From NCBI RefSeq assembly GCF_002975405.1, contig NZ_PCPS01000003.1, positions 310,001 to 374,000 of the forward strand: a stretch of 64,000 nucleotides of DNA. The letters run 5' to 3'. Under the pieces are notes generated by a model. It saw only the letters and a program-made list of their open reading frames with translations. It had not been told where the DNA came from and ran no database searches. Numbering within the stretch: position 1 is the first letter of the stretch; every line of letters begins with the position of its first letter. The DNA is from Arthrobacter sp. MYb229. GTDB lineage: Bacteria; Actinomycetota; Actinomycetes; Actinomycetales; Micrococcaceae. The position numbers and the translations under genes are program-made. This document shows positions 1-64,000 of the stretch, piece after piece.

Positions 1-471
1 TGCGGATTTTGCGCCCTTGGCCAGCAGGTGGGTGCCTCCCACATCCGGGAAGAAACCGATTCCCACTTCTGGCATACCGCAGCGGCTGGTCTCGGTCACG
101 ATGCGATGGCTGCCGTGGGCGGAAACCCCAATCCCGCCGCCAAGCACTATGCCGTCCATCAACGCCACGAACGGTTTCGGATACTCGTCAATGAGTACAT
201 TAAGTTGATACTCGATACGCCAGAACTCTTCGGTGGACCCATCTCGGTCCAAGATATCCCGGTAGATCGCCACAATATCGCCCCCTGCGCACAGGCCTCG
301 CTCCCCCGCTCCGGTGATCGCGACCTGTCGCACCGCTGGATCATCACGCCATTCAAGCAACGCGTAGAGCATGCCCCGGCACATCTGCGTAGTGAGCGCA
401 TTGAGCGCTTTTGGCCTATTGAGAGTGATGAGTCCCAAATGTCCCCGGCGCTCGGTCAGAATGTCGGTCAA
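1..471 (-). CDS. Crotonase-superfamily protein, 3-hydroxyisobutyryl-CoA hydrolase type (C-terminal part outside window)
   Basis: About 157 N-terminal residues are visible; the rest runs off the left edge. The crotonase fold shows as LNRPKALNAL near residues 17-26, an oxyanion-hole segment ending in CAGGDI, then GIVLGGGIGVSAHG and MPEVGIGFFPDVGG. The last block is typical of 3-hydroxyisobutyryl-CoA hydrolases, which release 3-hydroxyisobutyrate from its CoA ester in valine breakdown; a general enoyl-CoA hydratase remains possible because the C-terminal half is missing. I place the start at TTG 471, seven bases after GAGGGG. An in-frame ATG at 507 would add 12 residues that look unlike the family. 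The gene is divergent from xthA. Confidence 0.8.
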   Translation of the reverse strand, partial: MTDILTERRGHLGLITLNRPKALNALTTQMCRGMLYALLEWRDDPAVRQVAITGAGERGLCAGGDIVAIYRDILDRDGSTEEFWRIEYQLNVLIDEYPKPFVALMDGIVLGGGIGVSAHGSHRIVTETSRCGMPEVGIGFFPDVGGTHLLAKGAKSA

Positions 472-576
472 AATACCCACCCCTCGGTGATCGCTGTCAC
501 AGTTCATTCTCGAATATACTCGGACTTCCAAGTAAATTGAAGTGGCGCATGACAGCAAACTTGATAGGTTGAACTA

Positions 577-1377
577 GTGAAGATAGCGACCTGGAATGTG
601 AACTCCCTGCGCGCCCGGGCTGACCGCGTCGAAGACTGGCTGCGCCGTACCGACGTTGATGTCCTGGCAATTCAGGAAACAAAATGCAAAGACGACAATT
701 TCCCCTGGGAACTTTTCGAGAACAACGACTACGAGGTGGCGCATTTTGGCGTCAACCAGTGGAACGGCGTGGCAATCGCCTCCCGTGTGGGACTGGACGA
801 CGTCCAGCGCACGTTCCCGAATCAGCCAGAGTTCGGCAAGGGCGGGAAAGACCCGATCCAAGAACCCCGAGCCATCGCGGCCACCTGCGGTGGGGTTCGC
901 ATCTGGAGCCTCTATGTGCCCAACGGCCGGGCCCTGGATGACGAGCACATGGGCTACAAGCTCAACTGGCTCGACGAATTGAAGAAAAATTCGGTCGAAT
1001 GGCTCGCCGCAGATCCACAAGCTCAAATTGCGCTGCTCGGCGACTGGAACATCGCGCCGAAAGACGAAGATGTCTGGGATATCCAGTTCTTCTTGGACAA
1101 CCAGCTCACCCACGTCTCGGCCCCCGAGCGTGCCGCATTTGGCGCATTCGAAGACGCCGGTTTCACAGACGCAGTTCGCCCACACACCGAGGGCGCCTAC
1201 ACCTACTGGGATTACACACAGCTGCGCTTCCCGAAAGGCGAGGGCATGCGGATCGATTTCGCGTTGACTTCCCCCGCACTAACCGAACGGGTTACTACCG
1301 CGAGCATCGACCGCGAGGAACGCAAGGGCAAGGGCGCTAGCGACCATGCTCCGGTCATCGTGGAGCTGGACGACTAA
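577..1377 (+). CDS. xthA: Exodeoxyribonuclease III (AP endonuclease)
   Basis: A 266-residue enzyme of the exonuclease III/EEP family that cuts DNA 5' of abasic sites and trims 3' ends during base-excision repair. The protein opens with KIATWNVNSLRAR, carries the metal-binding Glu34 in AIQETK, the GDWNIAP catalytic Asp/Asn block near the middle, and ends with the SDHAPV motif whose His257 is the family general base. Length is normal for bacterial XthA. Translation starts at GTG 577; there is no strong Shine-Dalgarno sequence ahead of it. The next gene begins two bases after the stop, so the two are probably co-transcribed. Confidence 0.93.
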   Translation: MKIATWNVNSLRARADRVEDWLRRTDVDVLAIQETKCKDDNFPWELFENNDYEVAHFGVNQWNGVAIASRVGLDDVQRTFPNQPEFGKGGKDPIQEPRAIAATCGGVRIWSLYVPNGRALDDEHMGYKLNWLDELKKNSVEWLAADPQAQIALLGDWNIAPKDEDVWDIQFFLDNQLTHVSAPERAAFGAFEDAGFTDAVRPHTEGAYTYWDYTQLRFPKGEGMRIDFALTSPALTERVTTASIDREERKGKGASDHAPVIVELDD

Positions 1378-1379
1378 CC

Positions 1380-2234
1380 ATGACCAGAAAATTGACTGGG
1401 CCATTGGCAGAGCTTACGGCGGCTACCGCGCATTTGCGCGTCTATGAACCGTTGGACGCTTTCGAGGATTGGGCCCAGTCAATTATCTTGCGCACCGGGC
1501 AGCGTAGCGCAAGCCATTGGGACAGCTTCGAGAACGAACGACTCTGGGAACGCACGCTACGCCCCATTTCGGACCCCTTCCCGCACCATGAAGCAGAGCA
1601 TTTTCGCTCGCTAAAGATCCTTGACTACGAGGGCAACCAGCACACCCGCTACTGTCCCGGCCAGCTGCAGGCGCGCAGCGTGCTGGCCGCAGAACAAGCC
1701 GAGGAGGCCATCCGGACCGAGGTCCTCGACCTCCTGGTGCCTCCCGCAGCCCGTAGCGCGAATGCCGAGCGCGTTAATCCCGATCGGCTTGCGGCAGATC
1801 TCACACACCTGCATACCCGCACCTCCACCTGGGGCATACCGCTGAGCTGGTTTGCGCTCTTCCGGGAAGATGACGAGTACGAACAGGTTCATGTTGATGA
1901 CCGGTTGCTCACGGTGCGGCTCATCGTGCCCTTCGACCAGGCGGTAGAACGCCTCTCTTGGGCAGTGCAAACGCTTGTGACCTATGCACCTCAGGCACCA
2001 TTGTTTGAGGAGCTAGGCGCGCTCGGTAGCTGGCTTGAATCCTTCGATAGCCGGTCGGTGATCGAGCTGGACTATGGGATGCTTGCCGAGATCGTGTGGC
2101 CAGATGAATCCGCCAACGACCTCATGCACGGAATCCAAGCAATCGAAGACGGAGATCTGCCCACGGCGGCGGCGGCATATCGCCGACTGACGAACCGCTG
2201 GTTGGGTCCTCGGCATTTGGGCCGCGCAAACTAA
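1380..2234 (+). CDS. Conserved hypothetical protein downstream of xthA
   Basis: A 284-residue protein that I do not recognise. It has no signal peptide or membrane segment and is mixed acidic and basic, so it is probably cytosolic. Visible landmarks are a Trp-rich N-terminal part (EDWAQSIIL, HWDSFENERLWERTL), a central Arg/Glu helix and a C-terminal helical stretch with PDESANDLMHGIQAIEDGD. The ATG lies two bases after the xthA stop, so it is likely translated from the same mRNA, which hints at but does not prove a repair role. A strong bidirectional hairpin terminator follows at about 2278. Confidence 0.6.
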   Translation: MTRKLTGPLAELTAATAHLRVYEPLDAFEDWAQSIILRTGQRSASHWDSFENERLWERTLRPISDPFPHHEAEHFRSLKILDYEGNQHTRYCPGQLQARSVLAAEQAEEAIRTEVLDLLVPPAARSANAERVNPDRLAADLTHLHTRTSTWGIPLSWFALFREDDEYEQVHVDDRLLTVRLIVPFDQAVERLSWAVQTLVTYAPQAPLFEELGALGSWLESFDSRSVIELDYGMLAEIVWPDESANDLMHGIQAIEDGDLPTAAAAYRRLTNRWLGPRHLGRAN

Positions 2235-2277
2235 ACACTGCCCAGAGCAGCCGAATCAAAAAAGTATTTCGTTAACG

Positions 2278-2309
2278 CAAAAAGCTCCGGTTGAAACCGG
2301 AGCTTTTCT
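2278..2309. terminator. Bidirectional rho-independent terminator
   Basis: A perfect stem AAAGCTCCGGTT / AACCGGAGCTTT with a two-base loop, flanked by A- and T-runs on both sides. It sits between the forward gene ending at 2234 and the reverse tRNA-Asp, so it can end both transcripts. Confidence 0.85.
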
Positions 2310-2312
2310 ATT

Positions 2313-2389
2313 TGGCGACCCTGACGGGACTTGAACCCGCGACCTCCGCCGTGACAGGGCGGCGCGCTAACCAACTGCGCTACAGGGCC
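2313..2389 (-). tRNA. tRNA-Asp (anticodon GTC), CCA encoded
   Basis: Reverse-strand cloverleaf with acceptor GGCCCTG/CAGGGTC, a D arm with AGTTGGTTAGC, anticodon loop CTGTCAC (GTC) and T arm GGTTCAAGTCC. The 74-base body (2316-2389) is followed by a genomic CCA at 2313-2315. It is the last member of the Glu-Asp-Phe-Asp cluster and is identical in body to the tRNA at 2572-2645. Confidence 0.96.
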
Positions 2390-2424
2390 ATGAGTTTTGA
2401 ATCTAACTTCAAATCACATGGCAA

Positions 2425-2446
2425 AGCCCTCGGTATACCGAGGGCT
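2425..2446. terminator. Hairpin downstream of tRNA-Phe
   Basis: A perfect 11-base palindrome arm, AGCCCTCGGTA/TACCGAGGGCT, lies just 3' of tRNA-Phe on the reverse strand and is followed by TTTG. It may act as a weak terminator or processing signal between tRNA-Phe and the last tRNA-Asp. Confidence 0.5.
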
Positions 2447-2449
2447 GCG

Positions 2450-2522
2450 TGGCTCCGACCGGCGTCGATCCGGTGACCTTTCGATTTTCAGTCGAACGCT
2501 CTACCAACTGAGCTACAGAGCC
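2450..2522 (-). tRNA. tRNA-Phe (anticodon GAA)
   Basis: A 73-base reverse-strand tRNA with acceptor GGCTCTG/CGGAGCC, D arm GCTCAGTTGGTAGAGC and anticodon stem-loop TTCGA-CTGAAAA-TCGAA giving GAA. The discriminator is A and CCA is not encoded. It is third in the cluster read from the Glu tRNA. Confidence 0.96.
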
Positions 2523-2571
2523 TGGCACCACTGAGTGGACACCAGATTTATTGCCTAAACAATAAACCGAG

Positions 2572-2645
2572 CGACCCTGACGGGACTTGAACCCGCGACC
2601 TCCGCCGTGACAGGGCGGCGCGCTAACCAACTGCGCTACAGGGCC
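2572..2645 (-). tRNA. tRNA-Asp (anticodon GTC), CCA not encoded
   Basis: A 74-base reverse-strand tRNA with a body identical to the Asp tRNA at 2316-2389, including anticodon GTC. The bases after the discriminator are CTC, so CCA must be added by the nucleotidyltransferase. A short TTATTG/CAATAA hairpin follows at about 2549-2566. Confidence 0.96.
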
Positions 2646-2701
2646 TTGCTTTCGCAAGCCAATGGATTTCTCCATCTGACAACCAACGAATTGGCTGTTT
2701 G

Positions 2702-2774
2702 TACCCCCAACGGGATTCGAACCCGTGCCGCTGCCGTGAAAGGGCAGTGTCCTAGGCCGCTAGACGATGGGGGC
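2702..2774 (-). tRNA. tRNA-Glu (anticodon TTC)
   Basis: A 73-base reverse-strand tRNA, first in the cluster, with acceptor GCCCCCA/TGGGGGT, an anticodon loop containing CTTTCAC (TTC) and T arm GGTTCGAATCC. CCA is not encoded. The Glu-Asp-Phe order is common in Actinobacteria. Confidence 0.96.
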
Positions 2775-2908
2775 CTATATCTGCTGCGGTTTCTTTCGTC
2801 TCCGCTGCGGACTTCAATAACTATACGTGGCCTTTTTGCCATTTGCAAAACCGGCATCCGAAGGACTTTCGAAGGGCGCAAATCGATGGCGGACAGTAGG
2901 CTTGAATC

Positions 2909-3280
2909 ATGGATCTGGAGATGAGCGACGACGAGTTTGATGAGCTGGTTCAGGCTGCCCTCGACGGCATCCCCGAGTCCGCGGTAACCATGATGGACAA
3001 TGTTGTTTTCTTTATCGAGGACGAGTACGAGCCGCTTCCCGGAGAAGCGAAAAATACCGAGATTCTGGGGCTATACGAGGGTGTTGCGCTGACCGAGCGA
3101 GATCTCGACTGGGCTTCAGGGGCACTGCCTGATCGAATCACGATCTTCAAAAACCCGACCCTCAGGGCCTGCGAAACGCGTGATGACGTCGTGCGGGAGG
3201 TTCGCATTACGGTCATGCACGAGGTGGCCCATCACTTCGGAATCGACGACGAAAAACTGCACGATTTGGGCTGGGGATAG
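2909..3280 (+). CDS. Minimal zincin metallopeptidase family protein
   Basis: A 123-residue protein of the Zincin_1 type. The C-terminal part carries HEVAHHFGIDD (residues 104-114): His104, His108 and probably Asp114 would bind zinc, with Glu105 as general base. The rest is short and acidic, as usual for these single-domain proteins. Homologs are widespread in Actinobacteria and often encoded near tRNAs; the physiological substrate is unknown. There is no signal peptide, so it is probably cytosolic. The ATG at 2909 is supported by the conserved N-terminal MSDDEFDELV helix, which begins at residue 5, so the ATG at 2921 could also be the true start. Confidence 0.85.
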   Translation: MDLEMSDDEFDELVQAALDGIPESAVTMMDNVVFFIEDEYEPLPGEAKNTEILGLYEGVALTERDLDWASGALPDRITIFKNPTLRACETRDDVVREVRITVMHEVAHHFGIDDEKLHDLGWG

Positions 3281-3935
3281 CCCAAATCGGCAAAAACTAA
3301 TATTGAGATGTGCGTCACGAAAAATACTCATATTTCTGGATTGCCCTGGTTTAGCCGTTCCTCGGGAGCGAATGCTGCGCACCCGTTTCCTGCTTAAGCC
3401 ACAGGAATGCGGAAGCCCACAATCATTTCATCATCGGAGCACCTGCAGAACAGCGGGACCTTTTTGGAGCAAGCAGGCAAAATTCCGCTTCCAGGCCCGG
3501 GCCATGGCAACACCCCGTGACTCAGCATTCCCCGGCCGCCCAGCACCGGGCTTCGACTCTGGATTCGGCGCCAAGAACAGTTCCCGACCGCAAGACCCCT
3601 CGATGGCACAGCAATTAGCAGCTGCTCGCTACGCCAAACACGGAGAGCGGGGACCTCTGGCTTAGGGGAGGCGGGCCAGCAAGCAATGGACTCCAGCTGC
3701 AGCGGTAGAGACGGACGTCGAGATGCCCACTCGGGCCCACGTGCAAGCCATTTCGAAACAGGATCCCTGCCCATCGCGTAGCAAAGTGGGGGCGTTCGGG
3801 GCCTACAACCCCAAAACACCCCCACCGCCACAACGCCAGCTGGAGATTCAATTCGAGTGCATCAAACGGGTCCCAACGACCGCCAGCGGCAAAGCCCGAG
3901 GGTCAGGACTACCCGCCCGCTTCTGTTCGCAGGCT
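3281..3935. other. Gene-poor stretch, no convincing gene
   Basis: Between the metallopeptidase and the Ala-rich secreted protein I see no credible coding region: open frames on both strands lack ribosome-binding sites and recognisable domains. A strong GC-rich hairpin (arms GTGGGGG/CCCCCAC with an inner GGGG/CCCC) lies at 3786-3825, without a U-run on either side. Confidence 0.5.
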
Positions 3936-4370
3936 CTAGAGAACGATGGTGCCCAAAGCTGAAATGACATCGGCGACGATATCCAGGTCGACGGTCGCAT
4001 CCACGTCTGCGTCGACATCCGCTGCGGCGGCGACGCTCGCGGCTACGCCAGCTTCCAGATCGGCTTCCACGGTTGCGTCCACGGAGGCGTCAGCCAGCAG
4101 CTCTGCTTCGACGGTGGATTCCACGGCGGCTTCAACCTCGGCGGCAATCTCAGCGGCGGCGGTGGCGGTGAGGACATCGGCGTCGACAAGCACCTCGAGC
4201 TGGGCCGCGGTGTCAGCCTTCGCCTCGGCGGCTACCTGCGCAGCCACCTGCGCGGTGAGGTCGACGTCGAGTACCGCGCCGAGGGACAGCGCCGAGGCGC
4301 CGGCTACGCCAGCGAAGCTCAAAGACGCCGCGGCGATCAGCGCGGCGCCGGTTCGGGTGAAGTTCTTCAT
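3936..4370 (-). CDS. Secreted low-complexity Ala/Val/Asp-rich protein
   Basis: A 144-residue protein with a clear signal peptide: MKNFTRTG, then a hydrophobic core ending near AGASA at about residue 26. The mature part is almost only Ala, Val, Asp, Glu, Leu, Thr, Ser and Ile, with one Lys and no Cys, Pro, Trp, Tyr or Phe. It has runs of ADVDADVDATVD type near the C-terminus. The start is supported by GAAGGAG eight bases upstream of ATG 4370. The strongly acidic, repeat-like mature chain suggests a cell-envelope or extracellular structural role, but I do not recognise a family. It lies alone between two gene-poor stretches. Confidence 0.7.
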   Translation of the reverse strand: MKNFTRTGAALIAAASLSFAGVAGASALSLGAVLDVDLTAQVAAQVAAEAKADTAAQLEVLVDADVLTATAAAEIAAEVEAAVESTVEAELLADASVDATVEADLEAGVAASVAAAADVDADVDATVDLDIVADVISALGTIVL

Positions 4371-5210
4371 GGTGATGCTCCTTCGGGTCGGTCGCCGGCC
4401 CAGTTGACCGACGCACTGTTGACCACGCTATTGGCTACCGGCGAGTACCTATCGGTCGAATTCCAACAGTTCTGCTATTCACGGAGCTTGTTAAGCTTTC
4501 AGTCCCTGAAATGTCATTCACAGTTCCCCGCATGATGGGGTCCCCAAGCGGATCGAGTACTGTTCCGGGGTTGGCGGGAAATCCGTGATCGTATGCGAGC
4601 CGGTGCTGCTCGCCGATCGCTGCGGACTTGGTGGCGGGGTTCAGACGGTCCCGCTGGGATTCGCTTCCTAGAACCGAACGAACGCATGTTCCCGGATGCC
4701 CCTGGCTGGCGCTCGACAGGACCGCCTGCCGGGCAGAGCCTGCAATAGGCGGTGGCCAGAGGACTTCGGGCTCTTAGCCGGGGAGGCCGGCGGGTCCGGC
4801 AGCCGCATTAGCGCGTTTGTTGCACTGATTGCGCAGGGCATTTGGTGCAGCGCTGACTGCTTCAGCCGCAGCTCCGCGGACGATGCCCAGCCGCTTAGAA
4901 GGGCCGGACCGACGATGATGGACTACGGTGTGCCGAATTCCTGCGCTCGTGGATCGCTCTCGGCAGTTGCCAACCCTCTGGAGGATACGCAACAGCTCAA
5001 CGTCTCTTACCGGCGCATTGTGTAACGCATTGTCGCCATTAAATGCTCGTGCCGCCATCCGGTGCCCACAAGGTCACGACTCAAACGTCACTCGAACACT
5101 TGGCCCGGAGCCATTTATTTCTCTGAAATAATTTCAGAACGCACCAAATAGGATGCACTTCCCCCAAATCATCCCTGAATTGGGCGAACAAATACCATCA
5201 ATGTAATTCC
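4371..5210. other. Gene-poor stretch upstream of the NlpC/P60 gene
   Basis: No convincing gene is visible. Small open frames (for example about 4700-5050 on both strands) have no ribosome-binding site or recognisable domain. The right part, from about 5120, becomes AT-rich and probably belongs to the promoter region of the downstream cell-wall hydrolase gene. Confidence 0.45.
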
Positions 5211-5237
5211 TGTGACTGGTGTGACCAGTGTTGCCAA
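5211..5237 (+). promoter_or_regulatory. Candidate operator of the NlpC/P60 gene (repeat-rich)
   Basis: Three tandem nine-base units, GTGACTGGT, GTGACCAGT and GTTGCCAAC, also contain a perfect inverted repeat ACTGGT-GTG-ACCAGT (5215-5229). It lies about 125 bases before the start of a NlpC/P60 hydrolase. MtrA of Actinobacteria controls such hydrolases through tandem nine-base sites in some species, so MtrA is a possible ligand; that link is inference. Confidence 0.35.
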
Positions 5238-5359
5238 CTACCTAATTTTTAGCCTAGTGTGCTATTTGGGAACTTAATCAAATCGCGACCTTCCGTTCTC
5301 GGATAATCACAATTCGACCATTTCCCAACTGTCATCACCTGAATCTAGTGAGGAACGAT

Positions 5360-7048
5360 ATGGCTAACCGCCACTCGCTCGGAGTTGCCGCGTGCACCCT
5401 GGCCCTAGCAGTCTCTTGCCTTGCTGGCGCCGTCCCGGCAGCCGCCGCCCCGTCGGCAGCGTTTCCCACCTCCGTCTCCGTTGCAGCAGCACCGTCGAAC
5501 TCCCCGTTGCCATCGGCAGCAGAGGTTGAGTCGGCAAAGTCGAACAAGGCAGCAACCAACGAGATGATCGCGCGCCTTGAAGCATCGCTCGATTCCAGTC
5601 GCGTAGAACTCCAGCGCGTGGAAACGGCGGCCCTGGAAGCTCAGGAGTCCCTGCTGACCGCCGCAGAAGAACGCGACCTGCGGTCCGCGGAGGCCACCAA
5701 GGCAGTTGAACAGGTCGAATACGCGCAGCAGTATCTCGCACAAAGCCGCAATGATCTGGGCGCGATCGCTTCGGACATGTACCGCAATGGCGCAAGCAAC
5801 TCCAGCCTGGGCATCTTGCTGCAGGACGATGAGTCAAACGATCTCTTCTACAAGGCAGCCACCATGAGCGCCTTGAGTGAGAACCGGTCACAAACGGTCA
5901 GCACCGCTACCGAGGCCGAAGCTCTGGTATCCGCGTGGGAAGAGTACGCAGACACCGCGCAGAAAGCCGCTAAGGCCGCAGCTGAGAACTACGATGCAGC
6001 CGCGACCACCGCCAGCGCCACGCTCACTACCTACGAGTCAGCGATTGCTCCGCAGAAAGAATTGCGTGACGAGCTCGTTGGACACCTCGCATTCCTGAAG
6101 GAACAGGAAGAGGAAGTAGTTCGCCAGCAGATCGCTGAAGCAGAAGAACAAGCTCAGGAGAAGGCTCTCCAGGAAGCCGTCGAGGCTCCGGAGGCTGATA
6201 AGCCAGTCACGAAAGATGACTTGGCAACCATGCAGCCACTGGCTATCGAAGCTCCTCAGGAACTGGAATTTATCGATTCCGAAGAAGCCAAGCCAAAGAC
6301 GCTGACCCCGAAGGTCATCGACGTCGAAAAGGACGAGCCGAAGGCGCCGGAAAAGCCAAAGCAGACCGAAGCTCCGAAGGCACCAGAAAAGCCAAAGGAA
6401 ACCCAGACACCAAAGGCCCCGGAAAAGCCCAAGGCAACTCCGCAGGCTCCCGAGAAGCCGAAGACCACCCCCAAGGAAACCGAGAAGCCGAAGGTTCTCC
6501 CTCAGGCACCGGAAAAGCCGAAGGTTATTGAGGAACCAAAGCCGAAGCCTAAGCCTAAGCCCGAACCCAAAAAGGTCCAGCCGAAGGCACCAGAAAAGCC
6601 AAAGGCAACCCCTAAGCCTTCGCCAAAGCCAGAGGTGAAGAAGGAAGAGCCTAAGCAGGAGCAGAATAACAACAGCAATTATTCTGCGGCGATCTCGTGG
6701 GCCCTGCAGACGGCCAACGATCCGAGCAAGCGCTACGTATTCGGCGGCAATGGGCCAAACGTTTTCGACTGCTCTAGCTTCTCGCAGACTGCATTCGCCA
6801 AGTCCGGCATCAGCTTGCCACGTACTTCCAGCCAGCAGTTCGCCAGCGCTCCGCAGTATGTCTCGCTGAGCCAGCTTCGCCCAGGTGACCTCGTGTTCTC
6901 CAGCTCGAATGGCGGAGCGTCGTTCTACCACGTGGCCATCTACATTGGTAACGGCCAGGTAGTCCACGCTCGCAACCCGAACGCCGGCATCACGGTGACT
7001 CCGCTGAGCTGGGTCAACAACATGTATCCGAAGGCAGCCCGCTACTAG
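5360..7048 (+). CDS. Secreted NlpC/P60 peptidoglycan endopeptidase with coiled coil and APEKPK repeats
   Basis: A 562-residue protein of RipA/RipC type, expected to cut peptide stems of peptidoglycan during cell separation. Order of parts: signal peptide (residues 1 to about 30, AVPAAAA), a long alpha-helical coiled coil (about 50-270), an acidic linker, a Lys/Pro-rich spacer with six APEKPK copies (about 327-430), and a C-terminal NlpC/P60 domain (about 440-562). The catalytic set is Cys471 in VFDCSSF, His524 in FYHVAIYIG and His536 in VVHARN. I choose ATG 5360 because AGGAA lies seven bases upstream; a GTG at 5348 overlaps that site. A perfect terminator follows. Confidence 0.9.
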   Translation: MANRHSLGVAACTLALAVSCLAGAVPAAAAPSAAFPTSVSVAAAPSNSPLPSAAEVESAKSNKAATNEMIARLEASLDSSRVELQRVETAALEAQESLLTAAEERDLRSAEATKAVEQVEYAQQYLAQSRNDLGAIASDMYRNGASNSSLGILLQDDESNDLFYKAATMSALSENRSQTVSTATEAEALVSAWEEYADTAQKAAKAAAENYDAAATTASATLTTYESAIAPQKELRDELVGHLAFLKEQEEEVVRQQIAEAEEQAQEKALQEAVEAPEADKPVTKDDLATMQPLAIEAPQELEFIDSEEAKPKTLTPKVIDVEKDEPKAPEKPKQTEAPKAPEKPKETQTPKAPEKPKATPQAPEKPKTTPKETEKPKVLPQAPEKPKVIEEPKPKPKPKPEPKKVQPKAPEKPKATPKPSPKPEVKKEEPKQEQNNNSNYSAAISWALQTANDPSKRYVFGGNGPNVFDCSSFSQTAFAKSGISLPRTSSQQFASAPQYVSLSQLRPGDLVFSSSNGGASFYHVAIYIGNGQVVHARNPNAGITVTPLSWVNNMYPKAARY

Positions 7049-7067
7049 GCAGGCGAGACCTCGAGAG

Positions 7068-7107
7068 AAAAGATGCTCCGCAGCCAGTTGGCTGCGGAGC
7101 ATCTTTT
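7068..7107 (+). terminator. Rho-independent terminator of the NlpC/P60 gene
   Basis: A perfect 19-base stem with a two-base GT loop (arms begin AAAAGATGCTCCG and end CGGAGCATCTTTT), 20 bases after the stop codon. It ends in TTTT and is nearly symmetric, so it may work in both directions. Confidence 0.9.
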
Positions 7108-7157
7108 GGCTCTGCCCTGCAATGCGCTTAGGGCTAGCGTTTTCAGCGCTACTGAAA

Positions 7158-7196
7158 AATATGGCCCGGAAGGAATACCTCCTCCCGGGCCATATT
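7158..7196 (-). terminator. Rho-independent terminator of the universal stress gene
   Basis: Stem AATATGGCCCGG/CCGGGCCATATT with a 15-base loop; on the reverse strand it runs into ATATTTTTC. It lies eight bases downstream of the universal stress protein stop codon. Confidence 0.85.
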
Positions 7197-7203
7197 GGCC
7201 TAC

Positions 7204-8172
7204 CTACTCGGCTCCGGTATCGAAATCCTTTCGGTTGGCCAGCCGTGGATCATCCCCGTCCGGAACTACCATCACCGGGCCCTTGGAGTGGTGCAAGACC
7301 CCTTGGCTGGTGGAGCCAAGCAGCATGCCGGCAAAACCACCGCGTCCGCGTGAACCGGTTACCGTGAGGACCGCATGTTCGGACTCGCGAATCAGCACCT
7401 CCACCGGCGGCCCGGAGATCACATCGGTTTCGACCTCGAGATTTGGGAAGTGTGATTTGATCCAGCGCCGCCCGACATCCATTTGATAGCGAACGTCCTC
7501 AAGCACCGCTTCCTGATCAACGGTGGCGGGCATCCACGCAAGGGCCGCCGAAACCGGCGAGACCGCGCACACCACGCGGAGCCTCAGGTCCCGGGCCAAC
7601 GCCGCTTCCGCCGCCGCGAGCACCGCCGAGCGCGCGCGCTCCGAACCATCCACGCCGACAACAATCGTCTGGCGCTCCGGCGCATCCTCTAGGGTCTGCT
7701 CCTGCTCCTTGGCCATGGACAATGGCACCACCACGGTGGGGCACTTGGCGTGCGCCGGCAAAGCCGAGGAAACCGACCCCAGCAGCCTGCCTACGAAGCC
7801 TCCTCGGCCACGAGTGCCGACAACGACGAGCTCGGCATCCGCGCTCAGATCCAGCAGGACCCCAGAGGGATCTCCTGACTCGATGTAAGTGCGAATTGTT
7901 GCCTGGCTGCCTTCTAGCTCCGCGCGCGCTTGGCGCACGATGTCCTCGGCTCCGCCACGGATCAAATCGTCATCCAGTGTGGAGTACCCGGCGTCCATGG
8001 ACGACGCGGCGAAAACGGGAATCGTGTAGGCGGACACGATATTCAGAACGCTGCCACGGCGCACCGCTTCTCGTTCTGCCCAGCGCAAGGCGCACTTGCT
8101 CTGCTGGGAACCGTCGGCGCCGACGACAATACCCTCGATTTTTTCAGTTTCGACTGGTGCTTCGTCACTCAT
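7204..8172 (-). CDS. Tandem universal stress protein (two UspA domains)
   Basis: A 322-residue cytosolic protein with two UspA domains (about 12-150 and 168-310). Both keep the ATP-binding signature: GTRGRGGFVGRLLGS in the first and GSRGRGGFAGMLLGS in the second, with VVGADGS and VVGVDGS at the strand-1 positions. Tandem ATP-binding Usps in Actinobacteria respond to stationary phase, hypoxia or other stresses; the exact partner is unknown. The start ATG 8172 is preceded by GAGGAG at good spacing. It is transcribed alone and has its own terminator. Confidence 0.9.
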   Translation of the reverse strand: MSDEAPVETEKIEGIVVGADGSQQSKCALRWAEREAVRRGSVLNIVSAYTIPVFAASSMDAGYSTLDDDLIRGGAEDIVRQARAELEGSQATIRTYIESGDPSGVLLDLSADAELVVVGTRGRGGFVGRLLGSVSSALPAHAKCPTVVVPLSMAKEQEQTLEDAPERQTIVVGVDGSERARSAVLAAAEAALARDLRLRVVCAVSPVSAALAWMPATVDQEAVLEDVRYQMDVGRRWIKSHFPNLEVETDVISGPPVEVLIRESEHAVLTVTGSRGRGGFAGMLLGSTSQGVLHHSKGPVMVVPDGDDPRLANRKDFDTGAE

Positions 8173-8342
8173 CAGACTCGCTCCTCATTGACCTGTGATG
8201 GCATGGGGTGTGACCCCCCTTACAACCAATGTACTTCCAATCTTCGCCCACAGTGTGAGTTGGGTCTAATGATTTCACGCTAAGCCTACTCAGCTATGAG
8301 ATCGGTATGTATCTATACCCAAAACGTCATAGAATTTTTACC

Positions 8343-9791
8343 ATGCCCTCCACCACCAGAACAGTGTCTGAGACATCCTTCCCGGCGCGTGTTGACCGAT
8401 ACTTCAAAATCTCGGAACGCCGCTCAACTTTTGCAACCGAAGTCCGTGGCGGCATCGCCACCTTCTTCGCGATGAGCTATATCGTTGTGCTCAACCCGCT
8501 AGTGCTTTCCGGAGCCGACGCGTCCGGCGGCGAACTCGGAATCCAGCGCGTAGCTGCTGTCACCGCATTCGTTGCAGGTATCCTGACCATTTTGATGGGC
8601 ATCTGGGCTCGCCACCCATTCGCGATGGCCACCGGGCTGGGCGTAAATGCCTTTGTTGCGATTACCGTGGCGACGAATCCGGAGCTTACCTGGCCAGATG
8701 TCATGGGGTTGGTGGTCGTCGCAGGTATCGTCATGTTCCTGTTGGTCCTCACCGGCTTTAGAACCGCCGTGTTCCGTGCCGTTCCGGCGGGCCTGAAAAC
8801 GGCAATCGTGGTCGGCATCGGCATGTTCATCGCGCTGATCGGCTTGGTCAACGCTGGCTTCGTGCAGCGTATCCCCGATGCTGCGAATACCACCGTGCCG
8901 GTGGGCCTGGGGTTTGACGGCAAGCTGATGGGCTGGCCAATCGTGGTCTTTGTGGTCGGTTTGCTGCTGACCATGGCGTTGGTAGTGCGCAAGGTCAAGG
9001 GCGCTATCCTCATCGGAATCGTCGCCGCAGCAGCTTTGGCAAATATCTTCGAAGCCGTGTTCAACATCGGAGAGAAGGAGACGAGCACCTGGTCTTTGGT
9101 CGTCCCTTCGCTGCCAAGCTGGACGCTGCCGGATTTGAGCCTCATCGGCCAGGTCAATCTCTTTGGATCATTTGAAAAGCTTGGCGTCACGGCGGCTTCA
9201 TTGCTGGCCTTCGTGATTCTGCTGTCGATTTTCTTCGACGCCATGGGCACCATGGTTGGCTTGGCTTCCGAGGCGGGCGTCTTGGATAAAGACGGAAATA
9301 TCCCGAATGTCGACAAGGTCCTGCTCGTTGATGCGGCCGGTGCCATCGTCGGCGGCGGCACCTCCAGCTCATCGGCCCAGATCTTCGTGGAGTCCGGTGC
9401 CGGCATCGGCGAAGGTGCACGTACCGGGCTGGCTTCGGTAGTCACCGGTCTAATGCTCATCGTGGCGATGTTCCTGACTCCGCTGATCCACCTTGTCCCT
9501 TTCGAAGCGGTCGCGCCCGCTTTAGTCGTTGTGGGCTTCATGATGGTTTCGCAGGTCTCGAAAATTGACTGGAATGATTGGGGCATTGCCCTGCCCGCGT
9601 TCCTGACCTTCACCCTGATGCCGTTCACCTTCTCCATCGCCAACGGCATCGGAGCTGGCTTCATCTCCTACGTGTTCATCCGAGCCGCGCAGGGCCGCGC
9701 GAAGGAGATCCACCCGTTGATGTGGGTTGTCGCTGCCGCCTTTGTGCTGTTCTTCGGCATCGGACTGATTGAGAATCTCATCGGAATGTAA
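8343..9791 (+). CDS. NCS2-family purine permease (AzgA-like)
   Basis: A 482-residue inner-membrane permease with about 12-14 hydrophobic segments, of the AzgA branch of the nucleobase-cation symporter-2 family, which imports adenine, guanine or hypoxanthine with protons. Diagnostic parts are the N-terminal STFATEVRGGIATFFAMSYI, the TGLGVNAFVA helix, FFDAMGTMVG and GGGTSSSSAQIFVESGAGIGEG. I choose ATG 8343 because homologs begin a few residues before the VDRYFKI segment; ATG 8307 is in frame but adds 12 atypical residues. There is no clear ribosome-binding site. A strong terminator follows. Confidence 0.9.
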   Translation: MPSTTRTVSETSFPARVDRYFKISERRSTFATEVRGGIATFFAMSYIVVLNPLVLSGADASGGELGIQRVAAVTAFVAGILTILMGIWARHPFAMATGLGVNAFVAITVATNPELTWPDVMGLVVVAGIVMFLLVLTGFRTAVFRAVPAGLKTAIVVGIGMFIALIGLVNAGFVQRIPDAANTTVPVGLGFDGKLMGWPIVVFVVGLLLTMALVVRKVKGAILIGIVAAAALANIFEAVFNIGEKETSTWSLVVPSLPSWTLPDLSLIGQVNLFGSFEKLGVTAASLLAFVILLSIFFDAMGTMVGLASEAGVLDKDGNIPNVDKVLLVDAAGAIVGGGTSSSSAQIFVESGAGIGEGARTGLASVVTGLMLIVAMFLTPLIHLVPFEAVAPALVVVGFMMVSQVSKIDWNDWGIALPAFLTFTLMPFTFSIANGIGAGFISYVFIRAAQGRAKEIHPLMWVVAAAFVLFFGIGLIENLIGM

Positions 9792-9804
9792 CCGAGGCAG
9801 AAGC

Positions 9805-9848
9805 AGCGCCGGCTCGGCATCGTATCCCTACGGTGCCGAGCCGGCGCT
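9805..9848. terminator. Bidirectional terminator between purine permease and RibD-like gene
   Basis: A 15-base perfect stem (arms AGCGCCGGCTCGGCA and TGCCGAGCCGGCGCT) with a 14-base loop, followed by ATTTAAA, between two convergent genes. Confidence 0.85.
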
Positions 9849-9860
9849 ATTTAAAGCCAC

Positions 9861-10433
9861 TCAGCGCGGGATCGGGCGTGGGGCGTAGATGAGTTCCTGC
9901 GTATGCCCATCGAGCAGCGTCGCGGATATCAGTTCAAGATCAAAATCGCCAAACCCCTCAAAGATGCGCTCGCGTCCGGTAATTCCGGTAATCACCGGGT
10001 AGAGCGTGAGCTGCAGAAAATCCACTAGTCCCGCACCCATCAGCGCCCGGTTCATCGACAGGCTGCCATGCGAGCGGAGCGGCATGGTTGATTCATTCTT
10101 CAACCTGCGCACCACATCGACGGCATCCGCGGATTCAAGCGTGCTGTTTTTCCAGCTCAGGTCGGTTTCGGCGTTCAGCGTAGAGGAGATGACAATTTTG
10201 GGTTGGGCCGACATTTTGGCAACCCACTCGTCCGGGTCTGCCCAATCCTCCAGCATAGACGACATCATCGTGTAGGTGGTGGCACCGAAAACCATGAGCG
10301 TCGGCCGGTCGTACAGGCGGCTGCGGTGTGCAAGGAGTTCGGGACCTTGCTTGCCCCAGTATCCTTCCCAGGGTTCGGTCGCGGCGGCAAACCCGTCGAG
10401 CGAACTGAAAACGTCAAACGTATAGGTCATCAT
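9861..10433 (-). CDS. RibD C-terminal/dihydrofolate reductase-like protein
   Basis: A 190-residue cytosolic protein with the dihydrofolate-reductase fold of the RibD C-terminal family. It begins TYTFDVFSSLDGFAA, a typical first strand and loop, and has LMVFGATTYTMM, KIVISSTL and the LQLTLYPVITG C-terminal block. Members reduce small carbonyl or imine substrates with NADPH, but most, like this one, have no defined substrate. The start is one of two adjacent ATG codons (10433 or 10430). No operon partner is evident. Confidence 0.82.
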   Translation of the reverse strand: MMTYTFDVFSSLDGFAAATEPWEGYWGKQGPELLAHRSRLYDRPTLMVFGATTYTMMSSMLEDWADPDEWVAKMSAQPKIVISSTLNAETDLSWKNSTLESADAVDVVRRLKNESTMPLRSHGSLSMNRALMGAGLVDFLQLTLYPVITGITGRERIFEGFGDFDLELISATLLDGHTQELIYAPRPIPR

Positions 10434-10590
10434 GACCGCCCCTTAGCTGAGTCGACCATGCGTGGCACCTGTTCCGGCACCGACGGGCCGAGAGCACTCA
10501 CCTTAGTCCTCTGCAGTCCAAAGAACAACGCCTGCGCACCCGTTGGGTAGCATGTGGGCTATGGCAGTTAGGCGCAGACGGAGGATGAGG

Positions 10591-11085
10591 ATGTCTCAAG
10601 GTAATAAATGGATTGAGATCGCCGCAGGGTTGAAGAATCAGGCTATGCGAACCGCATTGGGTCTGGTCCTCGCCGGTGCGCAAGAGCAGCTCAGCGACTC
10701 GGCCCAGAGCCGCAAGGACTTGCAGCGCTGGGCCAAGATCGGATTGCTCACCTCGCATGAAGGCCGCTGGCAGCTGAACGATGAGCTGCTGGAGGAAACC
10801 CTCGCCGCGGCAGCAGCGTCCAGCACCCAGCGCGCTGGGGTCATGCGCTACTTCACCGGCCCACGGCTGAATGCCTTGCCCGCACGTCCGGCGGACCGCC
10901 TTGAAGTCATGCTCCATATCCGCGACCACGTGCTCTTCACCGGAGAATCCCTACGCGAAGATCAGCTCAACGAGCGGTTGCGGGTGATCCACGAAGACGT
11001 GGCGCTGCTACGCCGCTATCTGGTGGACCATGAGCTGGTCCACCGCGATCTCGACGGAAGCCACTACCGCCTGCCGGCTAAATAA
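10591..11085 (+). CDS. DUF2087-domain protein, putative transcriptional regulator
   Basis: A 164-residue protein. The N-terminal part looks like a winged-helix segment (AGLKNQAMRTALGLVLAG, LQRWAKIGLLTSHEG), and the C-terminal about 75 residues match the DUF2087 pattern: YFTGPRLNALPAR, then LRVIHEDVALLRRYLVDHELVHRDLDGSHYRL. DUF2087 proteins are usually small DNA-binding regulators. ATG 10591 has GGAGG six bases upstream, better than the upstream in-frame codons that would add an Arg-rich tail. Its 3' end overlaps the convergent methyltransferase-like gene by 8 bases. Confidence 0.82.
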   Translation: MSQGNKWIEIAAGLKNQAMRTALGLVLAGAQEQLSDSAQSRKDLQRWAKIGLLTSHEGRWQLNDELLEETLAAAAASSTQRAGVMRYFTGPRLNALPARPADRLEVMLHIRDHVLFTGESLREDQLNERLRVIHEDVALLRRYLVDHELVHRDLDGSHYRLPAK

Positions 11086-11902
11086 TCGGTGCGGCTCCGG
11101 CGGCGAAGCGCGCCACCGCTGGACCCGAAACAAGTTGCGCCGGCAATGGAGCGGTGCGCAGATTCTTTTCGAAACTTGCCCCGAGAGCCAACGGTTCATC
11201 GCTGGCGAGGAAAACGATATTGCCGTACCGCCGGCCCTTGAACATCGGCGGGTCGGCAATCATTGCCACGTGCGCAAAGACCGAAAGCAAGGTGGCTGCC
11301 TCGGCTCGGGCGCCTGCCAGATCAGCCGAGTCGCCACAGTTCAGCAGGTACACGCCTCCTTGGTCCAGCACGCGTTGGGCCTGCTTGGCGTAGCCGATGG
11401 TGGTCAGCTCGCGCGGGGTTGTACTACCGGCGAACACATCGCGAATGATGACGTCGCGGCTGTCGTCGCTGAGCGTCGGAAGCACCTGCCCGGCATCACC
11501 CACACGCAATCGCACCAGCGGGGCGCGAGGCACCTCGAAACGGGTGCGCACCAGCTCGGCGAGCTTCGCATCGAGTTCCACCACGACTTGGCGAGCATTC
11601 TCGTAGGCGGCGGCCACCCAGCGAGCCATCGAGCAACCGCCACCACCAAGGTGCAGCACGCGCAGCTTGCGAGCACGTCCGTCGAATTGTTCGGCGGGGA
11701 ATCCGAAGGTGAAGACGGGTTCCATCCAGCGCATGTATTCGAAGTCCAAATAACCTGGATCATCGAGGTCTATATGCGAAGAGGGAACACCATTGACTTT
11801 GAGGATGAAGCGATTCGCCCCATAGGGGTCCGGTTCGATCTCGGCCAAACCGGTATCGATCTCGTAGCTTCCAAGCATGACGTTGCTATCGGTCTTAGCC
11901 AT
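11078..11902 (-). CDS. Spermidine synthase-like Rossmann methyltransferase-fold protein
   Basis: A 274-residue protein of the spermine/spermidine synthase superfamily. It has the nucleotide-binding motif VLHLGGGGCSMARWVA, an acidic strand-2 end (VVVELDAKLAELVR), GDAGQVLP and IIRDVFAGSTTPREL. True SpeE enzymes transfer aminopropyl groups, but many actinobacterial members lack polyamine-site residues and are of unknown role. The start ATG 11902 overlaps the GNAT stop in ATGGCTAA, indicating translational coupling. Longer in-frame starts run inside the GNAT gene and are rejected. Confidence 0.8.
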   Translation of the reverse strand: MAKTDSNVMLGSYEIDTGLAEIEPDPYGANRFILKVNGVPSSHIDLDDPGYLDFEYMRWMEPVFTFGFPAEQFDGRARKLRVLHLGGGGCSMARWVAAAYENARQVVVELDAKLAELVRTRFEVPRAPLVRLRVGDAGQVLPTLSDDSRDVIIRDVFAGSTTPRELTTIGYAKQAQRVLDQGGVYLLNCGDSADLAGARAEAATLLSVFAHVAMIADPPMFKGRRYGNIVFLASDEPLALGASFEKNLRTAPLPAQLVSGPAVARFAAGAAPII

Positions 11903-12416
11903 GTCGGCGCACCATCCGAACCTCACGCAGTCCGGCCCAAGAGCCAACGAGCTCTTCGGAAGTTCCGTCCGGGACGAATCCATGCTTGCTGTAGAAAGCG
12001 ACTGCTCGCTCATTTCCCGCCAGTACCCAGACCAGAGCGTCACGCTGGCCAAGCACGGTGTCCATTAGATGGGCGCCGAGTCCACCGCCGTAGTACTCTT
12101 CCAGCACGTAGAGCACGCCTAGTTCGATATCGACCCCGGTGTCCTGATCTTCTTCAATGGTTGGAGTGCCACCGGCTAAGCCAATAATCTTTCCGTCGCC
12201 GGACTCGGCGATCCAGAATTGGGCTCCCCCGGCCAACCCACGTTCCCACCAGGCCAGCTGCTGCTCGAGCTGCGCTTCGTGGTAGGCGAAGAACTCTTCG
12301 TCGCGGAAGCCCGAATAGGCTTGGCGCCAGGCCAGCAACTTCATTTCAAGGGCCGCCCGCAAATCTTGTTCTTGGGCTAGTCGGATTCGATACTCGTTCA
12401 AAAGTGACACATACAT
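11895..12416 (-). CDS. GNAT-family N-acetyltransferase
   Basis: A 173-residue acetyl-CoA-dependent acetyltransferase. The N-terminal strand IRLAQEQDLRAALEMKLLAWRQAY, the beta-4/5 segment ELGVLYVLEEYYGGGLGAHLMD (acetyl-CoA pyrophosphate loop, here YYGGGLGAHLM in place of the usual Q/RxxGxG/A) and the late ALVWVLAGNERAVAFYSKHGF are typical of RimI-like GNATs. The substrate is unknown. It is the first gene of a two-gene unit with the spermidine-synthase-like gene, so acetylation of a polyamine-like substrate is possible, but this is inference. Confidence 0.87.
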   Translation of the reverse strand: MYVSLLNEYRIRLAQEQDLRAALEMKLLAWRQAYSGFRDEEFFAYHEAQLEQQLAWWERGLAGGAQFWIAESGDGKIIGLAGGTPTIEEDQDTGVDIELGVLYVLEEYYGGGLGAHLMDTVLGQRDALVWVLAGNERAVAFYSKHGFVPDGTSEELVGSWAGLREVRMVRRHG

Positions 12417-12551
12417 ACATTACGTCAGCGAGGCCCCCTGCGTCGCTAAGCACCACTACCCTCCTACTTAAGGACTATTGCTTGTGGCCGTGGAGTTTGA
12501 AAAACTGCCTAGATAGTTACTTAAAATGCTGTAGCGAAAGGGTGGTCACTG

Positions 12552-12929
12552 GTGGATCGGAACGAAAAGTTCGCGAACTTTACCGGCGGTGTCGTGACAG
12601 GCCTAACGCTGGTCGTCTGCCTGTCGCCGACGTTTTGGATCATCTGCTTCGGATCACTGCTTTTGATTATCAGTTTCAGCCTGCTGGCCAGGTTTGAAGG
12701 CATCTGGGGACCAACCACTGCCAAGCACTGGTACTACATTCTTCCGATGATCCTTGCTCCAACGATCGGGGGGCTGCTACGCGAAACGGGTTACGCATTA
12801 TGGCTCGGGGCCATCGTCGCGGTGCTCGGCGGTTTTGCGACAAACTTGCTCGTTCGGCGTTTCCCGCCGTTCAAGATTCCGGCGTCTTCGGTGGCGAGCC
12901 AGTATTCCACCAGCTCGCTCTCTGGCTAG
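12552..12929 (+). CDS. Small integral membrane protein, function unknown
   Basis: A 125-residue protein with about four hydrophobic segments (residues about 14-32, 33-46, 63-80 and 82-100) and an N-terminal MDRNEKFANF. It begins with GTG 12552; a purine-rich AAAGGG lies about 12 bases upstream. The last residues are a Ser-rich tail. I recognise no family. It converges with the O-methyltransferase gene, overlapping it by four bases. Confidence 0.6.
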   Translation: MDRNEKFANFTGGVVTGLTLVVCLSPTFWIICFGSLLLIISFSLLARFEGIWGPTTAKHWYYILPMILAPTIGGLLRETGYALWLGAIVAVLGGFATNLLVRRFPPFKIPASSVASQYSTSSLSG

Positions 12930-13615
12930 ATCACCCGAGCAATGGCAAATCCGTCCCAGCCCTTGGTCCCAACGGTCTGCAGCGCGGTTGCCGAGACCCG
13001 TGGTGAATCGCGCAGCCACCTGAGCCCCTCTTGCACGCCCCGCACATCAGCCTCGTTGGCCCCGTGCTCGGCCGCGTCGTCAAGCACCGCACCACCGCGA
13101 ATGACGTTATCGAGGATCAGCACCGTCCCGGGACGCGAGAGTTCTAGGGCAAGTTCCAAGTAGCGCACGTTATTGCGTTTATCTGCGTCGATGAAGACCA
13201 GTTCAAATGGCGCAGTTCCCGCGGCGATCAGATTCTCAAGCGATCCCTTGGCTGCGCCAAGTTTGATCTCAACGCGCTCCGAAAGTCCGGCACGTTGCAA
13301 ATTCTCACGGGCAATGGAAGCATGCAGGGGCTCAAATTCGCAAGAGATCACCTGCCCGCGCTCACCCACCCCACGAGCTAGCCAGCTCGTTGAATACCCG
13401 CCCAGCGTGCCGACCTCAAGCACACGCCGAGCACCGACTATCTCGGCCATCAGCTGCAGGAACTTGCCCTGAGCGGTGCTGACCTCGATTCGAGGCAAAC
13501 CTGAGTCATGCGCATGTTCTCTACCGGCCTCAAGTTCTGGGATTTCGAGCCCCAGTGCCTCGTTGAGGTAGGTGTCGACCTCCACGCTCTCACGTTCTGC
13601 AGAATGGCGGATCAT
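12926..13615 (-). CDS. O-methyltransferase (class I SAM, Methyltransf_3 type)
   Basis: A 229-residue SAM-dependent enzyme of the catechol/caffeoyl-CoA O-methyltransferase family. Motif I is RVLEVGTLGGYSTSWLA, the acidic residue after strand 2 is in VISCEFEP, and FELVFIDADKRNN is the metal- and substrate-proximal block, followed by GTVLILDNVIRGG. Bacterial members methylate small phenols or remain without a known substrate. It is the second gene of a likely operon: the preceding thiamine-binding gene ends four bases before this start. Confidence 0.88.
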   Translation of the reverse strand: MIRHSAERESVEVDTYLNEALGLEIPELEAGREHAHDSGLPRIEVSTAQGKFLQLMAEIVGARRVLEVGTLGGYSTSWLARGVGERGQVISCEFEPLHASIARENLQRAGLSERVEIKLGAAKGSLENLIAAGTAPFELVFIDADKRNNVRYLELALELSRPGTVLILDNVIRGGAVLDDAAEHGANEADVRGVQEGLRWLRDSPRVSATALQTVGTKGWDGFAIARVI

Positions 13616-13619
13616 CTCA

Positions 13620-13928
13620 TTACTCCTCGCTGGATTCGATCGCCTGCTCTAGGCGCCGGACTTTTCCGTCCAATTCACCCGTATACCCCGGGCGAATATC
13701 TGCCTTGAGCACCAGCGAAACTCGAGATCCGTATTTGCTTACGGCCATGGTGGCGTCTTTGACGACAGCCATGACTTCGTCCCATTCGCCTTCGATTTCG
13801 GTGAACATCGAACTGGTGCGGTTCGGAAGCCCGGAGGCGCGAACTATGCGCACCGCTTCGGCTACGGCGTCATGAACCGAGGCATCGGCGTTGTCGGTAC
13901 TTGGGGCAACTGAAAAAGCTACGATCAT
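13620..13928 (-). CDS. Thiamine-binding protein family (MTH1187/YkoF-like)
   Basis: A 102-residue ferredoxin-like protein of the MTH1187/UPF0045 family: IVAFSVAPSTDN at the first strand, SMFTEIEGEWDEVMAVVKDA in the middle and RVSLVLKADIRPGYTG near the end. Family members bind thiamine or related ligands and are often tetrameric; a transport or salvage link is inferred in other species. It is the promoter-proximal gene with the O-methyltransferase. Confidence 0.82.
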   Translation of the reverse strand: MIVAFSVAPSTDNADASVHDAVAEAVRIVRASGLPNRTSSMFTEIEGEWDEVMAVVKDATMAVSKYGSRVSLVLKADIRPGYTGELDGKVRRLEQAIESSEE

Positions 13929-14009
13929 GTCTCTACTCTCCCACCGACGCTCGAGCTTGTCACGACGTTGTTGCGGTTACCCGCGCGGGGATGCCGGCAC
14001 ACGCCTAAA

Positions 14010-14468
14010 ATGAGATTCATGGATTTCAGCGCCTTCTCTCGATACGCAGCACTTGGCTTAGCACCGGACGCGGACCCTCTGCTGGTTCGGGCAGAAGAGC
14101 AAAACAGCGACTACGAATCAGGGCTGGTCTCGTTCGGCGGCCGGCGGTGGAGGATCCGCACGGCCCGCATCACCGATACCAAACCTGGAGCGTTCCTCGC
14201 TTGCTGGACTCGAAACGCCGACGGACGCACCGAACCTTTTAGCTCGGACGAACAGATTTCAGGACTTCTGGTTTTTGTGCAAGACGCCGAGCGTTTCGGG
14301 GTCTTCCGGTTCACCGCCGAACTGTTGCGCAGTCTTGGTATCACCAGCTCGGAAGCGAAGCCCGGCAAACGCGGATTTCGGGTTTACCCCAGCTGGTGCA
14401 CCGAGTTGAATCCGCAGGCGCAACGCACTCAGCGAGCCCAAGCTGCGGCTTTTAGCGTACTTGGCTAA
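14010..14468 (+). CDS. MepB family protein
   Basis: A 152-residue protein of the MepB family. The typical blocks are the central SGLVSFGGRRWRIRTARITDTKPGAF region (residues about 34-60), the FSSDEQISGLLVFVQD segment, FGVFRFTAELL and a C-terminal GKRGFRVYPSWC. MepB was named from the Staphylococcus aureus mepRAB efflux operon, but its biochemical role is unknown. ATG 14010 and ATG 14019 are both possible starts; neither has a strong ribosome-binding site. Confidence 0.82.
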   Translation: MRFMDFSAFSRYAALGLAPDADPLLVRAEEQNSDYESGLVSFGGRRWRIRTARITDTKPGAFLACWTRNADGRTEPFSSDEQISGLLVFVQDAERFGVFRFTAELLRSLGITSSEAKPGKRGFRVYPSWCTELNPQAQRTQRAQAAAFSVLG

Positions 14469-14519
14469 GCGTCCTGGCTTCGGGCCACCGCGGACCTCGG
14501 CGAGCGCCTACCGGACCGC

Positions 14520-14837
14520 TTAGGCAGCCAGTCCGGTGGCGCGCAGTGCGACCGCAGCCAAGGCGCCAACGAGCACCACCACGAGGTATGGGGCTTTGAA
14601 GACTAGCGCGATCGTTGCCGCGGCCAGCGCACCGATACGCGCGTCAATGACAAGTTCCTGCCCGCTGGTCACCGCGTTCATGGTGACCAGCGAGGCCAGC
14701 AGGGCGACGGTGAGGGTTGCTGCCACATGGCTCATCAACGGAGAATCAAGTACTTTTCGCGGCACAAAATAGCCGCAGATCTTCAGCGCGAAGGCCGCCG
14801 CGCAGGCGCCGAGCAGCCACCAGCTCAATTCGCTCAT
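14520..14837 (-). CDS. azlD: AzlD-type branched-chain amino-acid exporter small subunit
   Basis: A 105-residue membrane protein with three or four hydrophobic segments and the family-typical WWLLGACAAAFALKICGYFVP start followed by a PLMSHVAATLTVALLASLV helix. AzlD works with AzlC to export branched-chain amino acids (as in the BrnFE/AzlCD systems). Its ATG overlaps the azlC stop by four bases (ATGA), so translation is coupled. It is the last gene of the GDPD-AlaX-AzlC-AzlD unit. Confidence 0.88.
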   Translation of the reverse strand: MSELSWWLLGACAAAFALKICGYFVPRKVLDSPLMSHVAATLTVALLASLVTMNAVTSGQELVIDARIGALAAATIALVFKAPYLVVVLVGALAAVALRATGLAA

Positions 14838-15565
14838 GACTTCTCCTGATCTACTTGCTGCAGGTCTCCGTGTTCGGTCGCCGGTTCGGCGCGGCGCCCG
14901 GTGAGCACCGCAAACGCCACCGCGCAGCCGGCGGTGATCAAAATTGGCACACCGGGAACCGTCAGCGGCACGGCAAACGCGGTGACCACGGCCGCGGCGA
15001 AGGCGACGATAATCGGCTGGGCGGATTTCAGCCGCGGCCACAATAGTCCGAGGAACGCCGCCACCGCGGCTCCGTCGAGCCCCCACGCTGCCGGATCCCC
15101 CATCCGTTCGCCGAGCAAGGCGCCAACGAGCGTAAACAGGTTCCAGAGCGCATACACGCCGAGCCCGGCGGTCCAGAAACCACGGTGCCGCTCGCTTTGG
15201 CTCGCCTGTCCAAGGCTTGTTGCGGTGGACTCGTCGATGGTGACCTGAGCCATCAGCGGAACCATGCGCGCCCCAGGGCGCAGGGCCTGCTTGAGCTGCA
15301 TCCCGTACACCGCATTGCGCACGCCGAGCAGTGTCGCAGCAGAGAAAGCCGCCGAGGCGGCCCCGCCGCCGGAGATCACCCCGATGAAGGCGAACTGCGA
15401 CCCGCCGGTGAACATCAGGGCGCTCAACGCCACCGTCTGCCAAAGGTTCAGCCCCGCGGCAATAGCCAGTGCGCCAAAGGAAATCCCGTAGAGGCCTGTC
15501 GCAAGCGCGATGGACAGGCCCATCTTGGTGGCCGGGGTCAGCCAGCTAGTCGGCGTGGCGGGCAT
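14834..15565 (-). CDS. azlC: AzlC-type branched-chain amino-acid exporter large subunit
   Basis: A 243-residue inner-membrane protein with about seven hydrophobic segments. AzlC hallmarks are [34 protein letters not shown] and [10 protein letters not shown], followed by QVTIDESTA. It forms the exporter with AzlD. I choose ATG 15565, which lies inside the end of the AlaX gene (20-base overlap); the longer frame from 15610 would add 15 residues translated from AlaX sequence. The C-terminus is polar and cytosolic. Confidence 0.88.
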
Positions 15566-16235
15566 CGTATCGAATCTTGTAGACACCGCGTTTGACCCGT
15601 GCTTGGCCAATTTTTACCTCGTCCAGCTGGTCCACGTGTTGCACATGGGTTCCACCGCACGGTTCGCTGTTCACTCCGGCGATGCTAACCGTACGGTGGC
15701 CCTGCTCGTCGATCAGGGTGCTGATTTCGCCACCTTGCGAAATCAGCTCATCCACCCGCTGTTGCAGCCAGGCTTCCGCCGCTGCCCGCTCGGTTTCGTC
15801 GCCCAGCGGCAAGTCCACGCTGGAGGGGTCAAAATCCAGGCGTGACTGTCCCTGGAAGTGCGAGTGGCCGCGGTGTTCCCAACCGCGCTCTTCCCCCGCA
15901 AAACCAAGAATGTGCCCCGCGGTGTGCAAGGCCGCATTGCTGCGCCGGTTCTCGGCGGCGATGCTCGACGTGACCGTTTCCCCTGCGGCATGGTCTCCTG
16001 CGCCGTAGAGAATCACCATTCCGCTTGCCGAGCGGCCCACATCGACCCCAACGCCGTTGACCGAGCCGCGGTCCTCCGGCTGCCCGCCGCCGCGCGGGTG
16101 GAAGATATTGGGGCTCAGCGCAATCCAGTCCCCCGTCTCGTCGCTGCCCGTGGCGATGACCGTGGCTTGGGCGGTGAAGACGTAGGAGTCGTGGAGATAC
16201 AGGTTATGCTGCGTAGCGGTTGTTTCGGTGCTCAT
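15546..16235 (-). CDS. AlaX-type alanyl-tRNA editing protein
   Basis: A 229-residue free-standing homolog of the alanyl-tRNA synthetase editing domain, which hydrolyses Ser-tRNA(Ala) or Gly-tRNA(Ala). The zinc ligands are His104 and His108 (HTAGH), Cys193 (PCGGTH) and His197. The N-terminal [12 protein letters not shown] loop marks the AlaX-M/L type. It overlaps the GDPD gene by four bases and azlC by 20, so all four genes of this unit are coupled. The neighbouring amino-acid exporter suggests shared handling of amino-acid stress, which is inference. Confidence 0.9.
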
Positions 16236-17101
16236 GATTGCTCTAGTTCCTGCCGGAGTTCTGCCGGGCGGTTGCTGGTAATTTGGGTGACGCCCATGTT
16301 GATCAGGTACTGCGCGTCGGCGGGGCGGTCAACCGTCCAGATCCGGGCGGTCAATCCACGCTCCAGCCACCCGTGCACCAACGGCTCGTTGGCTCGGACC
16401 CAGGCGATGCCAGGGCCAATAATACCGGCGCCACCGGCGTCGATGAGTTCGATGCCCTCGGCCACCGAACGGCGCATGACCTCATAGACTGCCGCGCGTC
16501 CGGTCTGCCCGCCGGCCATCAGCTCGGTGACGTATTGCGGATCGATCTCGGTCATCAGCTGGCAGAGCTGTGCACGGTTGACCGTGCGCGAGAGGAACCG
16601 GAGGCAGTCCGGCTCGAAGCTCATCAGCGTCACCTGGATCTGCCCCCTCCGACCGGCTTTGCCGGTTTGCGGATCGAACCCAAAGGCGGCAAGCACCTTC
16701 AGCGTTTCCTCCTCCAGCAGGTGTCCAAAGGGGCTCGGATGCTTGAGCTCTACGGCCAGCCCGATGCCGATGCCGCGTTCGTCGATGAGCTCAAGGAGTT
16801 CGCCAAGGCTCAGCAGCTGTTCATTTTCTGCCCCATACTCCGCGGGAACCGCTACCGGCAGGTAGGAGGAAAAGTCCATGGATCGCAGTTCGCCAAGCGA
16901 GTATCCGGCCACATCTCCGGTGGTATCCGAGGTGCGGTCCACGGTCGGATCGTGGTGGCAGACCACTACACCATCCCGGCTCAGATGCACGTCGCATTCG
17001 ATGCCGTCAGCTCCCTCATCCATCGCCTGCAGATAGGCGGCACGGGTATTTTCGGCATATCTGTGCGAACTGCCGCGATGAGCGTAAAAGAACGTGTCCA
17101 T
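16232..17101 (-). CDS. Glycerophosphodiester phosphodiesterase family protein
   Basis: A 289-residue TIM-barrel protein of the GDPD family, which cleaves glycerophosphodiesters to glycerol 3-phosphate and an alcohol. The catalytic set is present: His8-Arg9 in AHRGSS, Glu17-Asn18, Glu35 and Asp37 in GIECDVHL and His50 in [11 protein letters not shown]. The C-terminal [28 protein letters not shown] block is typical. There is no signal peptide, so it is cytosolic. I choose ATG 17101 ([10 protein letters not shown]) over ATG 17134, which adds 11 atypical residues. It is first in the unit with AlaX, AzlC and AzlD. Confidence 0.88.
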
Positions 17102-17176
17102 AACTCCTACGCTACTGGTTTGCCGCTGTCGCATACGTGATTAATGCCGTGCCGCGCACTGGGTAAAGTGGGGCGC

Positions 17177-18433
17177 ATGCCAGAACTTCTCGATCAGCGC
17201 GCCGAAGACCTACGAGGGATGAAACGAGTAGCTACCCTGCTCTTCTTGTTGATGTGCGCCCTGTTCATCATCAGCGTGCTGTTCCAGGAGCTTGTCCCCG
17301 GGCTTAGCTACCTGAAGGCGGCCGCAGAGGGCGGCATGGTGGGCGCCGTCGCCGATTGGTTTGCGGTGACCGCGCTTTTCCGGCATCCCCTCGGCCTGAA
17401 GATCCCGCATACCAACTTGATTCAACGGAAGAAGGCCGAGCTGGGCGCCTCGCTAGGCGACTTCGTCCAGCAAAATTTCCTCACTCCGGAGGTCATCTCA
17501 GCCAAATTGCGCCAGGCGGATCTGGGCCTGCGCGCGGGCGGATACCTCTCCAGCGGCAAGGGGGCCGAAGCCACGACGGCACAGGTTTCCGCCGCGGCGA
17601 TCGGTGCCTTGAAGTCCTTGGACGATGAGCAGGTGCTCACGGTGCTGCAGGTGCTGGCCACCGATTACATGGTCGCTCCCGAATGGTCCACGACCTTAGG
17701 CACGCTCGGCCAGAAACTCATAGACGACGGGCACCATGAGGCCGCGGTCGAATTGCTCGCGGAGCGGGCAGGTTCCTGGGTGGCGGAGCATCCGGAGGTT
17801 TTCCTCGAGGTAGTTTCCGGGCGCTCCCCCTCATGGGTTCCGCGTTTGGTCGACGAGATGCTGGCGCAAAAGGTTCATCAGGAATTGCGTGGATTGCTTT
17901 TCGCGGTGGCCGGAAATAAGCGCCATCCGCTGCGGCTGGCGCTCACCGGCTGGTTGGCGGAATTCACCGTGGCAATGCAGCACGATCCGGAAACCATCGC
18001 CAAGGTTGAGGGATTCAAGCACTCGCTGCTCGGCGATCAACAGCTGCGTGAGCTGGCAATACGTGGCTGGGCTTCGCTGAAGGCCGGGCTGATCGGTTCC
18101 CTGCAGGACCCGGCCTCGCCCTTGCGCACCGCGCTCCGTTCGGCGATCGCCACCTTTGGCGAGCGGCTGCAAAGCGATACGCTGCTGCGCGCAAATTTGG
18201 AGGGCCGGGCCATCGATGGCGTTGCCGCGCTAGTTGCACGGCATGGGGCGGCGCTGGCCGGATTGGTCAGCGACACGGTCCAGGCTTGGGATCCTGCCGA
18301 GGCCAGCGAGAAACTCGAGCTGCAGGTGGGCCGGGATCTGCAGTTCATTCGAATCAACGGAACCGTGATCGGTGCGCTGGCCGGGGTGGTCATTTTCTCT
18401 GCCGGAGAGCTGATTTTGGCTTTTTCAAGCTGA
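17177..18433 (+). CDS. DUF445 family membrane-anchored protein
   Basis: A 418-residue protein with a membrane segment near the N-terminus (residues about 20-40, TLLFLLMCALFIISVLF) and one at the C-terminus (about 395-416), matching the DUF445 layout. The marker GGMVGAVADWFAVTALFRHPLG follows the first segment, and IPHTNLIQRKKAELGASLG is also conserved. Homologs in Gram-positives are linked to sporulation or the envelope, but there is no defined function. ATG 17177 fits homolog N-termini. Confidence 0.87.
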   Translation: MPELLDQRAEDLRGMKRVATLLFLLMCALFIISVLFQELVPGLSYLKAAAEGGMVGAVADWFAVTALFRHPLGLKIPHTNLIQRKKAELGASLGDFVQQNFLTPEVISAKLRQADLGLRAGGYLSSGKGAEATTAQVSAAAIGALKSLDDEQVLTVLQVLATDYMVAPEWSTTLGTLGQKLIDDGHHEAAVELLAERAGSWVAEHPEVFLEVVSGRSPSWVPRLVDEMLAQKVHQELRGLLFAVAGNKRHPLRLALTGWLAEFTVAMQHDPETIAKVEGFKHSLLGDQQLRELAIRGWASLKAGLIGSLQDPASPLRTALRSAIATFGERLQSDTLLRANLEGRAIDGVAALVARHGAALAGLVSDTVQAWDPAEASEKLELQVGRDLQFIRINGTVIGALAGVVIFSAGELILAFSS

Positions 18434-18498
18434 CCTGCCAATTCTTCCGTTCGTCACACGCATCGATGCATCTTTCCATCGGGTCGACGAGAGATTAG

Positions 18499-18543
18499 TA
18501 TTCAAGCAGTCTCAATAACTGTTGAATAAGTATTTCTCACTAT
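18499..18543 (+). promoter_or_regulatory. Promoter/operator of the LysR-catB-catC unit, shared with catA
   Basis: A near-palindrome, TATTCAA with TTGAATA (18499-18528, inner CAG/CTG), overlaps a block AGTCTCA, ten free bases, AATAAGTATT (18508-18534). The same block with the same spacing occurs before catA at 20974-21000. Matched elements upstream of both catechol units strongly suggest a common regulator, most simply the adjacent LysR protein. Confidence 0.7.
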
Positions 18544-18613
18544 CGAACCGGCTGGCTAGAGTTGCCATGAACGTCGCTACAGCCTTCAGCGCGGATCGAC
18601 GATCGGAGCATCC

Positions 18614-19507
18614 ATGGAAACCAGACTTTTACGCTACTTCGTCGCAGTTGCCGAAGAACGCCATTTCGGCCGCGCTGCCGAACGGCTGCATATGGCCCAG
18701 CCCCCGCTCTCGCAGCAGATCAAGCAGCTCGAAGAGCAACTGGGGACCCAGCTTTTCATCCGCACCACCCGCAAGGTGGATCTCACCCCTGCCGGAGAGC
18801 TCCTGCTCACCCGCGCCCGGGCGCTGCTCGAAGAGCACCAGCAGCTGGCTCGTGACGTGCGCACCGTGGGCGCCGGGGCCAGCGGCGTGTTGCGCTTGGG
18901 CTCCACCGGCAGCGCCACCTACCGCATCATGCCGCAGGTCATTGCCGCGACCAGCGAGCACATGCCGGGGCTGCAGTTGAACGTCCAGGGGGAAATGCTC
19001 ACCCCGGAAATGGAAGAAGCCCTCGCCGAAGGCCGGCTCGATATCGCGATCCTGCGCCCTCCTGTGCACAACGAGGAGGTCGAATACTCCCTTTTGGAGA
19101 AGGACCTGCTCGCCGTCGCCCTGCCGGCCGGGCACCGGCTGGCTTCGCACGAAGAGATCGATATCGCCGAACTGCGCACCGAGGACTTCATCTGCTATCC
19201 CACCGCTTCGGCGGTCAACACCATCTTCGTTGAGACCTGCCGCAATGCCGGGTTCATCCCGCGCACCGCGCAGGTGGCCCGCGAAACCTCGACCTTGCTC
19301 ACTTTCATCGCGGCGGGCCTGGGAATCGGCATGGTTCCGACCTCCAATTACCTGCCGCACAGTGAACGGATCGTCTTCCGTCCGCTGTGCAACGCACCGG
19401 CCGTGGATCTTGCGGTGGCGTGGAAGGCCGGCAATCAGGCGCCCCTGGTCCAGAACTTCTTGAAACTTTGCACCGCCTTGACCTCCGTGGAAGGAAATTC
19501 CGAATGA
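18614..19507 (+). CDS. catR: LysR-family regulator of catechol genes (CatR-like)
   Basis: A 297-residue LysR regulator. The N-terminal winged helix (residues 1-60) reads RYFVAVAEERHFGRAAERLH then PPLSQQIKQLEEQLG; the rest is the two-lobed effector domain. In this family cis,cis-muconate or benzoate is a common effector and the protein activates cat genes. The gene overlaps catB by four bases (ATGA), so regulator and catB are translated together, unlike the usual divergent arrangement. The shared promoter motif lies upstream. Confidence 0.88.
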   Translation: METRLLRYFVAVAEERHFGRAAERLHMAQPPLSQQIKQLEEQLGTQLFIRTTRKVDLTPAGELLLTRARALLEEHQQLARDVRTVGAGASGVLRLGSTGSATYRIMPQVIAATSEHMPGLQLNVQGEMLTPEMEEALAEGRLDIAILRPPVHNEEVEYSLLEKDLLAVALPAGHRLASHEEIDIAELRTEDFICYPTASAVNTIFVETCRNAGFIPRTAQVARETSTLLTFIAAGLGIGMVPTSNYLPHSERIVFRPLCNAPAVDLAVAWKAGNQAPLVQNFLKLCTALTSVEGNSE

Positions 19508-20604
19508 AAATTGCGCGCATCGAAGCGATTCCCTACGCAATCCCCTATACCCATCCCTTGCGTTTCGCCAGCGGCGAGGTACATACGGCGGACCACGTGC
19601 TGGTTCGCGTGCACACCGACGAGGGGATCATCGGCACCGCCGACGCGCCGCCTCGCCCGTATACCTACGGTGAAACCCAGACCTCGATCCGAACTATCGT
19701 GCAGGACATCTTCGGCCCCCAGGTGATCGGGTTGGACATCTTCGACCGGGAAAAGATCCGCCAGGTCATGGAGCGCACCATCCACAATCAGGTGGCCAAG
19801 GGCGCGCTGGACATCGCCATCTGGGACGCCATCGGCCAGGCCGCCAATACCCCGGTGCACAAGCTCCTGGGCGGCTTCACCGATTCGATGCGGGTCTCGC
19901 ACATGCTTGGTTTCCGCCCGGCCCAGGATTTGCTCGACGAAGCGCTGCGCTTCGGCGAAGAGTACGGAATCACCACCTTCAAGCTCAAGGTGGGGCGACG
20001 CCCCTTGGCGCTGGATATCGAGGCTTGCCGGGTTTTGCGCGAGGGCTTGGGCGAAAACGTTGAGATTTACCTCGACGCCAACCGCGGCTGGACCGCCAAC
20101 GAGGCCATGGAAGTTCTGCGTCAGACCGAGGGGCTCGGGCTGACGATGCTCGAAGAACCTTGCGACGCCAAGGAAGCCATGAGCCGGCGCCGCCTCGTCG
20201 AGCACTCCCCGATCCCGATTGTCGCCGATGAATCGGTGCCAACCGCCGGTGATGTCTCGCGCGAGCTGCTCTCTGGCGGCGCCAATGCGATCTGCATCAA
20301 AACCGCACGCTCGGGCTTCACCGAAGCCACCGAGATCCTGGGCCTGTGCACCGGGTTGGGCGTGGACGTCACCATGGGCAACCAGATAGATACGCAGGTC
20401 GGTTCGCTGGCCACCGTCACCTTCGGCGCCGCCCACCAAGCGACCACCCGCAAGGCCGGCGAGCTGTCAAACTTCCTGGACATGACCGATGACCTGCTTG
20501 CCGATCCGCTGGTTATCAAGGATGGCCGCATTTCGGTGCGCAACGTTCCAGGCGTCGGTGCCGCCATCGACGAAACCAAGCTGGCGCACTACCGCCAGGA
20601 CTAG
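19504..20604 (+). CDS. catB: Muconate cycloisomerase
   Basis: A 366-residue enzyme of the enolase superfamily that turns cis,cis-muconate into (+)-muconolactone. The catalytic pair is KLK (Lys160, Lys162), the metal ligands are Asp191 (LDANRGW), Glu217 (MLEEP) and Asp242 (VADESV), and Lys266 sits in ICIKTARSG. Its start overlaps the LysR stop by four bases, and catC follows after 30 bases. The context with catC and catA supports muconate rather than another MLE-family substrate. Confidence 0.93.
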   Translation: MKIARIEAIPYAIPYTHPLRFASGEVHTADHVLVRVHTDEGIIGTADAPPRPYTYGETQTSIRTIVQDIFGPQVIGLDIFDREKIRQVMERTIHNQVAKGALDIAIWDAIGQAANTPVHKLLGGFTDSMRVSHMLGFRPAQDLLDEALRFGEEYGITTFKLKVGRRPLALDIEACRVLREGLGENVEIYLDANRGWTANEAMEVLRQTEGLGLTMLEEPCDAKEAMSRRRLVEHSPIPIVADESVPTAGDVSRELLSGGANAICIKTARSGFTEATEILGLCTGLGVDVTMGNQIDTQVGSLATVTFGAAHQATTRKAGELSNFLDMTDDLLADPLVIKDGRISVRNVPGVGAAIDETKLAHYRQD

Positions 20605-20634
20605 CAGTACCCCACCCGATTTTTAGGAGAACCC

Positions 20635-20913
20635 ATGTTGTTCCTTGCACGTATGGACGTAACTTTCCCGGCATACCTCACGGCCGAAGAAGTCACCGAC
20701 TTCCAGGTCCGCGAGAAGGCCTATTCGGCACAGCTGCAGCAAAGCGGCAAGATGCAAGGCCTGTGGCGCATCGTCGGAGAGTACGCGAACCACTCGCTGT
20801 TCAACGTCGAGTCAAATGACGAGCTTCACCAGATCCTCAGCGGCTTCCCGATGTACGCGCACATGAAAATCAAGGTCACTCCGCTGGCTAAACACCCGAA
20901 TTCACTGAGCTAG
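20635..20913 (+). CDS. catC: Muconolactone delta-isomerase
   Basis: A 92-residue enzyme that converts muconolactone to beta-ketoadipate enol-lactone. It has the family start MLFLARMDVTFP, the central RIVGEYANHSLFNVESNDELHQILSGFP region and the C-terminal VTPLAKHPNS. CatC is a small ferredoxin-like protein that forms a decamer. AGGAG lies a few bases before ATG 20635. catC is the last gene of the forward LysR-catB-catC unit. Confidence 0.95.
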   Translation: MLFLARMDVTFPAYLTAEEVTDFQVREKAYSAQLQQSGKMQGLWRIVGEYANHSLFNVESNDELHQILSGFPMYAHMKIKVTPLAKHPNSLS

Positions 20914-20969
20914 AGGCTTTTTGAGAGCCTACCGCCGGCCCGTACGCCAGCTCACAAGTATTGATAGGC

Positions 20970-21013
20970 AAACAGTCTCAGTGTGCGGGAAATAAGTATT
21001 TTACTCGCTATAG
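20970..21013 (+). promoter_or_regulatory. Promoter/operator of catA
   Basis: AGTCTCA (20974-20980), ten free bases, then AATAAGTATT (20991-21000), followed by CGCTATAGAC, which could be the -10 region. This is the second copy of the element upstream of the LysR-catB-catC unit, with the same spacing. The catA start is 95-110 bases downstream. Confidence 0.65.
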
Positions 21014-21107
21014 ACCCTGCACTACATTGAATATCAATCGCACAGGATGATGGGGGTCACAATATGAATCCCCAGCAGCCACACCACACAAAGACAAGGG
21101 AGTCATC

Positions 21108-21965
21108 ATGACCGCCGAAACTCCAGCAGACGCAACAGCAGCCAAGTCAGGCAATGCCGCTACCGACAGCTTCCGCAGCTCCGGCAAGCTCGCCGCGATC
21201 GAGACGTCCGTTGAGCGCGTGAACCTCTTGGCGAGCAAGCTAGTCAAGGCCGCAAACGACATCATCCTCGAAGAGCGCGTGAGCTACGACGAGTTCAACG
21301 CCCTCAAGGCTTGGCTGATCAAGGTCGGCGACGATGGCGAATGGCCGCTGTTCCTGGACGTGTGGCTGGAGCACTCGGTGGAAGAGGTCGCTACCGACCA
21401 CCGCGAAGGCAACAAGGGTTCCATCGAGGGACCTTACTACGTGCCAAATGCACCGGAGCAGGCTTCCCCTGCCACCATCGCGATGCGCGAAGACGAGAAG
21501 GGCACCAGCCTGCTCTTCCAGGGCCAGGTCCGCTCCACCGACGGCAGCGCGCTGAAGAACGCGAAGATCGAGCTGTGGCACGCAGATGAAGAAGGCTTCT
21601 ACTCGCAGTTCGCTCCAGGCATCCCGGAGTGGAACCTGCGCGGCAGCTTCATCGCCGATGCGGAAGGCAACTTCCAGATCAACACCATGCAGCCAGCCCC
21701 GTACCAGATCCCTACCGATGGCGCCTGCGGCCAGCTGATCGCCGCCGCCGGTTGGCACGCCTGGCGTCCGGCCCACCTGCACCTGAAGGTCTCGGCCGAG
21801 GGCCACGAGCTGCTCACCGCGCAGCTGTACTTCCCGGGCGACGCGCACAACGATGACGACATCGCCACCGCGGTGAAGCCAGAATTGATGCTCGACCTGC
21901 AGCCAGCGCAGTCCGGCGACGGCAAGCAGGTCACCTACGATTTCGTGCTTGACCCAGTCAAGTAG
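21108..21965 (+). CDS. catA: Catechol 1,2-dioxygenase
   Basis: A 285-residue intradiol dioxygenase that opens catechol to cis,cis-muconate using Fe(III). The iron ligands are visible: Tyr111 (GPYYVPN), Tyr199 (APYQIP), His223 and His225 (RPAHLHLK). The N-terminal helical dimerisation region (to about residue 95) is present. ATG 21108 has AAGGGAG a few bases upstream. The gene is monocistronic, with its own motif-bearing promoter and a hairpin after the stop. Confidence 0.95.
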   Translation: MTAETPADATAAKSGNAATDSFRSSGKLAAIETSVERVNLLASKLVKAANDIILEERVSYDEFNALKAWLIKVGDDGEWPLFLDVWLEHSVEEVATDHREGNKGSIEGPYYVPNAPEQASPATIAMREDEKGTSLLFQGQVRSTDGSALKNAKIELWHADEEGFYSQFAPGIPEWNLRGSFIADAEGNFQINTMQPAPYQIPTDGACGQLIAAAGWHAWRPAHLHLKVSAEGHELLTAQLYFPGDAHNDDDIATAVKPELMLDLQPAQSGDGKQVTYDFVLDPVK

Positions 21966-21981
21966 GTCTTAGCGCCACCTC

Positions 21982-22022
21982 ACGGCGGGGCTCCCGGCAA
22001 CACTGCTGGGCACCCCGCCGTT
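21982..22022 (+). terminator. Terminator-like hairpin after catA
   Basis: Outer stem ACGGCGGGG/CCCCGCCGT with an inner CCCGGCA/TGCTGGG stem, followed by TTGT. It lies 16 bases after the catA stop; the U-run is short. Confidence 0.7.
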
Positions 22023-22125
22023 GTCGTACAACGAACATTGCGCTTGCCGCCCTGGTCAACGCCTCGGCAGTAGACCGCACGCCTTCGGATCCACCCCTGC
22101 AGCAAACGACCCATGGGAGCGCATC

Positions 22126-22254
22126 ATGACTGCCTCAACACTGCTCAACCCTGCCGTAGAATTCCAGTCCGGAACCGTTGCATGGCCCGCTACCGGCACT
22201 CGGGAACCCCAGAACCACTGGGCCTGGACCGGCTGGATGCCCGAGAACGACTAA
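22126..22254 (+). CDS. Possible 42-residue small protein downstream of catA
   Basis: A short reading frame starting at ATG 22126 with GGGAG seven bases upstream. It encodes 42 residues with a Trp-rich C-terminal half (NHWAWTGWMPEND). Third codon positions are mostly G or C, as in real genes here. There is no signal peptide or membrane segment, and I know no homolog. It follows the catA hairpin, so it would need its own promoter or read-through. Confidence 0.45.
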   Translation: MTASTLLNPAVEFQSGTVAWPATGTREPQNHWAWTGWMPEND

Positions 22255-22313
22255 GGATTCTCTGCGGTTGCCGCTCCAGTAGCGCGCACGCACCCGGTGC
22301 CCGGTAGCCGCGA

Positions 22314-22937
22314 TTATTGCCCAGGCGGAGCCTCGATGAGCCCCATGGCGATAAACGCCCGTTGGTAGATCTCTCTGATGACCGCTTCCTTGCGTGCGTT
22401 GTACTGCATGGAGTGCTCGCCGGCATCCCGTGACAAGTCTGACGCTTTTCGCTTGGCATTGGCGTAGAGTTCCCGATCGCTTGGGTTCGCTCGGAGCCAA
22501 TCGCGGAAGATCCGATGCTTGATCGTCTCGGGACTGTCAAAGCCGAAAACGTGGAGATTGCAGGCCGGGTCGACGTGGCGCAGGAACCGATGCCCAAACC
22601 ACCAAGGTTCCCGCACCCGCAGCTCGAAACCCGCGCGCTGAAGCGCGGGAACATACGAACGCTCGTCATTTGGATCGGCCACGATCAGATCAATGTCGAT
22701 AATTGGCTTGGCCGGGAGTCCGCGTACCGAGGTCGAACCAACATGTTCGATAGCCAATGCCCGCCAGCCAAGGGCCTCCCGGACCCGTTCGGCAAGCAGC
22801 TGGAACTGCTCCGGCCAGGCATCGTTCCAATCGGCTATCTCAATCTCCGGTGATGGGCCGGCCCCCGGAAGGTACGCCGATTGCCCGGCAGGAACAGGCG
22901 GTTCGTGAAAGGTGACGATGTCGATGAGCTTTGGCAT
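22314..22937 (-). CDS. GrpB family protein (nucleotidyltransferase fold)
   Basis: A 207-residue protein of the GrpB/UPF0157 family, a branch of the nucleotidyltransferase superfamily. It shows EIADWNDAWPEQFQLLAERVREALG, the GSTSVRGLPAKPIIDIDLIV motif with acidic residues at the expected metal site, and the C-terminal YNARKEAVIREIYQRA. No target is known for the family. It is the last gene of the reverse-strand block after the LuxR regulator, 44 bases away, and may be read from the ben transcript. Confidence 0.87.
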   Translation of the reverse strand: MPKLIDIVTFHEPPVPAGQSAYLPGAGPSPEIEIADWNDAWPEQFQLLAERVREALGWRALAIEHVGSTSVRGLPAKPIIDIDLIVADPNDERSYVPALQRAGFELRVREPWWFGHRFLRHVDPACNLHVFGFDSPETIKHRIFRDWLRANPSDRELYANAKRKASDLSRDAGEHSMQYNARKEAVIREIYQRAFIAMGLIEAPPGQ

Positions 22938-22981
22938 GAAACTATTCTCGCCGATTGCTGCCGTGCCTTGCGACGGGCAAC

Positions 22982-25663
22982 CTAGTGCTCAAAACCCTCG
23001 CGAGTCAGCGCGGCAAGTTCGGTCCGCGTGGATACCGCAAGCTTCGCGTAGATTTTTGTCAGGTGATATTGCACCGTCTTGGTGCTGACAAACAGCTCCT
23101 CGGCCACTCGGCGGTTGCTTGCGCCCTCGCAGACGAGCTTGGCGACCGCCTGCTCCTGAGCGGTCAGCGTCGACCAGTCCATCGGTTCGCGGCGTGCCAT
23201 GCCAATGCCGCTCGCCTGCAGTTCGCGGGTGCAGCGTTCAACGTAGACGGTGGCGTCCAGGTGCGTGAAGATCGACAGCGCCCGGGTTAGCGGGGCAACG
23301 CAGTCCGCCCGCTTTCCCGCGCGCCGCAAGCACTGCCCGTAGGCAAAATCGATCCGTGCCCGGTGATAGGCGGTGCCAACGCCCTGAAGGCGAAGCAGCG
23401 CCTGCTCGAAGACTTCTCGCGCCGCATCGATGTCCCCCAAGGCCGCCAACAGCATGCCGCGCACCCCGAGGAAGGCGCCGATGCCGTTATTGTGCCCGGC
23501 CTTCATCGCGGCATCCAGCAAGGGGGCGATGAATTCTTCGGCTTCCTCCAGCCGCTCGCTGCGAATCAGCGCTTCGGCATACATGTCTTGCCAAGTCCAG
23601 AAGCCTGGCTCGTCGATACCCTGGCTGCGGTCAAGGCGAAGTATGGGTTCCAGGGCCAGCAGCACTTCCTCGTGATTGGCCTGGGCGCGCGCGGCTTCGG
23701 CCCGCGCCATGCGATACGGCACCTCCATCACCTGGTAGCTGCCCACTCGCACCCACGATTTGGCCAGGTGGACCTCGACAAGTTCCGTGTTTCCCCGCAG
23801 CGCATGAATCTGCACCGCCGTGTACTGGATCAGCGGTCGCTGCACCTGAATCCCGAAGCGTTCCTGGATCGCTTGCGCCCCACGGACCGTCTCCAGCGCC
23901 TGGTCCCAGTCGCCCACGAGGAATTCGGCGCGGGCCAGCCAGGCCTTGGCCCACAACGAGATTCGCAGCGAGCCCTCGCTGAAGTCGGTGGAACTGGCTG
24001 CCGCCAGTTCGTGGCGGGCCAGCTCGATCCGCCCGCTTGCCAAATACACCCAGCCGAGGGACATCTCGGCGCGTTGCCGCTGGGCGCCGGTGGGAAGCTT
24101 GCCCAGCAACTCGAGCAATGCCCGTTCGCCTTCCTCCCTGCGGCCCATCATCGCCAGGCCAAGGCCCTGGATGGCTGCGCTTTCGATGGCCTGCGGGCTG
24201 CCTGCCTGCGCCAGGCGCAGTGATTGTTCGGCCCATTCAAGAATTTTTGCGCCCTCGAGCTGGCACAGGGAATGCAGCACGCGGCGTTGCGAAATAACCG
24301 CCATCGTGTCGCCGAGCTGCAGGCGCACCGCACTCTGCCAGGCGCTGGTCAACCAGCGGTTGGCGGTCTGCGCCCGGCCCTGGAGGATGGCAATGTACCC
24401 CGAAAGCACGTCGCGTTCGGCGCTGCTTCCCAAACTTGCCAGCTGGTGGGAAAAGGTCAGCGCCCGCGGAATCTCTCCGGCGGCAACCACCGCGTCTACC
24501 GCCTTGAGCAGCAATGCCTCGCGTTGCGCGGGCTCAGGTGTCAAATGCATGGCGCGGAAGAACGCGGTTGCGGCCGAGGACCACTCACCGCGCTGCCCCT
24601 GGGCCACCGCGTAGGCCTCCAATTCGCGCGAAAGCCCGATATCCGGCAAGAGGCTCGCGTCGGCTCGATGGCCCAATACGACCCCGCGGTCTTCGGCAAT
24701 CTCGGCAGCTGCCGCGTGCAGCCGAATGCGGGCGCTCAACGGAATCTGATGATAGACGGCCATCTGGGTCAGCTCGCTGTCAAAACCCAGCCGCACCTTG
24801 CCGCTATGCCCCTGGGTTCGCGCCAGCGAGGCATCAACAATCTGCTGGATGTAGGCCAGCGGGGAGTCTTCCTTGGCAAGCCTGACAATGAGGTCAATCC
24901 GAGCTTGGCGTCCAAGCACCGCGGCCGCCTCAACAAGCCCGCGGGCGCGCGGCTCCAATTCGTCGAGCAGCTGCTTGATATGCAGCGACAATGCTCGCGG
25001 CGCCGGCGGCCAACGATCCCACTGTTCCCAGCTTTGTTCCGGGTTTTCCTGTGCCAATTCGAGAACCGCATGCAGATTGCCTTGTGTGTAGCGCATCAGA
25101 TGCTCGGCCGCCATGGACGGCAGCTCGATTCCCAGCCGGGTAGAGACGATTTCGCGGGCCTGGGCCGCCGTCGGCACGTCAACGTGCAAGACCTTTAGAT
25201 CGGTGTCGCCCAAGAACTCACGTGTTTCGGCGGGAAGCATCGCGATGTCTTGGTCGCGCAGGACCAGGACGATAAGTACGCGTTCGGTCTGCAACCGGCG
25301 CCAGGCGTAGCGCACCGCCTCGAAGCTTGCGGCATCTGCCCATTGCGCATTTTCGATGACCAGCACCCGGGTTTGCTCCTGGTCCGCGCGCAGGTATTCC
25401 AGCAACGCGGGGCCAAGATCTTCGCTTGGCCCGGGCTTGCCGCGTTCCAGCAGTGGTCCCAGAGCCGCGCCGGGGTGCCTGGATTCCCAGCGCGAGGCGG
25501 TGACTACGGTAACCGAGGCCATGTTGGAACGACGCAGCAGTTGCTTTATCACGGTGCTTTTGCCGCTTCCTTGCGGTCCTTGCAGGACGGCCAGGGCGCT
25601 GCGCTGCTGCTGCACTTCACGCAGCAGGTCGGCGAGCGCATCCTGGGCAACTTGTTGGCTCAT
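22982..25663 (-). CDS. benR: LuxR-family regulator with N-terminal ATPase (BenR-type)
   Basis: An 893-residue LAL/STAND-type regulator. The N-terminal P-loop is GPQGSGKST (residues 29-37), followed by a Walker-B-like RVLVIENAQWAD; the middle is helical, TPR-like repeats; the C-terminal LuxR HTH (about 835-890) reads LTAQEQAVAKLVCEGASNRR, then VAEELFVSTKTVQYHL. In Corynebacterium glutamicum a similar ATPase-LuxR protein, BenR, activates ben genes, and the location directly downstream of benK fits that. No clear ribosome-binding site precedes ATG 25663, so expression may be low or coupled to benK. Confidence 0.83.
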   Translation of the reverse strand: MSQQVAQDALADLLREVQQQRSALAVLQGPQGSGKSTVIKQLLRRSNMASVTVVTASRWESRHPGAALGPLLERGKPGPSEDLGPALLEYLRADQEQTRVLVIENAQWADAASFEAVRYAWRRLQTERVLIVLVLRDQDIAMLPAETREFLGDTDLKVLHVDVPTAAQAREIVSTRLGIELPSMAAEHLMRYTQGNLHAVLELAQENPEQSWEQWDRWPPAPRALSLHIKQLLDELEPRARGLVEAAAVLGRQARIDLIVRLAKEDSPLAYIQQIVDASLARTQGHSGKVRLGFDSELTQMAVYHQIPLSARIRLHAAAAEIAEDRGVVLGHRADASLLPDIGLSRELEAYAVAQGQRGEWSSAATAFFRAMHLTPEPAQREALLLKAVDAVVAAGEIPRALTFSHQLASLGSSAERDVLSGYIAILQGRAQTANRWLTSAWQSAVRLQLGDTMAVISQRRVLHSLCQLEGAKILEWAEQSLRLAQAGSPQAIESAAIQGLGLAMMGRREEGERALLELLGKLPTGAQRQRAEMSLGWVYLASGRIELARHELAAASSTDFSEGSLRISLWAKAWLARAEFLVGDWDQALETVRGAQAIQERFGIQVQRPLIQYTAVQIHALRGNTELVEVHLAKSWVRVGSYQVMEVPYRMARAEAARAQANHEEVLLALEPILRLDRSQGIDEPGFWTWQDMYAEALIRSERLEEAEEFIAPLLDAAMKAGHNNGIGAFLGVRGMLLAALGDIDAAREVFEQALLRLQGVGTAYHRARIDFAYGQCLRRAGKRADCVAPLTRALSIFTHLDATVYVERCTRELQASGIGMARREPMDWSTLTAQEQAVAKLVCEGASNRRVAEELFVSTKTVQYHLTKIYAKLAVSTRTELAALTREGFEH

Positions 25664-25714
25664 TTATGCGTTCACCGACCTTTCAGCGTTGCCGAGTTGT
25701 TTCTCGATGCGTCT

Positions 25715-27100
25715 CTACTTCTCTGCGTCCGCGGTTGCGAGTTCGACCCGCGCGGGCCGCTGCTTGGCGGTGATCTCGGAATTGCGCAGCGGAACGCCGA
25801 GGGTGATCAATGCACCAACGATAGCAACCCCGGAGAAGACATAGAAAGCAACATGGTTTTCCACACCTGCCGCCATCAGCAGCCCGCCGAACAACGGTCC
25901 GAAGATGCCGCCCAAACGGCCGAACCCGGCGCACCAGGCCACCCCGGCGCCGCGGGCGGCGCTGTTGTAGAAATTAGACACAAATCCGTAGATCAGCACC
26001 TGGGTGCCGATGGTTCCGACGCCGGCCACGGCAACCAGCGCCAGCAGGATGCCCAGCGGCAGGTGCATGGTCAGCAGCACCATGGCGAGAGCGGCGAGGA
26101 AGAAGGTGGTGAACACGGTGCGCTTCACGCCGAACCGGTCGGCGCCAACGGAGGCGATCAGCCCGCCGAAGATCGCGCCGGCGTTGAAGACCAGCAGGAA
26201 GGTGAGCGCGAAGTCCTTGCCATAGCCGAACTGCGACATGATCTGCGGCAACCAGGTGTTCAGCCCATAGGTCAGCATCAGGCCGGTGAAGCTCATGAAT
26301 CCGAGCAGCAGGGTCGGGAACGCGTACTTCTTGGAGGCCAGCGCACGGAACCCGATCTTGTTCTCTGCGGGCGCGGCTTCGGCTTTTCCGGCAACGGGTA
26401 CCAGCATGTGAATCGGGACACCGGTGCGGATCGAGACGCGTTCGGCTTCCGCGGTGCGGCCGCGGGCCATCAGCCATTCGGGGGATTCGGGGAGCTTGAC
26501 CAGGGCCATCGGGAGCAGGAAGAGCAACGGCGTCGCGCCGATCAGGAACAGTCCGCGCCAGCCGATGGCGTCGAGCAGGATGATGGCCAGCAGGGAGGCC
26601 AGTACGCCGCCTACGGGAACACCGGAGTAGACGATCGCGTTGTAGAAATTGCGCTTGCCCTTGGGGGCGAACTCGGCGACCACCGCGCCGGCGGTGGCCA
26701 CCAGTGCGCCCACCCCGATTCCGGTGGCGAAGCGCAGGGCGCCGAAGGCGGTGACGTCGTTGGTCAGGGCGGTCAGGCCCATGGCCACGGAGAACCAGAT
26801 GATTCCGGTGATCATGATCTTGCGCCGGCCCAGGTAGTCGCCGATGGCGCCGGCAACCAGCGCGCCGACCATCATGCCGGCCAAAGCCCAGCTGCCCAGC
26901 GCGCCGGCGGTGGTCGGGGTGACCTCTCCGAGCTGCGTCGGATCGCCCAGCAGCAGCGGAACGATGGTTCCGTAGACGACCAGGTCATATCCGTCGAAGA
27001 TCAGCGCCATGGTGGCGATGGCCACGACCCAGCGGACCGTGCTTTGCTGTTTCCTGTTGCTGCTTGCTTCCGAAGTTTTCACGAGTTGCTCCATTTTCAT
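25715..27100 (-). CDS. benK: Benzoate/aromatic acid:H+ symporter (MFS, BenK type)
   Basis: A 461-residue MFS transporter of the aromatic acid:H+ symporter group with about 12 membrane segments. DGYDLVVYGTIVPLLL in the first helix is the AAHS signature; GDYLGRRKIM between helices 2 and 3 and the D-R loops of the second half are also present. It imports benzoate or a related acid for the BenABC enzymes. It lies 172 bases after benD with a hairpin between, and 51 bases before the LuxR regulator. Confidence 0.9.
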   Translation of the reverse strand: MKMEQLVKTSEASSNRKQQSTVRWVVAIATMALIFDGYDLVVYGTIVPLLLGDPTQLGEVTPTTAGALGSWALAGMMVGALVAGAIGDYLGRRKIMITGIIWFSVAMGLTALTNDVTAFGALRFATGIGVGALVATAGAVVAEFAPKGKRNFYNAIVYSGVPVGGVLASLLAIILLDAIGWRGLFLIGATPLLFLLPMALVKLPESPEWLMARGRTAEAERVSIRTGVPIHMLVPVAGKAEAAPAENKIGFRALASKKYAFPTLLLGFMSFTGLMLTYGLNTWLPQIMSQFGYGKDFALTFLLVFNAGAIFGGLIASVGADRFGVKRTVFTTFFLAALAMVLLTMHLPLGILLALVAVAGVGTIGTQVLIYGFVSNFYNSAARGAGVAWCAGFGRLGGIFGPLFGGLLMAAGVENHVAFYVFSGVAIVGALITLGVPLRNSEITAKQRPARVELATADAEK

Positions 27101-27218
27101 TGGCCCGGGCGCACGTCATCGTGCGGGTATCGAGGCACTGGGAAATACCGCGGCGCGAGGGCGCGGCGTGGGAACCGTGGCCCGAAAGATCGTCGGGCGG
27201 CGGGTTTTGGAGGGCACA

Positions 27219-27243
27219 CAGGCGGCGGGGATCCCGCCGCCTG
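27219..27243 (-). other. Strong hairpin between benD and benK
   Basis: Perfect arms CAGGCGGCGGG/CCCGCCGCCTG with a three-base loop in the 172-base benD-benK gap. On the reverse strand it is not followed by a U-run, so it may slow exonucleases or weaken downstream expression rather than end transcription. Confidence 0.6.
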
Positions 27244-27272
27244 CAAGCGATCATTGATTTCTGGCGCGTTGG

Positions 27273-28112
27273 CTAGCCGAGGTCTCCGCCGGCCACCGCC
27301 AGGGTGGCTCCGGTGATGTAGGAGGCTTCGTCAGAGGCCAAGAACACAATCGGCGCGGACTGTTCGTCCAGGGTTCCGTAGCGCTTGAGCAACGTGGAAT
27401 CGACCGTCTGGTCCACAATGCTCTGGTACCAGGCTTTTTCCTGTTCGCCGGTGGGCGCCGGGCCGCGCTTGACTACCCGCTCAGGGGCTTCGGTGCCGCC
27501 CGGGGCGGTAGCCACCACACGGATTCCGTGGGCGGCCCCTTCCATGGCCAGGGCCGAGGTGATCGCCTTGACCCCGCCCTTGGCCGCCGCATAGGGCACC
27601 CGGTTCACCCCGCGGGTGGCCACCGAGGAAACGTTCACGATGGTGCCGGACCCGGCCTTGACCATTTCCTCGAAGGCCGCACGGCACATCCACAGGGTCG
27701 GGAAGAGCGAACGCTGGATTTCCTTGCTGATTTCTTCCGGCGCGTAGTGCTCGTACGGCTTGGCCCAGATGGTCCCGCCGACGTTGTTGATGAGCACATC
27801 GATCCGGCCGAATTCATCCATTGCCGCGGTCACCGCGGCCAGCGCACCCGCGTAGGTTTCGAGGTCTGCGGTCACGCTCAGCGCATGCGCGCCGTGGGCG
27901 CGCAAGCCCTCGGCGACGTCGTGGATCAGCCCGGCGCGGTCAACCAGAACCAGTTCCCCTCCCTCGGCGGCGATGCGCCGGGCCACGGACCAGCCGATGC
28001 CCTGGGCAGCGCCGGTGACCATGACGACCTGGCCGGCGAAGCGCCCGGGGTGGAAGGACTCGGGGTATCCGGCGGCTGCGGTCTCGTTGGCCGGGGCGTT
28101 GTCCGCGCTCAT
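27273..28112 (-). CDS. benD: cis-1,2-dihydroxycyclohexa-3,5-diene-1-carboxylate dehydrogenase
   Basis: A 279-residue short-chain dehydrogenase that oxidises and decarboxylates the benzoate cis-diol to catechol with NAD+. The cofactor motif is TGAAQGIGWS (about residue 34), NNVGG follows strand 4, and the catalytic set is Ser in NVSSVATRG with Tyr-x-x-x-Lys in YAAAKGG. AGGA lies nine bases before ATG 28112, which overlaps the benC stop in TAATG. The family has many substrates; the operon position fixes the assignment. Confidence 0.92.
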   Translation of the reverse strand: MSADNAPANETAAAGYPESFHPGRFAGQVVMVTGAAQGIGWSVARRIAAEGGELVLVDRAGLIHDVAEGLRAHGAHALSVTADLETYAGALAAVTAAMDEFGRIDVLINNVGGTIWAKPYEHYAPEEISKEIQRSLFPTLWMCRAAFEEMVKAGSGTIVNVSSVATRGVNRVPYAAAKGGVKAITSALAMEGAAHGIRVVATAPGGTEAPERVVKRGPAPTGEQEKAWYQSIVDQTVDSTLLKRYGTLDEQSAPIVFLASDEASYITGATLAVAGGDLG

Positions 28113-29659
28113 TAGCTTTGTTCCTGCGAGGCCGCGGCCATGGTGGCCTTGGCGTGCTCGTTGTGCGAGATGATCGCCGCCCGGGCCGCCGCGATGTCCT
28201 GCTGCTCGAAGGCCGCGACGATGGCGAAGTGGTCGGCGTCCACCGCACCGTCGATCCAGTGCTCCTGGCGCAGCACCTTTGCCATGAGCGCCGGAACCTC
28301 CAGGCGGGTGTAGGCCTGGAGCAGGTGCTCGTTGCCGACGCAGGTGAACAGGAACTCGTGGAAGGCGTCGTTGGTGACGGTGAATTCGGCGGCGTTGACG
28401 AACTTTTCGCCGTCCAGGGTCTTGCCCGCAAGCTCCGCGAGGACCTTGAATTCACCTAGCTGGCCGTCGGTCAGCTTGCCCATGGTCAGTTCCACAATTG
28501 CCAGTTCAAGGGCCATGCGGGCATCGAACTGGGCGCCGAAGGTTGCGTGCTCCTCGCCGATTTCGTAGCCGGCTGCTGGCGCCTCGGCGGCCTCGGCCAC
28601 CGGCGCCGCGGCTTCCGCTGCCGGTGCGGCCTCCGGCACGACGGCCAGGGCGAACTTCTCGAAGTAGAAGTTCTGCGGCTTGATTCCTTCGCCGTCCAGG
28701 TGGCGGCGCACGCCCTCAACCATCGGTGGCGGACCGCAGAGGTAGATGTCCACGTCGCCCTCGGCCAGGTGCTGCGGCTCGAAGTGGTTGGTGACATAAC
28801 CCTTCTTTTCCGCGGCGCTGTTCGGGTCGCCGACCACGGTATCGAAGCTGAAGCCCGCGATACGCGAGGTATAGGCTTCGAGCACGTCCAGCTCGACCAG
28901 ATCGGTATCGGTGTTCACGCCGTAGATCAGGTGGACCGGGTGCGGGTTTTCCATGCCGACCAGCTTTTCCAGGATGGACAGCAGCGGGGCCAGCCCGGTG
29001 CCGCCGGCCAGCAGCAGGGACTGGCGCTTGGGTTCGCGCAGGAAGAAGCTGCCCATCGGGCCGGTGAAGGTGAGCCGGTCCCCGACCTGCGCGGTATCGC
29101 GCATGTAGGTGGACATTAGCCCGCCGTCGGTGATGCGGATCAGGAAGGAGACGGTCTGGACCTCTGGTCCCGAGCTGAAGGAGTACGAGCGGGTCTGGCC
29201 GCCGGATCCGGGAACCTCGATGTTCACGTACTGGCCGGGCAGGAAGGACAACTCTTCGCGCTTGTCGACCTCTAGGCTGAAGGCGTAGGTGGTCTCGGAG
29301 ATGCGGCGGATCTCGGTCAGCGTCGACTCGAAGACGGTCGCGGCGGTCTTGGCCACATCCGAGGTGGTCGGGATCTGCAGCACGAGGTCGGATTCGGGGA
29401 CCATCTGGCAGGGCAGGCAGAATCCCTTTTCGGCTTCGTCGTCGGTCAGCGCTTCCTCGATGTAGTCGCCGCCGTCGAATTTGCCCGATTCGCAGAAGGA
29501 CTTGCAGGTGCCGCAGGCGCCGTCGCGGCAGTCAAGGGGGATGTTGATCCGGGCCTTGTAGGAGGCATCGGCGACGGTTTCGCGGGGGCCTACTTTAATG
29601 AAGCGGGTGATCCCGTCTTCAAAAGCTAAGGCGACCTGGTAAGTCATAAGGGTGCTCAT
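28112..29659 (-). CDS. benC: Benzoate 1,2-dioxygenase reductase with C-terminal FCD-like domain
   Basis: A 515-residue electron-transfer component that passes electrons from NADH to the BenAB oxygenase. The N-terminal 2Fe-2S ferredoxin has Cys44, Cys49, Cys52 and Cys84; the FAD domain shows RSYSFSSG and the NAD domain LLAGGTGLAPLL. After about residue 340 comes an Ala/Pro/Glu-rich linker, then about 150 residues (365-515) resembling the FCD ligand-binding domain of GntR regulators: AFHEFLFTCVGNEHLL, then EHWIDGAVDADHFAIVAAF. Proteobacterial BenC is about 340 residues and lacks this part; longer forms occur in Actinobacteria. Confidence 0.92.
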   Translation of the reverse strand: MSTLMTYQVALAFEDGITRFIKVGPRETVADASYKARINIPLDCRDGACGTCKSFCESGKFDGGDYIEEALTDDEAEKGFCLPCQMVPESDLVLQIPTTSDVAKTAATVFESTLTEIRRISETTYAFSLEVDKREELSFLPGQYVNIEVPGSGGQTRSYSFSSGPEVQTVSFLIRITDGGLMSTYMRDTAQVGDRLTFTGPMGSFFLREPKRQSLLLAGGTGLAPLLSILEKLVGMENPHPVHLIYGVNTDTDLVELDVLEAYTSRIAGFSFDTVVGDPNSAAEKKGYVTNHFEPQHLAEGDVDIYLCGPPPMVEGVRRHLDGEGIKPQNFYFEKFALAVVPEAAPAAEAAAPVAEAAEAPAAGYEIGEEHATFGAQFDARMALELAIVELTMGKLTDGQLGEFKVLAELAGKTLDGEKFVNAAEFTVTNDAFHEFLFTCVGNEHLLQAYTRLEVPALMAKVLRQEHWIDGAVDADHFAIVAAFEQQDIAAARAAIISHNEHAKATMAAASQEQS

Positions 29660-29697
29660 TTCAAAATTGTGCTGGTGGGGCAGCAGTAAGTTCTTTG

Positions 29698-29733
29698 CTG
29701 CGCTGCGCCGGGCTGACGCCCGGCGCAGCGCAG
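29698..29733 (-). other. Very strong hairpin between benB and benC
   Basis: A perfect 16-base GC-rich stem (arms CTGCGCTGCGCCGGGC and GCCCGGCGCAGCGCAG) with a TGAC loop, in the 98-base benB-benC gap. There is no U-run, so it probably tunes mRNA stability or expression of the reductase relative to the oxygenase. Confidence 0.75.
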
Positions 29734-29757
29734 GTCGGCTTGGCTAATGCGGCCGAA

Positions 29758-30288
29758 TTAGATGTGGTAGATATCCACCACGTGGTGGATGAAGTCGTTC
29801 TTCAGCACTACCTTCTTCGCGGTGATCACCGGCTGGGTGCCGGAGTAGTCGATGGTGTAGAAGGAGTTGCCGAAGTAGGTGTCGACGTTCTGGTAGCGGT
29901 AGTACAGCGTGAACCAGTTGAAGCGGACCTCAACCTTGTCGCCATCCACGGCAACGATCTCCACGTTGGTGATGTTGTGCCCGGTGCGCGGTTCCGGCAG
30001 GCTGGTGGCCGAGGAGCGGTCGGTCTTGATGCGGAAGACGCGGTCTTCCAGGCCACCGCGGTTTGCGTAGTAGATCAGCGAGATCTCGCGCTGCGGGTCC
30101 TCGGTGAGCTTGTCGTCATCGGCCCATGCCGGCATCCAGAAGGTCGCCTCCGGGTGGTAGCAGTCGATCCAGCGGTCGAAGTCGCGGTCATCCAGGAAGC
30201 GGGCTTCCTGGTAGAGGAACTGCTCGACGTCCCCGGTGGTGACGGTGCCGTTGCTGGTTTTGGCCTCGGTCAATGCAATGGTGCTCAT
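29758..30288 (-). CDS. benB: Benzoate 1,2-dioxygenase small (beta) subunit
   Basis: A 176-residue ring-hydroxylating dioxygenase beta subunit, structural partner of BenA in an alpha3beta3 enzyme. The protein begins with a short Ser/Thr region, then DVEQFLYQEARFLDDRDFDR, and the family block CYHPEATFWMPAW, ISLIYYANRGGLEDRVFRI and TFTLYYR-like strands. It starts 18 bases after benA and has AAGGGA upstream of ATG 30288. Confidence 0.95.
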   Translation of the reverse strand: MSTIALTEAKTSNGTVTTGDVEQFLYQEARFLDDRDFDRWIDCYHPEATFWMPAWADDDKLTEDPQREISLIYYANRGGLEDRVFRIKTDRSSATSLPEPRTGHNITNVEIVAVDGDKVEVRFNWFTLYYRYQNVDTYFGNSFYTIDYSGTQPVITAKKVVLKNDFIHHVVDIYHI

Positions 30289-30306
30289 GTGGCTTTCCCT
30301 TCGGCC

Positions 30307-31665
30307 TTAGTTCTTGGTTTCGAGTTCGGCGGCCAGCGCCTTGCGCATGGTGTCCAGCCAGTAGCCATGCTGGATCGGGTACAGGCCCTCGTCCTCGGTG
30401 CGCGCACCGGAGGCGATGGGCTCCAGGCCGATCTTCTTCGCGTTCTCGTCGGCGCCGGTGATCTGGTGCGCCGAGCCGCGGCTCATGTCGTTCCACTTGG
30501 CCGCGGTGGCCATGTAGGTCTTCTGGCAGGAGCGGAATTCTTCCAGGTCATCCGGGGTGGCCATGCCCGAGGCGTTGAAGAAGTCCTCGTACTGGCGGAT
30601 GCGGTTGGCGCGTGCGGTGTCGGACTCGCCCTTGGGTGCGATGCAGTAGATGGTGACCTCGGTCTTGTCCACGGCCACCGGGCGGAACACGCGGATCTGC
30701 GAGGAGAACTGGTCCATCAGGTACACGTTCGGGTACAGGCAGAGGTTGCGCGAGACACCGATCATCCAGTCGGCCTTGGCCTCGCCGTATTTGGCGACCA
30801 GCTCATCGCGCTTCTCGGCCAGCGGACGGTTTGCGGCGTCCAGCCATTCGGTCCACAGCAGCAGGTGGCCGTTGTCGAATGAGTAGAAGCCGCCTTCCTG
30901 CTTGTCCCAGCCGCCGGCATCCATGGTCTTGGTGTCGTTGGTCGATTCGCCGGCGCTGCGCCGGGCCTGGGTGGCGGCGTAGTTCCAGTGGGTCGCCGAA
31001 ACATGGTAGCCGTCGGCGCCGTTTTCCGCCTGCAGCTTCCAGTTGCCGTCGTAGGTGTAGGTGGAGGAGCCGCGCAGCACCTCGAGGCCTTCCTCGGACT
31101 GGTCCACGATCATGTCGATGATCTTCGCCGCTTCGCCCAGGTGCTCTTGAAGGGGTAGGACGTCGGCGTTCAGCGAGCCGAAGAGGAAGCCGCGGTAGTT
31201 CTCGAAACGGGCGACCTTGGTCAGATCGTGCGAGCCGTCCTTGTTGAACTGCTCCGGGTAGCCGGCGCCACGGGAATCCTTGACCTTGAGCAGCTTGCCC
31301 GAGTTGTTGAAGGTCCAACCGTGGAACGGGCAAGTGAAGGTGGTGCGGTTATCGGTCTTGCGGCGGCAGAGCATCGCGCCGCGGTGGCTGCACGCGTTGA
31401 TGATGGCGTTCAGCTCATCCTGCTTATTGCGCGAAATGATGATCGGCTGACGGCCGATGTTGGTGGTGAAGTAGTCACCAATGTTGGGGATCTGGGATTC
31501 GTGGGCCAGGTAAACCCAGTTGCCCTCCCAGATGTGCTTCATTTCCAGCTCGAAAACTTCTTCGTCGGTGAAAATGTTTCGGTTGGTACGGTATACGCCG
31601 GTCTCTGGGCTGTCGACAAGCGCGTTGTCGAGCACCTCTGATACGGCGTTCAAAGTCTCGGTCAT
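30307..31665 (-). CDS. benA: Benzoate 1,2-dioxygenase large (alpha) subunit
   Basis: A 452-residue Rieske oxygenase subunit that forms the cis-diol from benzoate and O2. The Rieske ligands are Cys92-His94 (CSHRG) and Cys112-His115 (CPFHGW). The mononuclear iron site has His221 and His226 in the [12 protein letters not shown] stretch. Length is normal for BenA. I place the start at ATG 31665; ATG 31689 and 31731 are in frame but add residues absent from homologs. This is the first gene of the ben operon, divergent from benE. Confidence 0.95.
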
Positions 31666-31766
31666 GATGTGCTTTGCTCCATCCTTCATATGGGGCCCGG
31701 GAGGGCGCAACCGCTCGAGGCGGCCATTCAAGAACTCAATCCTGTCAGGCTGTGCGCGCCGTCACA

Positions 31767-31796
31767 CTAGGCATCTGCCTAGGCTTAGCCTAGGCA
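31767..31796. promoter_or_regulatory. Candidate ben operator in the benA-benE gap
   Basis: Three CTAGGC units start at 31767, 31779 and 31790, close to one helical turn apart. The last two form a perfect nine-base inverted repeat, TGCCTAGGC-TTA-GCCTAGGCA. It lies about 100 bases upstream of benA and of benE, so one protein bound here could control both directions. The adjacent LuxR-type regulator is the natural candidate. Confidence 0.65.
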
Positions 31797-31907
31797 TCGG
31801 AACCATGAGTTTTTGCATATCAATGGCGGTATTTTAAGTATTTGCCGTTCACCTGTGACCTGCGTAACGTGGGCAGACGTTGCGGTCAGCGAAACGGGAG
31901 CCAGGTC

Positions 31908-33158
31908 ATGCCAGAAGAAAAAGCGGTCCAACCGCGTGGGTTGCGCAGGCTCGGAAATGACATTTCCTTCTCCGCAATTTGCGCCGGATTCATCGCCATG
32001 GCCGTGTCGTACGCCGGCCCGATGCTGGTGATACTGCAAGCAGCACAGCGCGCCGGGCTCAGCGAGGCGCAGAGCAGTTCCTGGGTATGGGCGGTCTCGG
32101 TCGGCAGCGGAATCACCGGCTTGCTGCTCAGCCTGTTCACTCGCCAACCAATTATCGTCGCATGGTCCGTGCCGGGAGCCGCCCTCTTGCTGACGGTCCT
32201 CGGCGACTACAGCTATTCCGAAGCCATCGGCGCGTATATCGTTGCCGGGCTGCTTGGGCTGCTCTTGAGCCTCAGCGGGTTGCTGGGATGGCTGCTGGCC
32301 CGCGTGCCAAAACCGGTCTTGGCCGCGGTTCTCGCCGGGGTGCTGCTGCCCTTTGTGATGGAGGTGGTTCAGGCGGTCCTTGATTCACCGCTGATCGCCG
32401 GCGGCCTAGTGGCCGCCTACTTCTTGGCCCGCCGCTGGTCGCCGGGCTATGCGGTCCCGGTAGCGCTCTGCGCCGGCATCGCGCTTGCGGCAGGTTCTGG
32501 CCAGATTTCGAACGCACCGCTATCGTTCATGCTCACCTCTCCGGTATTCACGGTTCCGGCATTTTCGCTCTCCGCCATCATGGGCATTTCCCTTCCGCTG
32601 CTGATCGTGACCATGGCAGGACAAAACGGTCCGGGCCTGACCATGCTTCGCAGCAGCAATTACCGGCCAAATGATCGGCTCCTGCTCAGCGGGGGCTCGC
32701 TTGCGAGCATCCTTTTCGCCCCCTTCGGCTCGCATGCGATCAACCTTGCAGCAATTACCGCAGGGATCTGCACCTCCGCCCAAGCCCACCGGGATCCGGC
32801 GCGACGCTACGTCGCGGGCATTTCTTGCGGTGCGTTTTTCATCTTCTTCGGGCTGTTCAGCCAGACTTTTTTGCAGCTTTTTGCGGCGGTCCCGGCCGAG
32901 CTGGTCATCGCTGTCGCGGGCGTGGCCCTGCTTCCGGCCATGCAGGGATCCATGCAGGATATGTTTGACGGCCCGGCCAGCGGAGCGGCGGAGGCCGCGG
33001 TCTGCACCCTGATCATCACCGCGTCCGGGGTGGCGCCGCTGGGAATCGTCTCGCCCTTCTGGGGTATCGCAGGAGGCACCCTGTGCTTCCTGGCGCTGCA
33101 CAAGCGACGCCCGGCCTACGCCGCAAAGGGCCCAAATGCGGCCGTGCCCTCCGGTTAG
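31908..33158 (+). CDS. benE: Benzoate:H+ symporter (BenE family)
   Basis: A 416-residue inner-membrane transporter with about 12 hydrophobic segments and BenE markers: AICAGFIAMAVSYAGPMLVI, SWVWAVSVGSGITGL, FTRQPIIVAWSVPGAALL and TMAGQNGPGLTMLRS. It provides a second uptake route beside BenK. I choose ATG 31908 with CGGGAG upstream; ATG 31842 adds residues unlike the family. It converges with xylB, overlapping it by four bases. Confidence 0.92.
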   Translation: MPEEKAVQPRGLRRLGNDISFSAICAGFIAMAVSYAGPMLVILQAAQRAGLSEAQSSSWVWAVSVGSGITGLLLSLFTRQPIIVAWSVPGAALLLTVLGDYSYSEAIGAYIVAGLLGLLLSLSGLLGWLLARVPKPVLAAVLAGVLLPFVMEVVQAVLDSPLIAGGLVAAYFLARRWSPGYAVPVALCAGIALAAGSGQISNAPLSFMLTSPVFTVPAFSLSAIMGISLPLLIVTMAGQNGPGLTMLRSSNYRPNDRLLLSGGSLASILFAPFGSHAINLAAITAGICTSAQAHRDPARRYVAGISCGAFFIFFGLFSQTFLQLFAAVPAELVIAVAGVALLPAMQGSMQDMFDGPASGAAEAAVCTLIITASGVAPLGIVSPFWGIAGGTLCFLALHKRRPAYAAKGPNAAVPSG

Positions 33159-34543
33159 TTCCACCCCGCGGTTGCATCCCGGGTATCCACATAGCGCGCA
33201 TAGATCTCGGGACGCGGTTCACCCTGATAGCGGGTGGACGCCGCGACGTTCCAGACCGGTGGTTCTTTTTCTCCGCTCAGCGCCCAGGCGGCCTGCCGCG
33301 CGGCACCCAACGCCACATATTCGGCAGTCTGCGGAACATCTACCGCGACGCCAAAGATCTGCGGCGCGATGCGGCGCACCGCTTCGGACTGCGCGCCACC
33401 GCCGATCAGCAGGATTCGCCGGGTTGCTACGCCGGTGGCTTCTTCGAGGGCAGCGACCGCGTCCTTCATGGAGCACAGCAATCCTTCAACGTAGGCACGG
33501 GCGATCTGTTCACGGGTGGTCGAGGTGCGCAGGCCATGCATCAGTCCCGTCGAGTCGGGCCGGTTCGGGGTGCGTTCTCCGCCGAAGTACGGAAGCAGCA
33601 CCGCTCCCCCGGAGCCGGGCTCCGCGGCCAGCGCAAGGTCAGAGAATTCTTTTTGGCCCACACCGAGCAGCCGGGCACCAAAATCTAGTACCGGAGCGCC
33701 GTTGAGGGTGCAGGCCAGCGGCAGGTACCTATTTGTGGCATCCACAAACCCGCTCACCATCCCGGTGCCATCGTGAACGCTGTGATCCACCACCGCGGAG
33801 GCTACCCCCGAGGTTCCCATGGAGACGCACACGTCCCCGGGCTGCAGATCCAGTCCCAGCGAGGCGGCCATATTGTCTCCGGTGCCGGCCGCAATTTTGA
33901 GGCCCGCAGAAGTTTCGCCGACTATTTCATTTGCCGCCGCGAGCCGCGGCAATGCCACCGGCTTGCCCAGTGCCCGGCGCGCCACCTCGGGCAGGAAACG
34001 ACGCTGCGCGGTCGAGTAGTATCCGGTGCCCGAGGCGTCTCCGTGGTCGGTGGTCGCTTCCTTGCGGCCGCCTAGATGCCAGGTCAGGTAGTCGTGCGGC
34101 AGCAGAACCCGGGTGGTGCGGTTCGCATTTTCCGGCTCGTTTTCGCGCAGCCAACGCAGTTTCGAGGCGGTCAGCGATGCGACCATCACGCTGCCTACAA
34201 GTTGCGCGCACCCCTGCTCTCCGCCAAGCTCTCCGATCAGGTCCCGCGCCTGCCCGGCGGAGGAAATGTCATTCCACAGCATGGCGGCGCGCACCGGAGC
34301 ACCATGCTCATCCAGGGCAACCATGCCGTGCTGCTGGCCGGCGATCGAGAGCGCGGATGCCCGCTCGAGCAGTCCTGCTGTGCTGGCTTCAAGGGCCTCA
34401 ATCCACTTGGCCGGATCGACTTGGGTCCCGCCAGGGTGGGGCGCGCGCCCGGAGGCTTTGACCTCACCGGTCTGCGCATCAACGAGCAGCGCTTTGCACG
34501 ATTGAGTCGACGAGTCGATTCCCAAGACATAGGTCGATGGCAT
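33155..34543 (-). CDS. xylB: Xylulokinase
   Basis: A 462-residue FGGY-family kinase. The N-terminal VLGIDSSTQSCKALLVD phosphate loop, the GQQHGMVALDEHG substrate block, LWNDISSAGQA, the LTASKLRWLRENEP motif and a C-terminal LIGGGAQSEAVRRI adenosine motif are those of xylulokinases. It phosphorylates D-xylulose to xylulose 5-phosphate. AAGGAT lies seven bases before ATG 34543, and the DeoR gene ends two bases upstream, so they form one unit. No xylose isomerase gene is present nearby; the product of the neighbouring dehydrogenase is the likely substrate source. Confidence 0.92.
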   Translation of the reverse strand: MPSTYVLGIDSSTQSCKALLVDAQTGEVKASGRAPHPGGTQVDPAKWIEALEASTAGLLERASALSIAGQQHGMVALDEHGAPVRAAMLWNDISSAGQARDLIGELGGEQGCAQLVGSVMVASLTASKLRWLRENEPENANRTTRVLLPHDYLTWHLGGRKEATTDHGDASGTGYYSTAQRRFLPEVARRALGKPVALPRLAAANEIVGETSAGLKIAAGTGDNMAASLGLDLQPGDVCVSMGTSGVASAVVDHSVHDGTGMVSGFVDATNRYLPLACTLNGAPVLDFGARLLGVGQKEFSDLALAAEPGSGGAVLLPYFGGERTPNRPDSTGLMHGLRTSTTREQIARAYVEGLLCSMKDAVAALEEATGVATRRILLIGGGAQSEAVRRIAPQIFGVAVDVPQTAEYVALGAARQAAWALSGEKEPPVWNVAASTRYQGEPRPEIYARYVDTRDATAGWN

Positions 34544-34545
34544 GG

Positions 34546-35376
34546 CTAATCCTTCGGTGAGCTAGCGGCGAGGTGGATATTGAGGTTTAGCGACTTCAGC
34601 AGGGCCAAGAGCTCGGGAGCTAGCTGGTCATCGATGACGATGTCATCGAATTCGTCCAATCCCATCACGTGATAGAGCCCGGTGCCCTCAAATTTGCTTG
34701 AGTCAACGATCAAAATTTTCCGGCCACCGGTTTTCAGCAAGGCGCGTTTGGTCAGCGCCGCTTCGGCATCCGGGTGCAGCAATGCCTGATTTTTGACCGC
34801 GGTGGTCGAGACGAACACCGCATCTGCGGTGAGCCGTTGAGCCTGCTCGACTACCACCGAGCCGAGGAATGAATCGGTTTCTGCATAGTATTGGCCGCCC
34901 AACCCCACCAAGGCGATGGACGACTGGGCCGACACGGTGTTCATCAGTGCCAGCGAGTGGGTAATGACCGTGGAGGGCCGGCGGCTTTCCAGATGCGGCC
35001 CCAGCTCGCCGACGGTGGTGGAGTCGTCCAGGGCAATGACCGTGCCGGGCTCGATGAGCTCGGCTGCGGTGCGGGCGAGCCGTTGCTTGGTGCGCGCGTT
35101 GAGATGGCGGCGCAGCCGCACGTCGCGTTCGGCCAGCCGCGCGGTGATCGCTCGTGCGCCGCCGCGGATGCGTTCGAGGCGCCCCTCGCCCGCGAGGACG
35201 TCCAGGTCACGATGGATGGTCATGGCGCTGACCCCGAAGGCGTCGGCCATAGCTTCCACGCGCGCGGTGTGGACCTGATTGACGTAGCTGGTCAGCTCGT
35301 CGCGGCGGCTCTCCGGAGGCAGCCCACTGGATCGCATCACTGCGGATCTCCCTTCGGCAAGTTCATCATTTCTCAC
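34546..35376 (-). CDS. DeoR/GlpR-family regulator of the polyol genes
   Basis: A 276-residue regulator. The N-terminal HTH is RRDELTSYVNQVHTARVEAM, then ADAFGVSAMTIHRDLDVLAGEGRLERIRGGA; the C-terminal DeoR sensor domain shows VIALDDSTTVGELGPHL and ILIVDSSKFEGTGLY, which usually bind a sugar phosphate. GGAGG lies eight bases before ATG 35376. It is co-transcribed with xylB and divergent from the polyol transporter; a near-palindrome in the gap is the likely operator. The ligand may be xylulose 5-phosphate or a related compound, which is inference. Confidence 0.9.
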   Translation of the reverse strand: MRNDELAEGRSAVMRSSGLPPESRRDELTSYVNQVHTARVEAMADAFGVSAMTIHRDLDVLAGEGRLERIRGGARAITARLAERDVRLRRHLNARTKQRLARTAAELIEPGTVIALDDSTTVGELGPHLESRRPSTVITHSLALMNTVSAQSSIALVGLGGQYYAETDSFLGSVVVEQAQRLTADAVFVSTTAVKNQALLHPDAEAALTKRALLKTGGRKILIVDSSKFEGTGLYHVMGLDEFDDIVIDDQLAPELLALLKSLNLNIHLAASSPKD

Positions 35377-35424
35377 ACCTCCGATGATAGATGCTGTGCT
35401 CGCACTCTCAAAACATCATGATCC

Positions 35425-35460
35425 AAACAATATTTAACAGAAAATCTGTTGAATTTGTTT
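35425..35460. promoter_or_regulatory. Candidate DeoR operator between regulator and polyol transporter
   Basis: A nested inverted repeat: inner AACAGA-AAA-TCTGTT (35436-35450), outer AAACAA/TTGTTT (35425-35430 and 35455-35460) with a one-base offset. It lies in an AT-rich stretch between the two divergent genes, which fits a site for the adjacent DeoR protein. Confidence 0.65.
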
Positions 35461-35519
35461 ATTTGGTGTTAGATTAGTGAAATCACGAGCGGCAGCAATG
35501 CCCCACGCAAAGGAGCGCC

Positions 35520-36857
35520 ATGATCTCGGAACCCTCGAACCCAAGTGCACCCCCGACAGCCAGGGGCGGCACCGGGCTGCTAGACCGCATGGGACTTCCG
35601 CGCCCGCTTTTATGGGGTTTCATCGGCTTGACCCTGTTCATGATCGGCGACGGCGTGGAAACCAATATCCTCACGCCCTACCTGACCGGCGAACACGGCT
35701 TCTCCATTCCGCTGGCCGGAACCCTGATCACCATCTACGGTGTCGCGGTGGCCATTGCCGCATTCCTTTCCGCCTCGCTCTCGGACCTGTGGGGCCCGCG
35801 CAAGGTGATGCTCATTGGCGCCGGAATCTGGGTGGCCTTCGAGCTGTTCTTCCTGCTCGTCGCGCTGAACTCCTCCAACGTGGTGCTGGTCTTCATCGCC
35901 TACGGACTGCGCGGCTTCGGCTACCCCTTCTTCGCCTACGGCTTCCTCGTCTGGATCTCCGCAACCGCCAACGCCAAGCGCCTCGCGGTTGCCATCGGCT
36001 GGTTCTACGTGGCCTTCAGCGCCGGCCTGCCCACGCTCGGCGCGCTGACCGCGACCGCCTCGTTGGAAATCTTCGGGCTGAACTATTACCAGACCCTTTG
36101 GATCTCGCTGGCACTGGTGGTCCTCGGTGCCGCGGTGGCGTTGCTCGGCGTCAAGGAGAAAACCGGGCGCGCCCCGCTGGTGGATAACCCGGAGCAGGTG
36201 TGGAAGACCATGAGCTTCGGGCTTCGCCTGTTGGTGAGCGACCGCAAGGCGTTGATGGTGATGCTCACCCGCACCATCAATTCGGTGCCCACCTATGGCA
36301 TGGCGGTCTTCTTCCCTGCCTTGTTCGTGGATCGCTTCGGCTGGAGCGTAGGCCAGTTCTTGATCCTGACCACGGTGATCTACGCGGTGAATATTCCCTT
36401 CAACCTCTTCTTCGGGGCCCTGGGCGACAAGCTGGGCTGGTCAAAGACCGTGGTCTGGTTCGGCGCGGTGCTCTGTGCGCTGTCCATGGCGGGGCTCTAT
36501 CTGGTGCCCGCTTGGGCGGTCGACAACGGGATCGAACACGCTTATCTGCTGGCCTTGCTGATCGGCGCGGTCTTCGGCATCGGCTTGGCCGGGTTCGTGC
36601 CGCTTTCGGCCATCGCCGTCTCGCTGGCGCCGGAGCATCCAGGAGCCGCGATGGCTTCCTACAACCTTGGCATCGGTGCCGCGGTCTTCGCCGGACCGTT
36701 GCTGGTCGCCTTGCTCTACACCACCCTGGGCGCCGCAGGAATGGTGTATCTGTTCGCCGCGCTGTACTTGGTCGCGGCGCTGATGTCGCACTTGCTGCGC
36801 GGAACCCAACCCGGATTCAACGGCGTTCCCACCCCCGCCCCGCAGCGCGTCGCCTAA
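35520..36857 (+). CDS. MFS polyol transporter (RbtT/DalT/CsbX type)
   Basis: A 445-residue MFS permease with 12 predicted membrane segments. Its FMIGDGVETNILTPYLTGEHGFS opening resembles the ribitol/arabitol permeases of the RbtT/DalT/CsbX group rather than sugar or drug MFS proteins. AGGAG lies five bases before ATG 35520. The mannitol/arabitol dehydrogenase follows after 50 bases, so both are expressed together. The most probable substrate is D-arabitol; D-mannitol is the alternative. Confidence 0.83.
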   Translation: MISEPSNPSAPPTARGGTGLLDRMGLPRPLLWGFIGLTLFMIGDGVETNILTPYLTGEHGFSIPLAGTLITIYGVAVAIAAFLSASLSDLWGPRKVMLIGAGIWVAFELFFLLVALNSSNVVLVFIAYGLRGFGYPFFAYGFLVWISATANAKRLAVAIGWFYVAFSAGLPTLGALTATASLEIFGLNYYQTLWISLALVVLGAAVALLGVKEKTGRAPLVDNPEQVWKTMSFGLRLLVSDRKALMVMLTRTINSVPTYGMAVFFPALFVDRFGWSVGQFLILTTVIYAVNIPFNLFFGALGDKLGWSKTVVWFGAVLCALSMAGLYLVPAWAVDNGIEHAYLLALLIGAVFGIGLAGFVPLSAIAVSLAPEHPGAAMASYNLGIGAAVFAGPLLVALLYTTLGAAGMVYLFAALYLVAALMSHLLRGTQPGFNGVPTPAPQRVA

Positions 36858-36907
36858 GGCGACCGCTTGAGCAACTGACATTTCCCCCATAAGGAGACTG
36901 CGAATTC

Positions 36908-38392
36908 ATGAAACTCTCTAATCAGACGCTGGCAGAAATCCCGCCAGAGGTACAGGTACCGGCCTATGACCGCAGCAAGGTTTCCGCTGGAATCGTCCAC
37001 TTCGGCGTCGGCGGATTCCACCGCGCCCATCAGGCCATGTATCTCGATCGGCTCATGAACCAGGGCCGAGCCCTCGACTGGGGTATCTGCGGCATGGGAA
37101 TCATGCCCTCGGACACGCACATGCGCGATACGCTCAGCGACAGCGACGGACTATATACCCTGGTAGTCAAGAATCCGGACGGCAGCCGTGAGGTGCGGGT
37201 CATCGGTTCAATTGTCGATTACCTGTACGCTCCGGATGACACCCGTGCGGCTATCGAGAAGCTGGCAGATCCGGCGATCCGCATCGTGTCACTGACCGTC
37301 ACCGAGGGCGGATACAACGTCAACCCGGTCACCGGGGAATTCGACCTGCAGAACCGCGCCATCGCCGCGGATCTGGCCGATCCGGAAAACCCGAAAACCA
37401 CCTTCGGCCTGATCAGTGCGGGGCTGAAGCTTCGCCGCGAACGTGGTCTCGCGCCTTTTACCGTCATGAGTTGTGACAACATCCAAGGCAACGGCGAGGT
37501 GGCGCATAAGATGTTTGGCGCCTTCGCCACCGCGCTGGATGCAGAATTCGGCACCTGGGTGCAGGCAAATGTTCCGTTTCCCAACTCGATGGTCGACCGC
37601 ATCACCCCGGTCACCACGGACGCTGATCGGCGCGACGTGACCGAGCGCTATGGCATCGAAGATGCCTGGCCGGTAGTGTGCGAAGACTTCGTGCAGTGGG
37701 CGCTGGAGGACAAGTTCGTATCTGGCCGCCCGGAATTCGAGCAGGTCGGAGTCCAGGTAGTTGCAGATGTGGTGCCTTTTGAACTGATGAAGTTGCGTCT
37801 GCTCAATGCCACCCATCAGGGCCTGTGCTATTTCGGCCATCTGGCCGGATACCGCGCGGTGCATGATGCGGCACGCAATGAGCTCTTCGCCCAATTCTTG
37901 CTGCGCTACATGCGCACCGAGGCGCAGCCTACGCTGGCGGCCTTGCCCGGCGTGGACCTGGCCGCCTATCAGGACAAGCTGATCGAGCGGTACCGCAACG
38001 AGCACGTGGCCGACACGATTGCGCGGCTTTGCGCGGACTCCTCGGATCGCATCCCCAAGTGGCTCATGCCGGTGGTCCGCGAAAACCTCGCCGCCGATCG
38101 CGACGTGCGCCTTTCGGCCGCCATCGTGGCCAGCTGGGCACGCTATGCCGAGGGCACCGATGAAATGGGCGAGCCGATCCAGATCGTTGACCGTCTGGCT
38201 CAGGAAGTCTCCGCCGCCGCGGCGAAGCACAGCGAAGACCCCTTGGCATTCCTGCGCCAGCGGGACCTGTTTGGCGACATCATCAACGATGAACGGTTCA
38301 CCAAGCCATATCTGGAGACCCTCGAATCCCTGCATTCCCAGGGATCGATTGCCACCCTGGAACGGGTTATGGCGCAGAGCGCCGCCCGTTAG
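36908..38392 (+). CDS. Mannitol/D-arabitol dehydrogenase (long-chain polyol dehydrogenase)
   Basis: A 494-residue NAD-dependent enzyme of the mannitol dehydrogenase family. The cofactor loop is GIVHFGVGGFHRAHQAMYLD and the catalytic site KLRLLNATH (Lys295, Asn300, His303). These enzymes oxidise D-mannitol to fructose or D-arabitol to D-xylulose and cannot be told apart from the motifs alone. With xylulokinase, a DalT-like permease and a DeoR regulator alongside, D-arabitol 4-dehydrogenase is the better choice. The gene ends before a strong terminator. Confidence 0.88.
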   Translation: MKLSNQTLAEIPPEVQVPAYDRSKVSAGIVHFGVGGFHRAHQAMYLDRLMNQGRALDWGICGMGIMPSDTHMRDTLSDSDGLYTLVVKNPDGSREVRVIGSIVDYLYAPDDTRAAIEKLADPAIRIVSLTVTEGGYNVNPVTGEFDLQNRAIAADLADPENPKTTFGLISAGLKLRRERGLAPFTVMSCDNIQGNGEVAHKMFGAFATALDAEFGTWVQANVPFPNSMVDRITPVTTDADRRDVTERYGIEDAWPVVCEDFVQWALEDKFVSGRPEFEQVGVQVVADVVPFELMKLRLLNATHQGLCYFGHLAGYRAVHDAARNELFAQFLLRYMRTEAQPTLAALPGVDLAAYQDKLIERYRNEHVADTIARLCADSSDRIPKWLMPVVRENLAADRDVRLSAAIVASWARYAEGTDEMGEPIQIVDRLAQEVSAAAAKHSEDPLAFLRQRDLFGDIINDERFTKPYLETLESLHSQGSIATLERVMAQSAAR

Positions 38393-38417
38393 ATCGCCTG
38401 GACAGAATCCCGCCTTG

Positions 38418-38456
38418 CCGAGCGGCTCCTTTTGCAAGGAGCCGCTCGGACTTTTT
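38418..38456 (+). terminator. Terminator of the polyol unit
   Basis: A perfect 14-base stem (arms CCGAGCGGCTCCTT and AAGGAGCCGCTCGG) with a TTGC loop, then ACTTTTTG. Confidence 0.9.
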
Positions 38457-38489
38457 GTACCTGCGATCCTTGAAACCAAATGAACGTTG

Positions 38490-38511
38490 CTAAAGTAAAG
38501 TGACACTTTAG
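38490..38511 (+). promoter_or_regulatory. Candidate TetR autoregulatory operator
   Basis: TAAAGT-GAC-ACTTTA is a perfect inverted repeat at 38496-38510, with a further CTAAAGT/ACTTTAG pairing across 38490-38511. It sits 14 bases before the TetR start codon, a usual place for self-repression. Confidence 0.65.
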
Positions 38512-38524
38512 TTTAGGAATCGCC

Positions 38525-39121
38525 ATGAATGATGGAATTTTGCCGGTTAGTACCCGCCCACGCAGCGTGGCAACCCATCATAAGGTCTTGGACTCCACCA
38601 ATGAACTACTCCGCGACGCGGGCTTCCGCGGGATTTCGATTGAGCGCATCGCCGAGCATTCAGGTGTCAGCACCGCGACGCTGTACAAGCACTGGCCCAC
38701 CAAGAATGCAATCGTTGCCGAAGCTTTCGGACGTGTTGCCGCCCAAGCGCTGAAGATCCCCACCGATGGAGACCCCTTGGCGAATCTCATCGACTGCACG
38801 GTCGAATCGCTGACCTTCCACAGCGTGCAAAGCGGGCGCGTATTCTTTCAGCTGCTGGCCGCCTGCTCCCTGGAACCGCACGGTGCCGCGTATTTCGAGC
38901 AGTTTTATCTAGCTCCGCGGCGCAAAACTCTCAAACCCCTCTTTGCGCGCGCACTCGCTTCGGGCCAGTTGGCCGAAGGCCTGGATATCGACGTTGCCAT
39001 GGACGTGGCCTTCGGCGCAGCGGTGTTCCGGCTGATGCGCGAGAGTGAAAGCGTTGATCTGGCCTCCATTGAAGAAACCGTCCGCTGGTCCGTGCGCGGA
39101 TTATTGGCTGACCAGCCCTAG
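38525..39121 (+). CDS. TetR-family regulator
   Basis: A 198-residue TetR repressor. The HTH (about 20-65) shows VLDSTNELLRDAGFRGISIE, then SGVSTATLYKHWPTKNAIVAEAF. The C-terminal helical ligand domain ends in TVRWSVRGLL. A palindrome just upstream suggests self-repression. The MFS transporter gene starts 46 bases later on the same strand and is its likely target; the inducer is unknown. Confidence 0.9.
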   Translation: MNDGILPVSTRPRSVATHHKVLDSTNELLRDAGFRGISIERIAEHSGVSTATLYKHWPTKNAIVAEAFGRVAAQALKIPTDGDPLANLIDCTVESLTFHSVQSGRVFFQLLAACSLEPHGAAYFEQFYLAPRRKTLKPLFARALASGQLAEGLDIDVAMDVAFGAAVFRLMRESESVDLASIEETVRWSVRGLLADQP

Positions 39122-39167
39122 ATGCATCACGAACACGCCCCATTCGCTACAACACAGAAGAGATCTC

Positions 39168-40382
39168 GTGGCACACGCCAACAATTACGTCGCCGACAAG
39201 CTCGGCTTCAGCACCGCACTCATTGGCCTTTGCCTCATCGCAGCGCACTCCGGCACGCCGTCACCGATCTTCCCGCTGTACTCCGAGCAATGGGGACTGT
39301 CTTCCCTTGAAGTCAGCAGCGTCTTCGCCGTATATATCTTCGGTTTGCTGGTCACCCTGCTGACCTGCGGGGCACTGTCCGATCATATTGGACGCCGTCC
39401 CGTCGCCTTTAGCGCGTTGCTGATCGCCGCGGCTTCGATGCTCGTCATGGCATTCGCTGATTCGCTGAATGCACTGCTGATCGCCCGGATCTTGCAGGGC
39501 ATTGCCTCGGGCCTCGGGTTCGGCACCCTGGGCGCAGCCTTGCTCGATTACTCCCCCGCCTCGCGCCACCGGACCGTCGCCATGCTCAACGGCGCCGTGC
39601 CACCTGCGGCAATCGGCCTCGGCGCCCTGCTCAGTGGCATTCTCGTGCAGTTCGCACCATACCCCTTCCAGATCCCTTATCTGGCGGTCGCCGCATTGTT
39701 GATCCTGGCGCTGATTCCGGCGAGCTTGCTCAAGGAGCGCCACCCACGCCGTCACGGTGTATTGCGTTCGCTCATCCCCTCGGTGATGATCCCCAAGGAG
39801 GTGCGCCGCGAATTCCTCGTCGCAGTCGGCGCATTGCTCGCCAGCTGGGCGCTGGTTGGAATGTATCTGGGATTGGGCGCGAGCATCACCAAAACGTTGA
39901 TGAATATTCAAGCACCAACCCTGAGCGGTTTAGCCATCTTTGCGCTGACCGGCGCGAGTGCGGTGCTCGGCGCCGTCACCTTCCGGTTCGACGCCTTGAA
40001 GGTCATGACCCTTGGATGCATCTCGCTGATCGTTGGATCGGGCGGGCTCGTACTAGCTGTTTACACGGAAAACACGGCGATCTATTTCATTTCCAGCATC
40101 ATCGGCGGCATCGGCTTGGGCGGCGCCTTTCAAGGTGGGCTTCGGACCATCGTGGAGCACGTTCCCGCGCTGCAACGCGGCGGCACGCTCTCCTCGGTAT
40201 ATCTGGTGAGCTACCTAGCCTTCGGCCTGCCAACATTGATCGGTGGACTGCTGATCCCAATCCACGGATTGATGAACGTCACCTACGGCTACGCCGGACT
40301 TGTTGTCCTGCTCTCTGTCATTGCCCTGGCATTGATCGCCGGAACTTCCCGGAAGGGCAAACCGGCAGCTACCTCGCAATAG
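39168..40382 (+). CDS. MFS transporter next to the TetR gene
   Basis: A 404-residue MFS permease with 12 hydrophobic segments. It has GALSDHIGRRPVAF between helices 2 and 3 and the QGIASGLGFGTLGAALLDY helix-5 region of efflux-type members, and it ends in a short basic tail. I choose GTG 39168, preceded by AGAAGAGA; an in-frame start at 39045 would lie within the TetR gene. With TetR upstream it is probably a drug or metabolite exporter. A strong terminator follows. Confidence 0.85.
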   Translation: MAHANNYVADKLGFSTALIGLCLIAAHSGTPSPIFPLYSEQWGLSSLEVSSVFAVYIFGLLVTLLTCGALSDHIGRRPVAFSALLIAAASMLVMAFADSLNALLIARILQGIASGLGFGTLGAALLDYSPASRHRTVAMLNGAVPPAAIGLGALLSGILVQFAPYPFQIPYLAVAALLILALIPASLLKERHPRRHGVLRSLIPSVMIPKEVRREFLVAVGALLASWALVGMYLGLGASITKTLMNIQAPTLSGLAIFALTGASAVLGAVTFRFDALKVMTLGCISLIVGSGGLVLAVYTENTAIYFISSIIGGIGLGGAFQGGLRTIVEHVPALQRGGTLSSVYLVSYLAFGLPTLIGGLLIPIHGLMNVTYGYAGLVVLLSVIALALIAGTSRKGKPAATSQ

Positions 40383-40412
40383 CCGCCGCCCAGCAGCTTC
40401 CGCCGCAGAAAG

Positions 40413-40460
40413 AAAAACAACCGCAGGATGTTTCATGTGAAACATCCTGCGGTTGTTTTT
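40413..40460. terminator. Bidirectional terminator with a parS-like core
   Basis: A long perfect stem (arms begin AAAAACAACCGCAGG and end CCTGCGGTTGTTTTT) between two convergent genes. Its loop region contains TGTTTCATGTGAAACA (40429-40444), which matches the usual parS palindrome TGTTTCACGTGAAACA at 15 of 16 positions. Confidence 0.88.
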
Positions 40461-40470
40461 CAGTTTCGGA

Positions 40471-41250
40471 CTATTTACGCTTACGCGGTTTCTCCACAAT
40501 ATCGGTGTCGATAATATCCGGGTCATCCAGCTCAAGCTGGCTTGGCGCCACGGTGTCGATTCCCTCGAAGGCCACGGCCGCGTTTTCGATAACCCGCTTG
40601 GCCAGGTAGCGGTTGCCGGCCCCGCCAATGACTGCTCCGATGCCGAAAGGCACCAGCCGGCCAAGCATGCTGGCTCCTTGGGTGCCAACGATCTTGCGAA
40701 TGAACTTCTTCTGCAAGCTCTTCTGCGCCGTGGCCATCAGGCTCGTTGACTTGTTCGAGCCAAAGGATCTTGCCCAGCCCTTTACCGGTCCGGAGCCGCG
40801 GCCGGCCGCCTGACTGGTCAGTGCCGAAATCATCGAGCTGCCTTCTTCGCCCATCAACACACCCATAACCAGCAGGCGCGATCGGTCCGGGTCGTCAATG
40901 GCAATGCCATGAAGCTCGGCCAAGGACTGCGCATAAAGCGCAGAGGCTTCCAGGAACCCGATCGTGGCGGCCAATGAGAGCCCCAGCGCTACGGCGGTAC
41001 CTACCGCCGGTACCGCTGCGGTACCTCCGACGGCCGCTCCAGAGCCGGTGACCACGACCAAATAATCGCGTTCAACGATCTTGGCCAGTTCGGCCGCAGA
41101 TGCCTGGGGATGTTTCGCGCGCAATCGCTTGAGATATGCAAGGACTAGCGGCCGCTGCACACCGACGCCCCGCATGATGGCGTCTTGGACGGCCGAACGA
41201 GGTTTGCCGCTCGAGTCTATGAATGTCATCGAAATGGGATCTTTGCTCAT
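40471..41250 (-). CDS. Conserved protein with glycine-rich hydrophobic segments
   Basis: A 259-residue protein that I cannot place with confidence. It has a hydrophobic Gly/Ala stretch at about residues 68-100 (VVTGSGAAVGGTAAVPAVGT) and another at about 193-210 (LGRLVPFGIGAVIGGAGNRY), suggesting membrane association, and a charged C-terminus rich in Asp then Lys/Arg. The layout resembles EcsC-like proteins of Actinobacteria, but the match is weak. It shares the terminator with the convergent MFS gene. Confidence 0.6.
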   Translation of the reverse strand: MSKDPISMTFIDSSGKPRSAVQDAIMRGVGVQRPLVLAYLKRLRAKHPQASAAELAKIVERDYLVVVTGSGAAVGGTAAVPAVGTAVALGLSLAATIGFLEASALYAQSLAELHGIAIDDPDRSRLLVMGVLMGEEGSSMISALTSQAAGRGSGPVKGWARSFGSNKSTSLMATAQKSLQKKFIRKIVGTQGASMLGRLVPFGIGAVIGGAGNRYLAKRVIENAAVAFEGIDTVAPSQLELDDPDIIDTDIVEKPRKRK

Positions 41251-41382
41251 GATATTCCCAGACTAGTAGCTCCAGCCTGATAGTTCCCGGGAAAATGCCG
41301 GATTCTTGCCGCGAATTATCAATACCCCACCAGAATCGAACTTTTCCTTGAAACGCCCGTCCCGCGGTGCAAGAGTTGGCCT

Positions 41383-42573
41383 ATGAAGAATGCACAGGCC
41401 AAGCGCTATAACCAGGCACTGGAAAAGGCCGGAATGCGTGAACGCCCGGTCGGTTTACTCGATTTAGAAGCCTTCGACCGGAATGCGATCGCTCTGCGCG
41501 AAAGAGCCGGGAACATTCCCATTCGGGTGGCATCCAAGTCCCTACGAGTACGTTGGGCGCTTGAACGAGTCTTAGCGCAACCTGGGTTTAGCGGCGTCCT
41601 GTGCTTCACCCTCGCCGAGGCGCTGTGGCTGGCGAGCCACGGGCTAAAAGACCTAGTAGTCGCCTACCCGCAAACAGACCCGGGCGCAATCAGCCGGTGG
41701 GCCAGCAGCGAGCAGGCGCGCGACCAGATCACGGTGATGATCGATGACGTGGCGCAATTGGACCTCATCGACAAGGTTGCGCCGGGGCATCTGGAATTGA
41801 AAGTTGCACTGGAACTTGATGCGGCCTACTACCCCTCTCCATCATTGCGGTTGGGCGCCGCCCGTTCGCCACTGCATGATCCGGAAGACGTGGCCGAGCT
41901 GGCACGCCTAGTGCTCAGACGCAGCGGCTTCAAGGTTGAGGGGCTGATGGGCTACGAGTCTCAGATCGCCTCGGTGCCGGACGGAGGATTCGGGCTGAAG
42001 GCGCTGCTCGCGCGGACCATGCGCAAACGCAGTGCCGCCGAGCTAGCCGAGCGTCGCAACGAAACTGTTCAGCTAGTCAACGCGGTGGCCCCGTTGAGAT
42101 TTGTCAACGCCGGCGGCACCGGTTCTATCGAGACCAGCGTGCAGGAGTCTGGGGTGAGCGAAGTTTCGGCCGGATCAGGACTCTTCGCCCCGGCATTGTT
42201 CGATGCCTACAAATCTTTCCGCCCTACCCCAGCTCTATTCCTCGGATTCAGCGTGGTCCGCCGTCCCGAACCCGACATCGTCACCATCCTCGGCGGCGGC
42301 TGGATCGCTTCGGGTCCGTCGGGAAAGAGCCGCCTGCCACAGATCGCCTGGCCAAAACGACTCAAGTACCTTCCCTTGGAAGCAGCCGGCGAGGTGCAAA
42401 CCCCGCTGCGCGGCGCCACAGCAAGCAAGCTCAAAATCGGCGACACCGTATGGCTGCGCCACGCCAAGGCAGGTGAGCCGGCCGAACGGCTCAATCGTCT
42501 GGCCGTGTACTCAAACGGGCAGATCGTCGAAGATTGGCCGACCTATCGTGGTGAGGGCAAGGCATTTTTGTGA
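41383..42573 (+). CDS. PLP-dependent amino-acid aldolase/deaminase (D-threonine aldolase-like)
   Basis: A 396-residue fold-type III PLP protein. The PLP lysine is Lys52 in IRVASKSLR, the conserved pocket lies in the LVVAYPQTDP region, and the C-terminal D-serine-dehydratase-like part contains RFVNAGGTGSI and GGGWIASGP. Family members act on D-threonine, D-serine or other beta-hydroxy amino acids. Its stop overlaps the lactone oxidase start (GTGA), so the two are coupled. The exact substrate cannot be read from the sequence. Confidence 0.83.
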   Translation: MKNAQAKRYNQALEKAGMRERPVGLLDLEAFDRNAIALRERAGNIPIRVASKSLRVRWALERVLAQPGFSGVLCFTLAEALWLASHGLKDLVVAYPQTDPGAISRWASSEQARDQITVMIDDVAQLDLIDKVAPGHLELKVALELDAAYYPSPSLRLGAARSPLHDPEDVAELARLVLRRSGFKVEGLMGYESQIASVPDGGFGLKALLARTMRKRSAAELAERRNETVQLVNAVAPLRFVNAGGTGSIETSVQESGVSEVSAGSGLFAPALFDAYKSFRPTPALFLGFSVVRRPEPDIVTILGGGWIASGPSGKSRLPQIAWPKRLKYLPLEAAGEVQTPLRGATASKLKIGDTVWLRHAKAGEPAERLNRLAVYSNGQIVEDWPTYRGEGKAFL

Positions 42574-43880
42574 AGCGTTTCGCCAATTTTTCGCGGACCG
42601 TCAGCGCAACACCGGCACGGTGGCAGAGCATCACCGACCCCGCCCAGCTTCCCGGGGTCTTCGCGAAGGCCGCGAAAGAGGGGTACACGGTGCGCGCCAT
42701 GGGCGCTGGGCATTCATTCACTCCGCTGGTCCAGACTTCGGGCGTACTGCTAAATCTCGATGGCTTCCAAGGAATCGAAGAGGTCGATGCGCTCACCCAC
42801 GAGGTGACCTTCCGGTCGGGCACTCGGTTGTGGCAGATTCCCAGGCTGCTTAGACCCTACAATTTGGCACTAGCCAATATGGGAGACATCGATCGGCAAT
42901 CGCTTGCCGGTGCGATCAGCACCTCGACTCACGGGACCGGGCTGGCGTTCACCGGATTTAGCGGAATGGTCAGCGGGCTACGCATCACGCTGGCCGACGG
43001 AACCGAGATGCGCGCCTCTCCCACCGAGAATGCGGAGCTTTTTCAGGCTGCCCGGGTAAGTCTCGGTGCGCTCGGGGTGATCACCCATGTCAGACTCCGC
43101 TGCGTCCCGGAATTCATGCTCAGCGCGGTGGAGCGCGTGGAAGACATTGACCAGATCTCGAAGAGTTTTATCGAACGGTCAAGGTCAACAGATCATCTGG
43201 AGTTCTTCTGGTTCTCCGGCACTAGCAGGGCTCTTGTCAAAGCCAATACTCGCCTGCCGGCAGGCATCAGCGCACCGAACGCGCCGGGCAAGGTATCGAC
43301 GTGGCTCAATGACGAATTGCTATCGAACGGTGCGCTCCAGGCGATCTGTACCCTCGGCGCGCTGCGTCCGCAGTTGATTCCGCGATTAAATCGGCTGGCT
43401 GCCGCGGCGCTCTCCGAGCGCAAGCACACCGGTCAATGGTATCGAGTTTTCACCTCGCCGCGACGTGTGCGCTTCACCGAAATGGAATATGCCCTGCCCC
43501 TGGAAAGCTTCGGCACCGCGTTCGCCGAGTTCCGAGCCTATTTGGCCAAGGCTCCGGCACCAGTGGTGTTCCCGATAGAAGTTCGCACCGCGGCGGCCGA
43601 TGACACCTGGCTGGGAACCGCCAGCGGGCGGCCGACTGTCTATCTCGCGGTGCATCGCTACGTCCGCGATAACGTGCCTGAATACTTCCCTGCGGCCGAA
43701 CGAATTCTGCGCAGGCATGGAGGGCGGCCGCACTGGGGCAAAGAGCATTCTTTGGGTGCTTCGCAGCTGTCCGCGCTATACCCGCGTTTCGCCGATTTCC
43801 AGGCGATGCGGTCCACGGTGGACCCGCAGGGGTTGTTCCTCAACGAGCACCTGCGGCGGCTGTTGGTGGAAGAAGTTTAG
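42570..43880 (+). CDS. D-arabinono-1,4-lactone oxidase-type FAD oxidase
   Basis: A 436-residue protein of the vanillyl-alcohol-oxidase/aldonolactone oxidase group. FAD-binding parts are VRAMGAGHSFTPL (His of the covalent site in many members) and GDIDRQSLAGAISTSTHGTG; the C-terminal GGRPHWGKEH carries the HWxK motif of aldonolactone oxidases. It oxidises a sugar lactone or related alcohol with O2 as acceptor. It starts with GTG inside the preceding gene's TGA, so the pair is one unit. The 3' end overlaps the convergent EEP gene by four bases. Confidence 0.85.
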   Translation: MKRFANFSRTVSATPARWQSITDPAQLPGVFAKAAKEGYTVRAMGAGHSFTPLVQTSGVLLNLDGFQGIEEVDALTHEVTFRSGTRLWQIPRLLRPYNLALANMGDIDRQSLAGAISTSTHGTGLAFTGFSGMVSGLRITLADGTEMRASPTENAELFQAARVSLGALGVITHVRLRCVPEFMLSAVERVEDIDQISKSFIERSRSTDHLEFFWFSGTSRALVKANTRLPAGISAPNAPGKVSTWLNDELLSNGALQAICTLGALRPQLIPRLNRLAAAALSERKHTGQWYRVFTSPRRVRFTEMEYALPLESFGTAFAEFRAYLAKAPAPVVFPIEVRTAAADDTWLGTASGRPTVYLAVHRYVRDNVPEYFPAAERILRRHGGRPHWGKEHSLGASQLSALYPRFADFQAMRSTVDPQGLFLNEHLRRLLVEEV

Positions 43881-44962
43881 AACTGAATATCGGTCCAGAT
43901 CAGGGCGGGAGCCGGATCGTTGATTTGGGACGGGCCGTCGATGGTTTGCGCCTGGAGCGGTGCTCGGTCGCCGATATGCCCTTGGCCAAGGACCTGCCAG
44001 GCACTACTTGGGAGGAGATAATTTCCAGAATCGCTGAGCGCCTCGGGATGGTCGGCTTGATGCAGCAGCGCATCCCGCGCGGCCAACGAGGATGGCTGCT
44101 GGCCTAGGGAACCGGCTAAGACATATGGGCTTTTTCCGACTCCACGGGTTTTTACCCCCTGGTCACCCTGCAGGTATTTTTCGCCATCGAGGTAATCGGA
44201 GATAACCCGCAACTGGTCGAGTTGGCGAGCTTCGGCAAAGGAATAGCCACCGGAAGCGTCGTCCGTTTGCACGGCGAGCACATGTACGTGCTTGCCGCGG
44301 TACTCGATCGGAATATCCCAAAGTCCGCTGCTCATCACGGGAATTGAAGCCGCCAGTGCGCCGCTCAATCCAGAATCATCGAGCCTGCTCCCCGGCACGG
44401 CTGACCATTTCAGCTCCGAAATTCCGGTGACTGATTCTTGGTCTATCTGATATTTGGAAAGGACAACGACGGCGCCTTGGCCTTCGAAGTTGCCCTGCCC
44501 CCAAGCGTCTTCGGGGCCGCCGACAATCCGGTCCCCGTTGAGATCCGCGCCGCTTGGTTTACCTTTGTTGCCCGTGCCTAGGTAAACGTAGTCGTATTCA
44601 ACGTCCCGCCGGGAGTCCTCTGGATTATTCAGGTAATGGTCCTGGAACGCCTGCACGGCTTGTTCATCTGCATCCATCCCGGTAAGCACCACGAAGTCGG
44701 CATTGGCTGCGGTGATGCTGTCCGCTGCTTGCGCGGCTTCGCGGTCGTCTCCCTGCATGAGGTCTGCGGAGAGCTGCCCCGGAACATCCCGGGTCATCTC
44801 GGTGGCTAGCGTGGCGACACGCAACGATGTTTCAGACAGCCCCTGGCTCGGCGCGGGGTTGGGGTCTTGCGCGTCCCAAGGGGCGGCAATGGCGCCCGTG
44901 GCGGGGAACATTAATAGTGCTCCCAAACCTAGGCTTGCCGTTCCTACTAAGACTTTGCGCAC
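43877..44962 (-). CDS. Secreted endonuclease/exonuclease/phosphatase-fold protein, apparently degenerate
   Basis: A 361-residue protein with a signal peptide (to about residue 27, ATGAIAAP). The fold blocks match secreted EEP-family hydrolases: SLRVATLATEMTRD, SITAANADFVVLTGMD, the KGKPSGADLNGDRIVGGPED metal-loop region and GQGAVVVLSKYQID. Where active members have a His-Pro-Thr block and a GDxN block, this one reads HVLAVQTDDASGG and VLAGSLGQQPS, so catalytic residues seem lost. I therefore treat it as a possible inactive paralog; this is a judgement from memory of the family. Confidence 0.65.
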   Translation of the reverse strand: MRKVLVGTASLGLGALLMFPATGAIAAPWDAQDPNPAPSQGLSETSLRVATLATEMTRDVPGQLSADLMQGDDREAAQAADSITAANADFVVLTGMDADEQAVQAFQDHYLNNPEDSRRDVEYDYVYLGTGNKGKPSGADLNGDRIVGGPEDAWGQGNFEGQGAVVVLSKYQIDQESVTGISELKWSAVPGSRLDDSGLSGALAASIPVMSSGLWDIPIEYRGKHVHVLAVQTDDASGGYSFAEARQLDQLRVISDYLDGEKYLQGDQGVKTRGVGKSPYVLAGSLGQQPSSLAARDALLHQADHPEALSDSGNYLLPSSAWQVLGQGHIGDRAPLQAQTIDGPSQINDPAPALIWTDIQF

Positions 44963-45003
44963 TCTGCAACCCTACGCCGAATCAGCACTCATAATCCAGC
45001 ATC

Positions 45004-46656
45004 TTAATCGGATTGTGATGCCTGCGCCGCGGCGGCCCGCGCGTTCGCGACCAGTATTTCTTCCATATATGGTGCCCGAACGTTCGGTGAGATCCGCGCA
45101 TCCACCAGACATATTCCCTTCGCCCCTTGATCTACCCACTGCCGAACCTTGGAAAAATCGGCCAGCGAGTCGATGCGAATGCCCGTTGCGCCCACCGCGG
45201 TGGCGAGTGCCGCGAAGTCGACCGTTGGGATGAGCATTGGATCCTCGTGCAGGCCAATGGATCCGTATTGGTGGACCTCCGCTCCGTAGGCTGAGTCGTT
45301 GTGGATCACGATGACTCCGCTGCTGATGGTGCGCACGATCGATTCGAGATCGGCTAGGCCCATCAGGAATCCGCCGTCTCCGGCGGCTAGCACTACGGTG
45401 CGGCCTTCGGCCGCTGCCCCCGCGCCGACCATGGATGCAATGCCTAAGCCAATGGACTGATAAGCAGTGCCTACGCAGGTCAGCGATCGCGCCCCGGAGG
45501 TTGACCAGTACATGGGCCCCCAACCGATGAAGTGCCCGCCGTCCTGAACCAGCACCCGGTTCTGGGGCAAGATCTCTTCCAGTTCGCTGGCCACTCGACG
45601 CGGATCGAGCAGACCGTCCGCGGCGCGCTCCTCCCCCCGCGGGCGGTCGCGGACCGAGCCCAGGTTTATCGAGCCGGCCCATCCCGAATCTTGGGCGCCC
45701 ACGGTGCCCAGGAGACCTTTAACCGCGGCGGCGACGTCTCCGGTGGCGAAGTAATCCACTCGCGGACTCGTGGCGCTGGCCGCAAGATCGATCTGCACTA
45801 CCTGTGCTCCGACGTTGACCAGCTCCCCGAAGCGCATGGTGAACTGATTAAGTCCGGCCCCGAGCACCAGCACGGTATCGGCCTGTTCGATGATTTCGGC
45901 GTTTCGTTCGGTGGCGAAGCCACCGGTGATTCCCAGATCGTACGGGTAGTCCAACAGGTCGCGGGCCAGCAGGGTTCCCGAGGTGGTGGCTCCTAGCCGT
46001 TCGGCAAGTTCGGCAATACCCGCTGCCGCGTCGATGGCTCCACGACCATAGAGGATGTGCGGGCGTTTGGCGGCCAAAAGCAGGTCGGTGATGGCCCGTA
46101 GTTGAGTTGCATTGAGTTCAGGCGCCGGAGGAACACTGCGGAAGCTGTTGAACTCGGGCAGTTCAACTTCGAGGCTTGGGGCCGCAGCGAGGTCGTAGGG
46201 GATGGACAGAACCACCGGGATCTGTTCGCGCAGCGCGTGGGCGGCCGCGGCGAGAGCCGTTGCGCCCGGGGTGTGCCGGTCCACCTCGTAGCGCACGGCC
46301 CGCACACCGGAGTCGATGGCGGCCTGGTCAACGTCCCAACCGCGCAAACCGGTCGTCGGCGCATCGCCGGTGACTAACAGCATCGGAGTGCGCGCCGCCG
46401 CAGCCTCGGCCAAGGCGGTGACGGCGTTGGTATAACCTGCGCCGTACGTGGTCGAGGCGATAGCGAGGCGGTTTGAAATCCTGAAGTAGGCATCGGCGGC
46501 GGACACCGTTGCGGACTCGTGGCGCACGGCGGTGTAGCTAAAGCCTGCGCGAACGGCGGCATCGAGGAAGTGTGCGTTGCCGTTGCCCATCAGACCAAAG
46601 ATCTGTGGAGCAATCGGCTTAAGGGCATGGGCGATGGCAGCTGAAACGCTGGACAT
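45004..46656 (-). CDS. Thiamine diphosphate-dependent enzyme, acetolactate synthase/decarboxylase type
   Basis: A 550-residue three-domain ThDP enzyme. The activating Glu47 lies in AVRHESATVSAADAYFR, a middle domain carries ILYGRGA and the LVLGAGLNQF loop, and the ThDP motif starts AAGDGGFLMGLADLESIV and ends VIHNDSAYG. It may be an acetolactate-synthase-like lyase or a 2-oxo acid decarboxylase. It lies just downstream of the amine-oxidase gene on the same strand but behind a hairpin and has AGGAAAAG upstream of ATG 46656, so it is probably a separate transcript. Confidence 0.85.
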   Translation of the reverse strand: MSSVSAAIAHALKPIAPQIFGLMGNGNAHFLDAAVRAGFSYTAVRHESATVSAADAYFRISNRLAIASTTYGAGYTNAVTALAEAAAARTPMLLVTGDAPTTGLRGWDVDQAAIDSGVRAVRYEVDRHTPGATALAAAAHALREQIPVVLSIPYDLAAAPSLEVELPEFNSFRSVPPAPELNATQLRAITDLLLAAKRPHILYGRGAIDAAAGIAELAERLGATTSGTLLARDLLDYPYDLGITGGFATERNAEIIEQADTVLVLGAGLNQFTMRFGELVNVGAQVVQIDLAASATSPRVDYFATGDVAAAVKGLLGTVGAQDSGWAGSINLGSVRDRPRGEERAADGLLDPRRVASELEEILPQNRVLVQDGGHFIGWGPMYWSTSGARSLTCVGTAYQSIGLGIASMVGAGAAAEGRTVVLAAGDGGFLMGLADLESIVRTISSGVIVIHNDSAYGAEVHQYGSIGLHEDPMLIPTVDFAALATAVGATGIRIDSLADFSKVRQWVDQGAKGICLVDARISPNVRAPYMEEILVANARAAAAQASQSD

Positions 46657-46850
46657 AATGGACTCTTTTCCTGAAGAAAACTAAAGAAAATTCCATATAT
46701 GTCTGCCGTTACCAGTTGCTTTCGGCAACGGGTATCGCCCCTTTTGAGAGCGCCGGAGCCTTATGAGGCGGCTCCTGACAGGAATCAGCATAGGCCATGC
46801 CACACCGATTGCGCTAGCTGGAGCCGGGCGTTGCCACGAGGTGGGACACC

Positions 46851-46883
46851 GAGCGCCCGGGGACGATTCATCCCCGGGCGCTC
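46851..46883 (-). terminator. Hairpin after the flavin amine oxidase gene
   Basis: A 13-base perfect stem (arms GAGCGCCCGGGGA and TCCCCGGGCGCTC) with a seven-base loop, four bases after the stop codon. It has no U-run, so termination may be partial. Confidence 0.6.
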
Positions 46884-46886
46884 GAA

Positions 46887-48626
46887 TCAGGAAACCAGTT
46901 CGTCCGCGTCTTTCAGCTTCATCGGCCCCAGCTCGTCAAGGAACTGGCCCGGGCCAGGATTTTGCGCGGCATCCTGGCCGCCGAGGTGCTGGAGCACACC
47001 CCAAACGGCGTTCAGCCCTGTGGTCACCGCGCCCTCGGCCCACCCCGCAGTCCACGACACGTCATCACCAGCCAGGAAGATCCCGCGGTGTTCGGCGGGC
47101 AGCTCCCGCTGGTCGAAGTGCGTATACAGGCGTTCCTGGTACCGGTAGTGCCCGGGCAGGTTTGCCTTGAATGCACCCATGAAGTTCGGGTCTGCCTCCC
47201 ATGAAACCGTAATCGGTTGACCCACGATGTGGCTTCGGATGTCCAGCTTCGGGTAGATCTTCTCCAGCGAATGAAGCATGAGTTCCATGCGGCGTTCGGC
47301 AGGCAGCGACAGCCACTTCAGCGCGTCGTCATTCCAGGTGTAGGAGAGCAAAATGACCGCCGGCTGGCCCTCGCCGTTATCCAAGAGGTAGGTGGCACGA
47401 TTCAACCGGTCGGTGAGCGTCATGGACATCAGGTACTCGCCGGTGACTGGATCGCGGTCTTTCCAGAACGGACGATCTACCATGACGAAGGTCTTGGATG
47501 ACTGCATATAATGGCTCCGCTCGATAGCGGTCCACAGTTCTGCCGGGAATAGCCCCTCTTCGATTTTGATACCGGTGGACAGCAGCCAGGACTGCACCGT
47601 GGAGACCACCGCGCCGAAGGTGCGGCTGCTGCCGAAGCGCTCGGTCACCTCGATCGCTTGGGCGCCGCCGAAACCCTTCCGTTGCGAGCGCCGAATCTCG
47701 GCCACGGCCCCGCGCGGCGCGCCACCATGCAGCGAGGCCAGCGAGGTGCCCGCAGGCCAGTGGGCCAGCTCCTGTGGCCCGTGGTTCCACAGGGCATGCG
47801 GGAGTTTCGCGGCGCCGCCGCTCAGACCCCGGTGGTTGTCATCGGCATCCGTGTACACCACACGAAGAATTTCCAGGATGGAGTTCGGAAAGTCGGTATC
47901 CCAGCCACCGGAGCCGAAGCCGACTTGGCCGAAGGCCTCGCGATGCTCAAAGCCGGCTTCCTTGAAGGCCCGGGAATTCGCGATGAATCCATAGAAGCTT
48001 TCCTCGTCATATTCGTCGAGCAGATCATTCCAGATGCTTTTGATCTTTGCGGTATCGCGGGCTTTGATGGCCTGCTGCATCTGCACGAACTGGGCATCAT
48101 CCTGCAGGGCACGCTTCCACGCCTCGGCCACTTCACGGTAGAAGACCGGCAGGTCGTCCGGGTCTTCCACATAGATCTTCTGGCCCTTGAGCTCTATGAC
48201 GGTTGAACCGGTTGGCTCCGCCAGCGGGTTCGGGAAATCGAAGGTTTCCAGCCCCAGCTCGTCGATGTAGTGGAATAGCGCCTTGCTGGACACCGGGAAG
48301 CGCATCCCTCCAAGGTCGCAGGTGATCTGCGGTGCTGCCTGGAAACTGGCGGTGCGCAGCCGGCCTCCAATTTCGTCCGCTTCGAAGATCACTGGCTTGA
48401 GCCCCATCTTCATCAGCTCATACGCGGTGACCAAACCCGACAATCCGGCGCCAATGACGGCCACCTCGGTGCCGTAGAGCTCCGCCGGCACGCTTCCCAG
48501 GCCGTCGGGGTGCGCCAGAAAGAGGTCGTAGCCGAACGGAAAGTCCGGATTGAGCATATTGATGCTGCCATCGGTCTGTGGCGCGGTGCCGGAAGATGAG
48601 GTAGCTGCGGTCTCAAAAGTGCTCAT
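46887..48626 (-). CDS. Flavin monoamine/amino-acid oxidase (L-amino acid oxidase/tryptophan 2-monooxygenase-like)
   Basis: A 579-residue FAD protein of the amine-oxidase superfamily. The Rossmann motif begins VAVIGAGLSGLVTAYELMK (about residue 54) and ends FEADEIGGRLRT; a long insertion (about 150-260) and the C-terminal FAD block FLAGDDVSWTAGWAEGAVTTG follow. Length and the DLGGMRFP motif fit L-amino acid oxidases and tryptophan/phenylalanine 2-monooxygenases, which give either the 2-oxo acid or the amide. Its context is an APC permease upstream in the same operon and a nearby nitrilase-type amidase. Confidence 0.87.
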   Translation of the reverse strand: MSTFETAATSSSGTAPQTDGSINMLNPDFPFGYDLFLAHPDGLGSVPAELYGTEVAVIGAGLSGLVTAYELMKMGLKPVIFEADEIGGRLRTASFQAAPQITCDLGGMRFPVSSKALFHYIDELGLETFDFPNPLAEPTGSTVIELKGQKIYVEDPDDLPVFYREVAEAWKRALQDDAQFVQMQQAIKARDTAKIKSIWNDLLDEYDEESFYGFIANSRAFKEAGFEHREAFGQVGFGSGGWDTDFPNSILEILRVVYTDADDNHRGLSGGAAKLPHALWNHGPQELAHWPAGTSLASLHGGAPRGAVAEIRRSQRKGFGGAQAIEVTERFGSSRTFGAVVSTVQSWLLSTGIKIEEGLFPAELWTAIERSHYMQSSKTFVMVDRPFWKDRDPVTGEYLMSMTLTDRLNRATYLLDNGEGQPAVILLSYTWNDDALKWLSLPAERRMELMLHSLEKIYPKLDIRSHIVGQPITVSWEADPNFMGAFKANLPGHYRYQERLYTHFDQRELPAEHRGIFLAGDDVSWTAGWAEGAVTTGLNAVWGVLQHLGGQDAAQNPGPGQFLDELGPMKLKDADELVS

Positions 48627-48683
48627 GGGAGTGTCCTGCGTTTCCTTTGGTTCGTGCCATTAGTTGGAGTATAGGGAAAATTG

Positions 48684-50165
48684 CTACTGTTCGCCGATGT
48701 GGCTGGCGATGTATTCTTTCTTGGATAATTGGCCCAGCCGGGAGCGGCTGCGCCCGTAGCCCAGGTAGATGCCGATGCCTGCAAGCATCCAGATGCCGAA
48801 GACGAACCAGGTGTCAGGTCCGAGCTGGCTCATCAGGAACACGCAGGCGGCAACGCCGAGGATCGGGGTTAGCGGGTAGAAGGGCACCCGGAAGGTCCGC
48901 GGCGCCAGCGGCTGCCTGCGACGCAGATACATCACCGAGACGCCCACCAGCGCAAAGGCGAAGAGCGTACCGATACTGGTGGCATCCGCCAGCGCACCGA
49001 GGGGAATGAAGCCGGCGGTGGCCGCGACCAGGAAGCCGGTAATGAGGGTTCCGCGGACCGGCGTTCCGGTACGCGAAGAGATCTCGCCGAAGGTCTTGGG
49101 AATCAGTCCGTCACGGGACATCGACAGCAGAATCCTGGTTTGCCCGTAGAGCACCGTGAGCACCACGGAGGCTATGGCCAGCACCGCGGCGACCGCGAAG
49201 AGCAGCACTAGCCAAGGCTGGCCGGTTACTTCACCGATGATCTGCACGAGCGCCGCTTCGGTTCCCTCGAACCAGTTCCATTCGCGTGCGCCAATAGCGG
49301 AGACGGCTACCAGCACATAGGTGATGGTGACGATCAGCATGGACCACAGGATGGCGCGCGGCATGTCGCGTTTGGGATTTACCGCTTCCTCTCCGGCCGT
49401 GGACGCCGCATCGAATCCGATGTAGGAGAAGAACACCGTCGAAGCGGCCGCGGTCACTCCGGCGGCGCCCATCGGCAGGAGCGGTTCGAAATTTCCTGCG
49501 TTGAACGCGCTGAATGCCACCGCGCAGAAGAGCAGCAGGATGCTGGCCTTGATGATGACAACCACCGTGTTGACCCAGGCGGATTCCTTGGCGCCGCGCA
49601 CCAGCAGCAGCGTCGCCAGCACCACGACGATCAGTGCAGGCAGGTTTGCCACGCCGCCCTCGGCCGGTCCGCCAGCCAGCGCGGTGGGCAGTTCCAGGCC
49701 GAAGGCCCGCAGCGTCTCGTTCACGTATTCACCGGCGCCGACTGCCACCGCGGCTACCGAGACCGCGTATTCGAGCACGAGGCACCATCCGCAGATCCAG
49801 GCGATGCCTTCGCCCATGGTCGCATAGGAATACGAATAGCTCGATCCGGCCACCGGGACCATGCCCGCCATCTCGGCGTAGGAGACCGCCGAGAGCAGAG
49901 CCGTCACGCCGGCAATCACGAAGGAGATCCAGATGGCCGGGCCGGCGATCGGCACGGTGGCACCGAGGATCACCAGTATGCCGGTACCCATGGTCGCACC
50001 GATGCTGATCATGGTCAGTTGGACCACGCCGAGCGAACGGCGCAGCTGGCCATGTCCCGAATTCGTCTCCGCTTCCCGAAGCATGCTGCTGATCGACTTG
50101 CGTCGGCGCAGCTGCGGCCCGAGGGCAGTGCTTGGCCGATCAATCGTTTCGAGGGTGCTGTTCAT
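48684..50165 (-). CDS. APC-family amino-acid/amine permease
   Basis: A 493-residue membrane transporter of the amino acid-polyamine-organocation family with about 12 hydrophobic segments. LTMISIGATMGTGILVI (first helix), SSYSYSYATMGEGIAWICGW, FFSYIGFDAASTAGEEAVNPKRD in two blocks and a C-terminal charged tail are typical. It starts the unit with the amine oxidase gene (57 bases apart) and is divergent from PucR, so it probably imports the oxidase substrate. Confidence 0.88.
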   Translation of the reverse strand: MNSTLETIDRPSTALGPQLRRRKSISSMLREAETNSGHGQLRRSLGVVQLTMISIGATMGTGILVILGATVPIAGPAIWISFVIAGVTALLSAVSYAEMAGMVPVAGSSYSYSYATMGEGIAWICGWCLVLEYAVSVAAVAVGAGEYVNETLRAFGLELPTALAGGPAEGGVANLPALIVVVLATLLLVRGAKESAWVNTVVVIIKASILLLFCAVAFSAFNAGNFEPLLPMGAAGVTAAASTVFFSYIGFDAASTAGEEAVNPKRDMPRAILWSMLIVTITYVLVAVSAIGAREWNWFEGTEAALVQIIGEVTGQPWLVLLFAVAAVLAIASVVLTVLYGQTRILLSMSRDGLIPKTFGEISSRTGTPVRGTLITGFLVAATAGFIPLGALADATSIGTLFAFALVGVSVMYLRRRQPLAPRTFRVPFYPLTPILGVAACVFLMSQLGPDTWFVFGIWMLAGIGIYLGYGRSRSRLGQLSKKEYIASHIGEQ

Positions 50166-50242
50166 GCTGAAACCTCACTGGGGAGAAATTTTCTGTCGAA
50201 CTCAACCCTATGGCTGTGAGTCACATCTCAGGGGAGGCGTTT

Positions 50243-50265
50243 TTGAACTAATATTATTGAACATG
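50243..50265 (+). promoter_or_regulatory. Candidate leaderless promoter of the PucR gene with TTGAAC repeats
   Basis: TTGAAC occurs at 50243-50248 and 50257-50262; between them is TAATAT, a good -10 element, placing the transcription start at or near ATG 50263. The only purine-rich block (GGGGAGG at 50231-50237) is too far to act as a ribosome-binding site. The repeats may also bind a regulator. Confidence 0.45.
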
Positions 50266-51873
50266 GGACAAAATGCACCTAATGGGCAAGCGCCTGGATC
50301 GACTCGAAACTTCACGGCGCTCCCCGGAAATACGATGAGCATGGGCCGTTTCCTCAGCCAGCTGCCGGGCGAGGTGAGAGTGGTCCACGACTCCGGGGAT
50401 CTCCCCCTGCGCTGGGTCGAACCCAGCGATATGGATGACCCAACCGATTATCTGCTGGATAACGAATTGATTCTCACCAGCGGATTTCCCCTAGTCGGCG
50501 TCGAAGAAGACCAGCAGAAGGTGGATGAGTTCATTCACCGGCTTTCCGAAGCGAAGGTCAGCGCCCTGGGTTTCGGACTGGAACCCTATTTCACCGAGAT
50601 CCCGAAAACGGTAATTCGAGCCTGCAAGCGCTTTAATCTGACGCTGTGGGAGATACCGGCCAGCCTTCCCTTCGCCGCGGTGGGCATCGCCTTTTCCAAG
50701 CTCCTGGAAGCCGACGGTGCGGCCCTGCTGCGCAATAATGCGGAAGCGAACCGTGCGCTCATCCGCTGCGTCTCGGATCGAAACCCCGAACAGCAGCTCG
50801 TGGCGACGCTTTCGCAGCGTGCCCAGTGCACGGTCCGCCTCTTCGGCAGCACCCTGCGGCTGCGCTATTCTGCCTGCGCTCCGGACGGCCCCACGCTCTC
50901 CTCCGAAGTAACTGAACTGCTGTACGAGCAGGCCACACAGTCCGACGGCAGCCAACAATTTGCGCTGCTTCAGGACTCGACGGGCACGCATCTTGGATTC
51001 CCGATTCGCGCGGTGGCCCCCGGGCGCCGCCAGGCGGCGTTGCTGGGCGTCCTGCAGGCAAGCTTTGCGCAGACCCCCACGGCCGTGGAGCATAATCTGG
51101 TGGCTACCGCGCTCGGATTGCTGGAAGTCGTGGCTAGGCAGAAGGTCTCAGGTTCGTTCGCCCCGACGCAGCTTGCAAGCAGCCTGCTGCTGGGATCGCG
51201 TAGCGCACTCGATGAGCAGCAGCTGCGACTGCTGATCCAGAGCACCGGTGGTGCGCAACGCCAGATCCGTGTGGCCGCCATCGCCCAGCAGAGTCCGGAT
51301 CCCGAATCCAATTTCGCCCACCACATCACCACATTGCGTTCCTTGCTGGAAACAAGGCTGGTGTCCTCCTCCGGCGAACAGCTCCTGGCACTTACGCAAG
51401 CGGCCCCGAACCCGCACCTGTTCAAACGGCTCGAAGACGCAGGTTACCTGGCCGCATTCAGCCACCCAGCAGCGGTGGACGAGCGAGCTGGTTCTTCACT
51501 TGGGGATCTGGCGATCCAGGCCAAGGCCCTGCTCCCTCGAATTCTCGAAGAACGCCGGAGCCTGGACGCGGCACAATTGCCGCGCACCTTCGCGTCGCTG
51601 CTTCCGCAGGAAGCGAGCATGCAGTTGGCAGAGCAGCGGCTTGCCGGGGTCTTGGCCCTCCCGGCTGCGCGTCGAGATCTGTATTTGGCGGTACTGCGGG
51701 CGTGGTTGGGCGCCAATGGCTCGTGGGATCTGACGGCCAGCACCGTCAGCTTGCACCGGAACTCGGTGCGTCGGCATATCGGCACGATTGGCGAACTGCT
51801 GCACGTGGACCTCACCGAGGCCACGATTCGGATGGAGCTGCTGCTGGCGTTGTCGTTTATCAAGACCAGTTAG
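50263..51873 (+). CDS. PucR-family transcriptional activator
   Basis: A 536-residue regulator. The N-terminal PucR purine-catabolism-type sensor covers about residues 30-150 (GEVRVVHDSGDLPLRWVEPS, then LILTSGFPL); a GGDEF-like central part follows, and the C-terminal HTH_30 reads LRAWLGANGSWDLTAS, then TVSLHRNSVRRHIG. PucR proteins control uptake and breakdown genes of nitrogen compounds. It is divergent from the permease-oxidase unit and converges with the nitrilase gene (four-base overlap), so both may be its targets. Confidence 0.87.
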   Translation: MGQNAPNGQAPGSTRNFTALPGNTMSMGRFLSQLPGEVRVVHDSGDLPLRWVEPSDMDDPTDYLLDNELILTSGFPLVGVEEDQQKVDEFIHRLSEAKVSALGFGLEPYFTEIPKTVIRACKRFNLTLWEIPASLPFAAVGIAFSKLLEADGAALLRNNAEANRALIRCVSDRNPEQQLVATLSQRAQCTVRLFGSTLRLRYSACAPDGPTLSSEVTELLYEQATQSDGSQQFALLQDSTGTHLGFPIRAVAPGRRQAALLGVLQASFAQTPTAVEHNLVATALGLLEVVARQKVSGSFAPTQLASSLLLGSRSALDEQQLRLLIQSTGGAQRQIRVAAIAQQSPDPESNFAHHITTLRSLLETRLVSSSGEQLLALTQAAPNPHLFKRLEDAGYLAAFSHPAAVDERAGSSLGDLAIQAKALLPRILEERRSLDAAQLPRTFASLLPQEASMQLAEQRLAGVLALPAARRDLYLAVLRAWLGANGSWDLTASTVSLHRNSVRRHIGTIGELLHVDLTEATIRMELLLALSFIKTS

Positions 51874-52670
51874 GGGCGCTCCTGAGCCCACTGTCGGTAC
51901 AGGTCAGGTCTCGAGGCGTTCAAATACGGGACCCGGGCTTGCGCCTCGGCAATATGCCGCGGCTTGATATCAGCAAAGAGCAGCTCCGGTTCGGTCCCGC
52001 CACCGGCCAGCAGCTCACCGTCCGGTCCTGCAATGACGCTGGTCCCGGCCAGGGCAAATCCATTCTGCGTTCCGGTGTGGTTTGCGTAAGCCACATACAA
52101 CTGGTTTTCCATGGCCCTTGCGGGCACCAAGGTGGTGCACACCCGCTCATAGCCCACCCCCAAGGCAGTGGGCACCAGCAAGAGCTGAACGCCGCGGACG
52201 GCTGCTTCGCGGACCACTTCCGGGAACTCGATGTCGAAGCAGATGGCCAGCCCAAGCCGTATCCCGCGGTAGTCGAGCACCGTGGCTGCCAAAGATCCCG
52301 GAACAAAAGCTTGCAGTTCTTCAGTGCCGAATAAGTGCACCTTCACGTAGTTCGCCAGCATCTTCCCGGAATCATCAACGAAGGTCGAGGTGATGTGCCA
52401 TCCGGTGTCGCCGCGCTGCGGCAACGAATAAAGCAGCGCAATCTTGTGCTTCGCCGCGATCTGCGCAAGCCGTTCAACCACCGAAGGAAGCACCGATTCT
52501 TCAAGGCCGGCACGGAGCAACTTGGGTGCATAGCCCACGGTGAAAAGCTCCGGGGTTAGCAGGATACTTGCTCCTCCGGAGGAGGCGCGGGCCGCGGCAT
52601 CCTCAAGCAAGGCGAGGTTGGACTCAATATTCAGCACCGTTGCCTCGGCTTGCAGCACCGCGATCCGCAT
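51870..52670 (-). CDS. Carbon-nitrogen hydrolase (nitrilase superfamily amidase)
   Basis: A 266-residue amidase of the nitrilase superfamily. The catalytic triad is Glu41 (LLTPELF), Lys110 (YVKVHLFG) and Cys144 (GLAICFDIEFPE). Length fits aliphatic or omega-type amidases. Gene position suggests it hydrolyses an amide formed in the neighbouring oxidase pathway, but a direct substrate cannot be read. AGGGAG lies a few bases before ATG 52670. The reading frame ends inside the PucR gene. Confidence 0.87.
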   Translation of the reverse strand: MRIAVLQAEATVLNIESNLALLEDAAARASSGGASILLTPELFTVGYAPKLLRAGLEESVLPSVVERLAQIAAKHKIALLYSLPQRGDTGWHITSTFVDDSGKMLANYVKVHLFGTEELQAFVPGSLAATVLDYRGIRLGLAICFDIEFPEVVREAAVRGVQLLLVPTALGVGYERVCTTLVPARAMENQLYVAYANHTGTQNGFALAGTSVIAGPDGELLAGGGTEPELLFADIKPRHIAEAQARVPYLNASRPDLYRQWAQERP

Positions 52671-53702
52671 TCGATTCTCCCTAGTCTCCGTATGTGATTA
52701 CAGACTACGTGCTGGCCACCGAGGAATCGCAGGGGTGAATAGCACCGAGAAGGTGGTATTCAGGATAATTTGAACCGCTACTCATGCCCATGGAGCGGGC
52801 TGATGCCATTTGGGGAGCCTTTCGAACCAGGGAATTTTCCATGATTGCCCACCGCTTCAGGCGGTTTGCCGCAAATGGCAACCCGAATTTACATGCAGCC
52901 AGAGCAGTATTACGTGGCACCCGGCAAGCAAATGACCGGGACTCGTGCCGCGCATCGAACCAGCGCCGGATTGTTCCGACCGGCCCGCATTGCGGTCAGG
53001 ACGCAATTGCCGCAAGTCGCCTGCGACGCCAGCGAAGGGCGAGCCCAGATTTCAGGGCTTCCCCTTGAAATCCGGCGCATCGACGGTCCTCGTTTTCGCA
53101 CGGTAATTTGTTCCGCCTAGTGAATTAATTGTAGGAGCCGGCCGTCAGCTTTGATCATTTCGTGGAAGACATTTCACCCTGAGTGAGCCCGGGCCGATAT
53201 GCCTCTATATATATTCCAAAACAAGAATGTGTTATTTGACCTGATCATACAGGTTTTTCACACTTGTTCACCTTGCTCAGATTCGTACGAACGCCACCAT
53301 TTCGCTTGCCGATGCAGCGGCTAGCTGGCTAAAATCGTTGTAGCTAGAAGTTTCAAGTTGTTGCGGTGTCGTTAGTTCTGGTAGATCGATTAACGTCGTC
53401 TCCAGCCCATTCTCGCATAGGTGGCCAGCGCCCCAGCATCTGCATTATTTTGGGGGCAAATGCTGGGTAGCCACGGAAGCTTTCTGTTTCCTCCCGCGAG
53501 GGTCGAATACTCGAGCGCCTTCGAAATCTGCGAAGGCGCTCGACCTATTTGCCGCTGGCGCCGAACTCTTGTGTTACCACGGATGGCAGAGGGCGATCTC
53601 TGCGGGCAGAAGGGGCCTCGTGTTGTTGCGTCATATTTAGGAATAACCTACCCACTAGCGTTTCTGCTCTAGGGTTTGAGGTGAGCCCCGACTCGTGTAC
53701 TT
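52671..53702. other. Gene-poor stretch with several hairpins
   Basis: No credible gene is visible over about 1 kb. Structures seen: tandem hairpins near 52848-52882; a nested inverted repeat at 53220-53268 (AACAAG/CTTGTT, GTG/CAC, ACCTG/CAGGT); an imperfect CCCAGCAT/ATGCTGGG hairpin near 53433-53470; and a perfect 13-base stem at 53511-53543. No riboswitch class could be recognised. Confidence 0.5.
53511..53543. terminator. Hairpin upstream of the CynX-type transporter
   Basis: Perfect arms TCGAGCGCCTTCG/CGAAGGCGCTCGA with a seven-base loop, followed by CCTATTT. It lies 172 bases before the transporter start and may be a terminator or attenuator. Confidence 0.5.
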
Positions 53703-53714
53703 AAGGAGATCGCC

Positions 53715-54944
53715 ACGCATCGCAACCCAGCCAAGAAGAATTGGGCCTTGCTCTGGGTCATCGCCGGAATCGCCATTTTGGCGCTGAGCCTGCGTGCGCC
53801 GATCATCTCACCCACCGCGGTCATGGCCGACATCCAATCCGACACCGGGCTCAGCGCCGCCGGAGCCGGATTGCTCACGGGTCTGCCGGTTTTACTTTTC
53901 GCCATCGCGACGCCTCTGGCAACCGGCACCATACGCCGTTTCGGCGCCGAGGCCACCGTCATCTTGTGCTTGGTCGGCGTGCTGGTCGGGACGATAATCC
54001 GCTCGCTGGGCTCTGCCCCGCTCCTGCTGGCTGGCACGGTGCTGATCGGCGCGGCGATAACCTTGGGAAACATCGTAGTTCCGGTCATCATTCGCCGCGA
54101 CGTGCCGTGGCGGCGGGCCCCGGTGGCGACGGGCGTGTATTCCGCGGCCATGAATGTCGGTTCCATGGTGACCTTGCTCGGGACCGCCCCGCTCGCGGCC
54201 GCTTTCGGCTGGCGCATCGCGATCGCCGGATGGACGGTTGTCACCGCCTTGGGGCTGGTTTTCTGGCTGCTGCTTCTCCGGATGCGCCGCGCGGGCGCCA
54301 CGTCCGCCGAGTTGCCGGACGAGCCTGCTCCCAAACGACCCACGACCGAAGCCGACGCCGCGATGCTGGTTGCCGCGAGATCCCGGAACCGCAAGGTGAC
54401 CGCCCTGCTGGTCTTCGGTTTCTGCGGCCAATCCGCCGCCTACTACGCGACCACCACCTGGCTTCCGTTGCTGCTGGCCGAAACCGCGGGGCTTTCCCTT
54501 GCTTCCTCGGCCGCTAGCGCTTCGCTGTTCCAGATCGCCGCGGTGGTGGGCGCCTTGGGCGTTCCGCTGCTGGCCGCCCGCACCGGCCCCTGGGTTCCGG
54601 CGCTCGTCGTAGCCATCTGCTGGATTGCACTGCCCTTGGGATTGCTGGCCGCACCAGAGGCCTACATTGCATTCTCGGTGATCGGCGGAGTCGCCCAGGG
54701 TGGAGGGTTCACCGCGATCTTCTCGCTTATCCCGCGGATCACCAGCACAAATGCGCAGGCGGCCTCCGCCTCCGCTCGAATCCAGGGCGGAGGCTATGTC
54801 GCGGCTACCATCGCTCCGCCGTTGGCCGGGTGGCTCAATACCACCACCGGGGGCTGGGACGCACCGCTGGCTCTGGTGCTGGCCGCAACCCTGGTCTTCG
54901 CCATCGGCACCTTGTCCGCGGTCCGCCTCGTCGCGCGCGGCTAA
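53715..54944 (+). CDS. CynX/NimT-type MFS transporter with an apparent ACG start
   Basis: A 409-residue MFS permease with about 12 hydrophobic segments. WVIAGIAILALSLRAPIISP is the first helix and GFCGQSAAYYATTTWLPLLL marks the second half, typical of the CynX/NimT group (cyanate or nitroimidazole transport; the substrate here is unknown). The only frame-matching start with a good ribosome-binding site is ACG 53715, six bases after AAGGAG. The next in-frame start, TTG 53748, has no such site and removes a basic N-terminal tail. The stop overlaps the convergent D-lactate dehydrogenase gene by four bases. Confidence 0.8.
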   Translation, partial: THRNPAKKNWALLWVIAGIAILALSLRAPIISPTAVMADIQSDTGLSAAGAGLLTGLPVLLFAIATPLATGTIRRFGAEATVILCLVGVLVGTIIRSLGSAPLLLAGTVLIGAAITLGNIVVPVIIRRDVPWRRAPVATGVYSAAMNVGSMVTLLGTAPLAAAFGWRIAIAGWTVVTALGLVFWLLLLRMRRAGATSAELPDEPAPKRPTTEADAAMLVAARSRNRKVTALLVFGFCGQSAAYYATTTWLPLLLAETAGLSLASSAASASLFQIAAVVGALGVPLLAARTGPWVPALVVAICWIALPLGLLAAPEAYIAFSVIGGVAQGGGFTAIFSLIPRITSTNAQAASASARIQGGGYVAATIAPPLAGWLNTTTGGWDAPLALVLAATLVFAIGTLSAVRLVARG

Positions 54945-57775
54945 GCGGTCCCGGTGCCTTGCGCCAGCAGTTCAATTACATGGCGGTAGTCCTTGCCGGT
55001 AGCCCGGCTCATGCCCAGCTCGCAGGTGCGGTTGCACGAGGCGTGGGCGCTGGCGTCCAGCTCGCGCACCTCGGCGGCTTCGCGTGCGGTGGCCGAGGCG
55101 GTTAGCTCCGGGTGCAGCATGCCGCGGTCTCCGGCAAAGGCGCAGCAACCCCAATTCACCGGAACGTGCACGGTTTCCGCGACCGCTTCGGCGACCTGCT
55201 GCAGATCACCGTTCAGGCCCATCTGCGTTGACGAACAGGTGGGGTGCAGGGTCAGCGAATCGACCCGCTTGGCTTGCGGGAGCTTGTCCAGCAGGTGCCG
55301 CGAGGTGAAGGCCAGCAGGTCGACTACCTCAAAGCCGTGCTCTTCCAAGGTATGCGCGAAGCCCTCGGTGCAGCTGGTTGCATCGGAAATTACCGGTAGC
55401 CTAAACGCCGGCTGGGCGGCGTGGACTTGATCGAGCACGCGTTGGGCCATCACCGCATGCCCGTCCTCGTAGCCCTTCGAGCTCCATGGGGTACCGCAGC
55501 ACATCGATTCGATGCCTTCCGGAACCAGCACCGAAATGCCTGCCTGCTGCAGCAGCTGTTCGAAGGCCGGAGCCACCCCCTGCCCTTCGCCGCCAGGGCC
55601 GAACATCGAGTTCACGCAGGCAGGCAGGTAGATGGCGCTTGGCTCGGTACCCGCGGCACCAAGATTTCCCGTCAGCGGCTTGCGCGCCTTGCCGCCGGCC
55701 GGCAGATCTGCGTCATAGCGCGGCATGGTGTCGTTGCCCACGACCTTGCGGGCCACGTCGGTGGCGCCACGGACCAGCGACGCCGGGAACTTGTCTGCAA
55801 CGCTCAACGCCACCGAGCCGACGCGAGTTGCCGCGCCCCAGCCCTTGGCCGCGGCCTTGAACCCGGCCGCCATCGCCGGGTTCGCATCCTCGCGGCGCAG
55901 ACGCTTGACCAGCAGGCCGGTATTGATCTGCACCGGGCAGGCGGTGACGCACATGCCGTCCACCGCGCAGGTCTCCACCGCGGAGTATGCGAAGTCGCGC
56001 TCGAGCTCTGCGGCGAGCTCCTGGTTGCCTTCGGCCTCGGCCTTGGCGATCGCGCGGCGCACTGCGATGCGCTGGCGTGGGGTCAGCGTCAGGTCCTTGG
56101 ATGGGCAGACGGGCTCGCAGTAACCGCACTCAACGCAGCGGTCGGCTTCAACCTCGATGGTCTCGTTCAGCTTGATGTTGCGGATGTGGGCTGCGTGGTC
56201 TTCATCGATGATGACCCCCGGGTTGAGCATCAGCCGTGGGTCGCAGGCAGCCTTGAGCTGAACCATGACTTCGTAGAGCTCATCGCCGTACTGGCGTCGG
56301 ACGAAGGGTGCCATGGCGCGCCCGGTGCCGTGCTCGGCCTTCAGGTTGCCGCCCTTGGAGAGCACCAGGTCGACCATCTTGTCGTTAAAGGCGTTGTAGC
56401 GGTTCAACGCGCTCTCGCCCTCGAAGCGGTCGGTGAGCATGAAGTGGATATTTCCATCCTTGGCGTGGCCGAAGATCACCGAATCTTCATACTCGTACTC
56501 GTCGAAGAGCTCCTGCAGGCTTCCGCAGGTTTCGGCCAACGAGGCAACGGGCACCGCAACGTCTTCGAGCAACGCGGTAGTTCCCGAAACGCGTGCGCCA
56601 GCCACCGACGCATAGAGTCCCTTGCGGAACTTCCACGCGGCCTGGCGGTTCACCGCGTCGGCCGAAAGCACGGCCGGGGCGCGAAGCGACGCCGCGTCCA
56701 GCAGGCGCTGCCCATCACCTTGCAGCCCGGCAAGCTCCTCGTCCGAGTCCGCATGGTACTCCACGAGCAGGGCTGCTTGGGCGTTGACTTCGAAGCCCAT
56801 AATTGCCTCGGGCACCCCGGGCAGGCTCTGGCCCACGCGCAGCGAGGTGGAGTCCATGAGCTCCAGAGTCGCCGCGCCCGAGTCCAGCAAATCCGGTAGC
56901 GCGCGAGTTGCCAGATCCAAGGAATCAAAGACCGCCAGGGTGGCGATCGCGAGCTTGCGAATCGGCACGGTCCGGAAGACCGCCTCGGCGACAAAAGCCA
57001 AGGTGCCCTCGGAACCGATAATCAGGTGCGCGAGCAGATCCGCCGGCGTCTGGTGGTCCAAGAAGGAATTGATGCCGTAGCCCATGGTGTTCTTCAGGGC
57101 AAAGTGCTTTTCGATCAGCGCCACGGAATCCTTATTTCCGCGCACGCGGTCCCGCAAGCGCTCGAGGGTGGCGACAAGTTCCGGCTCGGCAGCGGCCAGT
57201 TTGGCATCGGCATCCGGGGCAGCGGTGTCGATCATGGTGCCGCTGGGAAGCACAAAGGTCATCGATTCCAGCGTGCGGTAGGTGTTGAACTCGGTACCGC
57301 ATGCCATGCCCGACGAGTTGTTGGCGATCACGCCGCCAATGGTGCAGGCCGCCTCGCTGGCCGGGTCTGGCCCAAGCTTGAAGCCGTATGCCGAGAGCCG
57401 CGCATTGACCTGACGCACCGTCGCGCCGGGCTGCACACGCACGCGCTTGCCCTGATCAAGCACCGTGATGCCGCGGAAGTTTCGACGCACGTCGAGCATC
57501 AACCCGTCACCGCTCGCCTGGCCGGCGAGCGAGGTGCCGCCGGAGCGAAGCGTTACCGGCTGGCCGGCGCGCATGCTGGCCGCAAGAAGCTGCGAAACCT
57601 CGACTGCGTCCTTGGCGATGATCACCGCCTGCGGGGTGTAGAGGTAGTGCGAAGCGTCGGAGGCGTATGCCACCCGGTCGATTGACGTGGTTTTGACGCG
57701 GTCGGGCTCGGCGACCAAGTCAAGGATGCTCGGCGAAACCTTGGTTTCGCCGAGTGCCGGCGTGCTCAATGCCAT
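54941..57775 (-). CDS. FAD-linked D-2-hydroxyacid dehydrogenase with 4Fe-4S and CCG domains (D-lactate dehydrogenase type)
   Basis: A 944-residue flavoprotein. N-terminal FAD-binding half: LRSGGTSLAGQASGDGLMLD, then GGVIANNSSGMACGT; a FAD-oxidase C domain with FGHAKDGNIHFM and LKAEHGTGRAM; ferredoxin-like Cys clusters CVECGYCEPVCPS and CAVDGMCVTACPV; and a C-terminal heterodisulfide-reductase-like CCG part with CCGTPW, TCSSTQM and GCCAFAGDRG. This fits quinone-linked D-lactate dehydrogenases; D-2-hydroxyglutarate is an alternative. AGGAG lies seven bases before ATG 57775. Divergent from the GntR regulator. Confidence 0.88.
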   Translation of the reverse strand: MALSTPALGETKVSPSILDLVAEPDRVKTTSIDRVAYASDASHYLYTPQAVIIAKDAVEVSQLLAASMRAGQPVTLRSGGTSLAGQASGDGLMLDVRRNFRGITVLDQGKRVRVQPGATVRQVNARLSAYGFKLGPDPASEAACTIGGVIANNSSGMACGTEFNTYRTLESMTFVLPSGTMIDTAAPDADAKLAAAEPELVATLERLRDRVRGNKDSVALIEKHFALKNTMGYGINSFLDHQTPADLLAHLIIGSEGTLAFVAEAVFRTVPIRKLAIATLAVFDSLDLATRALPDLLDSGAATLELMDSTSLRVGQSLPGVPEAIMGFEVNAQAALLVEYHADSDEELAGLQGDGQRLLDAASLRAPAVLSADAVNRQAAWKFRKGLYASVAGARVSGTTALLEDVAVPVASLAETCGSLQELFDEYEYEDSVIFGHAKDGNIHFMLTDRFEGESALNRYNAFNDKMVDLVLSKGGNLKAEHGTGRAMAPFVRRQYGDELYEVMVQLKAACDPRLMLNPGVIIDEDHAAHIRNIKLNETIEVEADRCVECGYCEPVCPSKDLTLTPRQRIAVRRAIAKAEAEGNQELAAELERDFAYSAVETCAVDGMCVTACPVQINTGLLVKRLRREDANPAMAAGFKAAAKGWGAATRVGSVALSVADKFPASLVRGATDVARKVVGNDTMPRYDADLPAGGKARKPLTGNLGAAGTEPSAIYLPACVNSMFGPGGEGQGVAPAFEQLLQQAGISVLVPEGIESMCCGTPWSSKGYEDGHAVMAQRVLDQVHAAQPAFRLPVISDATSCTEGFAHTLEEHGFEVVDLLAFTSRHLLDKLPQAKRVDSLTLHPTCSSTQMGLNGDLQQVAEAVAETVHVPVNWGCCAFAGDRGMLHPELTASATAREAAEVRELDASAHASCNRTCELGMSRATGKDYRHVIELLAQGTGTA

Positions 57776-57822
57776 GATGCGCTCCTGTGCGGTTGGTAGG
57801 CCCAGCCTACCGAATAAGAAAA

Positions 57823-57851
57823 TTGTCTAACAAGTACACATGCTATGTTAG
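57823..57851. promoter_or_regulatory. Candidate GntR/FCD operator of the D-lactate unit
   Basis: TTGT-CTA-ACAA (57823-57833) is a perfect palindrome matching the FadR-subfamily pattern TNGT-N3-ACNA. A second relation, CTAACA (57827-57832) and TGTTAG (57846-57851), spans the gap. The site lies between the divergent regulator and dehydrogenase genes. Confidence 0.7.
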
Positions 57852-57902
57852 TGCCTTTCGTGGGATACTCGAGGGGTCAGCAAGTTTCTTGAAAGGAATT
57901 CC

Positions 57903-58568
57903 ATGCCCGCAAGGCTCGGTGTCGTCTCGGTAGTCCAGGCGATCATCAATGATCTGCGGAGCAGAATTTTCGCTGGCGAACTGACCCCCGGCACTGCGCT
58001 GAGCGAGGTGGACGTCGCCGCGCATTACACCGTGGCGAGACCCACCGCGAAGGCGGCACTCGAAAACCTGGTGGCCAGCGGGCTCTTGACCCGCAACGCG
58101 CATCAGAGTGCCCGGGTCACCGTGCTGAATTCGGCCGACGCCCGAGACATCTACCGGACGCGCGCAATCATCGAAGCCGAAGCGGTGCGATTGCTTGCAA
58201 CTACCGGGCATGTTCCACCGGCAGCATATGAGGCCAACACGCAAATCACCGCGCTATCCAATGCCTCACCGGTGCAGATCGTGGAACCCGATGTCAGATT
58301 CCATTCTGCGCTGGTCAATGCCTTGGGCTCACAACGCACCAGCGCAAGCTATGCCCAGCTCAGTGACGAGATTCGGTTGTGCATGACGCACGTGCAGGAT
58401 GCCACGCTGCTAAGCACCAAAGATATAGCCGCGGAGCATCAAAAGCTCCTGAAGCAGATCGAGGCCCATGACGCGCAGGGGGCCGCCAGCACCTTGGCCG
58501 ATCACCTCAGCCGCGCCAGCAACAAGCTCGAGGCGCATCTGGACCATATCCAGCAGACCGCCAAGTAA
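57903..58568 (+). CDS. GntR-family regulator with FCD domain (LldR/FadR subfamily)
   Basis: A 221-residue regulator. Winged helix: residues 10-70, with FAGELTPGTALSEVDVAAHY, then TVARPTAKAALENLVASGLL. The C-terminal FCD domain holds RTRAIIEAEAVRL and FHSALVNALGS, with the metal-ligand pattern expected for carboxylate binding. It is divergent from the D-lactate dehydrogenase and probably senses lactate or a similar acid. AAAGGA lies a few bases before ATG 57903. Confidence 0.9.
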   Translation: MPARLGVVSVVQAIINDLRSRIFAGELTPGTALSEVDVAAHYTVARPTAKAALENLVASGLLTRNAHQSARVTVLNSADARDIYRTRAIIEAEAVRLLATTGHVPPAAYEANTQITALSNASPVQIVEPDVRFHSALVNALGSQRTSASYAQLSDEIRLCMTHVQDATLLSTKDIAAEHQKLLKQIEAHDAQGAASTLADHLSRASNKLEAHLDHIQQTAK

Positions 58569-58620
58569 GTGCCTGGCCGCCTTTCCGGCGAGCGCCGCCG
58601 GAGGACGCCGATGCGAGTGC

Positions 58621-58980
58621 TTATTCGGCTTGCGGCGGCAGGTGTTCGGGGTGCAATTCGGAATGCGGCGCATCCATCTGGTGCAGGAGTTGGTGAACTC
58701 CTGCGTGAACTAGCCGCCAGCGCCGGAAACGCCCGTCAGGCGTGGATTGAACTACCTGCGCCCGCTGCAGTGTCGCCAAGGCCTGGGTGACGGTATTCGC
58801 GCTGAGCCCCGCCGCCGCAGCGAGCTGACTCACCGAGGAATCCGGGGCTGCATGAATGGCGAAGAGTATTTTTATTCGGGTCGGATCGGCGCAGAGGGAA
58901 AACACCTCTGCCCACTGGGAAATGCGTCGTTGGGCATCGTTGACCGCATCGGCAGCGATCTGGCTGCGCTTGCTTTCCAT
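58621..58980 (-). CDS. ArsR/SmtB-family regulator with His-rich tail
   Basis: A 119-residue winged-helix repressor. HTH: FSLCADPTRIKILFAIHAAP, then SVSQLAAAAGLSANTVTQAL. The last 28 residues carry six His (92, 96, 100, 106, 110, 113), suggesting a nickel/cobalt-type site as in NmtR/KmtR, but the usual D-x-H...H-x2-H pattern of the alpha-5 site is not exact, so metal identity is uncertain. AGGAAG lies upstream of ATG 58980. It is divergent from the ABC importer and probably regulates it. Confidence 0.85.
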   Translation of the reverse strand: MESKRSQIAADAVNDAQRRISQWAEVFSLCADPTRIKILFAIHAAPDSSVSQLAAAAGLSANTVTQALATLQRAQVVQSTPDGRFRRWRLVHAGVHQLLHQMDAPHSELHPEHLPPQAE

Positions 58981-59034
58981 CTATTCGCTTCCTCCCCCGA
59001 ATTTCGGTCCCCGCGGCGTGACACCTGTTCGGCT

Positions 59035-59048
59035 GGACACATGTATCC
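59035..59048. promoter_or_regulatory. Candidate ArsR operator
   Basis: GGACACATGTATCC is a near-palindrome (GGA-N-ACATGT-N-TCC) in the 112-base gap between the ArsR gene and the transporter operon, with an adjacent TGTGAACATAT half-site-like sequence. A likely but unproved regulator site. Confidence 0.35.
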
Positions 59049-59092
59049 TGTGAACATATCCCCCCAACCCTAGAGTAGCGAAAGGATCCTCC

Positions 59093-60715
59093 CTGCGTAC
59101 GCCAAACAGCCGCAGCCGCGTTATCGCCTTCTTGACGCTTCCGCTGATCTTATTCACCGCCGGCTGCCAGCCTGCCAGCGGACAGGCTGCTGATGAGCAA
59201 CCCATCTCCCTGCTCACCGCGGCGCTGCCAGAAACCCTGAATCCGCTGGCCGGCTTCGACAGCTACGGCCTAGGGAAAATCAACGAGTCGCTGTTCACCC
59301 TCGAAGGCGAACAGGATCAGCTTCCGAATCTCGTGCCCCTCTTGGCGGCCAAAGAACCAAAAATTTCCGCCGACTCTCTGGTTTGGGATATCTCGCTAAG
59401 CCAAGACATCAAGTTCAGCGACGGCACCACCTTCGACGCCCAAGACGTCGTGGCCAGCTACAAGGCGATCCTCGATCCGCGAACCGCCTCGCCCCTTGCC
59501 GGCAGCTTGGAGAATCTGGAGTCCGTCTCCGCGCCCAACGAACATACCGTGCGCTTTAAGCTCAAGGAAGCGCAGGTGTCCTTCAAGACCTCGCTGCTGA
59601 TCGGCATCGCCCCGGCAGAACTCGTCGACCCGGCAAAACCGGTCGCCGAATCGGCACTCAGCCGCACGCCGGTTGGCACCGGGCCGTATGTCGTGGAGAA
59701 TTTCTCCTCTGCGCAGCTGGTGCTCACCGCCAATCCGAATTACCGCACCGGTCCGGTCCAGGCCTCCCCGGTGATCTACGAGGCGGCGCCCGATGACAAC
59801 GCCCGGAGCCAACGATTGGCCACGGGAGGATTCACCGGCACGGTGCTGCCTCCGCGGCTGGCCCACAGCTTTGCCGGCCGCGCAGGCTACGAGGTGCTCA
59901 CCGCTACCTCGGCGGACTGGCGCGGCATCTCCCTGCCCGCGGAGCATCCGTTCACCTCAGAGCCCGAGGTACGGCTGGCGCTGAACCTCGCGGTCGACCG
60001 CGAGCAGCTGATCGACGCCGTGCTCGATGGCAGCGGCCGGCCGGCATATACCTTCGTTTCCCCCGAATACGGCCGGAATTATGCGGCGAAGGCGACCTTC
60101 GCGCATGACCCGGAACGCGCCGCCGCCTTGCTCGACAAGTCCGGTTGGGTCGAGTCGGAGCACGGGGTTCGCAGCAAGGACGGGGCCGAGGCGGCATTCA
60201 CCGTGCTGTACAACCCGGGAGATTCCTTGCGCCGCGACCTCTCCCTGGCGGTGGCAGCGCAACTAGCCGAATTCGGCATCACGGTGGATGTTCGGGCAGC
60301 GACCTTTGACGAGGCCGAGCCACGCAGCACCCAAGATGCCATCATGCTCGGCGGTGGCGACGACCCCTACGACGTTGATACCCAACTCTATAAAATGCTC
60401 CATTCCTCCTACCCGGAAGCCGGGGCCTACTATGACAACCCCAGCCGGTATGCCGACTCGGAGATGGACGAACAGCTGCATATCGGACGCACCAATCTGG
60501 ACCCGGACGCGCGGTCCGCGGCCTACCGGAAGGTTCAGCAGCGCTACGTTCAGCAGCCTTCCATGCTCCTGCTCGCCTTCCTGGACCACACCTACGTGCA
60601 GCGCAGCGACGTCAGCGAACACTGGAATACCTCCTCGCTGCTCCTGGAACCCCACGACCACGGAACCACCTGGGGCCCTTGGGCAAAAATCCATGAATGG
60701 ACCCGCAAGCAATGA
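59093..60715 (+). CDS. ABC importer substrate-binding lipoprotein (nickel/peptide class) with an apparent CTG start
   Basis: A 540-residue SBP_bac_5 lipoprotein. The N-terminus RTPNSRSRVIAFLTLPLIL followed by FTAGC forms a lipoprotein signal with Cys at the lipobox. Later blocks, LPETLNPLAGFDS, SDGTTFDAQDVVASYKAILD and TPVGTGPYVVENF, are typical of the NikA/DppA/CntA group. Nickel-chelate binding fits the His-rich ArsR neighbour, but peptide is possible. CTG 59093 is chosen: it has AAAGGA six bases upstream and keeps the basic signal region; the first later start, TTG 59132, removes it. Overlaps the next gene by four bases. Confidence 0.85.
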   Translation: MRTPNSRSRVIAFLTLPLILFTAGCQPASGQAADEQPISLLTAALPETLNPLAGFDSYGLGKINESLFTLEGEQDQLPNLVPLLAAKEPKISADSLVWDISLSQDIKFSDGTTFDAQDVVASYKAILDPRTASPLAGSLENLESVSAPNEHTVRFKLKEAQVSFKTSLLIGIAPAELVDPAKPVAESALSRTPVGTGPYVVENFSSAQLVLTANPNYRTGPVQASPVIYEAAPDDNARSQRLATGGFTGTVLPPRLAHSFAGRAGYEVLTATSADWRGISLPAEHPFTSEPEVRLALNLAVDREQLIDAVLDGSGRPAYTFVSPEYGRNYAAKATFAHDPERAAALLDKSGWVESEHGVRSKDGAEAAFTVLYNPGDSLRRDLSLAVAAQLAEFGITVDVRAATFDEAEPRSTQDAIMLGGGDDPYDVDTQLYKMLHSSYPEAGAYYDNPSRYADSEMDEQLHIGRTNLDPDARSAAYRKVQQRYVQQPSMLLLAFLDHTYVQRSDVSEHWNTSSLLLEPHDHGTTWGPWAKIHEWTRKQ

Positions 60716-61719
60716 CACGGCGCCGCGGGCAGCCAGGTGGCCAACGGCTACGGGTGCGCACCGCCTCAGGCATCCTCGTGCGCCGGTTGCTCCTGGCCCT
60801 GCCGGTCACCGCGGGCATCACCGCCCTGGTGTTCTGGCTGGCCTCTGTTGCTCCTTTCAACCCGTTAGCCAACTATCTCGGCTCGCGCTACGTACGCACC
60901 GATGCCACCCAGCGCGAAGCGCTGAACGAACAGCTGGGGCTGGACACCCCTTGGTTCCTCATGTGGTGGCGCTGGGCAGTAGACGCCGTGCACGGCGACT
61001 GGGGATTCTCCCGGCTCTACGCGCAACCGGTGCGCGAGGTACTGCTTGAACGGTTGCCCTATACCGCGCTGCTAACCCTGACCGGTTTGCTGCTTGCGGT
61101 CGTGGCTTCTCTGCTGCTGGCCTGGCTGGCCGCACGGCACCGAGCGGGCGTCCTGGACCGGGCGGTGGTGCTCTTCGCGCAGTCTGCCCAGGCGCTGCCA
61201 CCCTTCGTCCTGGCCTTGATCGCCATCGCAATCTTTGCGTTGGGATTGGGCATGCCCGCCGGCGGGGCCTCCTCGGCCGGAGCGGCCCCGACCGCCGGCA
61301 CCATGCTGGTGCATCTGATCCTTCCGGCGATGGTCCTGGCCGTGAGCCTCCTGCCCTGGCTGCTGCTGAACCTGCGCAGCTCAATGTTCGAGGTCCTCGA
61401 ATCGGATGCGATACTCGCCGCGCGTGGGCGCGGGGTATCCGAAGCGCAGATCCTGCGCCACGAGGTATTGCCGGTTGCGGCCCTGCCTTTTTTGACCGTG
61501 GTGGGCAGCAGGTTGGGCGAGCTAGTCACCGGGGCGCTCCTCGTGGAGAGCGTATTCGCCTGGCCGGGCATCGCCTCGGCCGTCATCGATGCAGCGGTGG
61601 CGGGAGATTTTGCCCTGCTCGCGGCCGTCACCGCTTGTTCCTGCCTGATGGTTTTTGCCGGCAACGCGTTGGCCGACGCCGGTTACGTCCTGGCGGATCC
61701 GCGGGTGCGCGATGTCTAG
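60712..61719 (+). CDS. ABC transporter permease (NikB/DppB type)
   Basis: A 335-residue inner-membrane permease of the OppB/DppB/NikB family with about six hydrophobic segments. It has a cytosolic Arg-rich N-terminus, the LLALPVTAGITALVFWLASV first helix, RLPYTALLTLTGLLLAV and a C-terminal EAA loop, ILAARGRGVSEAQILRHEVLP. Start ATG 60712 overlaps the binding-protein stop (ATGA). It pairs with the permease domain of the next gene. Confidence 0.88.
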   Translation: MTRRRGQPGGQRLRVRTASGILVRRLLLALPVTAGITALVFWLASVAPFNPLANYLGSRYVRTDATQREALNEQLGLDTPWFLMWWRWAVDAVHGDWGFSRLYAQPVREVLLERLPYTALLTLTGLLLAVVASLLLAWLAARHRAGVLDRAVVLFAQSAQALPPFVLALIAIAIFALGLGMPAGGASSAGAAPTAGTMLVHLILPAMVLAVSLLPWLLLNLRSSMFEVLESDAILAARGRGVSEAQILRHEVLPVAALPFLTVVGSRLGELVTGALLVESVFAWPGIASAVIDAAVAGDFALLAAVTACSCLMVFAGNALADAGYVLADPRVRDV

Positions 61720-63265
61720 ACGACAGCTTTCCGCCGGACTCATGGTTGGCGCGCTGGTGCTCTATGCGGTGTGCGTGCCGTGGCTGAACCCGCAGGCGGT
61801 TCACCGCGCAGACCTCAGCGCCGTCTTTCATCCGCCAAGCCTCGATCACCTGTTCGGCACCGATCAGCTGGGACGGGACCTGTGGGTGCGTTCGGCGCAG
61901 GCGCTGCGGCTCTCACTGCTGCTGGCAGCGGCCTCCGCTGCCGCATCCACGCTCATCGGTGTGGGAGTCGGCGTGCTGGCCGCCTACGCAGGGGGAATCG
62001 TCGACCGGATCGCCATGCGTCTGGTGGACACCTTGAACGCGGTGCCGCACCTGCTGCTGAGCGTGGTGGTGTTGTCCATGTGGCCCGGGCGGTGGTGGGC
62101 TATCGTCGCCGCGATCGCGCTGACGCACTGGACGCAGGTCGCGCGCATTGTCCGTTCGCGTTTGATCAGCGAACGCGAATCACAGTATGTGGCGCTGTCC
62201 CGGGCGGCTGGCGCGCGGCCCCTGGCGATCTGGGTAAATCACCTGATCCCCGCGGTAGCTCCCCAGGCTGCCATCGCCTTGGTGCTGCAGCTGCCCCATG
62301 CCATCTGGCATGAATCGGCATTGTCCTTCCTGGGCGTGGGACTGCCCCCGCAGGCGGCGTCCTTGGGGCTCATCCTGGAAGACGCCCGCGGCGGGGTGCT
62401 CTCCGGAGCCTGGTGGCTGCTGGTGATCCCCGCGGGCTTGCTGGTGCTGCTCAGCGCGGCGCTCTCCGCACTGGCCCACGAATCGGTTCCGCGATCCCGG
62501 ACTCGGCGGCCGGCACCGCAGAACGCTTCCGGGGGATCCGCACCCACCGCAGCGAACCAGCCCGCCATTGAGGTCCGGGACCTGCGGCTCTGGTCCGAGT
62601 CCAAGGCCGGGGTACGCACCGAGATCCTGCACGAGCTGAACTACCAGGCAAAAACCGGACGCGTCAACGTCATCCTCGGGCCTTCCGGCGTCGGCAAAAC
62701 CATGCTGCTGCGAGCCATGGCAGGGGTGCTTCCGCCTGCGCTGCAGGCCACCGGTTCCCTGTTTCTGCATGGGGCACGGCTGCAGTTGGGAACCACGCCT
62801 CATGCCACCGGCGGGCGGTTGGCCTTCGTTCCGGGGTCCGCGGCCACCGCGCTCAATCCGGTGCGCACCGTGGGCGCCACGATGCGACGCGAATTGCGCC
62901 GGCAGCGCCGCGGCAGCTCCGCCAAGGCGGTGGGCCAGGCCTTGGAACGGGTCGGACTGGATGCGCAATTGCGCATGCGCTTTCCGCATGAGCTCTCCGG
63001 CGGCCAGGCCCAACGCGTGCTGCTTGGCTTGGCATTGCTCGGCGACGCGCAGCTGATTCTCCTCGACGAACCGACCTCGGCCTTGGACCCGGCGAGCCGG
63101 CAGCAGCTTGGCGAGGTGCTGCAGGATCTGGCCCGTGCGGGCCGCACCGTTGTCATGGTCACCCATGATCTGGAACTTGCCGCCGAGCTGGCGGACGAGG
63201 TGAGCGTGGTGCAAGACGGCCGCGTGGCGCGCAGCATAGAAACGCGGCAGGAGAAGATCCAATGA
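61712..63265 (+). CDS. Fused ABC permease-ATPase (NikC-NikD type)
   Basis: A 517-residue protein in which a DppC/NikC-like permease (about residues 1-265, with SLLLAAASAAASTLIGVGVG and the EAA-type loop ALSRAAGARPLAIWVNHLIP) is joined directly to an ABC ATPase (about 285-515). Walker A: GPSGVGKT; signature LSGGQAQR; Walker B: LILLDEPTSALD; H-loop TH. The Q-loop position reads FVPGSAATALNP, without Gln. Start ATG 61712 overlaps the upstream stop by eight bases. In most systems these are two genes. Confidence 0.87.
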   Translation: MSRRQLSAGLMVGALVLYAVCVPWLNPQAVHRADLSAVFHPPSLDHLFGTDQLGRDLWVRSAQALRLSLLLAAASAAASTLIGVGVGVLAAYAGGIVDRIAMRLVDTLNAVPHLLLSVVVLSMWPGRWWAIVAAIALTHWTQVARIVRSRLISERESQYVALSRAAGARPLAIWVNHLIPAVAPQAAIALVLQLPHAIWHESALSFLGVGLPPQAASLGLILEDARGGVLSGAWWLLVIPAGLLVLLSAALSALAHESVPRSRTRRPAPQNASGGSAPTAANQPAIEVRDLRLWSESKAGVRTEILHELNYQAKTGRVNVILGPSGVGKTMLLRAMAGVLPPALQATGSLFLHGARLQLGTTPHATGGRLAFVPGSAATALNPVRTVGATMRRELRRQRRGSSAKAVGQALERVGLDAQLRMRFPHELSGGQAQRVLLGLALLGDAQLILLDEPTSALDPASRQQLGEVLQDLARAGRTVVMVTHDLELAAELADEVSVVQDGRVARSIETRQEKIQ

Positions 63266-63978
63266 GCCTGGAATTAGTCGACGTCTGCTCTGGATATCCG
63301 AGTGCGCCGCAGCTGCTTCGCGGGGTAAATCTGCGAATCGAGCGGGGCGAAGTAGTGGGTATCCGAGGGGACTCCGGGGCCGGGAAAAGCACCATGCTCA
63401 ACATTGCGGCATTGCTGAAGTCCCCCGCCAGCGGGCGGGTAGTGGTCGCCGGGCAACCGGTGGACCAGCGCCGCCCGGTGCCGCTGGAAATCCGCACCAA
63501 AATTGGCATCGTGCCCCAGTCCACGCGCGCGGCCACCGATCCCCGACAACGTCTAGGTGCCCTGTTGGCGGCCCCGCTGGCCTTCGCCGACGGCGCGATC
63601 AAGGTCCACCCCGAACGCTACCGCGACCAATTGCACCGGCTATGCCTGCGCGTCGAGCTCGACCCGGGATTGCTGCAACGCCGCGCGGCGGAGGTTTCCG
63701 ATGGCCAGCTCCAGCGGGTGCTGCTGGCGCGCGCGCTGAGCCTGGACCCTTGGGTCCTGGTGTGCGACGAACCGACCGCGCAACTCGATGAGCAGACCAA
63801 GGCAACGATCTTGCGGCTGCTCACGGCGCAGGCGGCGGCAGGTTCGGCGGTGCTGCTGGCCTCGCACGACGCCGTCGGCCTGCACGCGATTTGCGACCGG
63901 GTACTGGACTTCCCCGGCTCATTTATGCCACCTTTAGCCACTGCCCGGAAAGCACCGGGAGCACCAGACCTCGTGTGA
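63262..63978 (+). CDS. ABC transporter ATPase (NikE/DppF type)
   Basis: A 238-residue ATPase completing the importer. Walker A: GDSGAGKST (about residue 36); Q-loop IGIVPQS; signature VSDGQLQR, a variant of LSGGQ; Walker B: WVLVCDEPTAQLD; H-loop SHD. It starts within the fusion gene's stop (ATGA), so all four importer genes are translationally coupled. The stop at 63976 is close to the right edge; nothing further can be read. Confidence 0.88.
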   Translation: MSLELVDVCSGYPSAPQLLRGVNLRIERGEVVGIRGDSGAGKSTMLNIAALLKSPASGRVVVAGQPVDQRRPVPLEIRTKIGIVPQSTRAATDPRQRLGALLAAPLAFADGAIKVHPERYRDQLHRLCLRVELDPGLLQRRAAEVSDGQLQRVLLARALSLDPWVLVCDEPTAQLDEQTKATILRLLTAQAAAGSAVLLASHDAVGLHAICDRVLDFPGSFMPPLATARKAPGAPDLV

Positions 63979-64000
63979 AGCGGCGCCAATCGGTCTCTTT

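Follow-up and report, generated by a model that had tools for sequence, protein, structure and literature searches.

Arginine 2-monooxygenase is familiar from older biochemistry of Streptomyces and Arthrobacter/Brevibacterium. Pathways in which a flavin 2-monooxygenase is followed by an amidase are described, in the accessible portions of the respective reports, for lysine as the DavB/DavA pathway (PMC4980613, PMC5054628) and for arginine in azalomycin/marginolactone Streptomyces, which have an arginine monooxygenase and a 4-guanidinobutyramide hydrolase (PMC5082578, PMC10322714). A third system, the arginine oxidase/dehydrogenase pathway, is described in the available text of PMC2242806 as proceeding via 2-ketoarginine and ending in 4-guanidinobutyrate, GABA and urea, and another arginine oxidase family is treated in what is accessible of PMC8405998 and PMC10694123.

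The window examined here (the whole stretch of DNA that was analysed, 64,000 nt in length) contains at 46887-52670 the genes for a FAD amino acid oxidase/monooxygenase (OX), an APC-superfamily permease, a PucR-type regulator and a nitrilase-superfamily amidase (NIT), which together probably form a catabolic module, linked to PucR, that acts on a basic amino acid; L-arginine is the most likely substrate. The module has the same enzyme order as DavB/DavA, although the 3WE0-like oxidase-amidase pairs fall in clades of their own for both enzymes. The two proposed steps are also those of the marginolactone Streptomyces, as compared by description; those systems activate the acid as a polyketide starter, whereas the context in the window looks catabolic. 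The arginine oxidase/dehydrogenase pathway would converge with the proposed route, but via the 2-oxo acid and without an amidase step. The chemistry is known, for lysine from DavB/DavA and for arginine from Streptomyces, so that in this respect the suggestion of the preliminary description that the module may be undescribed is not supported. No description of a PucR-linked arginine monooxygenase cluster in the family was found in the literature searched, which consisted mostly of sources outside subscription journals.

Gene content and conservation of the locus

The clustering of five genes reported in the preliminary description was verified, with all five open reading frames present at their places in the window and the Pfam family assignment holding for each. 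Four are encoded on the minus strand, namely a ThDP-dependent enzyme (45004-46656; TPP_enzyme N, M and C domains), OX (46887-48626; Amino_oxidase, 176 bits), the permease (48684-50165; AA_permease_2, with an AA_permease_C domain) and NIT (51870-52670; CN_hydrolase). The regulator (50263-51873, plus strand), which is divergent from the permease gene, has both a PucR domain and a C-terminal HTH_30 domain, as found in a Pfam search of 50251-51873; its start is likely the ATG at 50263 rather than that of the longer mechanical frame from 49933, judging from the sequence and the lengths of relatives. The permease gene is located upstream of OX, a position beside OX that is conserved, and its product scores 494 bits against the NCBIfam BcaP model and 287 bits against the cationic amino acid family, both values being under the respective cut-offs, so that no assignment of the permease to arginine follows. 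The module is judged to comprise OX, the permease, PucR and NIT, with the ThDP gene outside it.

Among the 71 stretches taken from related genomes (60 non-DavB-like and 11 DavB-like), 46 contain all four genes together and 68 contain OX with NIT. Since the four-gene arrangement is seen again so often, the clustering is beyond chance; the synteny past this strain that the preliminary description had suggested looking for therefore exists, and its view of oxidase, permease, PucR and amidase as a conserved catabolic module stands. OX and NIT occupy the same 13 of 18 genomes of the genus. At the level of the family, OX relatives are present in 76 of 245 sampled genomes, and NIT (threshold E<=1e-45) was detected in 74 of the 76 OX-positive versus 18 of the 169 OX-negative genomes, these being raw counts uncorrected for relatedness. 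PucR is absent from the vicinity of OX in 12 of the 60 non-DavB-like stretches, and neither the window-type permease nor PucR was seen near the 3WE0-like class (0/11 stretches).

Relatives of OX, with either class counted, are found in 286 of 295 sampled Streptomyces, among which second copies occur; PMC5082578, on the other hand, states that S. lividans has no arginine monooxygenase, a contrast that counts against the arginine reading of OX. Plasmid records with OX relatives number 159, of which 137 are from Agrobacterium or Rhizobium; within the 30 plasmid matches listed, 73% is reached by one Arthrobacter plasmid, 52-56% by ten others and 30-33% by the remainder. Relatives carry a gene of ~480 residues between PucR and NIT, for which no convincing remnant was detected in the window.

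Oxidase and amidase classes and the probable substrate

The best PDB sequence match of OX is 3we0 (756 bits, residues 21-573, full-length homology), the DavB-type enzyme of Pseudomonas sp. AIU 813 (3WE0, 5YB6-5YB8; EC 1.4.3.2 / 1.13.12.2), a Lys/Orn/Arg oxidase/monooxygenase to which it is 58% identical. Identity to tryptophan 2-monooxygenase (4IV9), which has the superfamily and reaction type in common but lacks the Asp and Trp for a basic side chain, is 33%. No NCBIfam model was at or over its cut-off for OX. On alignment, OX residues R109, W242, D245, A261 and H265 correspond to R102, W235, D238, C254 and Q258 of 3WE0, and Y429, W431, F486, G528 and W529 to Y416, W418, F473, A515 and W516, such that both enzymes have the same Arg/Tyr/Trp/Phe/Asp cage. 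The basic-side-chain pocket is kept in OX (D245 and W242), with the Asp found in 68 and the Trp in all 69 aligned sequences, 3WE0 and the window included. In the accessible text of PMC5832979, these two residues of 3WE0 bind the side chains of Lys, Orn and Arg, and the Trp/Phe 2-monooxygenases have Phe at 235 and Val/Leu at 238, and so are without them; OX, with W and D, does not carry this mark. Because the pocket is kept, and because identity is so much greater to 3WE0 than to 4IV9, the substrate of OX appears to be basic, which disfavours an aromatic one. The activity of 3WE0 on all three basic amino acids means that the Asp alone does not single out arginine.

Two classes of OX can be distinguished at 3WE0 positions 254, 258 and 515, DavB-like (C/F/Y, Q, A) and window class (A, H, G). 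All three positions of 3WE0 are replaced jointly in OX, C254 by A, Q258 by H and A515 by G; Cys254 is regarded as the oxidase/monooxygenase switch. In the OX tree a 13-sequence clade containing 3WE0 (support 1.0) leaves out the window OX; the root via 4IV9 is weak (0.488), and for this reason only the class split is used, not which class is older. Loci L069, L070, L080 and L084 belong to the window class by residue reading, as do 37/37 Streptomyces, Amycolatopsis and Nocardioides loci among L180-L217 (L191, from Pseudomonas, is not counted).

A nitrilase-family amidase accompanies the 3WE0 class as it does the window class. For NIT the best PDB match is the amidase 5jqn/3hkx, and its Glu-Lys-Cys triad (E41, K110, C144) is conserved among 143 aligned homologues, with K110 and C144 in all and E41 in 142 (one gap). 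In the tree of these 143 sequences, the amidases from the 12 DavB-like loci group into a single clade (support 0.971) that contains no other member, and the amidase split matches the OX class split. Of the two branches put forward in the preliminary description, that of a 2-monooxygenase with an amidase is the better supported.

On these grounds OX is probably an L-arginine 2-monooxygenase and NIT probably a 4-guanidinobutyramide amidase. Arginine imported by the permease would be oxidatively decarboxylated by OX to 4-guanidinobutyramide, probably accompanied by some 2-oxo acid plus hydrogen peroxide as by-products. NIT would then hydrolyse the amide, releasing ammonia and 4-guanidinobutyrate. 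From the latter, a guanidinobutyrase-type ureohydrolase encoded elsewhere in the genome could produce urea and GABA, and a GABA transaminase, also encoded elsewhere, could convert the GABA to succinate semialdehyde.

It seems unlikely that the module instead accepts Arg, Orn and Lys with no marked preference among these basic amino acids. The monooxygenase activity of 3WE0 does have kcat/Km values of 74 (Lys), 200 (Orn) and 24 (Arg) per s per mM in the available text of PMC5832979, but the residues fixed in each class, and the division of the amidases into separate clades, point to specialisation. It is a little less likely still that the module is of the DavB/DavA type, converting lysine via 5-aminovaleramide to 5-aminovalerate, despite the close identity of OX to the lysine-active 3WE0, the shared Asp/Trp, and the presence of an oxidase and nitrilase-family amidase layout in Pseudomonas typographi (L191) also. 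The 3WE0-like enzymes are in a separate clade with their own amidases, and three genomes (G033, G149, G163) hold OX of both classes, one each. Furthermore, guanidinobutyrase-type ureohydrolases, which are useless for lysine, are seen near the window class only (10/60 non-DavB-like versus 0/11 DavB-like stretches), a weak difference that is not significant (Fisher p 0.34). The separate clades and the ureohydrolase placement disfavour lysine as the main substrate. One DavB-like stretch (L109) has a GABA-transaminase-type gene and a glutaryl-CoA dehydrogenase gene near OX, which fit the lysine route since it needs such genes; the dehydrogenase is near OX in only this 1/11 of the DavB-like stretches.

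Downstream steps, the ThDP gene and control elements

With respect to the later steps of the proposed arginine route, a ureohydrolase gene of the guanidinobutyrase type also adjoins OX in L176 (Haloechinothrix) and L178 (Kineococcus), and in L088 the genes for the ureohydrolase, OX, permease, PucR, NIT and a class-III aminotransferase form a single run, which by its predicted functions would be a complete arginine-to-GABA gene set. The guanidinobutyrase-type gene of the window genome (G000:C20:48811-49884) has guanidinobutyrase 3NIO as its best PDB match, only 8 bits ahead of guanidinopropionase, and its NCBIfam label is agmatinase; none of the four PF00491 genes of this genome attains the NCBIfam arginase cut-off. 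A GABA transaminase over cut-off is encoded in the same genome. Within the genus the guanidinobutyrase-type ureohydrolase is core (18/18 genomes) and hence is not coupled to OX there; a genus-level link between the two was sought and not found. A separate ThDP-decarboxylase-like gene, distinct from that at 45004-46656, adjoins the guanidinobutyrase-type gene on C20, a contig other than that of the window.

If the assignment to arginine is true, an arginine nitrogen route is indicated in these actinobacteria, the three-residue mark and matched amidase clade would separate arginine-type from lysine-type enzymes in annotation, and candidate suppliers of the 4-guanidinobutyrate starter for arginine-derived polyketides would be named. 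A considerably more speculative extension is that of a genetically undescribed, PucR-controlled arginine 2-monooxygenase regulon, widespread in the family, its class told by A, H, G as against C, Q, A, and perhaps two-branched; in that version the amide would go to NIT, and the 2-oxo acid by-product may go to a 2-ketoarginine-decarboxylase-like ThDP enzyme on C20.

The ThDP gene at 45004-46656, included in the module by the preliminary description, is probably a neighbour and not a member, since it is found in 18/18 genus genomes whether OX is present (13/18) or not, including five without OX and NIT. It is very improbable that OX yields mainly a 2-oxo acid that is decarboxylated by this enzyme, even though the two genes are adjacent in the window, the ThDP gene is within about 19 kb of OX, on its downstream side, in nine of the 13 genomes of the genus that have OX (counting that of the window), and a minor oxidase activity is on record for 3WE0 (O/M ratio about 0.2, PMC5832979). 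In the other four (G002, G003, G005, G012) the ThDP gene is distant or on another contig, it occurs in 3/71 stretches around OX with one or two genes intervening, direct contact among these stretches is seen in the window only, and the enzyme scores 149 bits against the 5-guanidino-2-oxopentanoate decarboxylase model (cut-off 500). The wider neighbourhood is shared in the genus, and a hairpin lies between the two genes. Least credible of all is the aromatic amino acid route offered as an example in the preliminary description, with a Trp/Phe 2-monooxygenase and amidase, for which the common superfamily and the glycine at 515, reported also for the Trp and Phe enzymes in the available text of PMC5832979, are outweighed by the retained W235 and D238 equivalents and the 33% versus 58% identity.

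The hairpin (46849-46885, minus strand), just past the OX stop codon, has a fold of -36.4 kcal/mol (z -6.8) and is possibly a transcription terminator, although it is without a T-run and absent from the output of the consensus terminator scan; an RNA-family scan of the window returned tRNAs only. In the gap between permease and PucR, a footprint at 50215-50250 (strand unassigned), tgtga-N6-tctca followed by ttgaacta, has core columns identical in all 15 gaps aligned (the window, 12 genus loci, L065 and L066) and is a candidate operator and/or promoter element, and PucR would probably activate the permease-oxidase unit. An operator common to this gap and the NIT upstream region was considered and dropped, as the footprint is not seen in the 12 NIT upstream regions aligned; these have another common repeat, about ggtgc-aaa.

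Gene content and conservation of the module

All five open frames named in the preliminary description were found at the positions and in the families claimed for them, namely a flavin oxidase/monooxygenase (OX; 46887-48626, minus strand), an APC permease (48684-50165, minus strand), a PucR regulator (ending at 51873, plus strand), a nitrilase-family amidase (NIT; 51870-52670, minus strand) and a ThDP enzyme (45004-46656, minus strand). The start codon of PucR is most likely the ATG at 50263, the mechanical frame opening further upstream within the permease gene, and the PucR and amidase genes are convergent with a 4-base overlap (51870-51873). OX was searched for in 18 genomes of the genus and 245 of the family, revealing full-length relatives in 13 and 76 of these, respectively, the latter spread over 18 of 32 genera. 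The surroundings of OX copies besides that of the window were read as 71 stretches, mostly of ~20 kb, covering all 13 genus places and 58 of the 68 other family places. The expected co-occurrence in Micrococcaceae was borne out for four genes, OX, APC, PucR and NIT being found together in 46 stretches; OX is accompanied by NIT in 68, and by APC and PucR in 48. Within the genus, NIT is present in exactly the 13 OX-positive genomes and was not found in the five without OX. At E<=1e-45, NIT is present in 74/76 OX-positive family genomes versus 18/169 OX-negative ones (raw counts, kinship being ignored), and in the two OX-positive exceptions (genomes G121 and G205) a weaker NIT adjoins OX.

The ThDP enzyme, previously proposed as a further member, is probably not part of the module. 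Its gene is present in 18/18 genus genomes with at least 72% identity, including the five that lack OX and NIT, and falls inside only three of the 71 stretches, where one or two other genes separate it from OX. Since match places put it no more than ~19 kb from OX, on the downstream side, in nine of the 13 OX-positive genus genomes, it is an old neighbour; in the remaining four (G002, G003, G005 and G012) it is distant or on another contig. The enzyme scored 149 bits against the 5-guanidino-2-oxopentanoate decarboxylase model (cut-off 500), and no NCBIfam model reached its cut-off among the 25 of 52 listed. A 17-pair hairpin (46849-46885; -36.4 kcal/mol, z -6.8) separates the ThDP gene from OX, directly 3' of the OX stop codon; a T-run is lacking, and the consensus terminator scan does not list this hairpin.

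The gap between the permease and PucR genes contains a footprint (50215-50250; tgtga-N6-tctca plus ttgaacta) that is identical in 15/15 aligned gaps and is, on this conservation, a candidate operator/promoter. Because the region 5' of NIT carries a different conserved repeat, NIT may be controlled otherwise. At nine genus loci (L035-L043) PucR and NIT are separated by a gene of ~480 residues; it is absent from the window, where a search for a remnant gave nothing convincing. Another ~1 kb of the window (52681-53745) holds no convincing gene, and blastn against the loci compared matched it in the window's own genome only. Beyond it, 54941-57775 encodes an FAD-linked oxidase/Fe-S protein with weak, below-cut-off likeness to D-2-hydroxyglutarate dehydrogenase, and its gene is also found just past NIT in seven genus loci (L037-L043).

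The substrate pocket and two oxidase classes

The best solved relative of OX by sequence search is the Pseudomonas sp. AIU 813 enzyme 3WE0, an L-amino acid oxidase/monooxygenase (756 bits), followed by the tryptophan 2-monooxygenase 4IV9 (185 bits). In 3WE0, Lys, Orn and Arg are bound through their charged end by Asp238, in a pocket lined by Trp235; the Trp and Phe enzymes have Val/Leu in place of the former residue and Phe in place of the latter (PMC5832979). The window OX retains both, as D245 and W242, and also the equivalents of Arg102, Tyr416, Trp418, Phe473 and Trp516, which points to a basic L-amino acid as substrate; its A515G change is common to the Trp and Phe enzymes. The aromatic substrate offered earlier as an example is disfavoured by this pocket and by identities, within one alignment, of 58% to 3WE0 versus 33% to 4IV9.

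Residues at positions 254, 258 and 515 (3WE0 numbering) divide the 71 stretches into 59 of the window class (A-H-G), 11 resembling 3WE0 (C/F/Y-Q-A; QA) and one odd locus, L045. In a tree of 150 OX sequences, duplicates included and 4IV9 serving as outgroup, 135 sequences read WDAHG at positions 235, 238, 254, 258 and 515, and 13 end in QA (the 11 stretches, Pseudomonas typographi L191 and 3WE0), the others being L045 and 4IV9. The QA set forms a clade with support of 1.0; the position of the root is uncertain (0.488). Three genomes (G033, G149 and G163) have one OX of each class. Amidases of the 12 QA loci likewise form a separate clade among 143 (support 0.971), indicating parallel divergence of the two enzymes, a pattern to be expected if NIT takes the amide made by OX as its substrate. 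None of the 11 QA stretches was found to carry window-type APC or PucR, and PucR was not found in 12/60 non-QA stretches. The divergent OX of L045 (9179-11708; a second copy in genome G015) reads WNAQG, with Asn in place of the basic-pocket Asp, and perhaps acts on a different side chain; it adjoins its own nitrilase-family gene, and G015 has the normal module too.

The case for arginine

The OX/APC/PucR/NIT module is predicted to work like an arginine 2-monooxygenase pathway. A guanidinobutyrase-type ureohydrolase lies within 10/60 non-QA versus 0/11 QA stretches, a difference not significant alone (Fisher p 0.34), and outside the family a gene of this type adjoins OX at the Haloechinothrix locus L176 and the Kineococcus locus L178. 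Locus L088 carries, in a single run, ureohydrolase, OX, APC, PucR, NIT and a class-III aminotransferase with 62% identity to a TIGR00700 GABA transaminase, an arrangement that would match a route from arginine via the amide, 4-guanidinobutyrate and GABA to succinate semialdehyde. At QA locus L109, two genes by OX, one of GABA-transaminase type that exceeds the TIGR00700 cut-off and one for a glutaryl-CoA dehydrogenase (3sf6, 508 bits), form the pair that a lysine/5-aminovalerate/glutarate route would need; neither had a match of >40% identity in the other 10 QA stretches.

The window genome has a GABA transaminase above cut-off and four PF00491 genes, two reaching the formimidoylglutamase cut-off, two that of agmatinase and none that of arginase. 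One, on contig C20 (48811-49884), shares 58-67% identity with 9/10 members of the near-OX ureohydrolase cluster in relatives, and its solved matches rank guanidinobutyrase 3NIO (269 bits) above guanidinopropionase (261) and agmatinases (<=212). Since this gene is core in the genus (18/18 genomes), it serves more than the OX module. It is directly followed by a ThDP enzyme (the pair spanning C20:48811-51557; L128:8312-11061), also in 18/18 genus genomes, a relative of 5-guanidino-2-oxopentanoate decarboxylase that scores 332 bits against a cut-off of 500; the pair is a possible 2-ketoarginine branch.

Known pathways and wider distribution

The module was initially thought possibly undescribed, and no description of a PucR-linked cluster of the OX/APC/NIT type was found in the literature searched. 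The two-step chemistry, however, is known already, for lysine as DavB/DavA (PMC4980613, PMC5054628) and for arginine as the monooxygenase and 4-guanidinobutyramide hydrolase that supply azalomycin-type starters (PMC5082578, PMC10322714); an arginine oxidase gene has also been characterised, as mentioned in PMC4737276. Among the best 80 named records with OX relatives, NIT is near OX in 74, and OX occurs with APC and PucR in 34. Loci of Streptomyces, Amycolatopsis and Nocardioides are all of the window class (37/37), with NIT adjoining OX and APC nearby in many, and 15 Streptomyces loci share a small gene that looks like an Lrp/AsnC-type regulator. OX relatives were detected at E<=1e-100 in 286 of 295 sampled Streptomyces, nine being without; a passage of PMC5082578 reports arginine monooxygenase to be absent from the S. 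lividans genome, which possibly contradicts this occurrence.
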